This document shows positions 1 to 36,343 of a stretch of 36,343 nucleotides of DNA, one piece after another. Made by a program: the position numbers and the translations under genes. Under the pieces are notes generated by a model. It had not been told where the DNA came from and did no database searches. It was given only the letters and a program-made list of their open reading frames with translations. Source of the stretch: Bacillus sp. (in: firmicutes) (lineage in GTDB: Bacteria > Bacillota > Clostridia > Lachnospirales > Lachnospiraceae); NCBI GenBank assembly GCA_023666125.1, contig JAMPCN010000020.1, positions 1 to 36,343 of the forward strand, in the 5' to 3' direction. The first letter of the stretch is position 1; each line of letters starts with the position of its first letter.

Positions 1-91
1 TATATCACATTTAAATGAAAAACGCAATTATTTCTTTTGTAAAATTTTTCTTACGCGTATAAAAAATGGGGAAACTGATAATACAAAAATA

Positions 92-120
92 TTGACAACA
101 TGCATTAATGCGCATAAAAT
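92..120 (+). promoter_or_regulatory. Predicted sigma-A promoter of hicAB
   Basis: TTGACA at 92-97 and TAAAAT at 115-120 are separated by 17 bases, close to the vegetative consensus. It points at the hicA-hicB pair. The first palindromic operator copy fills the spacer between the two boxes, so a repressor bound there would block RNA polymerase. Confidence 0.7.
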
Positions 121-150
121 AGAGAAAAAGAATACGCATTAATACGCATA
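100..150. promoter_or_regulatory. Two-copy palindromic operator, probable HicB binding sites
   Basis: Two 17-bp direct repeats lie at 100-116 and 134-150 and match at 15 of 17 positions. Each is built around a GCATTAAT core flanked by GC-rich half sites; GCATTAATGC in copy 1 is a perfect palindrome. The copies start 34 bp apart, about three helical turns, so dimers would sit on one face of the DNA. HicB-type antitoxins with a C-terminal DNA-binding domain are known to repress their own operon; that this one binds here is inference. Confidence 0.6.
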
Positions 151-203
151 AGATGAAGAGGAAAGCATATAATAATACACATAGAGAAAGAGGCGGTTAA
201 TGA

Positions 204-389
204 TTGAAAGTATCGGAACTGGTTAAGATACTAAAGAAAAATCAATGTTATCTATTAAGGCACGGAAGAAATCACGATATATGGTGCAGTCGAATCACTA
301 ATAAACAGTTCTCAGTGCCGCGTCATCCGGCGCAGGATGTACCGAAAGGTACTTTTGAAAATATAAAGAAAGACGCCGGATTTGAGTAA
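204..389 (+). CDS. hicA: HicA family toxin (mRNA interferase)
   Basis: A 61-residue protein of the usual HicA length. HicA toxins adopt a double-stranded-RNA-binding-like fold and cleave mRNA during translation; a conserved histidine is needed. Here the motif GRNHDIW carries the candidate catalytic His24, and the C-terminal half has the typical PRHPAQDVPKGT stretch before the last helix. The start is taken as TTG at 204, about 6 bases after a GAAAGAGGCGG ribosome site; an ATG at 200 is out of frame and ends within nine codons. The antitoxin gene follows after 40 bases, and both lie behind one promoter with operator repeats. Toxin-first order is usual for hicAB. Confidence 0.85.
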   Translation: MKVSELVKILKKNQCYLLRHGRNHDIWCSRITNKQFSVPRHPAQDVPKGTFENIKKDAGFE

Positions 390-429
390 CCCGAAATAAT
401 TTCAGGGTTTGGAAATGGAGGATGTTGAA

Positions 430-828
430 ATGTCAAAATATGTATATCCTGCAGTATTTACACAAGAAGATAACGGACAGTATTCGGTTGTGTTTAAGGA
501 TTTGGAAGGATGCTATACCTGCGGGGATAGTATGGAGCAAGCCATAGAAATGGCGGAAGATGCGTTGGCTTTGGTATTGTATGGATATGAGGTGGAGGGA
601 AAAACAATTCCGAACCCCTCCAGTCGGGAAAGTATAGAAGTGCATCCGGGAGAGTTTGTCAATGATATCAGATGTGATACGCTTGCATACAGAAAAATGT
701 ATAATAATAAGTCTGTGAGAAAAAATGTTACATTACCGGAATGGTTGAATGAAGAAGCGGAGGCCTTGAAAATCAATTTTTCACAAGTTCTGCAGGAAGC
801 TTTGCTGCAAAAGTTAGGCAGGACTTGA
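430..828 (+). CDS. hicB: HicB family antitoxin
   Basis: A 132-residue protein with two visible parts. The N-terminal ~75 residues show the HicB partial RNase-H-like fold (YPAVFTQEDNGQYSVVFKDL, then GCYTCGDSMEQAIEMAEDAL), which binds and neutralises HicA. Residues ~97-132 look like a ribbon-helix-helix DNA-binding domain (a basic KNVTLPEWLN strand followed by two helices), consistent with autoregulation at the palindromes at 100-150. The ATG at 430 is preferred because GGAGG at 417-421 lies 8 bases upstream; ATG 415 and TTG 409 are in frame but overlap or precede that ribosome site. The stop codon lies inside the -35 box of the valS promoter. Confidence 0.88.
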   Translation: MSKYVYPAVFTQEDNGQYSVVFKDLEGCYTCGDSMEQAIEMAEDALALVLYGYEVEGKTIPNPSSRESIEVHPGEFVNDIRCDTLAYRKMYNNKSVRKNVTLPEWLNEEAEALKINFSQVLQEALLQKLGRT

Positions 829-853
829 CAAACGCCCCGCAAATCACTATAGT
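825..853 (+). promoter_or_regulatory. Predicted sigma-A promoter of the valS T-box transcript
   Basis: TTGACA at 825-830 and TATAGT at 848-853 with a 17-base spacer. The -35 box overlaps the hicB stop codon. Transcription would start near 860, just before the T-box leader. Confidence 0.75.
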
Positions 854-859
854 AGAAAT

Positions 860-1135
860 CATCAGATAATTAGAAAATGGTAACGACAAAGAGGAGTACA
901 TGACGTCTGCCGCCAGAGAGAACGGCTATTTGCTGAAAGGCTGTTTCGGAAAAGATTCATGGAAGGTAGCTTTGGAACCGGAATGCTGAACCAAGATAGG
1001 AAAAATATCACAGTAAGCATTCCCGCCCTATCCCCGTTAGCGGATAAGATTCTGACAGGAATCGTTGAGTGATAAACGAAGGTGGTACCGCGTGATAATA
1101 CGCCCTTTGCTGACAATGTCGGCAGAGGGTTTTTT
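860..1135 (+). ncRNA. T-box riboswitch, valine-tRNA responsive
   Basis: The conserved T-box sequence AGGTGGTACCGCG is at 1080-1092 and contains the TGGT bulge that pairs with the acceptor end of an uncharged tRNA. Stem I shows its landmarks: an AGTA motif near 894, the AGAGAG distal motif at 915-920, and a specifier loop closed by CAAAG pairing with CTTTG. The best specifier candidate is GTA at 966-968, preceded by GGAA as in other T-boxes, which reads valine. A terminator at 1103-1135 follows directly, so uncharged tRNA-Val would promote read-through into valS. T-box identity is near certain; the exact specifier position is my reading of the fold. Confidence 0.9.
1103..1135 (+). terminator. 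T-box intrinsic terminator
   Basis: A 12-bp stem (1103-1114 with 1118-1129, two G-T pairs) has a 3-base loop and six T residues at 1130-1135. It is the terminator alternative of the T-box switch; the T-box sequence at 1080-1092 lies just upstream and would pair with part of this stem in the antiterminator. Confidence 0.85.
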
Positions 1136-1169
1136 GATGGGTAAAGTACCTTTTGACACCTGAATCCAA

Positions 1170-1376
1170 CAAGTCATTGTGAAATGCCTTTAGCGGTATC
1201 AGAAATTGTGTGAAATATACATTCCATAAGCGGGTACTGTGAGACCGTCGGTATTTACATGCGGTATTTTCGCATGTTATATACCGCTACGGTCGAACTG
1301 TAGCGAGAGCGGCCCGTGTTGGACTGTATATTTTACACAATATAGAATGCGAACAAAAGCATTTCACAATTACTTG
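1170..1376. repeat. 207-bp imperfect palindromic element, MITE-like, in the valS leader
   Basis: The ends are inverted repeats (1170-1191 against 1355-1376, two mismatches, beginning CAAGT and ending ACTTG). A second pair of arms matches over 17 bp with one G-T pair (1205-1221 against 1325-1341). The centre is a nested hairpin: 1243-1248 with 1289-1294, 1249-1254 with 1281-1286, and 1257-1263 with 1271-1277. It lies between the T-box terminator and the valS ribosome site, so any valS transcript contains it. An imperfect copy of TTGACAC...ATCCAA occurs on each side (1153-1169 and 1374-1392). An open frame from 1239 runs through it into valS but is not needed for the protein. It could be a non-autonomous mobile element or a structured leader RNA. 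Confidence 0.65.
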
Positions 1377-1403
1377 ACACAATATCATCCAAGGAGGAAC
1401 ATC

Positions 1404-4100
1404 ATGAGCAAAGAACTCGCCAAAACCTATGACCCCAAAAGCATAGAGGACAGATTATACGAAAAATGGTTAAATAAGAAATACTTCCATGCCGAAGTGG
1501 ACAAGACGAAAAAACCGTTTACCATCGTCATTCCGCCCCCGAATATTACGGGACAGCTCCATATGGGACACGCGCTGGATAATACGATGCAGGACATCCT
1601 TATCCGCTTTAAGAGGATGCAGGGCTATAACGCGCTCTGGCAGCCGGGAACAGACCATGCCTCCATTGCAACGGAAGTAAGGATTATCGAGAAGTTAAAA
1701 GAAGAGGGCATCGAAAAAGACGACCTTGGACGAGAGGGCTTTTTAGAGCGCGCCTGGGAGTGGAAAAAAGAATACGGCGGGCGCATTATTGAACAGCTGA
1801 AAAAACTGGGTTCCTCCTGCGACTGGGATAGAGAACGTTTCACGATGGACGAGGGCTGCAATAAAGCGGTTACAGAAGTATTCTGTAAGATGCACGAAAA
1901 AGGATGGATTTATAAAGGCAGCAGGATCATTAACTGGTGTCCGGTATGTAATACTTCCATATCCGATGCGGAAGTGGAATACGAAGAGCAGGCGGGGCAT
2001 TTCTGGCATATCAAATATCCGCTTGTAGACGAAAACGGACAGCCGAGCAAAACCGAATTTTTGGAATTTGCAACGACGCGTCCGGAGACGATGCTGGGCG
2101 ATACGGCGGTTGCGGTCAATCCGAAAGACGAAAGATATACCTATTTAAAAGGAAGAAAAGTGTGGCTGCCGATTGTGAATAAGGCAATTCCGGTTGTGGA
2201 GGATGACTATGTCGATATGGAATTTGGTACGGGCGTTGTTAAGATTACACCCGCGCATGACCCGAACGACTTTGAGGTCGGCAAGCGTCACAACCTGCCG
2301 GAAGTCAATATTATGAATGATGACGCGACCATCAATGCCAACGGCGGTAAATACGAGGGCTTGGACAGATACGAGGCAAGAAAGCGTATTGTGGAGGAAC
2401 TGGAAAAAGAAGGTCTTTTAGTAAAAATAGAAGATTACTCCCACAACGTAGGCACGCACGACCGCTGCGGCACGACGATTGAGCCTTTGATTAAAAAGCA
2501 GTGGTTCGTTAAGATGGACGAATTGATTAAACCGGCGGTGGAAGCGGTGAAAAACGGGGATATTAAACTGATTCCCGAACGTATGGACAAAACTTATTTT
2601 AACTGGACGGACAATATCAGGGATTGGTGCATCAGCCGCCAGTTGTGGTGGGGACACAGGATTCCCGCCTATTACTGTGATAAATGCGGTGAAATCGTGG
2701 TAGGGCGAAAGATGCCGGAAGTCTGCCCGAAATGCGGCGATACGCATTTTACACAGGACGAGGATACGCTGGATACCTGGTTTTCCTCGGCGTTATGGCC
2801 TTTTTCCACTTTGGGATGGCCGGATAAAACCGAAGATTTGGACTATTTCTACCCGACGGACGTACTGGTAACCGGATATGACATCATCTTTTTCTGGGTT
2901 ATCCGTATGATATTTTCCGGTTATGAGCAGATGAACGAAAAACCGTTCCATACGGTACTGTTCCACGGCCTTGTAAGAGACTCACAGGGACGTAAGATGA
3001 GCAAGTCTCTCGGCAACGGCATCGACCCGTTAGAGATTATTGATAAATACGGAGCGGACGCTTTGCGCCTTACGCTTATTACGGGCAATGCGCCGGGTAA
3101 CGATATGCGCTTTTATTACGAGAGGGTGGAGGCAAGCCGCAACTTTGCGAACAAAGTATGGAACGCCGCGCGTTTCATTATGATGAATATGGAGCAGGCG
3201 AAAGAAAAAACAGGCTCATGCGGCTGGGAATGTTCATATGATAATATCAAAGAAAAATTAGAACCCGCCGATAAATGGATTATATCCAAATTGAATACGC
3301 TCATAAAAGACGTAACGGACAATATGGAGCATTATGAGCTGGGTATCGCGGTACAGAAAGTCTATGATTTTATCTGGGATGAATTCTGCGACTGGTATAT
3401 CGAGATGGTAAAGCCGCGTCTTTACAGTAAAGAAGAGACGGAGGCGGATGGCAAAACAGCCGCATTATGGACGCTTCAAAATGTTTTACTGGAAGCGTTG
3501 AAGCTGCTGCATCCTTATATGCCGTTTATTACGGAGGAAATTTTCTGTACGATGCAGACAAAAGAAGAATCCATTATGGTTTCTTCATGGCCTGTTTACC
3601 GGAACGACAGGGCGTTTGCGGAAGAGGAAGCGGCAATCGAGCTGATGAAGGAGGCTGTTCGCGGCATACGAAACGTGCGTACGCAGATGAATGTTGCGCC
3701 AGGCAGGAAAGCCGCTGTTTTCGTAGTGAGTGAAAAAGATAAGGTGCGGGATATTTTCTGTGATGGCAAACTCTTCTTTACATCATTGGCGGGAGCGAGC
3801 GATGTGACGATACAAAAAGACAGAACGGGGATTGCCGATGATGCGGTTTCCGTTGTGATTCCGAATGCGGTACTTTACATTCCTTTCGCGGAACTGGTGG
3901 ATATTAAGCAGGAAATCGAGCGTTTAGAGAAAGAAAAGAAGCGTCTGGAGGGCGAACTTGCGCGTGTAAACGGTATGCTGCACAATGAAAAATTCATGTC
4001 CAAAGCGCCTGAAACCAAGGTGGCGGAGGAGCGTGCGAAACTGGAAAAATATACCCAGATGATGGAACAGGTAAAAATTCGTCTGGAACAATTGCAATAA
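1404..4100 (+). CDS. valS: Valine--tRNA ligase
   Basis: This 898-residue class I aminoacyl-tRNA synthetase charges tRNA-Val in the cytoplasm using ATP. The HIGH-type motif HMGH is at residues 53-56 after PPPNITGQL, and KMSKS is at 531-535. Between them is the CP1 editing domain ([17 protein letters not shown]), which removes threonine mischarged to tRNA-Val. Paired cysteines at 425/428 and 441/444 form a probable zinc knuckle. The C-terminus is the usual coiled-coil arm (about 835-898). Start ATG 1404 has AAGGAGG close upstream and gives the normal family length; the longer frame from 1239 only translates the palindromic element. Expression should be controlled by the T-box at 860-1135. Confidence 0.98.
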
Positions 4101-4149
4101 ATGAGCTTTTAGTATAGAATATAAATAGAGGCATTAGGAGGTGAACCCT

Positions 4150-5667
4150 TTGAGTACACAATTTTCTTCGGAACAACTGGATAGATTGAAATCCGCTATG
4201 GCGAAGCTGCGTGAAACAACGGAGCCTGAATTTGTTGCGGCTGAAGAGATAGCAGTGGATGTGCCGGAGGAGGAAGAAGAGGGTCTCTTAGCCAAAGGAA
4301 GTTATTTAAAAGTGGACGAGGACGAGATGGCGGCATGGCTTTATCTGATGCCTCCGGAACCGGAGATGGAATACCGGAAGCAGGATTTGATAGATTACTT
4401 AAGCCAGAACGGTGTAGTAGAGGGTCTGCACCAGTCGAACCTTTCGGCCATTATCAAAAAGAAAGTATATAACAGAGAGATTCTGGTTGCCAGAGGACGG
4501 GAGATACAAGACGGCGCGGACGGCTATTTCGAGTATCTGTTTACGCCGGAGGAATACGGCGTACCCAAAATCAGGGAGGACGGTTCCGTCGATTATACGA
4601 ATATCAACGCTTTGCAGAATGTCAGGGCAGGGGAGAAAGTAGCGCTTTATCATCCGGCGATACAGTCGGTGGACGGCGTTACCGTGCTTGGTAACGTGAT
4701 GCAGGGCAAGCTTTATCGCGATTTACCGCCGATGCGCGGCAAGGGCATCCGACGGGAGGATGAGTCTTATTATGCACAGTCCGATGGTAAAATCGAGGTA
4801 AAAGACGGTAAAATTGACATTCAGAACGTGCATGAGATTATGGGCGACGTCGATATGATTATCGGCAAGGTGGAGTTTTTCGGCGATATTATTATTAATG
4901 GGAACGTGGAAGAGGGCGTTACGATACGCGCCGGCAGAAATATTGAGATTCATGGTTCTACGAGTATGGCAAACTTGTATGCGGGCGGCGATATTATCCT
5001 ATCCCGCGGCATTCAGGGAGGCAACAAGGCAAAAGTATCGGCCAGAGGCAGCGTATATGCGGAATTTATCGAGCATACGAACATAGAAGCGGGCGGCATA
5101 GTACAGGCCAACATCATCATGAACTCTAATATCTTAGCCAAGGATAAAGTGGTTGCAACCGGAAAAAAAGGCGCAATTATCGGTGGTTATGTCAATGCCC
5201 TAAAAGGCGTGGAAGCGTCTAACGCAGGGAACGTTGCGGAAATTAAGACGATTATCCACTGCGGTTATGAGGCGCAGACGCATGAACAGCTCCTTGCCAT
5301 CAAGCGGCAGGAGACCGATATCAAAGCCAAGATTGCGGAACTGGTCGATACCATGACGGAGGCTCTCCGTGAAAAGCGTATGCGCGGCGCACAGACGTCG
5401 GAAGAGACGGAGAAGAAGATTTTAGGCTGGAATAAGATGAAAGACCAGTATTTTCAGCAGCTTGATAAAGTCGAGAGCGAACGCAAGAGTCTGGAAGAGA
5501 TGGTCGAACAGAGTAAGGGTTCGGAAATCAAGATAGACGGTAATATATACCGGGGCGTTGTTATCTGTGTTAATGCGGAACAGATGATGATTGAAAGAAA
5601 TACTTGTTATATGAAGTACAATGCCGACAAAGGAGTGATAGAAGGCAGTGTCATTATACATAACTGA
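4150..5667 (+). CDS. FapA/DUF342 family beta-helix protein
   Basis: A 505-residue soluble protein of the FapA (DUF342) family. The middle part (about 150-370) is a long run of short glycine-rich beta-strand repeats (for example VTIRAGRNIEIHGS and YAGGDIILSRGIQG), as expected for a right-handed beta-helix of the polymer-forming type. Residues ~385-460 are charged and helical, probably a coiled coil, before a short C-terminal strand segment. The N-terminal ~60 residues are acidic. TTG 4150 is chosen because AGGAGGTG (4136-4143) lies 8 bases upstream; GTG 4141 overlaps that site. The gene ends 20 bases inside folC, suggesting translational coupling. The family is named from a Vibrio flagellar/polar factor; no flagellar genes are near, so the role here is unknown. 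Confidence 0.8.
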   Translation: MSTQFSSEQLDRLKSAMAKLRETTEPEFVAAEEIAVDVPEEEEEGLLAKGSYLKVDEDEMAAWLYLMPPEPEMEYRKQDLIDYLSQNGVVEGLHQSNLSAIIKKKVYNREILVARGREIQDGADGYFEYLFTPEEYGVPKIREDGSVDYTNINALQNVRAGEKVALYHPAIQSVDGVTVLGNVMQGKLYRDLPPMRGKGIRREDESYYAQSDGKIEVKDGKIDIQNVHEIMGDVDMIIGKVEFFGDIIINGNVEEGVTIRAGRNIEIHGSTSMANLYAGGDIILSRGIQGGNKAKVSARGSVYAEFIEHTNIEAGGIVQANIIMNSNILAKDKVVATGKKGAIIGGYVNALKGVEASNAGNVAEIKTIIHCGYEAQTHEQLLAIKRQETDIKAKIAELVDTMTEALREKRMRGAQTSEETEKKILGWNKMKDQYFQQLDKVESERKSLEEMVEQSKGSEIKIDGNIYRGVVICVNAEQMMIERNTCYMKYNADKGVIEGSVIIHN

Positions 5668-6991
5668 TAACGTGGAAACTTATGAGGCGGCCAAGAACTA
5701 TATTATGGAGCTTCCAAGGTTTACCAGAAAAAACAGCATGGAGCATACGAAACGCTTTTTAGGGTATCTTTGTTCTATGGAAGATTTGGATAAAATCAAA
5801 GTGATTCATGTAGCAGGCACAAACGGAAAAGGTTCCGTTTGTGCTTATTTACATTCCATTTTACAGGAGGCGGGAATTTCCAATGGCATGTTTACCTCGC
5901 CGCATTTAGTGTCCATACGGGAACGTTTTCTGATAAACGGGCAGATGGTTTCAAAAGAAGATTTTTTATGGGCGTTTGGCCGGGTTGCCGGAAAAATTTC
6001 CCATTTGCCGGAGGATTTGGAAAAAGAGGGCTATCATCCGACTTTTTTTGAGTTTCTTTTTTTTATGGCTGTCGTGCTTTTTGTAAGATACCGCGTCCAA
6101 TATATGATATTGGAGACCGGGCTGGGCGGCAGGCTGGACGCAACCAATGCCCTTGACAAAAAAGAAGTGTGCGTTATTACGTCAATCGGTTATGACCATA
6201 TGGAGTATCTCGGGGAGACGCTTCCCGAAATAGCGGCAGAGAAGGCAGGAATTTTCAGGAAAAATGTACCGGCGGTCTATTTTGAAAAAGAAAAATCCGT
6301 GTCCGAAACGTTGGAAAAATGCGCGGATTTTGTAGGAGCAAAGACATTTTCGACATCTTTTCGGGCGATAAAAGAAATAAATAGTCATGATAAAACTATT
6401 GATTTTTCTCTCCAATCAAATTATTATGGTTATATTAGGTTACGTGTGCCTACGATAGCGACATATCAGATAGAAAATGCGGCGCTGGCCGTTGCGGCGT
6501 TAGAGAAACTTTCCGACAGGGAGTTTATTTCGGTAGAGCAGATACAAAGCGGCATCGAAAAGATGCGCTGGGAGGCGAGGATGGAGGAGATAATGCCATC
6601 CGTTTATCTTGACGGCGCGCATAATATCGACGGCATACAGGCATTTTTGCAGACAGTCAGGCAGGATGGCTGTAAGGGAAAGCGTTTACTGCTTTTTTCC
6701 ATGGTAAAAGAAAAACAGTACCGGGATGTTATGGATATGCTTGCGGCATCCGGTTTGTTTAAAATAGTTGGCGTAGTGGCAATACTGGATAAGAGAGCCT
6801 TGCCGTTACGGGAGTTGGCAGATTATTTCGGACAATATACCGAATTACAGATACGGACATATGACAGATTAGAAAGTGCCGTGCAGGATATGGCTGCAAG
6901 CCGGAATGCACAAGACAGAGTGTATATTGTCGGTTCATTATATTTGGCGGGCGAAGTGAAAGCCCTTTTAAGGAGGCGCTTAGATGATTAA
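5648..6991 (+). CDS. folC: Bifunctional folylpolyglutamate synthase/dihydrofolate synthase
   Basis: A 447-residue Mur-ligase-superfamily enzyme that adds glutamate to folates (and dihydropteroate) with ATP. The P-loop VAGTNGKGSV is near residue 58, followed by the family pattern TSPHLVSIRERFLING and the LETGLGGRLDATN segment. A C-terminal ligase domain contains YLDGAHNIDGI. The GTG at 5648 has AAGGAG at 5630-5635, a somewhat long 12-base spacing, and lies within the end of the DUF342 gene; no better start is visible. It overlaps the following 48-aa ORF by 8 bases, so valS, the DUF342 gene, folC and the small ORF probably share a transcript. Confidence 0.95.
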   Translation: MSLYITDNVETYEAAKNYIMELPRFTRKNSMEHTKRFLGYLCSMEDLDKIKVIHVAGTNGKGSVCAYLHSILQEAGISNGMFTSPHLVSIRERFLINGQMVSKEDFLWAFGRVAGKISHLPEDLEKEGYHPTFFEFLFFMAVVLFVRYRVQYMILETGLGGRLDATNALDKKEVCVITSIGYDHMEYLGETLPEIAAEKAGIFRKNVPAVYFEKEKSVSETLEKCADFVGAKTFSTSFRAIKEINSHDKTIDFSLQSNYYGYIRLRVPTIATYQIENAALAVAALEKLSDREFISVEQIQSGIEKMRWEARMEEIMPSVYLDGAHNIDGIQAFLQTVRQDGCKGKRLLLFSMVKEKQYRDVMDMLAASGLFKIVGVVAILDKRALPLRELADYFGQYTELQIRTYDRLESAVQDMAASRNAQDRVYIVGSLYLAGEVKALLRRRLDD

Positions 6992-7130
6992 TTTTGAAGA
7001 AGAGTTAAAGAAGTTTCATCCAAGCCTTGAAGTGGAAGACGCGGAAGAGGCGATTTACAATCAGGATTTGACAGATATGGCGGATTTAATGGTAAAAGTG
7101 GTAAAGGATTCAAAATCGGCAAAAGAATAA
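6984..7130 (+). CDS. Small acidic protein of unknown function (48 aa)
   Basis: ATG 6984 lies 8 bases inside the end of folC with a strong AAGGAGG site at 6970-6976, giving good translational-coupling geometry. The 48-residue product begins MINFEEELKKFHPSLEVEDA and is acidic and helical (DAEEAIYNQDLTDMADLMVK). No signal peptide, membrane segment or known motif is seen. I do not recognise a function. The strong ribosome site and overlap argue that it is real; its small size is the main doubt. Confidence 0.7.
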   Translation: MINFEEELKKFHPSLEVEDAEEAIYNQDLTDMADLMVKVVKDSKSAKE

Positions 7131-7172
7131 CGAAGCTTGTGGATGAGGAAAGGAACAGGGACAAAATAACAG

Positions 7173-8597
7173 ATGAAATGTTACAATTGCGGATGCGACT
7201 TGTCCGGACACGATTTTTGTACCGGCTGCGGCGCCGATGTATCCCTTTACAAGAAGATTATATATATATCCAACCGTTTTTATAACGACGGTCTGGAGAA
7301 AGCGAATGTCAGGGATTTAACCGGCGCGATTTCAAGTCTGCGTCAGAGTTTGAAATTTGATAAAAATAATGTGGAAGCAAGAAATTTATTAGGATTGGTT
7401 TATTTTGAGACCGGAGAAGTGGTGGCGGCTCTTAGCGAATGGGTTATCAGTAAGAATCTGCGGCCGAAGAAAAATATCGCGGATGATTATATCGATATGA
7501 TACAGACCAATCCGACAAGGTTAGACACTATCAATCAGACAATTAAAAAATACAACCAGGCGCTGACCTACTGCAATCAGGACAGCCCTGACCTTGCGAT
7601 TATACAGTTGAAAAAGGTGCTGTCGCTCAATCCTAAGTTTATCCGGGCGCACCAGCTTCTGGCGCTTCTTTATATCAACGGCGAAGAGTGGGAGCGGGCA
7701 AAACGGGAACTGACAAAATGTGTGCAGATTGACACAAATAATACGGTTACGCTGCGTTATCTGAAAGAAGTAGACGAGATGCTTCTGCCGGAGGAGGGCG
7801 TCAAGACTAACAATAAGAAGAAAAAACGCTCGGAGGATGTCGTCAAGTACCAGAGCGGCAACGAGACCATTATTCAGCCCGTTAATATCAAAGAGGGCAA
7901 GGGCGTAAGTTCCTTATTGAATCTGGGAATCGGTCTTCTTATTGGTATTGCGATTGCCGTATGTTTGATTCTTCCGGCTCGGATTCAGACGGCGAAAGCG
8001 GGGATTAACGACGACCTGCGTTTAGTAAGCGAACAGTTGGATGCCAAGAACGCAACGATTGACGAGCTGGAACAGCGGTTAAATGAACTGCGGGATGCCA
8101 ACAGCGCATTGGAGCAGGATTTGGATGCCTATATGGGAAAAGACGGCAATCTTCCGGCTTATGATATTCTGCTGAAAGCAGCGGATGCCTATTTAACGAA
8201 TGCGGAAGACGTGATTACCGTTGCCGATTACCTTGAGGAAATTAATGCGCTGGAGGAAGAATCGGAAGAGCCGCAGGAGGAACGTTCCGAAGCCTACGAG
8301 AAATTGTATAACACGATTCTGGCATTGATAGGGCCGACGGTGGCGGAAGCCTATTATGACGAGGGATATGAAGCATACAAGCAGGAAAATTACCAGGAGG
8401 CTATTCCTAACTTGGAACGGGCGTATCAGTACGATGAGGCGAACGGAGAAGCGCTTTACTATCTGGCGAATTCCTATAACAGCGTAGGGCGCGGCGAAGA
8501 CGCTATCGAAGCATATAAACTGGTGATTGAGTTTTTCCCCGGAACGGTGAAAGCAACAAAATCCGCTACGTTTCTGGCGGAGTTAGAGAGCGAATAG
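7173..8597 (+). CDS. Zinc-ribbon, TPR-repeat membrane protein
   Basis: A 474-residue protein with a mixed layout. Residues 3-19 are a zinc ribbon (C3, C6, C16, C19). Residues ~45-200 are TPR-like helical repeats (NVEARNLLGLVYFETGEVVA, then FIRAHQLLALLYINGEEW). A single membrane helix lies at ~248-270 (LGIGLLIGIAIAVCLILPA), then a coiled coil (~275-320), an acidic linker, and two more TPR motifs (~390-470). It probably presents the N-terminal part to the cytoplasm and the C-terminal TPRs outside as a scaffold. The ribosome site is weak (AAGGA at 7150). It starts 42 bases after the small ORF and ends at a terminator. The specific role is unknown. Confidence 0.8.
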   Translation: MKCYNCGCDLSGHDFCTGCGADVSLYKKIIYISNRFYNDGLEKANVRDLTGAISSLRQSLKFDKNNVEARNLLGLVYFETGEVVAALSEWVISKNLRPKKNIADDYIDMIQTNPTRLDTINQTIKKYNQALTYCNQDSPDLAIIQLKKVLSLNPKFIRAHQLLALLYINGEEWERAKRELTKCVQIDTNNTVTLRYLKEVDEMLLPEEGVKTNNKKKKRSEDVVKYQSGNETIIQPVNIKEGKGVSSLLNLGIGLLIGIAIAVCLILPARIQTAKAGINDDLRLVSEQLDAKNATIDELEQRLNELRDANSALEQDLDAYMGKDGNLPAYDILLKAADAYLTNAEDVITVADYLEEINALEEESEEPQEERSEAYEKLYNTILALIGPTVAEAYYDEGYEAYKQENYQEAIPNLERAYQYDEANGEALYYLANSYNSVGRGEDAIEAYKLVIEFFPGTVKATKSATFLAELESE

Positions 8598-8633
8598 AAT
8601 ATCGACAGGTTATAGCAATATGATTACCATACA

Positions 8634-8668
8634 AAAGAGAACAGGAAGATTTCTTGTTCTCTTTTTTG
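8634..8668 (+). terminator. Intrinsic terminator after the TPR gene
   Basis: A 12-bp stem (8636-8647 with 8651-8662, one G-T pair) has a 3-base loop and is followed by T residues to 8667. It ends the transcript from the valS-folC side and separates it from the sigma-F operon. Confidence 0.85.
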
Positions 8669-8703
8669 TGTAAGAATCTAATATTTTAACGAAAGGGGGA
8701 AAA

Positions 8704-8826
8704 GATTGAAAAATAAGTTTGATACCTTATTTTTCAATCGGCAATTTGTGCCGGAGCGTCACAAATATGCCTTGATGGCAGACGCAAATCTGATATTTGC
8801 GTCGCCCCGTTACGAAAACGCTCCGG
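8704..8826. repeat. Modular stem-loop element upstream of spoIIAA
   Basis: Four stems are readable. A 14-bp stem pairs 8704-8717 with 8726-8739 (loop TTTGATAC). A 5-bp stem pairs CGGCA 8739-8743 with TGCCG 8749-8753. A short stem pairs TGCC 8768-8771 with GGCA 8777-8780 (loop TTGAT). A perfect 9-bp stem pairs 8781-8789 with 8795-8803 (loop CTGAT). CCGGAGCG at 8751-8758 pairs with CGCTCCGG at 8819-8826, closing a multibranch structure right beside the spoIIAA ribosome site. The segment CGGCAATTTGTGCCGGA recurs exactly at 36327-36343. It may be an interspersed repeat, a structured leader, or both. Confidence 0.7.
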
Positions 8827-8839
8827 AATGGAGGAAACA

Positions 8840-9148
8840 ATGGAAGAGGAATTTAAAGTAATTGACAACTATCTAATGATAAGAATGCCGGATGAAATCG
8901 ACCATCATCACTCGGTTGACATAAGTAAAAGGGCCGACCGCTATATCATGGAATCCAAAGTTGGAAACGTCGTTTTTGATTTTGAAAGGACAACCTTTAT
9001 GGATAGTTCGGGAATCGGCATTATTGTGGGAAGATATAAGAAAATATCCTGTTTTGGCGGAAAAGTGTTTGCGATTAACGTAGGAAACCGCGTACGCAGG
9101 ATTTTGATGCTATCAGGGTTACATAACATAGTAGAAATCATGGAGTGA
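8840..9148 (+). CDS. spoIIAA: Anti-sigma F factor antagonist SpoIIAA
   Basis: A 102-residue STAS-domain protein. In sporulation it is phosphorylated by SpoIIAB and, when dephosphorylated, binds SpoIIAB to release sigma-F in the forespore. The motif FMDSSGIGIIVGRY is present; the second serine (Ser57) matches the phosphorylated serine of the family. Start ATG 8840 is preferred since GGAGG (8830-8834) lies 5 bases upstream; ATG 8828 is in frame but overlaps that site. spoIIAB starts 18 bases downstream. The stem-loop element at 8704-8826 ends just before the ribosome site and could affect translation. Confidence 0.96.
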   Translation: MEEEFKVIDNYLMIRMPDEIDHHHSVDISKRADRYIMESKVGNVVFDFERTTFMDSSGIGIIVGRYKKISCFGGKVFAINVGNRVRRILMLSGLHNIVEIME

Positions 9149-9166
9149 AACGGAAAGGAGATATAG

Positions 9167-9646
9167 ATGATAGAGATTGTAAACTGGAATCAGAATACGC
9201 AGATAAAAAATGAGATGAGGCTGGAGTTTCGTGCAATTTCCGCTAATGAGTCGTTTGCCAGAACGGCGGTAGCGGCCTTTGTGACGCAGCTTAATCCGAC
9301 GTTAGAAGAAATTTCGGATATTAAAACCGCAGTTTCGGAGGCCGTGACAAATGCCATTATCCATGGATACGACGGGGAGAAAAATGAAGATAATAAGGTA
9401 TGGATTCACTGTCTGATAAAAAATGATGTGCTGGAAGTGGAAATACGGGATATGGGAATCGGTATCGAAAATGTGGAAAAGGCAATGGAGCCGCTCTATA
9501 CAACGAAGCCGGAACTGGAACGCTCCGGCATGGGATTTTCCTTTATGGAGGCTTTTATGGACGATTTGGAGGTTGTTTCCGACGTGGGGCAGGGTACGAC
9601 GGTACATATGGTGAAAAAACTGGGAACAAGTCCCTGGCTAAGTTGA
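9167..9646 (+). CDS. spoIIAB: Anti-sigma F factor / serine kinase SpoIIAB
   Basis: A 159-residue GHKL-fold serine kinase that holds sigma-F inactive and phosphorylates SpoIIAA. The N box is [11 protein letters not shown], the G1 box is IRDMGIGI, and the ATP-lid glycine motif is [11 protein letters not shown], all intact. The ATG follows AAAGGAGATATAG, a good ribosome site. Its stop codon lies in the 5' arm of a hairpin at 9642-9664. It is the second gene of the spoIIA operon and is followed by sigF 98 bases later, a wider gap than the near-overlap common in this operon. Confidence 0.97.
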
Positions 9647-9691
9647 AAATTATAAATTTTCAACTACAAATTTGCGCATGACGCGCAAATT
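9642..9691. repeat. Two perfect stem-loops between spoIIAB and sigF
   Basis: The first hairpin pairs 9642-9651 with 9655-9664 (10 bp, loop ATA) and contains the spoIIAB stop codon. The second pairs 9669-9677 with 9683-9691 (9 bp, loop ATGAC). Neither is followed by a T run, so they are not standard terminators. The TTGAAAA...TTTTCAA stem and the TTTGCG/CGCAAA stem resemble modules of the element at 8704-8826, suggesting a shorter relative of the same family. Confidence 0.6.
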
Positions 9692-9744
9692 CGCGTGCTG
9701 AGGATAACAGATGGTGATTGATGAAAGGAGTCTTGAAGTGATAT

Positions 9745-10536
9745 ATGGAAGAAACTGCCGTATTGATTGAACGTTCACAGGCAGGAGATAAAAAAGCAAG
9801 GGAGAGACTGATAGAGGAGAATCTGGGACTGGTGCGGCATATCGTGAAACGCTTTTTGGACAGGGGATATGATGCAGAGGATTTGTTCCAAATCGGCTGT
9901 ATCGGACTGATGAAAGCGATAGATAAGTTTGACTTGCACTTTGATGTAAAGCTGTCAACGTACGCCGTGCCGATGATACAGGGTGAAATCAAGCGGTTTT
10001 TGCGGGATGACGGCATGGTGAAAGTAAGCCGCACATTAAAAGAAAACGGGTGGAAGATAAAACAGGCGGCGGAGAAACTTTCGCATGACTATGGACGGGA
10101 GGCTACATTATCAGAGTTATCCAAGCAGACAGGGCTTAGCGTGGAAGATATTGTATTGGCCTTAGACGCCAATGTGGAGGTGGAATCCATCTATAAGTCG
10201 GTTTATCAGTCGGACGGTAATGAAATCTATCTGGTAGACCAGGTGGTCGGAGAAGCCGGCGGCGTAGGGCATTCCGTATTATCCGGCGGCATAAGCGCCC
10301 AAACAAATGTCTGTGAAGATACGGAAAAAGAAAAACTTTTAAACCATATGCTCTTACAGCAGCTTATGGAGGGGTTGGAGGAAAAAGAAAGGGAACTCAT
10401 CCGTCTGCGTTATTTTCAGGATAAGACGCAGGTGGAGGTGGCAAAAGAAATGGGTATCAGCCAGGTTCAGGTCAGCCGCATGGAGAAAAAAATCCTGCTG
10501 CGGATGCGCGAAGAAGCGTGCGCCTGTTCCGGATAA
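9745..10536 (+). CDS. sigF: RNA polymerase sporulation sigma factor SigF
   Basis: A 263-residue sigma-70-family factor that directs early forespore transcription. Region 2 is clear (LGLVRHIVKRF, then DLFQIGCIGLMKAIDKFD and KLSTYAVPMIQGEIKRFLRD), and region 4.2 ends with TQVEVAKEMGISQVQVSRME. Position after spoIIAA and spoIIAB makes the assignment secure. ATG 9745 is the first possible start in this frame after an in-frame stop at 9739; AAAGGAG at 9724-9730 lies 14 bases away, an unusually long spacing that could lower initiation. No clear terminator follows, only a weak hairpin near 10551-10570. Confidence 0.97.
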   Translation: MEETAVLIERSQAGDKKARERLIEENLGLVRHIVKRFLDRGYDAEDLFQIGCIGLMKAIDKFDLHFDVKLSTYAVPMIQGEIKRFLRDDGMVKVSRTLKENGWKIKQAAEKLSHDYGREATLSELSKQTGLSVEDIVLALDANVEVESIYKSVYQSDGNEIYLVDQVVGEAGGVGHSVLSGGISAQTNVCEDTEKEKLLNHMLLQQLMEGLEEKERELIRLRYFQDKTQVEVAKEMGISQVQVSRMEKKILLRMREEACACSG

Positions 10537-10573
10537 GCGGTTGCCGGCGGCGAAAATCGAAATTCGTATTTTC

Positions 10574-10602
10574 TTGTAAAAAAGACAGATGTGTTATATA
10601 AT
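10574..10602 (+). promoter_or_regulatory. Predicted sigma-A promoter of the aldo/keto reductase gene
   Basis: TTGTAA at 10574-10579 and a perfect TATAAT at 10597-10602 are separated by 17 bases. It gives the reductase its own vegetative transcript apart from the sigma-F operon. Confidence 0.65.
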
Positions 10603-10650
10603 AAAAAAGATACCGGAAAATAAAAGACAACAAAGGGCATGGTTATTAAT

Positions 10651-11829
10651 ATGAATTATCGTACAGATAAATATGGGAATAGAATTTCTGTTCTGGGTTA
10701 TGGTTGTATGCGTTTTACGCAAAACGGTGGAAAGATTGATTTGGACAAAGCGGAACGGGAAATTTTAGAAGCGTATCATGCCGGAGTCAATTATTTCGAT
10801 ACGGCCTATATTTATGCGGGAAGTGAAGACGCACTCGGAAAAATACTGGAGAAAAACCAGATTCGGGATAAGGTAAGCATTGCGACAAAACTGCCGCATT
10901 ATCTGATAAAAAAAGCCGACAGCATGGAGAAATACTTTACGGAGCAGTTGAAAAGACTGCGCACGGACTATGTGGACTATTACTTGATGCACATGCTGAC
11001 GGATGTTAAGACATGGGATAAGTTAAAGGAGCTTGGTATTCTGGAATGGCTTAGTGAGAAGAAAAAAAGCGGAGCCATCCGGCAGGTCGGTTTTTCTTAT
11101 CATGGAAATTCCGATATGTTCTGCGAATTGATAGATGCGTATGACTGGGATTTTTGCCAGATACAGTACAATTATCTGGATGAACATTCGCAGGCGGGGC
11201 GTAAGGGGCTTATGTATGCCGCCTCGAAAAAGATACCGGTTATTATTATGGAGCCGTTACGTGGCGGTAAGTTAGTAGGGCTTTTACCTGATGAGGCCAA
11301 ACGGTTATTCGACGAATATCCGATAAAAAGAAGTCCGGCGGAGTGGGCATTTCGCTGGCTTTGGAACCAGCCGGAGGTCACCTGCGTACTGTCAGGGATG
11401 AATTCTCTGGAAATGGTACAGGAAAATGTCAGGACGGCCGCACAGGTGCAGGTGGGAGAATTTACAGAGGCGGAAGAAAAGCTGCTAAGAGATGTTGTGC
11501 AGGCTATCAATGCCAAAGTAAAGGTCGGCTGCACGGGCTGCCGGTACTGTATGCCATGTCCGAAAAATGTGGATATACCGGGTACGTTTGCGGCCTATAA
11601 CAGACGCTATACGGACGGAAAGAGGGCAGCGGTTATAGAGTACGTTATGTGTACTGCGCTGCGTAAGGATTCTTCGGCGGCGTCGAATTGTATAGAGTGT
11701 GGAAAATGTGAAACGCATTGTCCGCAGCATATCGAAATCAGACAAGAGTTAAAGAATGCCCGTAAGGAATTAGAGGGACCTTTATACAGGATAGCGCGTA
11801 AGGTGGTGCAGCTTTTGAAATTGTACTGA
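10651..11829 (+). CDS. Aldo/keto reductase with C-terminal 4Fe-4S ferredoxin domain
   Basis: A 392-residue oxidoreductase. The N-terminal ~270 residues are an aldo/keto reductase barrel with the family signature (VNYFDTAYIYAGSEDALG), a catalytic-lysine segment (SIATKLPHYL) and the histidine of YYLMHML. The C-terminus adds two cysteine clusters: C294, C297, C300, C303 and C347, C350, C353, C357, matching a 4Fe-4S ferredoxin module. This is the anaerobe-type 'predicted oxidoreductase of the aldo/keto reductase family'; the substrate is unknown. ATG 10651 is preferred over the in-frame ATG 10639, whose AAAGGG is only one base away. Its place between sigF and the spoVA genes has no obvious functional logic. 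Confidence 0.9.
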   Translation: MNYRTDKYGNRISVLGYGCMRFTQNGGKIDLDKAEREILEAYHAGVNYFDTAYIYAGSEDALGKILEKNQIRDKVSIATKLPHYLIKKADSMEKYFTEQLKRLRTDYVDYYLMHMLTDVKTWDKLKELGILEWLSEKKKSGAIRQVGFSYHGNSDMFCELIDAYDWDFCQIQYNYLDEHSQAGRKGLMYAASKKIPVIIMEPLRGGKLVGLLPDEAKRLFDEYPIKRSPAEWAFRWLWNQPEVTCVLSGMNSLEMVQENVRTAAQVQVGEFTEAEEKLLRDVVQAINAKVKVGCTGCRYCMPCPKNVDIPGTFAAYNRRYTDGKRAAVIEYVMCTALRKDSSAASNCIECGKCETHCPQHIEIRQELKNARKELEGPLYRIARKVVQLLKLY

Positions 11830-12163
11830 TGCTTATCATGGCTGAGAAAGGAGCATGGATATAAAAATGGAGCAATAATCTGCTTTTGAAACATGAAGAT
11901 GAAAAAACGGGAAAACATTTGCATGATTGCGTAGAATGTTTGTTTTTTGTCATGTTGCCAAAAGTGGGTTATGTTTCCGGACTTCCCTCTTTTTTTCGTG
12001 TTATTTTATCATAATCTTTAAAATAGTTTACATTGGAAAGAGCAGGAATCGGGTAAGAAACATGATGCAGAATCGTTTGGCGGCGGACGGTTCTTTTTTT
12101 TGCGCGGTCATAGGAGACGAAATCGGCTGCGGTTTCGTGTATGGTAAGGAAAGGCGGGTATCT
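11830..12163 (+). promoter_or_regulatory. 334-bp leader of the ABC-F gene with candidate attenuator
   Basis: No full gene is seen here. A tiny frame at 11855-11878 reads MDIKMEQ; an AAAGGAG is nearby but too close to its first ATG. A hairpin pairs 11913-11919 with 11935-11941 and is followed by T residues at 11943-11948; it could end the reductase transcript or act as an attenuator. A second T run lies at 11988-11996, and a possible -10 box TAAAAT at 12019-12024 has no good -35. The ABC-F frame stays open upstream to 11927, with an ATG at 12061, but the good start is 12164. Leaders with attenuation are common for antibiotic-resistance ABC-F genes; here it is only inference. Confidence 0.4.
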
Positions 12164-13768
12164 ATGGCGAAAATTAATGTATCGAATCTTACTTTCTGCT
12201 ATGAGGGCAGTTTTGACAATATTTTTGAAAATGTATCTTTTTCTATTGATACGGACTGGAAACTGGGGTTTATCGGAAGAAACGGTAAGGGAAAGACGAC
12301 TTTTTTAAATCTTTTAATGGACAAATATGAGTATCGGGGCAGCATACAGACCTCCGTGGCATTTGATTATTTTCCTTATCAGGTGAGTGAAGAACAGATG
12401 AAAAGCTGCGCCGCTGATTTTTGTGACGAGCTTGCGTCGGATTTGGAGCTGTGGAGAATCCTGATGGAGATGGAGAAAATGGGGATGGATGCCGAGCTTC
12501 TATACCGTCCGTTTCAGGCGCTTAGCCACGGGGAACGAACCAGAGTGATGCTTGCCGTTTTGTTTTCCAGAGATAATTATTTCTTATTAATCGACGAACC
12601 GACCAATCATCTGGATAGAAAGTCGCGGGAGATAATCAAGGAATATCTGCGAAAAAAGCAGGGATTTTTGCTGGTATCGCACGACAGGGATTTGCTGGAT
12701 GCCTGCATAGACCATATTCTTGTACTGAACAGGGTGTCAATCGAGGTGCAGAAAGGTAATTTTTCCTCCTGGTGGGAGAATAAGAGCCGCATGGACGCCT
12801 TTCATGAGGCGGAAAATGAAAAACACCGCAAAGAAATCGGCAAGTTACAGGAAGCGGCAAGGCGCGCCGACGGATGGGCGCAGAAAAATGAAGATAGTAA
12901 AATTGGATATGACCCGATTAAGGAACATGACCGTTCTTTGGACACAAGGGCTTATATTGGCGCAAAGACAAAGGCGATGCAGAAGCGCGTCAAACAGATG
13001 CAGGTAAGAATTGCGCATGAAATCGAGGAAAAAGAGGGACTTTTGCAGGATATTGAAAATCCGGCGGATTTAAAAATCATGCCGCTTGTCCATCATAAGA
13101 ACATCCTTATCCGGGTGCAGAAATATGGACTTTCTTACGGGGAACACGGCGTTTTACAGGAGTTTGATTTTACGCTCCAACAGGGCGAGCGCGTGCTTTT
13201 GTGCGGGGCAAACGGCAGCGGAAAGTCCAGCTTTATTAAGGCGGTGCTGCGAAGATGCGGGGCGCAGGGGGCGGAAGAGATGCAGAGTCCGAAAGAGCGG
13301 CGGAGTGTGGAGACTGCCATGCAGGGTGCGGGTATCGCGGCAGGAAACGGCACGGTGCGGGATGGCATAATAGAAAACGGCGTGCTGCAGACCGCAAGCG
13401 GGCTTATTATATCTTATGTAAACCAAGATGCTTCATACCTCAAAGGGGATTTAAAGGGTTTCTGTCAGAAAGAAAATTTGGAGGAAAGCCTGTTAAAAGC
13501 CATTCTGCGCCAGCTCGATTTCGAGCGGATTCAGTTTGGCAAACGGATGGAGGAGTATTCGGAGGGACAGAAGAAAAAGGTCTTGATTGCCGCCAGCCTG
13601 TTAAAGCGCGCGCATTTGTATATCTGGGATGAACCGCTTAATTACATCGACGTTTTTTCCCGGATGCAGATAGAGGAGCTTATCCTGCGCTATCAGCCGA
13701 CGATGTTATTAGTGGAGCATGACGTGCGTTTTCAGGAGAAAGTGGCGACGAGGGTGGTGGAGTTCTGA
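12164..13768 (+). CDS. Lsa-like ABC-F family ribosomal protection ATPase
   Basis: A 534-residue protein with two ABC ATPase domains and no membrane segment. Domain 1 has Walker A GRNGKGKTT, signature LSHGERTRVML and Walker B FLLIDEPTNHLD; domain 2 has CGANGSGKSS, YSEGQKKKVL and LYIWDEPLNYID. The N-terminus (SNLTFCYEGSFDNIFENVSF, then TDWKLGFIGRNGKGKTTFLN) closely resembles Lsa-type proteins, which displace lincosamides, streptogramin A and pleuromutilins from the ribosome. Whether this one confers resistance is not shown. ATG 12164 follows AAGGAAAGGCGGG. A Gly/Ala/Glu-rich insertion of about 40 residues (nt ~13261-13380) lies between Walker A and the Q-loop of domain 2, making it longer than typical Lsa proteins (~490-500 aa). 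Confidence 0.87.
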   Translation: MAKINVSNLTFCYEGSFDNIFENVSFSIDTDWKLGFIGRNGKGKTTFLNLLMDKYEYRGSIQTSVAFDYFPYQVSEEQMKSCAADFCDELASDLELWRILMEMEKMGMDAELLYRPFQALSHGERTRVMLAVLFSRDNYFLLIDEPTNHLDRKSREIIKEYLRKKQGFLLVSHDRDLLDACIDHILVLNRVSIEVQKGNFSSWWENKSRMDAFHEAENEKHRKEIGKLQEAARRADGWAQKNEDSKIGYDPIKEHDRSLDTRAYIGAKTKAMQKRVKQMQVRIAHEIEEKEGLLQDIENPADLKIMPLVHHKNILIRVQKYGLSYGEHGVLQEFDFTLQQGERVLLCGANGSGKSSFIKAVLRRCGAQGAEEMQSPKERRSVETAMQGAGIAAGNGTVRDGIIENGVLQTASGLIISYVNQDASYLKGDLKGFCQKENLEESLLKAILRQLDFERIQFGKRMEEYSEGQKKKVLIAASLLKRAHLYIWDEPLNYIDVFSRMQIEELILRYQPTMLLVEHDVRFQEKVATRVVEF

Positions 13769-13805
13769 TTAACGTTATTTCGTTTTGAAATATTAAATAA
13801 TTCAA

Positions 13806-13835
13806 TTGACTTCTTATCTCGTGCTATGATATACT
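13806..13835 (+). promoter_or_regulatory. Predicted sigma-A promoter of the coiled-coil gene
   Basis: TTGACT at 13806-13811 and TATACT at 13830-13835 have an 18-base spacer and point at the repeat protein starting at 13878. Confidence 0.6.
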
Positions 13836-13877
13836 GTAGCTACTAATTAACAGCAGTCACGATAAGGTGGTGAACAG

Positions 13878-14465
13878 ATGACAGATAGTGAAAAAATTGA
13901 TTTGATTCTTTTAAATATGCAGGGTATGCAAGGTGATATGCAGGACATGAAAACTGACATACAGGAACTGAAAACCGATGTACAGGTCTTGAAAACAGAT
14001 ATGCAGGTCTTGAAAACAGATATGCAGGGCGTGAAAGCAGAAATGCAGGTCTTGAAAACCGATGTACAGGTCTTGAAAACAGATATGCAGGGCGTGAAAG
14101 CAGAAATGCAGGACATGAAAACCGATGTACAGGTCTTGAAAACAGATATGCAGGGCGTGAAAGCAGAAATGCAGGACATGAAAACTGACATACAGGTCTT
14201 GAAAACCGATGTACAGGTCTTGAAAACCGATGTACAGGTCTTGAAAACAGATATGCATGGTACGAAAACCGCTATGAAGAGCATGAGAGCTGAGATAAAG
14301 GGTATAAATATCAGAATTAGTAATCTGGAATCACAAGTGAAACAAACCGAGCGTTCTTTAAGAAGCGAAATACGAAAAGAATGTGGTATGGTTCTTGACG
14401 AGGTGGAAAGAGTACACAATATTTTGGATATGCATAAGGCTGATAAGTCTGTTCATACGGCATAA
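13878..14465 (+). CDS. Heptad-repeat coiled-coil protein
   Basis: A 195-residue, strongly helical protein with GGTGG (13867-13871) 6 bases before the ATG. Residues 20-131 are 16 consecutive seven-residue units of the type DMQVLKT, DVQVLKT, DMQGVKA and EMQDMKT, an almost ideal coiled coil with hydrophobic residues at fixed positions. A short N-terminal segment (SEKIDLILLNMQGMQ) and a non-repetitive C-terminal helix (KGINIRISNLESQVKQTE) flank the repeats. No signal peptide or membrane helix is seen. Long coiled coils of this kind occur in phage tail, partition-like and surface-associated proteins, but nothing here decides between them. The DNA repeats predict copy-number variation between strains. 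Confidence 0.75.
   Translation: MTDSEKIDLILLNMQGMQGDMQDMKTDIQELKTDVQVLKTDMQVLKTDMQGVKAEMQVLKTDVQVLKTDMQGVKAEMQDMKTDVQVLKTDMQGVKAEMQDMKTDIQVLKTDVQVLKTDVQVLKTDMHGTKTAMKSMRAEIKGINIRISNLESQVKQTERSLRSEIRKECGMVLDEVERVHNILDMHKADKSVHTA
13935..14270 (+). repeat. 21-bp tandem repeat array (16 units) inside the coiled-coil gene
   Basis: Sixteen 21-bp units in frame, variants of GATATGCAGGTCTTGAAAAC plus A. Several higher-order blocks recur (for example CAGGGCGTGAAAGCAGAAATG at ~14023, ~14089 and ~14152), suggesting expansion by duplication of 2-4 units. The unit length keeps the frame, so gains and losses lengthen or shorten the protein without breaking it. Confidence 0.9.
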
Positions 14466-14537
14466 AGAATAAATACGCATCATTATATACCGGATATAAA
14501 ATTATAAAAATTTGAGGCAGGAATTTTGATTTTTTGG

Positions 14538-14566
14538 TTGAATTATAAGTTATTTTCATGTAAAAT
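14538..14566 (+). promoter_or_regulatory. Predicted sigma-A promoter of the two small ORFs
   Basis: TTGAAT at 14538-14543 and TAAAAT at 14561-14566 with a 17-base spacer, about 55 bases before the small membrane-protein ORF. Confidence 0.6.
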
Positions 14567-14620
14567 AATAATAATTGGATAAGCATCATGATACAAAGTG
14601 TGAAAGGATGGATAAGCAGT

Positions 14621-14749
14621 ATGGAAAGTTCGGCAGGATTTTTATTATTAGCAGGCGGTCTTGTAGTCATTTTGATACCCGTTGTCATTTCAGTCGTATC
14701 ATCAGTTGTGTCCGGTATAGCGGCGGCTGTAGAGGATGAGGAAGACTAA
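14621..14749 (+). CDS. Small single-pass membrane protein (42 aa)
   Basis: The 42-residue product starts MESSAGFLLLAGGLVVILIP and has one long hydrophobic helix (about 6-36) and an acidic tail (EDEED). AAAGGA at 14603-14608 lies 12 bases before the ATG; an in-frame ATG at 14588 would add 11 residues. It sits behind its own promoter and directly before a second small ORF. I do not recognise a family. Small membrane proteins of this size often modulate larger partners or the envelope, but nothing here identifies a partner. Confidence 0.6.
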   Translation: MESSAGFLLLAGGLVVILIPVVISVVSSVVSGIAAAVEDEED

Positions 14750-14751
14750 GC

Positions 14752-14925
14752 ATGGATTCATTTCAGTATCAGGTGGAGAGTATTGACGGCGATTATGCAA
14801 ATTTGAGGCGCATTGATATCGAAAGCAATGAGCTTAAATTGGTGGCACGTGCGTTATTGCCACCGGAGATTGCCGAGGGAACGAAGCTGCTGTATGAATA
14901 TATGCAGTATGAAATAATGGAATAA
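14752..14925 (+). CDS. Small DUF3006-like protein (57 aa)
   Basis: The ATG lies 2 bases after the previous stop, with GAGGAAG about 8 bases upstream, and the gene ends just before a terminator. The 57-residue product reads SIDGDYANLRRID, then LVARALLPPEIAEGTKLLYE. This pattern (IDGDYA near the start, then LLP..I.EGT.L.YE) resembles the DUF3006 family of small beta-rich proteins of unknown role. The match is by eye and only moderately certain. It probably shares a transcript with the preceding membrane peptide. Confidence 0.6.
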   Translation: MDSFQYQVESIDGDYANLRRIDIESNELKLVARALLPPEIAEGTKLLYEYMQYEIME

Positions 14926-14950
14926 GCGAATAAAAACAGGAAAAGTAGAG

Positions 14951-14987
14951 CGCAGGTTCTTTGTAAAGGAAAGAATCTGCGTTTTTT
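14951..14987 (+). terminator. Intrinsic terminator after the small ORFs
   Basis: A 12-bp stem (14951-14962 with 14970-14981, one G-T pair) has a 7-base loop and six T residues at 14982-14987. It separates the accessory block from spoVAA. Confidence 0.88.
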
Positions 14988-15121
14988 ATTGAGTGGAAAA
15001 TTACGCCGTAGTATAAATCGTTTCAGCAAGAATTTGCGTAGTAAAAAATGCGGCATGTATAAAATTTTTACAACGATAAATAATAGTAAACAACAGATAA
15101 AAATAGGAAAAGAGATACATT

Positions 15122-15757
15122 ATGTCAACCAATAATATCACATTATATGTAAAAGCGCAACAGAACGTGGAATTGCAGTCAGAGGATGTTTATGTAAAGG
15201 ACATTGGAAAAATGACCTGTACGGATGAACAGATGCTGGTAAAGATAAAAACGATTAAGCTGCATCATTTTAAAAAAGACGAGCCGAAAAGGACTGTTAT
15301 CAGCATTTTAAAAGTGATAGAGGAAATCGAAAAGTCGTTTCCGAATGTCAGTGTGGAGAGTCTGGGCGAAACGGATATTTTAATAGAGCAGGTGAATGTC
15401 AATAAACATAAAGGACCCGTGCAGACGGCTAAAATTATTTTTGTATCGTTTATTGCCTTTTTTGGAACGGCCTTTACAATCATGGCATTTCATAACGATA
15501 TCGGGATTAATCAGGTTTTTTCCAAGGTATATCAGATGGTGACGGGGCAGATGAGCGACGGCTATGGGATATTGGAACTTTCTTATTCTATAGGGCTTGC
15601 GGTCGGCATTATTCTCTTTTTTAACCATATCGGCGGCAGGCGCATTACGAAAGACCCGACGCCGATTGAGGTGGAAATGCGCGTATATGAAACGGATGTT
15701 AATAAGGCGTTGATAGAGACGGCGGACAGGGAAGGAAAAAGCATTGATGTTAATTAG
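15122..15757 (+). CDS. spoVAA: Stage V sporulation protein AA
   Basis: A 211-residue protein matching SpoVAA. It has a soluble N-terminal domain (VELQSEDVYVKDIGKMTC, then KTIKLHHFKKDEPKRTVISI) and two membrane helices (about 101-120 and 155-172). SpoVA proteins form the inner-membrane channel that moves calcium dipicolinate into spores and out during germination. The ATG follows AAAAGAG. A sigma-G promoter is expected between 14990 and 15120, but I could not pick one confidently. Its 3' end overlaps spoVAB by 11 bases. Confidence 0.9.
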   Translation: MSTNNITLYVKAQQNVELQSEDVYVKDIGKMTCTDEQMLVKIKTIKLHHFKKDEPKRTVISILKVIEEIEKSFPNVSVESLGETDILIEQVNVNKHKGPVQTAKIIFVSFIAFFGTAFTIMAFHNDIGINQVFSKVYQMVTGQMSDGYGILELSYSIGLAVGIILFFNHIGGRRITKDPTPIEVEMRVYETDVNKALIETADREGKSIDVN

Positions 15758-16244
15758 GCAGATTTTTATGGGAGTATTGGGGATAAGCTTTGGCTTCATT
15801 GTGTCGGGAGGCGTCTTTACGGTTCTGATTTCCGTCGGCCTCATACCGAGGTTTGCGGGAAAAATGCACATAGCCGGACATATTTTTGCGCTGGAAGAAA
15901 TGGTGGTATTGGGAACTATTGTCGGGGATTTCTGCAGTGTGTTTAGCGATTACGGGCATATCGGGGAGTGGGTGCTGGCGCGTAAACCGTTTGGAGAGCA
16001 TACGGGGGCGGTCTGGTATGCGGCGGGAAGCATTGTATTGATTGTATTTGGTGTTTTTTCAGGTATCTTTGTGGGGTGTCTGGCGCTTGCCATTGCGGAA
16101 ATGCTTAATACGATACCTGTTTTTTCCAGAAGAATCGGTTTCCGGCACGGGCTTGGCATAGCCATTCTTGCGGTCGCGCTCGGTAAACTGGCGGGGAGTT
16201 TGATTTATTTTACGCAGTCGGTTTATTTACATGGCGGCTCATAG
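15747..16244 (+). CDS. spoVAB: Stage V sporulation protein AB
   Basis: A 165-residue membrane protein with four or five hydrophobic helices and the family segment ALEEMVVLGTIVGDFCSVF. It belongs to the SpoVA channel for calcium dipicolinate. ATG 15747 is chosen over the adjacent TTG 15744; GGAAGGAAA lies about 9 bases upstream. The overlap with spoVAA and the 36-base gap to spoVAC indicate one operon. Confidence 0.9.
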   Translation: MLIRQIFMGVLGISFGFIVSGGVFTVLISVGLIPRFAGKMHIAGHIFALEEMVVLGTIVGDFCSVFSDYGHIGEWVLARKPFGEHTGAVWYAAGSIVLIVFGVFSGIFVGCLALAIAEMLNTIPVFSRRIGFRHGLGIAILAVALGKLAGSLIYFTQSVYLHGGS

Positions 16245-16280
16245 GAACTTGAAAAAATAAAAAAAGCGGAGGTACGGGAT

Positions 16281-16754
16281 ATGAAACAGAATCAAAAAAG
16301 TATATTAGAGGAAGCAAAGAACCGGAAGTATCAAAAGCGTGTCAAAGAGGTGACGCCCGCCAAAAATCTGCCATGGCAGATGGTAAAGGCTTTTATTGTC
16401 GGCGGGATTATCTGTTGTATCGGTCAGGGAATCTTAAACTATGCGACTAACAGCGCAGGTCTGGACAAGGAAACGGCGGGCGCATGGTGTTCCATGCTGT
16501 TGGTGTTTATCAGCGTTATACTGACGGGTTTTAATATTTATCCAAAACTGGTGGAGTGGGGCGGCGCAGGCGCGCTCGTGCCGATTACGGGATTTGCCAA
16601 TTCGGTGTCCGCGCCCGCCATCGAATACAAAAAAGAAGGACAGGTATTCGGTATCGGCTGTAAAATCTTTACGATTGCCGGACCGGTGATTTTGTATGGT
16701 ATTTTTACAAGCTGGGTGTTAGGAGTGCTTTACTGGCTGCTTTCGCGGGTATAA
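16281..16754 (+). CDS. spoVAC: Stage V sporulation protein AC
   Basis: A 157-residue SpoVAC protein: a basic N-terminus (KNRKYQKRVKEVTPAKNLP), then several membrane helices with the conserved stretch GGAGALVPITGFANSVSAPA. SpoVAC is the mechanosensitive-type subunit of the dipicolinate channel. GCGGAGGTA lies about 8 bases before the ATG. A strong terminator begins 8 bases after the stop, so spoVAD and spoVAE, its usual next genes, are not part of this operon. Confidence 0.95.
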   Translation: MKQNQKSILEEAKNRKYQKRVKEVTPAKNLPWQMVKAFIVGGIICCIGQGILNYATNSAGLDKETAGAWCSMLLVFISVILTGFNIYPKLVEWGGAGALVPITGFANSVSAPAIEYKKEGQVFGIGCKIFTIAGPVILYGIFTSWVLGVLYWLLSRV

Positions 16755-16761
16755 AGGTTAT

Positions 16762-16801
16762 AAAAACAAGCCTCAAATTGTAAGGAGAGAGGCTTGTTTT
16801 T
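16762..16801 (+). terminator. Intrinsic terminator ending the spoVA operon
   Basis: A 13-bp perfect stem (16762-16774 with 16789-16801) whose 3' arm ends in T residues, with a 14-base loop. The A-rich 5' arm means it could also act on the opposite strand. Confidence 0.9.
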
Positions 16802-16882
16802 ATGATGCAGTAGCAATATACTTATATTAGTGCAAACTGATATGACGGAATAATAAGCAGAGGCCGGAAAGCGAGGAGAAAA

Positions 16883-18112
16883 ATGATAGTAAAAACTACA
16901 TATACACAGATAAAAGAAATTTTTAATACAGTTCATGAAGCGACGGGATATATTTCTAATCTGCCGGAAGAAAATTATGCCCGGGTAATTGGGGTACTGT
17001 TAAACGATTTAAGCGAGGCGGTAAAGGAAATTAATATAAAGCTTTTGGATAATCCCAAGGTAAATTTTTGCGATATGGATTATTTAGAAGGAAAAGTAAC
17101 GGATTATGCCGGCAAAGAGAAAGTGATAGAGCAATACGGACTGTGGCAGGAGACCATGCAGGAAGTGCTGGAAAGACAGTACAGGGCAGAAAATGTATGG
17201 GATGCCAAGTTTATCAAATTGATGGACTATGTCAGGTATGTTGATTTTGACAGTATGGTGGAAAACGCCAAGGATTCCTTGGATAAGCAGGGTGATTTAA
17301 GAAAAGAAGGATTTTGCCAATATTACCAAGGCTATAGCGATATGTGGGGAACCTTGGATATAGAAAATAACCGCTATGATGTGATAACCAACAGGGTTAC
17401 CGCTTTGATAGAGCATCGGGAGGATTTTATATGGCTGTACCATAAATTGGGCGATTGGCGCTCCAAGCAGGTGCTTACCAGTATGCTGTATAGTTGGATT
17501 ATCTTTGACAGGGATTATATTTTTGGAATGAAAGAAGCAAATTTTCCGGATTACTTTGATTTGGATTTGGTGAAATGTGACGATAATGAGGTAATCGTTG
17601 ACCTGGGGGCGTGGATAGGCGATTCCGTGTTAAATTATATTAATACATACGGCCGCTATCAGAAAATATATTGTTACGAGATTGATGAAGAAAATATGAA
17701 AAAGGTGAAAAAGAATCTGGAAGAATACCCCGATATTGAGTTTAGGCGAAAGGGAGCGGGAAGCGAAAACGGCAGAATGTATGTGGACGGTTATATCGAT
17801 TCAAGCTGCAATAAGGTAGTGGAGACAAATACGGGGAAAGAGATAGAGGTTGTCAGCATAGATGATGATATCGACGAGAGGATAACCTTGATTAAGATGG
17901 ATATTGAGGGAGCCGAACAAAAAGCCCTGTTAGGCTGCAGGCGGCATATACAGGAAGATGAGCCGAAACTGCTGATTAGCGTCTATCATAACAATGAAGA
18001 TATATGGAAAATTCCCAGAATGATAGAAGAAATAAAATCAGGTTACCGCTTTTATCTCAGGAGTAATGGAGAACAATGGGGTCCGGCCGAGATTGTATTG
18101 TTTGCAATATAA
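16883..18112 (+). CDS. FkbM family methyltransferase
   Basis: A 409-residue protein. Residues ~230-400 form a Rossmann-type SAM-dependent methyltransferase: motif I VIVDLGAWIGDSVLNY, then IYCYEIDEENMKKVKKN, and the FkbM signature LIKMDIEGAEQKALLG. FkbM enzymes O-methylate sugars or small molecules and are common in polysaccharide and glycan loci. The N-terminal ~225 residues are helical and not recognised; they may bind the acceptor. Start ATG 16883 follows GCGAGGAGAAAA. It follows the spoVAC terminator and precedes the alpha-galactosidase by 41 bases, so the two may share a transcript. The substrate is unknown. Confidence 0.88.
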   Translation: MIVKTTYTQIKEIFNTVHEATGYISNLPEENYARVIGVLLNDLSEAVKEINIKLLDNPKVNFCDMDYLEGKVTDYAGKEKVIEQYGLWQETMQEVLERQYRAENVWDAKFIKLMDYVRYVDFDSMVENAKDSLDKQGDLRKEGFCQYYQGYSDMWGTLDIENNRYDVITNRVTALIEHREDFIWLYHKLGDWRSKQVLTSMLYSWIIFDRDYIFGMKEANFPDYFDLDLVKCDDNEVIVDLGAWIGDSVLNYINTYGRYQKIYCYEIDEENMKKVKKNLEEYPDIEFRRKGAGSENGRMYVDGYIDSSCNKVVETNTGKEIEVVSIDDDIDERITLIKMDIEGAEQKALLGCRRHIQEDEPKLLISVYHNNEDIWKIPRMIEEIKSGYRFYLRSNGEQWGPAEIVLFAI

Positions 18113-18153
18113 CCGGATGTAAAAAATATATCACACAGAAAAGGAGTCTGCCA

Positions 18154-19458
18154 ATGGATAAAAACAGTTTTGCACCAACCCCGCCGATGGGGTGGAACAG
18201 TTATGATTATTATGACACGACTGTCAATGAAGAACAGGTAAAGGCGAATGCGGATTTTATGGCGGCGCATTTAAAAGAGTTCGGATGGAAATATGTTGTG
18301 GTGGATATCGAATGGTACGCAAATGACGCGGGTACTATGCGGGAACGCTATCAATATATTCCGTTCGGAGATATTGAAATGGATGAATACGGCAGGTTAA
18401 TCCCAAGCCCGGTACGCTTCCCCTCTTCGGCAGGGGGAAAGGGCTTTGCGCCGTTAGCGGACTATGTACATAAGCTGGGGTTGAAATTCGGCATTCATAT
18501 GATGCGTGGTATTCCGCGGAAGGCAGCGCATGAAAACTGTAGTATTATCGGAGCGGAGGAAAGGGCGAGCCGGATAGCCGACCCGTCGTCTGTCTGTCTC
18601 TGGAATCCTGATATGTACGGCGTTCGGAATACGAAAGACGGACAGGCGTATTATGATTCGCTGCTTTCTATGTATGCGGGCTGGGGTGTGGATTATATCA
18701 AATGCGACGATATCTGCGACAGCAGGCTTTATAGAGAGGAGCCTTTTTCCGGCTGGGAAGAGACGAGGATGCTGCACCGCGCTATCGAAAAATGCGGCAG
18801 GGAGATTGTACTGAGCCTTTCTCCGGGACCGGCGCATATTGAACGTGCGTGGGAATACTGTAAGTACGCCAATATGTGGCGGATTACTGATGATTTTTGG
18901 GATGAATGGCGTTTATTAAAAGCGATGTTTGCGCGCTGCGAGTTGTGGCAGGACCATGTGCGGGAAGGGTGTTTTCCGGACTGCGATATGCTTCCGCTTG
19001 GCAGGCTGGGCAAGGGATTTGGACAGGAACGGGAGACGGGATTTACGAAAGAGGAACAAAAAACGATGATGACGCTCTGGTGTATGTTCCGTTCGCCGCT
19101 GATGATTGGAGCGGAACTGACGCTTATGGACGAGTGGACGTTATCTCTTTTAACGAATCGTGATGTGCTTGCCATGATGGATAAAAGCTGTAAGGGTACG
19201 CAGCTTGTGCGGACGGATAAGCAGGCGGTCTGGAAAAATAAGGACAGCGCTTCCGGCAGACTGTGCGTGGCGCTTTTTAATCTGGACGATACGGACGCGC
19301 TTTTATCCGTGGATATGGATATGCTGGGAATAGAATATACGCCCGGAACGGGAATATCTTTATACGAGCTTTGGGATAAACAAAGCGGGAGTACGGCGGC
19401 GGGCAGGATAGAAGCGAAAGTGCCTGCGCATGGCGTGAAGCTTTACCGGGTCGGATAA
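18154..19458 (+). CDS. Alpha-galactosidase, glycoside hydrolase family 27
   Basis: A 434-residue, probably cytoplasmic enzyme (no signal peptide) removing terminal alpha-galactose. The N-terminal TPPMGWNSYDYYDTTVNE is the GH27 signature. The beta-strand motif DYIKCDD carries the nucleophile Asp185, and WRITDDFWDEW the acid/base, Asp247 by alignment to the usual GDI motif. The last ~80 residues form the C-terminal beta domain. ATG 18154 has AAGGAG 9 bases upstream; the longer frame from 18076 overlaps the methyltransferase and lacks support. The substrate could be raffinose-type sugars or other alpha-galactosides. No transporter genes lie next to it. Confidence 0.93.
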   Translation: MDKNSFAPTPPMGWNSYDYYDTTVNEEQVKANADFMAAHLKEFGWKYVVVDIEWYANDAGTMRERYQYIPFGDIEMDEYGRLIPSPVRFPSSAGGKGFAPLADYVHKLGLKFGIHMMRGIPRKAAHENCSIIGAEERASRIADPSSVCLWNPDMYGVRNTKDGQAYYDSLLSMYAGWGVDYIKCDDICDSRLYREEPFSGWEETRMLHRAIEKCGREIVLSLSPGPAHIERAWEYCKYANMWRITDDFWDEWRLLKAMFARCELWQDHVREGCFPDCDMLPLGRLGKGFGQERETGFTKEEQKTMMTLWCMFRSPLMIGAELTLMDEWTLSLLTNRDVLAMMDKSCKGTQLVRTDKQAVWKNKDSASGRLCVALFNLDDTDALLSVDMDMLGIEYTPGTGISLYELWDKQSGSTAAGRIEAKVPAHGVKLYRVG

Positions 19459-19741
19459 GGAACAGGGAGAATCCGTATATTTTACATTGAATGAAAAACT
19501 AATAGGGAATAAGCTGGCCTTAGGCACGCATACAGTACGATAACATGGAGCCGTTTGTCCAGAATATAACGCCGGATTTGGAATGGGTCATATCCAGAAA
19601 GTATACCGATAAGCTGGAAAAATGAGAACAGATGTATGACCGATGGGAAACTGTTGGAACCGGTTGGTATGTAGAAGAATGGGAGACAGGGAGGAAAACA
19701 ATATTATCGCCGTATGGGATATTTGTGGGGAGGAATAATCA
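19459..19741 (+). other. Intergenic region with possible gene remnants
   Basis: Two short frames are open: 19545-19625 (26 residues beginning MEPFVQNITPDLEWVISRKY) and 19632-19751 (39 residues beginning MYDRWETVGTGWYVEEWETG). Both have protein-like composition but poor ribosome sites, and they are small and in different frames, so they may be decayed pieces of an earlier gene. No terminator or clear promoter is seen. Confidence 0.3.
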
Positions 19742-21679
19742 TTGGCAATAATGAATTTTTTTAAATCCAAAATAGGTATTATTATAGGAACGATTGCATG
19801 TACACTAATTATTTTCTGCATTCATATATATGAAACCCACATATACAAAAATGAGACGGAAGAAAAAGAACAGATAATTCAGGACATAGTGGTGCAGGAT
19901 ACAAAAGAAGACAGAGAAAATACGCAGACTTCTGATTTAAAAAAGCTTGGGGGGAATACAACTATTCCATACAATGTTCCTTTGGAGGAAATTGGAGAAA
20001 GAATAGAATATTTATATGCATATGAAAAGATGCTTTGCAGCGTATCAGCATCGACCCAATACGAAGAGTTAGAGCCATTACCGGAGGGCAGAATGCGGAT
20101 GACGGTATATACGGCAGAGGGAAATAAAGTGTTGTTTTTACCAGAGGGAGTAGGTAATACGGAAGTTATTGTCAATGATGAACTATGCGAGTTGTATTAT
20201 TCAGAGGAAAGAGAGGGGTATCTTTTTTATTATATTACTGATTTCTATACGAACGAAGACGGAATACCTGTTAATGCCGTTGAAAATGGTGATTGGGAGG
20301 AATGGTTTGGCGTCTGTATTATGGAGGGAGAAAGTCAACCAAGCTCTGATTCACGTTATTATACGTACTATCCCAAATTTGATTCTGAGAGTTTAAATAA
20401 AATAGGGGAAATTGAAGTAAATTTAGATGCACAAAAAAGGATAAGTTTATCGGATATTTATGTTTATGAGAACGAATACATTGAAGCAATGATAAGAACC
20501 GTACAAAGCACTTTGGCAGAAAAAGAAAAATATGGAGAGTACAAGATATATCTGGGAACGTATGGCAGAATGGTTTATGATTATGATAAAAATAGTACAG
20601 TGTTTAAAGCGAGCGGATGTGTTGTGGGGAAAGATTTGGAACAGTATTTTTTCTTTTTTATTTATGATAACTCCCCTCAAAATGCTATAGACCTTGCATA
20701 TCCATACCATCCTCCCTCTCAGCAGGAATGGGAGTCAGGAAAGTATTATTTTGCAGGCAGTGAATGGCTGCCATGTGCGAATCAGGAAGAACGTATTCAA
20801 AAGATAAGGGAAATGAACAGAGTGGAAATTCCGTTGATAGTTACTGAGGGAGAAGCGTATCATGCGTACACCGATACAATGTTTGATGAAAAGGAGTATG
20901 ATGTGGCGGAAAAAATAGACTTCGATATAATGAGCGCTGAAGAGGTCATCAACATGATTTCATATCTATATAGCTATAGTGAATGGTTTGGAATGAATGA
21001 ACTGGGATGTTTGGTAGGGGAAGTAAGAGGATTTGAGGGTAAGGAACTTATTATGTATACAGATGATAATGAAAAAGAATCGCTGTATTTTATTCCTGCT
21101 GAGAGGGTAAATAAGATAGTTGCTTGCGAAGATGGAAGAGAATATCCTATGTATATAAACAAGGATGGCTATGCAGAATTTTACCAAATAAGCGGGAATC
21201 CGGCAGCAGTTAAAATGGAACAATTAAAAACAACGTTATGGACAAAAATAAAGATAGGTAGGGCATCGTTTGAGAATTTATCCATGGTTGGCAGAAAAAC
21301 ATTGGAAAAATATGACCTTTCTTTATTGGAAGTTCCTAAAGTAGAGAGTGATGAATATGTGGAAGCATTGGAAGAGCATATTAGGGAGATGCTTGTGCAG
21401 GCAGGGAAACACGGCGAATACAAAATATACATTGGAGAATATGAAGCAATGGATGCAAATCGCGTATGCCTCTCAGCGGCAGTCTGCGGCGAAGAAGAGT
21501 ATTATGTCAGATACTTGATGATAAGGTCGCAGCAGGGAAAGTATTATTACTGGCCGGCAGGGTTTGGATTAAATGGCAGTTTGGAAGAATGCGAGGCGGA
21601 CAGACATTATATGAATGCGGCATGTGTAGATAGAACGAGACAGTTGGAGCGAATGGAAGATATTATAGTAATCCCATAA
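19742..21679 (+). CDS. Large membrane-anchored protein with an internal duplication, function unknown
   Basis: A 645-residue protein with one N-terminal membrane helix or uncleaved signal (IGIIIGTIACTLIIFCIHIY, about 11-30), so the rest should be outside the cell. Two related halves are visible: ~75-150 aligns with ~395-475 (RIEYLYAYEKM with MISYLYSYSEW), and ~250-320 aligns with ~550-620 (EKEKYGEYKIYLGTYGRM with QAGKHGEYKIYIGEYEAM). The acidic and tyrosine-rich halves look like repeated extracytoplasmic domains. Start TTG 19742 is preferred because GGGAGG (19726-19732) is about 9 bases upstream; ATG 19751 is the alternative. It is visibly more AT-rich than the neighbouring enzymes. I recognise no family. 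Confidence 0.7.
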   Translation: MAIMNFFKSKIGIIIGTIACTLIIFCIHIYETHIYKNETEEKEQIIQDIVVQDTKEDRENTQTSDLKKLGGNTTIPYNVPLEEIGERIEYLYAYEKMLCSVSASTQYEELEPLPEGRMRMTVYTAEGNKVLFLPEGVGNTEVIVNDELCELYYSEEREGYLFYYITDFYTNEDGIPVNAVENGDWEEWFGVCIMEGESQPSSDSRYYTYYPKFDSESLNKIGEIEVNLDAQKRISLSDIYVYENEYIEAMIRTVQSTLAEKEKYGEYKIYLGTYGRMVYDYDKNSTVFKASGCVVGKDLEQYFFFFIYDNSPQNAIDLAYPYHPPSQQEWESGKYYFAGSEWLPCANQEERIQKIREMNRVEIPLIVTEGEAYHAYTDTMFDEKEYDVAEKIDFDIMSAEEVINMISYLYSYSEWFGMNELGCLVGEVRGFEGKELIMYTDDNEKESLYFIPAERVNKIVACEDGREYPMYINKDGYAEFYQISGNPAAVKMEQLKTTLWTKIKIGRASFENLSMVGRKTLEKYDLSLLEVPKVESDEYVEALEEHIREMLVQAGKHGEYKIYIGEYEAMDANRVCLSAAVCGEEEYYVRYLMIRSQQGKYYYWPAGFGLNGSLEECEADRHYMNAACVDRTRQLERMEDIIVIP

Positions 21680-21708
21680 ATACATATAAGAAAAGAGGAT
21701 TAATAAAC

Positions 21709-23472
21709 ATGAGCATTTCAAATAGGGGTAACGCAATGAAAAAACACAACAAAAAGCCCGAAAAATCACGCTTAGAACCAGACGATATATTGGATTTGGA
21801 TAACGAGACAGTATATGATGAGACGGACGCCGATTGGGAGGACGAAACGGCGTATGAGGATGATGAGGCGGCATATGACGAGGACATTGATGACGATTAC
21901 GACCTGCCGCCGCTTGCTGATAAGAGGCTTTTTTATGGCATCGCCGCCACGGGAACCGTTATTTTAGCCGCGCTTATCGTGGTATTTGCCGTACATATCA
22001 AAAATGCCGAAAAAGAACGGGAGGATGCCATCATGCTAATCAATCCGCCCGAAATAGTGAAGGTAGAACCGTCGGCGGAGCAGGAAGCGGATATGGAACA
22101 GGAAACGGACGCAGCGCAGGATATGGCGGAAGCGGACAATCAGACGGCGGACAGTCAGGCGCAGGGCGCGGATTCGGACACACAGGTTCCCGCGCAGACA
22201 CAGATTACCGTGGGAGCTTTGGATGACGAACAGGACCCGCAGAATTCTGGTGCGGCGGGAAATGAGGAAAACGGCGCGGAAGTAACGGTTTCTAAAAGAG
22301 AGGACGAAACAAGCGACACGACGTTAGGGATAGACGTTTCCAAGTATCAGGGAACCATCGATTGGGCAAAGGTAAAAGCCTCCGGTGTGGATTTTGCCAT
22401 GATTCGCGTAGGATACCGGGCGAAATCGACGGGAGAGATTTTTGAGGACCCTACGGCAAGATATAATATGCAGGAGGCACAGGCGGCGGGCGTGATGATA
22501 GGAGCCTACTTCTTTTCCTCCGCGGTCACGAAAGAGGAAGCGAAAGAAGAGGCGGCGTTTACCAAAGATATTATCGCAAAATATAAGATTACCTATCCGG
22601 TGGCTTTTAATTGTGAGGATTTTCAGTCGTCGGACAGCAGACAGTATGGGCTGGATATTGAGGCAAGAACCGCCCTTGCCTGCGCTTTTTTAGACGAGAT
22701 TGCCGCGGCGGGGTATACGCCTATGTTTTACGCCTCCAAAGGAGAGTTGGACGGGAATGCGCAGTGGAATACCCAGACGCTTTCCTCTCAGTATAAAATA
22801 TGGGTGGCGCAGTACCCGGACGAACCCTATCCGGATACGGCGTCGTCGTCCTATGCCGGCACGCATGATATGTGGCAGTATACCAGTCAGGGAATCGTGG
22901 ATGGCATTAACCGAAAAGCAGACGTCAATGTGGCGTATTTCGGCTATACGAAGGAAGCGGCGGCAAAGGATGAAACGCCCGCCGAAACAGTGGAAGCCAA
23001 TCCGGAAGTGGGCATCAATTTTACGGAGGTCAACGAGACGGTAACGGCAAAGCAGGAAACCAATCTGCGCTCCGAGCCAAGCACGCTAAACGACGATTCC
23101 ATTGTGACAAAACTGGTGCATGGCGATACCGCGACAAGGACGGGTATCGGGCATAACGGCTGGTCGAGGGTTATATACAACGGACAGACTTTGTATGCGG
23201 TGACAAGCTATCTGACGACGGATATGGAAGATACGGGGCAGCAGGCGCCGCCGCAGGGACCAATCTATACGCCTGTCAATGAGCAGGTGACGGCAAAAAT
23301 GGAAACGAATCTGCGCACAGAGCCGAGTACGGCAAGCGACGATACGATAGTAGGAAAACTGCATAACGGCGAAACGCTTACCAGAATTGCGGTCGGGGAT
23401 AACGGCTGGTCACAGCTTGACTATAACGGGCAGACGGTGTATGCGGTCAGCAGTTATTTGATGGTGCAGTAA
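21709..23472 (+). CDS. Membrane-anchored GH25 lysozyme with two C-terminal SH3 domains
   Basis: A 587-residue surface protein. The acidic N-terminus (~20-70, many Asp/Glu) is cytoplasmic, followed by a membrane helix at ~76-97 and an acidic linker. The GH25 muramidase domain spans ~205-405, starting TLGIDVSKYQGTIDWAKV with Asp209. Two bacterial SH3 repeats (~435-506 and ~520-587, each with NLR.EPST and NGWS motifs) probably bind cell wall. The usual catalytic DxE motif reads N301-C302-E303, so Asp is replaced by Asn. ATG 21709 is used; ATG 21736 with AGGGG upstream is possible and would remove nine residues. It ends 11 bases before the sensor kinase and may share its transcript. Confidence 0.9.
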   Translation: MSISNRGNAMKKHNKKPEKSRLEPDDILDLDNETVYDETDADWEDETAYEDDEAAYDEDIDDDYDLPPLADKRLFYGIAATGTVILAALIVVFAVHIKNAEKEREDAIMLINPPEIVKVEPSAEQEADMEQETDAAQDMAEADNQTADSQAQGADSDTQVPAQTQITVGALDDEQDPQNSGAAGNEENGAEVTVSKREDETSDTTLGIDVSKYQGTIDWAKVKASGVDFAMIRVGYRAKSTGEIFEDPTARYNMQEAQAAGVMIGAYFFSSAVTKEEAKEEAAFTKDIIAKYKITYPVAFNCEDFQSSDSRQYGLDIEARTALACAFLDEIAAAGYTPMFYASKGELDGNAQWNTQTLSSQYKIWVAQYPDEPYPDTASSSYAGTHDMWQYTSQGIVDGINRKADVNVAYFGYTKEAAAKDETPAETVEANPEVGINFTEVNETVTAKQETNLRSEPSTLNDDSIVTKLVHGDTATRTGIGHNGWSRVIYNGQTLYAVTSYLTTDMEDTGQQAPPQGPIYTPVNEQVTAKMETNLRTEPSTASDDTIVGKLHNGETLTRIAVGDNGWSQLDYNGQTVYAVSSYLMVQ

Positions 23473-23483
23473 AAGGAGCGGCT

Positions 23484-24878
23484 ATGGTAGAAAACGATAT
23501 ATATATGACACTCCTGTCACATGTATGGGACGTGGTGAATATCCTGCTTTGGGCGTACTGCTTTTATCGCTTTGCGGCTTCTTTTCTGGCGGATAAAAAG
23601 AAAGCCGTTTACGGCGGGGCGGCATATTTCATAGTAGAGATATTGCTTGAACTGCTGCCGGTTTTGCATAGTTATTTTCTGACGGAAGCCATTACGACTC
23701 TGGCGGCGGTTTTTATACTGTGCCTGATAGAGCGGACAAATTATGTACATAAGATTTTTCTGGGCGTGACCTTTTTTGCGCTGGGGTGGCTGGTCTATGC
23801 GATGGCGGATGTGCTGTATGATAATATATATCATTATGCCACGAAAACGGAATATATGCAGATGCATCCGAATTGGTATCCGCATTGGTTTGTATTGTGG
23901 GTGATAACGTCCATTCTGCAATATTTGCTGTGGTATGCTTTTATGGTAATGGCGGTGCGCTCTATGGCAAAGGCGTATGCTAATCAGAGTCCGGACATGA
24001 CGGGGAAAGAACTGCTTATGCTGGCGGTGCCGTCATTTGCGGCGGTAGTGGGATATATCGTGATATACCATTACCGGAGTTTTTATATATTAGAACAGGA
24101 TGGCGTAAATGGGAATGCGTATGATGTGCCTGTTCTTTTGTACTGTGCAGTTTCGGTGGTGACGATTATGGTGGTGATTGTGCAGTACCGGCATATCAAG
24201 ACGAAGCAGGAGGAAAGAATGCAGAATGAAATGCTCGGCGCACAGATGGAGAGTATCAGGCAGCATATCGGGCAGGTGGAGAACCTTTACCGTGATATGC
24301 GCGCTGTTCGGCATGATATGGCGAATCACCTTTTTACGCTGGAAAAACTCTATGAGGAGAATGAAGTCGAAGAGGCAAAAGCCTACAGCGGACAGCTGCA
24401 AGAGACACTTACCCGCATGACGGGGGAGATAAAGAGCGCAAATCCCGTAACAGATATTATTTTACAGGAAACAAAAGACAAAGCGGCAGAGCGGGGCCTT
24501 TCTTTCCAAAGCGAATTTTATTATCCGGAGGAGTCCAAGGTCAATGTATTTGACATTAGTGTCATATTACATAACGCCCTGCAGAATGCACTGGAAAATA
24601 CAGGGGGCGGTGAAAAAGAGTATATCGTTGTCCGCTCTTATCGAAAGAAAAACGCCTATATCATAGAAATCAAAAACAGTTATCATGAGACGCTGCAGTG
24701 GAATACGAAAAGCGGACTTCCCTGCACGACAAAAGAAAAAACGGACATACAGGGATACGGAACAAGCCATGGGTACGGACTTTCCAATATCCGCAAGGTG
24801 GCGGAAAAATATTGCGGCGGTATCGATATTACGGCGGCGGATGGAGTATTCTGCCTCAGCGTGATGCTGATGCTGTAA
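23484..24878 (+). CDS. GHKL (AgrC-like) sensor histidine kinase
   Basis: A 464-residue membrane kinase. Residues 1-232 hold six or seven hydrophobic helices. A dimerisation helix follows, with the phospho-acceptor motif AVRHDMANHLF (His277). The GHKL ATPase domain has the N box ILHNALQNALENT and a glycine lid GYGTSHGYGLSNIRK. This is the AgrC/GHKL type that usually senses peptides and signals to a LytTR response regulator. No response regulator lies next to it. AAAGGAG is 7 bases before the ATG. Its closeness to the lysozyme gene suggests coexpression, perhaps in wall or peptide sensing. Confidence 0.9.
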   Translation: MVENDIYMTLLSHVWDVVNILLWAYCFYRFAASFLADKKKAVYGGAAYFIVEILLELLPVLHSYFLTEAITTLAAVFILCLIERTNYVHKIFLGVTFFALGWLVYAMADVLYDNIYHYATKTEYMQMHPNWYPHWFVLWVITSILQYLLWYAFMVMAVRSMAKAYANQSPDMTGKELLMLAVPSFAAVVGYIVIYHYRSFYILEQDGVNGNAYDVPVLLYCAVSVVTIMVVIVQYRHIKTKQEERMQNEMLGAQMESIRQHIGQVENLYRDMRAVRHDMANHLFTLEKLYEENEVEEAKAYSGQLQETLTRMTGEIKSANPVTDIILQETKDKAAERGLSFQSEFYYPEESKVNVFDISVILHNALQNALENTGGGEKEYIVVRSYRKKNAYIIEIKNSYHETLQWNTKSGLPCTTKEKTDIQGYGTSHGYGLSNIRKVAEKYCGGIDITAADGVFCLSVMLML

Positions 24879-24940
24879 TGCCCGTAGAACAATGCCCGTA
24901 TGCTTTGCAGCAGGGCTTTACAATAGGCGTGGGCGTTGAC

Positions 24941-24970
24941 TTGACAAAGCCAAATCGAAAGGCATATAAT
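24941..24970 (+). promoter_or_regulatory. Strong predicted sigma-A promoter of the binding-protein gene
   Basis: TTGACA at 24941-24946 and TATAAT at 24965-24970, both perfect, with an 18-base spacer. A direct repeat AATGCCCGTA occurs upstream at 24877-24886 and 24891-24900 and might be a regulator site. Confidence 0.8.
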
Positions 24971-25028
24971 TTGACTGGATATAAGATAACAACGGGCAAA
25001 TAGGCAGCTTCTATAATGGAGGAAAGGC

Positions 25029-26381
25029 ATGGTTATAAAAAGGAAAAAGATAGCCGCGTTATTATTGACGGCAGTAATGGCTTTTAGCGCCGTATCATGC
25101 GGAGCAGAAGAAAAGACAGAAGAAACGGCGGTCGATGAGTCTTTAAGCGGTGAAATCACTTTTTGGCACAGCTTTGTACAGGGCGCCCGGATGGAAGCGG
25201 TGGAAAGAGCCGTGGCAAAATTTGAGGAAAAATATCCCAATGTCAGGCTGAATGTGGAAACGATGACGTGGTCGGATTTTAAGGTCAGGTGGAAAGACGG
25301 GATGGAAAACGGAAACCTTCCCGATATCAGCACAGCCTGCAATATGTATGAGGTGGAAGAACTGGTAAACGCCGGAATTTTGCAGCCTGCGGATGAGGTA
25401 GTGGACACTATTGGCAGGGACAGGTTTTCCGACAATGTACTTTATGAACTGACGCACGGGAATCAGGTTTACGGCATTCCCTACTATTCCCATGCCTATG
25501 TGATGTGGTATCGGAAGGATTTGCTGGACGAGAAAGGGATTGCGGTACCTTCCACATGGGATGAACTTTATGAGGCGGCGTGCGCCCTGACGGATGAGGA
25601 GCAGGAAATTTACGGCTGCCCCGTTTCCATGAGTCCGAAAGACTTTGTGTCCGCTATCAATCTGCATATGTACGTGCGCTCCGGCGGGGGAAGTCTTTTA
25701 AATGACGATATGACGGCAAACTTAACAAGTGACCTTGCACTGGAGGGCATCCGCTACTGGGTGAAGATGTACGAGGACTGTTCCCCGAAAGAGACGGTGG
25801 ACGATACCGTGATGGAGCAGGCGGCGCGTTTTTATGAGGGGAATACGGCTTTTGATTTTAATTCAGGTTTTCACATTTCAGGAGTTGCCGGGAGCAGGGA
25901 AGATTTGCTGGCATCCATTTCCTGCGCGCCGCTTCCGCGGATGAATCAAGAGGATGAATACTACAGCGCGGTCGTTTCCCATATTCCCCTTGTTCTTTAT
26001 AAGGAGGCTGAAAATGTGGAAATCTGTAACAAATTTCTGGAATTTCTTTTTGAAGAAGAGAACTATATCGACTTTCTGGACTCGGTTCCGGTCGGGATGC
26101 TGCCGTCCATACGCGGTATTTCCAGTACGGAACAATATCAGAGCAACGATCTCCGCAAGCAGTTTGCCGGGGAGGAGGATGTTATCCAGGAGGCAATGTT
26201 AAATGGAATGGCGCTGGGCTTTGAGCATGGACCGAATGTACAGGCGGGAATCATAACCAGCAGCGGCGTCATTGAAAGTATGTTTCAGGATATTGTACAA
26301 AATGGCGCAGACGTGGAAACTGCTGCCAGGCAGGCGCAAGAGGAGCTGAACAGGCTGTTTGAGGAAGCTTTGACGCAATAG
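25029..26381 (+). CDS. Extracellular solute-binding lipoprotein (family 1, sugar type)
   Basis: A 450-residue lipoprotein: a basic start (KRKKIAALLLTAVMAFSAVSC) with lipobox Cys24, then a family 1 solute-binding fold. Typical segments are GEITFWHSFVQGARMEAVER, KFEEKYPNVRLNVETM and DLLDEKGIAVPSTWDELYEA. Such proteins bind carbohydrates outside the membrane and deliver them to an ABC transporter. No permease or ATPase genes lie nearby; a hybrid histidine kinase starts 42 bases later. The protein may therefore feed a shared transporter or, as I infer, act as the periplasmic-type sensor for that kinase. GGAGG at 25018-25022 lies 6 bases before the ATG. Confidence 0.93.
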   Translation: MVIKRKKIAALLLTAVMAFSAVSCGAEEKTEETAVDESLSGEITFWHSFVQGARMEAVERAVAKFEEKYPNVRLNVETMTWSDFKVRWKDGMENGNLPDISTACNMYEVEELVNAGILQPADEVVDTIGRDRFSDNVLYELTHGNQVYGIPYYSHAYVMWYRKDLLDEKGIAVPSTWDELYEAACALTDEEQEIYGCPVSMSPKDFVSAINLHMYVRSGGGSLLNDDMTANLTSDLALEGIRYWVKMYEDCSPKETVDDTVMEQAARFYEGNTAFDFNSGFHISGVAGSREDLLASISCAPLPRMNQEDEYYSAVVSHIPLVLYKEAENVEICNKFLEFLFEEENYIDFLDSVPVGMLPSIRGISSTEQYQSNDLRKQFAGEEDVIQEAMLNGMALGFEHGPNVQAGIITSSGVIESMFQDIVQNGADVETAARQAQEELNRLFEEALTQ

Positions 26382-26423
26382 AAGGATTCTATTGAACCTC
26401 GCGGAAATGAGGAGAATGAGTAT

Positions 26424-29066
26424 ATGGCGGATGTTTGGCAGAAAGAAAACCTTGGGGAACAGAAAAAGAACTTTGAAATAAGCGGGCGGGTAAGGGAAGC
26501 TGTTGTGCCGGCGCTTATTTTTCTTGTGATTCTATGCAGTACGGTGTTTTATTATTATTACATACAGGAACAACTGTTTCAGGAGAGAAGTTCCCATCTT
26601 TCGGAAATCACGCAGAAAGTGGCGGATCAGATTGATACCATCACGAAAACGGCAAGAGAAAACGTGAAGATGGCAACTGCATATATATACAATAGCGATA
26701 TTACCGACATAGATGACCTGTCCGCAGTGTTAAGGGAACTGTCAGAAATAGCGCTTGATAAGGATACCGTTATCATAGCGTTTGATAAAGATGTAAATTA
26801 TTATACGGCAGCGAGGACGGGGAAATGGACAGGGCAGCATAATCCGGAGGGAAGTTGGGAAATGGACAGCGGCATTATGACGCTTCCCTATGATACGATC
26901 AATACCTATCTGTGTTGTGTGCAAAGGCTGCCGGAGCCTTATGAGATTGGCGATACCGGGATTACCCTTACTTTCGTAGCAGTGGCCGTGAATATGGAAA
27001 GTGTACAGGAGATGCTTAATGTTTCCGGTTTCGGGGAAAACTGCATGACTTATCTGGTCAGACCGGACAATCAACGCATATACCAGCACACCTTCGGGAA
27101 GCGGTTTATTGAAACTGCCGATATTATGGAAACACTTGGCGGATGCAGGTATATCCGCGGGGGAACGGCACAGGATTTGCAGGACGCGCTGCTAAGCCAG
27201 TCTGCTAAGTGTATGGAATTTGTTTATCCTGACGGAACGCATTATTTTGTCAGTACGGCGGAACTTACGAAAAATTCCCTGCTTTTATTTGTTCCGACGA
27301 AAGTCCTGAGTGCGAATACAGGCAGCTATTTTTCCATAACCATCGGTTATTTTCTGATAATCGCGTTGGTTACGGCAGGCCTGTTTGGTTTTATCTTCCG
27401 TTCCACAGTGAAAAGAAATGCGGACAGACAGATGCTCAGCCAGCAGCAGGAGGCAAACCGGCAGTTAGAGAAATATAACGAAATGCTGCGGGAGGCAAAG
27501 GAGGGGGCGGAACGCGCAAGCAGAGCAAAATCGGAGTTCCTTTCCAATATGTCTCACGACATCCGTACGCCGATGAATGCCATTATCGGCTTTACGGTCA
27601 TCGCTAATTCACATATCAACAATCGCGAGAAAGTGCAGGATTGTTTAAATAAAATTGCCTCTTCCAGTAATCATCTGCTCTCGTTAATTAATGACATTCT
27701 TGATATGTCGAAAATTGAGAGCGGAAAAATTCAGCTTCAGGAGCAGGAGTGCAGCCTGCCGGTCATCATGCACAATCTGGTCGATATGATCAGGTCCCAG
27801 ATGAACGCGAAGAATCTGTCGTTTTTCGTGGAAACGGGCGGTATCGAGCATGAGGATATCATTGTGGATTCCTTAAGGCTCAATCAGGTCTTGATTAATA
27901 TTTTAGGCAATGCGGTAAAATATACCAATGCGGGGGGCAGCGTTACGCTTTTCATCAAAGAGCTTGCCTCAAAGAATCCGGCAGTCGGTAATTATGAAAT
28001 ATCCGTAAAAGACACCGGTATCGGCATGAGTGAAGAATATCTGCCTCATGTGTTCGACGTGTTCAGCCGTGAATATAACTCTACCGTCAGCAAAATTCAG
28101 GGAACAGGGCTGGGGCTTGCCATTACCAAGAACATTGTAGAGATGATGGGCGGCGCTATCCATGTGAAAAGCGAACTTGGCAAGGGAACGGAATTTATTG
28201 TTTCGCTGCCGCTTAGGCTTGCAGATAAAACCGCATCTGAACCGCGTATCGAGCAGCTTCTTGGATATAAAGCGATGGTCGTGGATGATGATTTTGAAAT
28301 ATGCAGCAGCGTATCAAAAATGTTGGAGAAAATCGGCATGGAACCGGATTGGACGCTGTCCGGCAGAGAGGCTGTTTTAAAAGCGGAAAGCGGCATTGAA
28401 AGGAATCGGCCGTATTATGCATATATCATCGACTTGCAGCTTCCGGATATAAGCGGAATCGAGGTGGCGCGCAAGATTAGGAAGATACCCGGAAATGAAG
28501 CGCCGATTTATATATTGACCGCATATGACTATACGGGAATAGAGGACGAGGCAAAGCAGGCAGGTATTACCGGGTTCATACAAAAACCGCTGTTTTTGTC
28601 AACGCTTCGGCATATGCTGCTGCAGACGTTAGGAGGCGGAGAAACAGAAGCGCCTTTGGAGGAGAAACCAATGCAGCTAAAAGGCATAAGGCTTCTCATG
28701 GCGGAGGATGTGGAACTGAATGCGGAAATCATGGTGGAAATTCTGGGCAGTGAGGGCATAGAGTTAGACGTTGCGGCAAACGGGCAGGAAGCCGTGGATA
28801 TGTTGAAGAAATCCGAACCCGGATATTATTTCGCAGTTCTTATGGATGTACAGATGCCCGTTATGAATGGATACGAGGCGACAAGAGCGATTCGCGCACT
28901 GGAAGATAAAGAACTTGCCGGGATTCCCATCATTGCCATGACGGCAAATGCGTTTGAGGAGGATAAAGCGGAAGCGTTTGCAGCGGGGATGGACGCCCAT
29001 GTTGCAAAACCTGTAGAGGTTGCGGCGCTGACAGATACGTTGGCGGGTTTTTTACAGGGGGCATAA
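26424..29066 (+). CDS. Hybrid sensor histidine kinase with two receiver domains
   Basis: An 880-residue membrane sensor. Membrane helices at ~27-48 and ~298-322 enclose an extracellular sensing domain, probably Cache-like. The HisKA motif is NMSHDIRTPMNAIIGF with His378; the ATPase has NILGNAVKY, DTGIGM and GTGLGLAITK. Two receiver domains follow: the first with Asp670 (IIDLQLPD), the second with Asp808 (VLMDVQMPVMNGYEATR). There is no DNA-binding output domain, so the phosphate probably passes to another protein or acts through phosphorelay. AGGAGAATGAG precedes the ATG. The gap to the upstream sugar-binding lipoprotein is 42 bases, indicating an operon. Confidence 0.93.
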   Translation: MADVWQKENLGEQKKNFEISGRVREAVVPALIFLVILCSTVFYYYYIQEQLFQERSSHLSEITQKVADQIDTITKTARENVKMATAYIYNSDITDIDDLSAVLRELSEIALDKDTVIIAFDKDVNYYTAARTGKWTGQHNPEGSWEMDSGIMTLPYDTINTYLCCVQRLPEPYEIGDTGITLTFVAVAVNMESVQEMLNVSGFGENCMTYLVRPDNQRIYQHTFGKRFIETADIMETLGGCRYIRGGTAQDLQDALLSQSAKCMEFVYPDGTHYFVSTAELTKNSLLLFVPTKVLSANTGSYFSITIGYFLIIALVTAGLFGFIFRSTVKRNADRQMLSQQQEANRQLEKYNEMLREAKEGAERASRAKSEFLSNMSHDIRTPMNAIIGFTVIANSHINNREKVQDCLNKIASSSNHLLSLINDILDMSKIESGKIQLQEQECSLPVIMHNLVDMIRSQMNAKNLSFFVETGGIEHEDIIVDSLRLNQVLINILGNAVKYTNAGGSVTLFIKELASKNPAVGNYEISVKDTGIGMSEEYLPHVFDVFSREYNSTVSKIQGTGLGLAITKNIVEMMGGAIHVKSELGKGTEFIVSLPLRLADKTASEPRIEQLLGYKAMVVDDDFEICSSVSKMLEKIGMEPDWTLSGREAVLKAESGIERNRPYYAYIIDLQLPDISGIEVARKIRKIPGNEAPIYILTAYDYTGIEDEAKQAGITGFIQKPLFLSTLRHMLLQTLGGGETEAPLEEKPMQLKGIRLLMAEDVELNAEIMVEILGSEGIELDVAANGQEAVDMLKKSEPGYYFAVLMDVQMPVMNGYEATRAIRALEDKELAGIPIIAMTANAFEEDKAEAFAAGMDAHVAKPVEVAALTDTLAGFLQGA

Positions 29067-29128
29067 TGTGATTCAGTTCATTTGATTAACGAAATGAATG
29101 CGTGCTGGTAGAAAGGCATGGTTGTGAA

Positions 29129-31963
29129 ATGGATAGAAAGAAACTTGTCATTGGAATTTTAGCGCATGTAGATTCGGGAAAAACAACATTAGCGGAAAGT
29201 ATGCTCTATATAAGCGGCAGTATCCGCACGGCGGGCAGGGTAGACCACGGGGATACTTTTCTGGATACGGACGTTCAGGAGAGGGCGAGGGGAATCACTA
29301 TTTTCTCCAAACAGGCGCAGTTTTCCTGGAAAGAAATGGATATTACGCTCTTAGATACGCCGGGGCATGTGGATTTTTCGGCGGAGATGGAAAGGACGCT
29401 TCAGGTTTTAGATTACGCGGTTTTAGTCATAAGCGGCGCGGACGGGGTACAGGAACATACCGTAACCTTATGGAGGCTGTTAAAAAAATACCGGATTCCG
29501 GTCTTTCTTTTTGTGAATAAGATGGATCAGCCGGGCGCGGACAGGCAAAGCCTGATGCAGGATATCGAAAAAAGGCTGAGCGGGCAGTGCGTTGATTTTA
29601 CGTCGGATGGTGAGACGGAAAAAAGAAAAAAGGCGCAGGCAGAAAAGAAGATGCAGGATGGCGGAAGGGAGTCAGAAGAAAAGGCGCGGGATGACGGTAT
29701 CGTCGGAGAACTGGCCGAAAACATTGCAGTTTGTGATGAAAAGATTTTGGAAAGCTATTTAGAGCGTGGCAGCGTAAGCCGGCAGGAGACGGCGGCGTTA
29801 GTAAGTAAAAGGCGGCTGTTTCCCTGTTACTTTGGTTCGGCGTTAAAAATAGAGGGCGTAGAGGAATTATTGGATGGTATTTTGCAATATACGGAAACGC
29901 CCCAATATCCGCCTGAATTTGGCGCAAGAGTATATAAAATCGGCAGAGACAGCGCAGGAAACCGTCTTACGTATATGAAGATTACCGGAGGCAGTCTGCA
30001 CCCGAAGCAAGTGATTACGGGAAAAGAGAAAGAGTGGGAGGAAAAGACAGACCAGATTCGGATTTATTCCGGCAGTAAGTATAAATTGGAAAAAGAAGCC
30101 CCGGCAGGAACGGTTTGTGCAGTAACCGGACTTAGCCGGACTTTTTCAGGGGAGGGGCTGGGTGTGGAAAAAAATGCCGCCGCTCCGCTGTTAGCGCCCG
30201 TTATGACATACCGCGTCATCTTGCCGCCCGAAGAGGATGTGCATACGGCATATAAGAAGTTATGTCAACTTGAAGAGGAGGAACCTCTTTTGCATATCGT
30301 CTGGAAAGAGCAGCTTGAAGAAATTCATGCGCAGTTAATGGGCGAGGTGCAGATAGATATTTTAAAGAATATGATAAAAGAGCGGTTTGATATGACGGTG
30401 GAATTTGACGTTGGCAGCATCGTTTATAAGGAGACCATCCGGCAGAAAGCGGAGGGAGTAGGGCATTTTGAGCCGCTTCGCCACTACGCGGAAGTGCATC
30501 TGATACTGGAACCGGGAGAACCGGGCAGCGGGCTTATCTTTGATACAATATGCAGCGAGGATACGCTGGATAGAAACTGGCAGCGTCTTGTGCTGACGCA
30601 TCTGGAAGAGAAAGAGCATCGGGGCCTTTTAACCGGCGCGCCGATTACGGATATGAAGATTACGCTGGCGGCGGGCAGGGCGCATATCAAACATACCGAG
30701 GGCGGTGATTTCAGGCAGGCGACTTACCGCGCGCTGCGCCAGGGGCTTCATAAGGCGGACTGTGTGTTGTTGGAACCGGTCTATGAATTCCGTCTGGAAC
30801 TTCCGCAGACCATGATAGGGCGTGCCATGTCGGATATCCGGGCAAGATACGGGCGGTTTGACGCGCCGGTTACGGACGGGGAGATTTCCGTCCTGACAGG
30901 AACGGTTCCCGCTTCCGAAATGCAGGATTATCAAACGGAAGTGATGACATACTCCGGCGGGCGTGGCAGGCTTAGTTGTACGTTAAAAGGCTATGAACCG
31001 TGCCATAATGAAAAAGAGGTTATCGAGGCTGCCGGATATGATGCGGAGCGAGATACGGACAACCCGTCTTCTTCCGTGTTCTGTTCACACGGAGCGGGAA
31101 TGGTTGTGCCATGGCAGGATGTGGAAAAGTATATGCATATAGAGAGTGTTTTGGCAAAAGAAGCCCCTTTGGATGAAAAGCAGTCCGGAAACCGCCATAC
31201 CGACACGGATGTCAGAACAAAACCGTCTATCGAAGTCAATGAAAAAGAATTAGAAGAGATATTTAAACGTACCTATGCCAGCGGCTCCGGCAGGGGCGGA
31301 TGGAATAAAGCGAAAGGTCGCGCGCGCGAAAAGGGAACGGATAGCGCGGGCGGCGCAGGAAGGACGGCGGAAGCAAAAGTTATCCGCGCAGAGCAGACGG
31401 ATGGAAGCGAAAAAAAGAGCCAAAGCAAATTGACTGATATGGTCAACAAAGAATATCTGCTCGTGGACGGCTATAATATCATCTTTGCATGGGAAGAATT
31501 AAGCGAGCTGGCAAAAGTGAACTTAGACAGCGCCAGAGGAAGGCTGATGGATATCCTAAGCAACTATCAGGGCTATCGGAAGATGACGTTAATCCTTGTA
31601 TTTGACGCCTATAAGGTCAAGGGCAGTCCGGGAAGCATTTCCGCTTATCATAATATCTATGTCGTATATACGAAAGAAGCGGAAACCGCCGACCAGTATA
31701 TAGAAAAGGCGACGCATGAAATTGCCGGGAAAAATCAGGTGACGGTAGCGACGTCGGACGGACTTGAGCAGCTTATCATTATGGGGCAGGGGGCAAGGCG
31801 CATGTCCGCAAGAGAATTGAAAGAAGATATTATGTCAACCAATCAGGAACTGCGGGAACTGTTTTTAGATAAGCAGACAGGAGGCAGGCAGTATTTACTG
31901 GATGCGCTTCCGGAGGAGATGGCAAAGCATATGGAAGCGATAAGATTGGGAAAGGAGGTGTGA
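29129..31963 (+). CDS. Tet(M)/EF-G-like GTPase fused to a NYN (YacP/Rae1-like) nuclease domain
   Basis: A 944-residue cytoplasmic fusion. Residues ~1-645 are a translation-factor GTPase of the Tet(M) ribosomal-protection type: G1 AHVDSGKT (12-19), G3 DTPGH (76-80), G4 NKMD (130-133), followed by EF-G domains II-V (domain IV contains HTEGGDFRQATYRALRQGL). A charged linker (~690-770) leads to a NYN domain (~776-910) with its acidic set: Asp780 (LLVDGYNII), Asp826 (LVFDAYKV), Asp855 (TADQYIEKAT) and Asp877 (TSDGLEQL). YacP is Rae1, a ribosome-associated nuclease that cuts mRNA in the A site. ATG 29129 is chosen to begin MDRKKLVIGILAHVDSGKTT; an open frame reaches back to GTG 29102. Tetracycline resistance is not shown. 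It is followed 4 bases later by the Mrp operon. Confidence 0.88.
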   Translation: MDRKKLVIGILAHVDSGKTTLAESMLYISGSIRTAGRVDHGDTFLDTDVQERARGITIFSKQAQFSWKEMDITLLDTPGHVDFSAEMERTLQVLDYAVLVISGADGVQEHTVTLWRLLKKYRIPVFLFVNKMDQPGADRQSLMQDIEKRLSGQCVDFTSDGETEKRKKAQAEKKMQDGGRESEEKARDDGIVGELAENIAVCDEKILESYLERGSVSRQETAALVSKRRLFPCYFGSALKIEGVEELLDGILQYTETPQYPPEFGARVYKIGRDSAGNRLTYMKITGGSLHPKQVITGKEKEWEEKTDQIRIYSGSKYKLEKEAPAGTVCAVTGLSRTFSGEGLGVEKNAAAPLLAPVMTYRVILPPEEDVHTAYKKLCQLEEEEPLLHIVWKEQLEEIHAQLMGEVQIDILKNMIKERFDMTVEFDVGSIVYKETIRQKAEGVGHFEPLRHYAEVHLILEPGEPGSGLIFDTICSEDTLDRNWQRLVLTHLEEKEHRGLLTGAPITDMKITLAAGRAHIKHTEGGDFRQATYRALRQGLHKADCVLLEPVYEFRLELPQTMIGRAMSDIRARYGRFDAPVTDGEISVLTGTVPASEMQDYQTEVMTYSGGRGRLSCTLKGYEPCHNEKEVIEAAGYDAERDTDNPSSSVFCSHGAGMVVPWQDVEKYMHIESVLAKEAPLDEKQSGNRHTDTDVRTKPSIEVNEKELEEIFKRTYASGSGRGGWNKAKGRAREKGTDSAGGAGRTAEAKVIRAEQTDGSEKKSQSKLTDMVNKEYLLVDGYNIIFAWEELSELAKVNLDSARGRLMDILSNYQGYRKMTLILVFDAYKVKGSPGSISAYHNIYVVYTKEAETADQYIEKATHEIAGKNQVTVATSDGLEQLIIMGQGARRMSARELKEDIMSTNQELRELFLDKQTGGRQYLLDALPEEMAKHMEAIRLGKEV

Positions 31964-31967
31964 GGAA

Positions 31968-32423
31968 ATGTATTTACTGTATTTTTTATTATGGGTTATC
32001 TTTAACGGGAATTTTACGTTGGAAATTGCGGTATTCGGCGTTATCATCGCGGCGGCGCTCTTTGCGTTTACCTGTAAATTTACGGATTACAGCATTGCCG
32101 CGGAAAAGAAAATACTTTGTAATTTTTTCCGCCTGCTGCATTATGTATTTGTGCTTGTGATAGAGATTGTGAAAGCCAATTTTGCGGTTATCCGTTTCAT
32201 TTTATCGGAAAAAGAGGAAGTGCAGCCCGCGCTGGTAACTTTTAAAGCGGATATACAAACGTCGATGGGGCGTGCGGCCTTGGCGAATGCTATTACCCTG
32301 ACGCCGGGTACGATTACGGTGCTTTTGGATGATAATACCTATACCGTACACTGTCTGGATGAGACGCTCGCCGAGGGACTCGATAAATCCGTATTTGTGG
32401 ATATGATTAAAAAGTGCGAATAG
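31968..32423 (+). CDS. mnhE: Mrp/Mnh-type Na+/H+ antiporter subunit E
   Basis: A 151-residue MnhE-family protein: two membrane helices at the start (FLLWVIFNGNFTLEIAVFG, then VIIAAALFAFTC), a third near 50-70, and the conserved cytoplasmic domain with GRAALANAITLTPGTITVLL. MnhE is a small subunit of a multi-subunit cation/proton antiporter that also resembles complex I. GGAGGTGTGAGGAA precedes the ATG, which lies 4 bases after the GTPase-nuclease stop. It opens the antiporter operon. Confidence 0.93.
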   Translation: MYLLYFLLWVIFNGNFTLEIAVFGVIIAAALFAFTCKFTDYSIAAEKKILCNFFRLLHYVFVLVIEIVKANFAVIRFILSEKEEVQPALVTFKADIQTSMGRAALANAITLTPGTITVLLDDNTYTVHCLDETLAEGLDKSVFVDMIKKCE

Positions 32424-32438
32424 AAAGGGGTTTTACAA

Positions 32439-32762
32439 ATGGGAAAAGGAATAGCGGGATTAGATAATGCCTATCACATTTTATTTGTTTTCGTGCTGGT
32501 TGTTTTGGCAATCATGATTATTCTGTGTCTGATTCGCGCCATCAGAGGGCCGCGGGTTACGGACAGAATCGTTGCTACCAATATGATGGGAACGATTGTT
32601 ATGGTCATTATTGCCATACTAGCCATCATGCTAAACGAGGGATATCTGGTGGACATCTGTCTTATTTACGCCATGATAAGCTTTCTGGCGGTTATCGTAC
32701 TGACGAAAGTTTATATGGGAGTCTACCGGGAAAAGAAGGAGGAAAAAGATGGAAATAATTGA
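32439..32762 (+). CDS. mnhF: Mrp/Mnh-type antiporter subunit F
   Basis: A 107-residue MnhF-family protein with three membrane helices. The family pattern IRGPRVTDRIVATNMMGT lies between helices 1 and 2, and a charged tail (EKKEEKDGNN) ends it. GAAAGGGG lies about 8 bases before the ATG. The 3' end overlaps mnhG by 14 bases. Confidence 0.93.
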   Translation: MGKGIAGLDNAYHILFVFVLVVLAIMIILCLIRAIRGPRVTDRIVATNMMGTIVMVIIAILAIMLNEGYLVDICLIYAMISFLAVIVLTKVYMGVYREKKEEKDGNN

Positions 32763-33132
32763 ATGGATTCGTTTTTTAGCGGGCGCGTTATTCATGATTT
32801 TCGGGCTTTTCATCTTTTTGATTGAGATGATAGGCGTATTCCGCTTTCAATACGTTTTAAACAGGATGCACGCCGCGGCGATGGGAGATACGCTTGGAAT
32901 CGCCTGTTCGCTTATCGGTTTGATGATTATGAGCGGTTTTACTTTTACTTCGTTAAAACTTTTCTGCGTCATTGCCTTTTTGTGGTTTTCTTCGCCGACA
33001 TCCTCGCATTTGATTGCAAGGCTCGAGGTGGCGACAAACGAAGACAGAGAGGCGCATTATACGATTAGTCCGCTGGATGAATTGGAGGCAAAATCCGGCG
33101 AGGAAAAAAGTGCAGACAGACGGGAAAACTAA
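32749..33132 (+). CDS. mnhG: Mrp/Mnh-type antiporter subunit G
   Basis: A 127-residue MnhG-family membrane protein. Helices lie at ~5-28, ~45-65 and ~68-85, with the family motif RFQYVLNRMHAAAMGDTLG. GAAGGAGGAAAAAG precedes the ATG; the gene begins inside the end of mnhF. The C-terminal ~30 residues are hydrophilic and acidic. Confidence 0.93.
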   Translation: MEIIEWIRFLAGALFMIFGLFIFLIEMIGVFRFQYVLNRMHAAAMGDTLGIACSLIGLMIMSGFTFTSLKLFCVIAFLWFSSPTSSHLIARLEVATNEDREAHYTISPLDELEAKSGEEKSADRREN

Positions 33133-33147
33133 AAAGGAGGCGTTACC

Positions 33148-33432
33148 ATGCAGATATTTACGAATATTTTACTGGCATTTTTGATTCTGTGCGCGATTGC
33201 GGCAAGTTTATCAAAAAATCTGTTAAATACCATTTTGATTTTTATGTCGTACAGTCTGGTGATGTCCATCATCTGGATTCTTTTGGAATCACCGGATTTG
33301 GCAATTACGGAAGCCGCGGTAGGCGCGGGCGTTACCAGCGTATTGTTTTTTGTTACCTTAAAGAAAATACATGCGATGGTGAAGACGGAACACGAAGAGG
33401 GAGGCGATGGCCATGAGCAGGAAAGTCACTGA
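33148..33432 (+). CDS. DUF4040 / MbhD-like antiporter subunit
   Basis: A 94-residue membrane protein with three helices and the motif SPDLAITEAAVGAGVTSVLF, which marks the DUF4040 (MbhD/MrpA C-terminal) domain. In Mrp systems this segment is usually part of the long MrpA protein; here it stands alone, as in hydrogenase-linked Mbh and many clostridial Mrp clusters. AAAGGAGGCGTTACC precedes the ATG. It overlaps the next gene by about 20 bases. Confidence 0.9.
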   Translation: MQIFTNILLAFLILCAIAASLSKNLLNTILIFMSYSLVMSIIWILLESPDLAITEAAVGAGVTSVLFFVTLKKIHAMVKTEHEEGGDGHEQESH

Positions 33433-34381
33433 GAAAGAATATGAAAAAACGATATCTTTCCGCTTTAGACGCTGGCTGGACGGTACAAAAGATTCTTTTA
33501 CCGGCACGGTGGAAATGCAGCCGCAAAAGGAGTTTGCAGAAGATGACACAACTGTCATAACAAGGGAAAAAGAGCGTAAACAGCGCCGGGAGAGGGTTTA
33601 TGATTTGGCGAATAACTGGGAGGTCAACGGCTTTGAAAAATTATATAAGATTTTCAGCGGATGCTTTTGTATTTTTCTGGTTGCCATGCTTTTGATTGCG
33701 GTTTCCTATCTGCCTTCTTACGGGCATATGGAAAATCCGGTCAACAACGAGGTGTCGCAGCGTTATATCGAGGACGGGCTGCAAGAGACAGGGGCGGTCA
33801 ATATTGTAACGGGCATGATATTGGACTACAGGGCGTTTGATACGCTGGGGGAATCCCATGTGCTTTTCATTGCGACCTGTACGGTGTTGATACTGCTTCG
33901 TAAGGATAAGAAAAAGGATGAAAACGGACAGGATATCGAAGTGAGCGACCGTATCTACGAGCCGAAAAACGATTTGATTTTACAGACCGCGGCTCGTGTC
34001 CTTGTGCCGCCGATTATCATATTCGGTATTTACGTCATCTTAGGAGGGCATTTAGGACCGGGCGGCGGCTTTTCGGGCGGCGCCATTATTGGAGCGGGCT
34101 TGATTTTATATCTGAATGCGTTTGGCTTTCAGAAGACGGAACGCTTTTTTACGGCGAAAACCTATAAGGTGTTAAGCGTCTGCGCGCTGGGCTGTTATTG
34201 TCTGGCGAAAAGTTACTCTTTCTATACGGGCGCGAACCATATCGAAAGCGTGATACCGCTTGGAACGCCGGGCGCGATTTTAAGCAGCGGGCTGATTCTG
34301 ATTTTGAATATCTGTGTCGGCATTGTCGTTGCCGGAACAATGTATACATTTTATGTCATGTTCCGAAAAGGAGGTTATTAA
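33413..34381 (+). CDS. mnhB: MnhB-like subunit with an MbhE-like N-terminal region
   Basis: A 322-residue protein longer than a stand-alone MnhB (~140 aa). A hydrophilic, basic N-terminus (~1-75) precedes a membrane helix (~80-100) and an MbhE-like segment (NNEVSQRYIEDGLQETGAVN, then ILDYRAFDTLGE). The C-terminal ~130 residues are the MnhB domain (ILGGHLGPGGGFSGGAIIGA). This looks like a fusion of two subunits. ATG 33413 is preferred: GAGGGAGG at 33397-33404 lies 8 bases upstream, but only 2 from ATG 33407. It overlaps the DUF4040 gene. Confidence 0.88.
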   Translation: MSRKVTEKEYEKTISFRFRRWLDGTKDSFTGTVEMQPQKEFAEDDTTVITREKERKQRRERVYDLANNWEVNGFEKLYKIFSGCFCIFLVAMLLIAVSYLPSYGHMENPVNNEVSQRYIEDGLQETGAVNIVTGMILDYRAFDTLGESHVLFIATCTVLILLRKDKKKDENGQDIEVSDRIYEPKNDLILQTAARVLVPPIIIFGIYVILGGHLGPGGGFSGGAIIGAGLILYLNAFGFQKTERFFTAKTYKVLSVCALGCYCLAKSYSFYTGANHIESVIPLGTPGAILSSGLILILNICVGIVVAGTMYTFYVMFRKGGY

Positions 34382-34383
34382 AT

Positions 34384-34761
34384 ATGGATGTTGCAAATTT
34401 TTTAACCAACTATGAAGAGGCGGTATCCATGATTTTATTTGGGATTGGCTTTTCCAACCTGTTGATGCAGAAAAACCTGATTAAGAAAATCGTCGGTATG
34501 AATATCATGGACACTTCGGTCTATCTGTTTCTGGCGTTAAAGGGTTATATCGTGGGACATAAGGCGCCGATAGTTGTGGACGGCGTACAGAGCGTGGATG
34601 CGTATATCAACCCGATTCCCAGCGGATTGGTATTGACCGGTATAGTCGTTTCTGTTTCCGTGACCGCTCTGATGCTTTCATTAACTATCAGGCTTTATCA
34701 AAGATATCATACGCTGGATTTGGATGAGATATCGACATTGTTGAAAAAGGAGGGACGATAA
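34384..34761 (+). CDS. mnhC: Mrp/Mnh-type antiporter subunit C (NuoK-like)
   Basis: A 125-residue NuoK/MnhC-like protein with three membrane helices. Typical parts are GIGFSNLLMQKNLIKKIVGM (helix 1 into 2) and PSGLVLTGIVVSVSVTALML (helix 3). AAAGGAGGTTATTAAAT precedes ATG 34384, and the stop shares a base with the start of mnhD. Length and motif order support the assignment. Confidence 0.93.
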   Translation: MDVANFLTNYEEAVSMILFGIGFSNLLMQKNLIKKIVGMNIMDTSVYLFLALKGYIVGHKAPIVVDGVQSVDAYINPIPSGLVLTGIVVSVSVTALMLSLTIRLYQRYHTLDLDEISTLLKKEGR

Positions 34762-36269
34762 TGGCTTTTGTACAGAATTTTCCCTTTATTTCGATTTTAT
34801 TATCGCTTTTTGCAGGTCCCATTTCGTCCGTATTAAACGGCAAGTGGGCAAAACGCCTGAACTTGATTGTGATTACGTTAATTGGGATAATGTCGGGCGC
34901 GGTGCTTTTCTTTGTGCTGCAAACAGGACAGGAATACATTTATACGATGGGACATTTTTCCGCACCCTGGGGCAACGAAATCAGGGTCGGCATCTTAGAG
35001 GCGGCAATGGCGTTATTTTTCTGCATTATTATGTTTTTGTGCGTGATTGGCGGCGTACTCGAAAGAGAACTGGAAATAGAAGAAACGAAGCAGAATCTGT
35101 ACTACATTATGGTCAATCTGCTGCTTTGTTCTTTGCTTGCTTTAATTTACACAAACGACTTATTTACGGCGTATGTGTTCGTGGAAATCAATACGATATC
35201 CGCCTGCGGCCTGATTATGATACGCCAGACCGGGCGTACAATCGAGGCGGCGACCCGCTATATGATTATGAGCCTTTTAGGTTCCGGCCTTTTGCTGCTT
35301 GGCATCTGCTTTTTATACAGTCTGACCGGACATCTTCTGATGAGCAATATCAAGGAGGCGGCGGCGCAATTACAGGCGTCAGGCGAGTATCATATACCGC
35401 TTTTAACGGCAATCTGTTTAATGTCGGTGGGGCTGGCGATTAAGAGCGCGCTCTATCCGTTCCATACATGGCTGCCGGACGCCTACGGCTATTCCACCTT
35501 ATCTTCTGCGGCGATTTTATCTTCGCTTGTCTCGAAAGGCTATATTTTCCTGCTTGTCAAGATTTTCTACCGCGTGATTGGCTTTGACATTATCCGGGAA
35601 AGCAAGGTTATCAACGTACTGTTTGTCTTTGGCGTCGCAGGCATGATTATGGGTTCGCTCAATGCGATTAAGGAGGATAATGTCAACAGAATGATAGCCT
35701 ATTCTTCGGTCGCGCAGATTGGCTATATTTATATGGGATTCGGCTTAGGAACGAGTGCGGGCATGATTGCCAGCATTTACCATATCGTATCGCACGCGGC
35801 GACAAAATCGCTTCTGTTTGTGGCTGCTTCAGGACTGACGGATGCGTCGGCGAAAAGCAAGAATTTTTTTGATTTGACCGGCGCAGGTTATCGAAATAAA
35901 TTAGCGGGCGTCGCCTTTACGGTCGGTTCTTTGTCCATGGTCGGCTTTCCGATGTTTTCCGGATTTATCTCCAAGCTGTTATTCGCGCAGGCGGCAGTCG
36001 GGAACAGACATAAAATTATGATTACGTTAATCGCTCTTGCCATCAGCGTTATTTTGAATGCGGTCTACTTTATGAAGACGGTTATCCGCATTTATACGCC
36101 GGAAAAAAGAGAAGTGGTGATTGATAAGGGATTTGAGGAGATTCATATGTGGGAACAGCCTGCCAAAAGCGTTGCGCTTATCTGCTTTATTGCGTTAAAC
36201 CTTTTGCTGGGATTAAGTTCCGAACCGGTTATCAATCTGATTGAACGCGGTCTTACAATGTTTGCATAA
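34761..36269 (+). CDS. mnhD: Mrp/Mnh-type antiporter subunit D (NuoN/NuoL-like proton channel)
   Basis: A 502-residue, about 14-helix protein of the complex I antiporter-like family. Key charged residues for proton transfer are present: Glu142 in VEINTISACG and Lys228 in IKSALYPFHTWLPDAYG, plus a lysine near SLVSKGYIFLL. The motif NAIKEDNVNRMIAYSSVAQIG is typical. The start overlaps the mnhC stop. No mnhA-type gene follows inside the window; a stem-loop repeat begins about 20 bases after the stop. Confidence 0.94.
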   Translation: MAFVQNFPFISILLSLFAGPISSVLNGKWAKRLNLIVITLIGIMSGAVLFFVLQTGQEYIYTMGHFSAPWGNEIRVGILEAAMALFFCIIMFLCVIGGVLERELEIEETKQNLYYIMVNLLLCSLLALIYTNDLFTAYVFVEINTISACGLIMIRQTGRTIEAATRYMIMSLLGSGLLLLGICFLYSLTGHLLMSNIKEAAAQLQASGEYHIPLLTAICLMSVGLAIKSALYPFHTWLPDAYGYSTLSSAAILSSLVSKGYIFLLVKIFYRVIGFDIIRESKVINVLFVFGVAGMIMGSLNAIKEDNVNRMIAYSSVAQIGYIYMGFGLGTSAGMIASIYHIVSHAATKSLLFVAASGLTDASAKSKNFFDLTGAGYRNKLAGVAFTVGSLSMVGFPMFSGFISKLLFAQAAVGNRHKIMITLIALAISVILNAVYFMKTVIRIYTPEKREVVIDKGFEEIHMWEQPAKSVALICFIALNLLLGLSSEPVINLIERGLTMFA

Positions 36270-36290
36270 TTTGAGAGAAAGGCATGGTTA

Positions 36291-36343
36291 GTGTGAAAAA
36301 TCACACTGATGTGCTGATTTTTCACACGGCAATTTGTGCCGGA
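36291..36343. repeat. Second copy of the modular stem-loop element, cut by the window end
   Basis: A 13-bp perfect stem pairs 36291-36303 with 36315-36327; three more pairs (304-306 with 311-313) leave a TGAT loop. CGGCA 36327-36331 pairs with TGCCG 36337-36341. The sequence CGGCAATTTGTGCCGGA (36327-36343) is identical to 8739-8755, and the AAAAAT..ATTTTT stem resembles the first stem there. An open frame from ATG 36283 through it is probably not a gene. Confidence 0.75.

Follow-up and report, generated by a model that had tools for sequence, protein, structure and literature searches.

EF-G and the tetracycline resistance protein TetM place their domain IV in the decoding centre of the ribosome. 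TetM is described as binding the A site of tetracycline-stalled ribosomes, where loop III of domain IV reaches the drug (PMC7456112). Rae1, the YacP protein of Bacillus subtilis (5mq8 and 5mq9), is reported as an endonuclease that cuts mRNA in the A site; it is a stand-alone protein of about 170 aa, encoded by a gene that adjoins rlmB (yacO in this species) and is co-transcribed with it (PMC6613710). The same report describes a swarming defect of an efp mutant, in which there is more pausing at proline runs, that is suppressed by losing either Rae1 or YacO (PMC6613710).

Both types of domain have previously been seen in one chain. Atkinson 2015 described Tet proteins carrying a YacP-like NYN domain in ten Clostridiales species, and suggested a resistance mechanism involving an RNase (PMC4342817). 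The protein studied here combines a Tet-like GTPase with a YacP-like NYN domain, in the same architecture and in the same group of organisms; the published account assigned its fusions to Tet, whereas here they fall in a separate subfamily that is near-core in one family and found throughout the class. The earlier note on this DNA supposed that similar fusions might be annotated and named no described function for them; the architecture itself had been published in 2015, with resistance as a suggested role. What is new here is the subfamily reassignment, the scale of the distribution, the displacement of yacP and the conservation of residues. Searches of the open-access PMC literature listed no functional study of the fusion. 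A comparable logic, joining a part that recognises ribosomes to an mRNA nuclease or splitting activity, is described for the rescue and no-go decay factors SmrB/MutS2 and yeast Cue2 with Dom34-Hbs1, although the domains described for them are unrelated to those of the fused protein.

Architecture and conservation of the fused protein

The window, which is the whole stretch of 36,343 nucleotides that was analysed, contains one unbroken ORF of 944 aa on the + strand, running from an ATG at 29129 to a TGA ending at 31963. An in-frame GTG at 29102 is the upstream alternative start; the ATG agrees with homologues and has an AGAAAGG motif about 12 nt upstream. The parts of the gene are as follows, with the basis for each in brackets.

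29129..31963, + strand: fused gene, 944 aa (ORF and Pfam)
29129..31018, + strand: EF2-family translational GTPase, residues 1-630, with G domain and domains II-V (Pfam, PDB sequence search, alignment)
30626..30721, + strand: region of domain IV tip loop III, residues 500-531, with the signature HIKHTEGGDFR at 519-529 (alignment)
31019..31144, + strand: conserved C-terminal tail of the GTPase, residues 631-672, SSVFCSHGAGMVVPWQDVEKYMH (alignment, AlphaFold2)
31145..31450, + strand: variable, mostly disordered linker, residues 673-774 (alignment, AlphaFold2)
31451..31945, + strand: YacP/Rae1-type NYN (PIN-like) endoribonuclease domain, residues 775-939, with D780, D826, D855 and D877 (Pfam, PDB, alignment)

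Pfam matches to GTP_EFTU (residues 6-256, 1.5e-53), EFG_IV (430-543) and EFG_C (546-629) exceed their cut-offs, while those to EF-G domains II and III are below theirs. The GTPase motifs G1 (AHVDSGKTT), G3 (DTPGH, with H80) and G4 (NKMD) are intact. At the other end of the protein, residues 777-939 match NYN_YacP (PF05991) at 2.6e-51, with 174 bits against a cut-off of 24.6, and a PDB sequence search matches this part to the solved B. subtilis YacP (5mq9, 2.4e-27), with which it shares the NYN residues; the likeness of the C-terminus to Rae1/YacP proposed in the earlier note is therefore upheld. With one ORF and Pfam and PDB matches to both halves, the fusion with intact motifs that the note had described is also established, and the two-part architecture of 29129-31963 is confirmed not to be due to chance.

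Conservation was assessed in an alignment of 43 intact fused proteins from many families, plus the GTPase portion of a single gene that is split. K18, D76, H80, K131 and D133 are present in 44/44 GTPase parts and N130 in 43; D780, N783, D826, T848, D855, E859, D877 and Q881 are found in all 43 intact fused proteins, and R803 in 41 of their NYN domains. The same NYN residues occur in 19/19 stand-alone YacP proteins and in B. subtilis Rae1, which thus matches the NYN domain over its full length and in its invariant D, N, D, D, E, D and Q residues; it differs in its lack of a GTPase. Asp780 and Asp826 lie where the earlier note had placed them; together with Asp855 and Asp877 they are invariant, and the loss of acidic residues across homologues that the note had named as counter-evidence is not seen. 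This shows that the predicted catalytic residues of both halves are intact and conserved.

An AlphaFold2 model based on 24 fused sequences has residues 1-678 and 775-939 folded, with pLDDT below 50 at 679-704 and 716-771 (mean pLDDT 74.8); with a pTM of 0.50, this model does not fix where the NYN domain sits relative to the GTPase. The best 50 Foldseek matches listed for the whole structure all belong to the EF2 family (EF-G and relatives), with TetM at rank 48. Across fused homologues the linker is 63-120 aa long and poorly conserved, except for one short helix. This helix, ELEEIFKRTYA at about residues 705-716 (31241-31276), is a possible docking motif.

The next gene is mnhE (31951-32423), encoding an Mrp antiporter subunit. 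It begins 4 nt past the fused stop, with AAAGGAGGTG of mnhE sitting within the fused ORF, and is not a conserved neighbour.

Affiliation of the GTPase

The GTPase had been taken for a Tet(M)/EF-G-like factor of the Tet(M) type; the EF-G/Tet-like fold and motifs stand, while the Tet(M)-type assignment does not, as the GTPase forms its own subfamily and is equally close to EF-G. In the PDB sequence search it is as near to TetM (2.7e-76) as to EF-G (5.4e-76). Among NCBIfam models the Tet model NF012153 matches it best, giving 437 bits where the cut-off is 775; eight relatives from outside the Tet clade score 378-512 bits on this model, and the true Tet(W) of genome G218 scores 820. EF-G has the same domain order and GTPase motifs, scores equally with TetM and provides the top fold matches, but the fused protein is below the cut-offs of the EF-G models (311.6 against 659.4 for TIGR00484, and 359.6 against 583).

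In a tree of 55 rows, 27 fused and 16 unfused GTPases form one clade (SH-aLRT 99) apart from the Tet clade (97) and from EF-G. The split from Tet was repeated with other rows (SH-aLRT 99; in a further tree 94, or 99 once the long row L131 is left out), these being quick trees with long branches and SH-aLRT support rather than bootstrap. Tip loop III reads HxKHTEGGDFR in nearly all subfamily members, fused and unfused: H522, T523, D527 and F528 are present in 44/44 aligned sequences, while G525 and G526 vary in two each. By contrast, loop III is YYSPVSTPADFR in TetM, TetO, TetW and TetS, and YHDVDSSEMAF in EF-G. The fused protein has HIKHTEGGDFRQ in place of the Tet loop, and the tail SVFC...YMH in place of the Tet C-terminal PRRPNSR. 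This tail, with variants, ends the unfused members, and the linker of fused members begins at the same tail; the C-terminus of TetM is different. The four Tet proteins have the EF-G-like five-domain GTPase in common with the fused protein (about 30% identity), but lie in another clade, are mostly mobile and have no nuclease. Since clade, loop, tail and scores differ, the fused and unfused GTPases are placed in a subfamily of their own beside Tet; Tet membership is rejected on the score below cut-off, the separate clade and the distinct tip loop. These comparisons show the GTPase, as judged from its sequence, to be a separate subfamily, equally close to EF-G and TetM.

Protection against tetracycline or another drug with an extra RNase step, as Atkinson 2015 suggested, would be a quite unlikely function, and less likely than the mRNA endonuclease reading set out below. 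The overall fold is common to both and the Tet model is the top NCBIfam match, but the score lies beneath a cut-off that a true Tet(W) of the same family passes. An unfused relative on a Ligilactobacillus salivarius megaplasmid is annotated as TetM-family, whereas the subfamily as a whole is a separate clade and the fused protein has neither the Tet loop nor the Tet C-terminus. The different loop does not exclude drug removal, because TetM is cited as retaining activity when its loop III carries alanine changes (PMC4750697); against such a role, the gene is near-core and single-copy, and acquired tet genes are co-resident with it (for instance in G189 and G482-type genomes). The separate clade, own tip loop, scores below Tet cut-offs and near-core chromosomal position also favour the view of the earlier note that this is something other than simple tetracycline resistance.

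The L. salivarius protein (L145, 5983-7917) is a 644-aa GTPase without the Tet loop, which one tree places with the fused clade. Close to Tet, a third EF2-family group was also observed, whose loop is HxxHTHPxDF (L139, L180 and L183, in G094, G382 and G441).

Distribution of the fusion

The family sample of 298 genomes consisted of genomes at least 90% complete and the window's own assembly, which is 88% complete. NYN_YacP was detected in 270/298. The GTPase search gave 268 matches at 1e-66; the match in G218, being a true Tet(W), was removed from the subfamily count, and a fused gene in G230 that is cut by contig ends and below the 1e-66 limit was added. The subfamily GTPase is present in 268/298 family genomes, mostly fused, and all 268 also have NYN. 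G045 and G094 have NYN without the subfamily GTPase, and 28/298 have neither, which implies that the fused gene is dispensable. In G189 the search match is Tet(W), yet a separate, divergent fused protein of 928 aa is present. A hand count of the 150 NYN_YacP matches listed for the family gave 137 in frames of at least 600 aa and 13 in frames of less than 330 aa; the short frames of G118 and G253 lie at contig starts. The fused gene is a near-core, single-copy, chromosomal gene in the window's family.

Among 294 genomes from the order, 268 have NYN_YacP and 179 a GTPase match; the three GTPase matches without NYN are two Tet-clade proteins and one fused gene cut at a contig end. The class sample of 243 genomes has a GTPase match in 108 at 1e-85, with 84 of the 113 match pieces listed lying in frames of at least 840 aa. 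Of 19 frames of this length checked across family, order and class, 18 carry NYN in one ORF, the other (G716) being stop-broken. The fusion persists across many families of the class, so that the conservation survey called for in the earlier note finds it to be widespread. In Monoglobus pectinilyticus, outside the order, the protein has 862 aa and is annotated 'translation factor GTPase family protein'.

Several irregular forms were observed. The interruption in G716 (L200) is an in-frame TAG. In G012, a genome of the window's genus, two overlapping frames of 711 and 295 aa take the place of one continuous fused gene (L072, 9496-12290), through either an assembly error or a real break. A 680-aa frame in G155 (L244, 1358-3400) has GTPase residues to about 427 and NYN, and the tblastn match ends before domain IV. 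NYN matches were also obtained in 13 unannotated phage records, which may be bacterial contigs.

Displacement of stand-alone yacP

The usual order around stand-alone yacP is cysS-mrnC-rlmB-yacP-sigH. In 19 such loci, rlmB lies directly before yacP in 13 and at any position in 14, and sigH directly after it in 12 and at any position in 13. The fused gene is not in this rlmB-yacP order, which is usual for Rae1/YacP without defining it. In 19/19 fused genomes checked, including the window's own, rlmB is present without an NYN domain within 1.5 kb, and these stretches retain mrnC in 17, cysS in 16 and sigH in 12. As to whether a separate yacP exists, a point raised in the earlier note, none was found in the window's assembly (88% complete), where PF05991 matches the fused protein alone; likewise, the fused NYN_YacP is the sole one over the cut-off in 10/10 class genomes with the fusion. 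Two NYN_YacP matches occur in some genomes, for example three of one genus (G366, G424 and G440), and in five of the family sample. In G424 one is a stand-alone NYN_YacP of 177 aa and the other lies in a fused frame truncated by a contig end. The fusion therefore usually replaces stand-alone yacP.

The fused rows nest within the unfused ones in the 55-row tree, whereas an 80-row tree has no such nesting and its starred branches force only one change. Gene order argues that stand-alone yacP came first; the tree does not decide the direction of the fusion. No family recurs at a fixed place beside the fused gene in 25 loci, none is found next to the unfused GTPase in four or more of 16 loci, and none of the 19 stand-alone yacP loci has a subfamily GTPase beside it, the weak match in L091 being another GTPase.

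The surroundings of stand-alone yacP bear on the possibility of a ribosome, rRNA or tRNA maturation factor, in which the GTPase would sense the assembly state and the NYN domain would trim rRNA or tRNA. Its neighbours are RNA enzymes (the SpoU methylase rlmB and the RNase III-like mrnC), and such a role was the first predicted for NYN domains, as quoted in PMC4342817. This function is nevertheless very unlikely, given that B. subtilis Rae1 is reported to act on mRNA in the A site and that both genes are missing from 28/298 well-completed family genomes.

Unfused GTPases and their association with YacP

An unfused GTPase is encoded elsewhere in the genome in 9/11 family genomes with stand-alone YacP, or 10/12 with the later addition of G062. 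Set against 0/28 genomes without NYN, this comparison is not one of independent observations, because a single fused gene may have been lost from the 28. Elsewhere in the order, all 23 genomes with an unlinked, unfused GTPase have YacP (hand tally; one-sided Fisher 0.045, ignoring kinship), and most genomes with stand-alone YacP are without the subfamily GTPase. Among the class genomes checked, 15 have an unfused GTPase, of which 10 have YacP and five (G707, G614, G600, G574 and G577) do not; no association was found at this level, with YacP in 10/15 against 8/18 without the GTPase (p 0.30). Strict co-occurrence, which holds in the family and order, breaks at class level and is rejected. As five of these 15 genomes have no YacP, the GTPase can persist alone, so co-occurrence is weak evidence of partnership. 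The retention of the fusion over many families, with both predicted active sites intact, is stronger evidence. Fused and unfused states were also observed within one genus (g34; G328 and G057).

These patterns could alternatively reflect two independent, uncoupled housekeeping enzymes, the linker doing no more than hold a general Rae1 next to a GTPase that has a separate role. The length and variability of the linker would allow this, as would the occurrence of either half without the other and the published activity of B. subtilis Rae1 without this GTPase; but the maintenance of the fusion over many families of the class, with GTPase core, tail and NYN all conserved, makes it unlikely.

Proposed function

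The reading we prefer, tentatively and at close to an even chance, is that the protein is a GTPase-delivered, ribosome-dependent mRNA endonuclease, performing housekeeping quality control with a single chain. Rae1 and EF-G/Tet are the basis from which we infer the expected ribosome binding, GTPase activity, mRNA cleavage with its A-site geometry, substrate and sequence of events, as well as the recognition of stalled or drug-bound ribosomes proposed in the earlier note. The EF-G/Tet-like GTPase, with its own domain IV fingertip, would bind the ribosomal factor site with the tip in the decoding centre, probably on ribosomes with a persistently empty or blocked A site. GTP hydrolysis would cause the GTPase to leave or rearrange, leaving the tethered Rae1/YacP domain locally concentrated, and the NYN domain would then cut mRNA in or beside the A site just vacated, with decay and rescue to follow. 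Because domain IV and NYN cannot share one A site, sequential action or a neighbouring ribosome would be needed; a linker of 63-120 aa would permit cleavage either after departure of the GTPase or on the neighbouring ribosome.

It is possible, if rather doubtful, that this protein, driven by GTP, serves many Clostridia as their main factor of the no-go-decay type, with the HxKHTEGGDFR fingertip sensing an unresolved A site and its own Rae1 domain cutting, such that one chain would replace separate sensor, GTPase and nuclease. If so, this would be the first case of a translational GTPase built into a ribosome-dependent nuclease, found in abundant gut bacteria with little-studied rescue pathways, and would account for the way in which a Rae1-type enzyme reaches its ribosomes. 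Annotations would then no longer count a near-core housekeeping gene as tetracycline resistance, one unfused relative being presently named TetM-family.

One further gene was noted in the window. Positions 11927-13768 encode a 613-aa protein, which we take to be ABC-F-like; the only domains found in it are two ABC domains.
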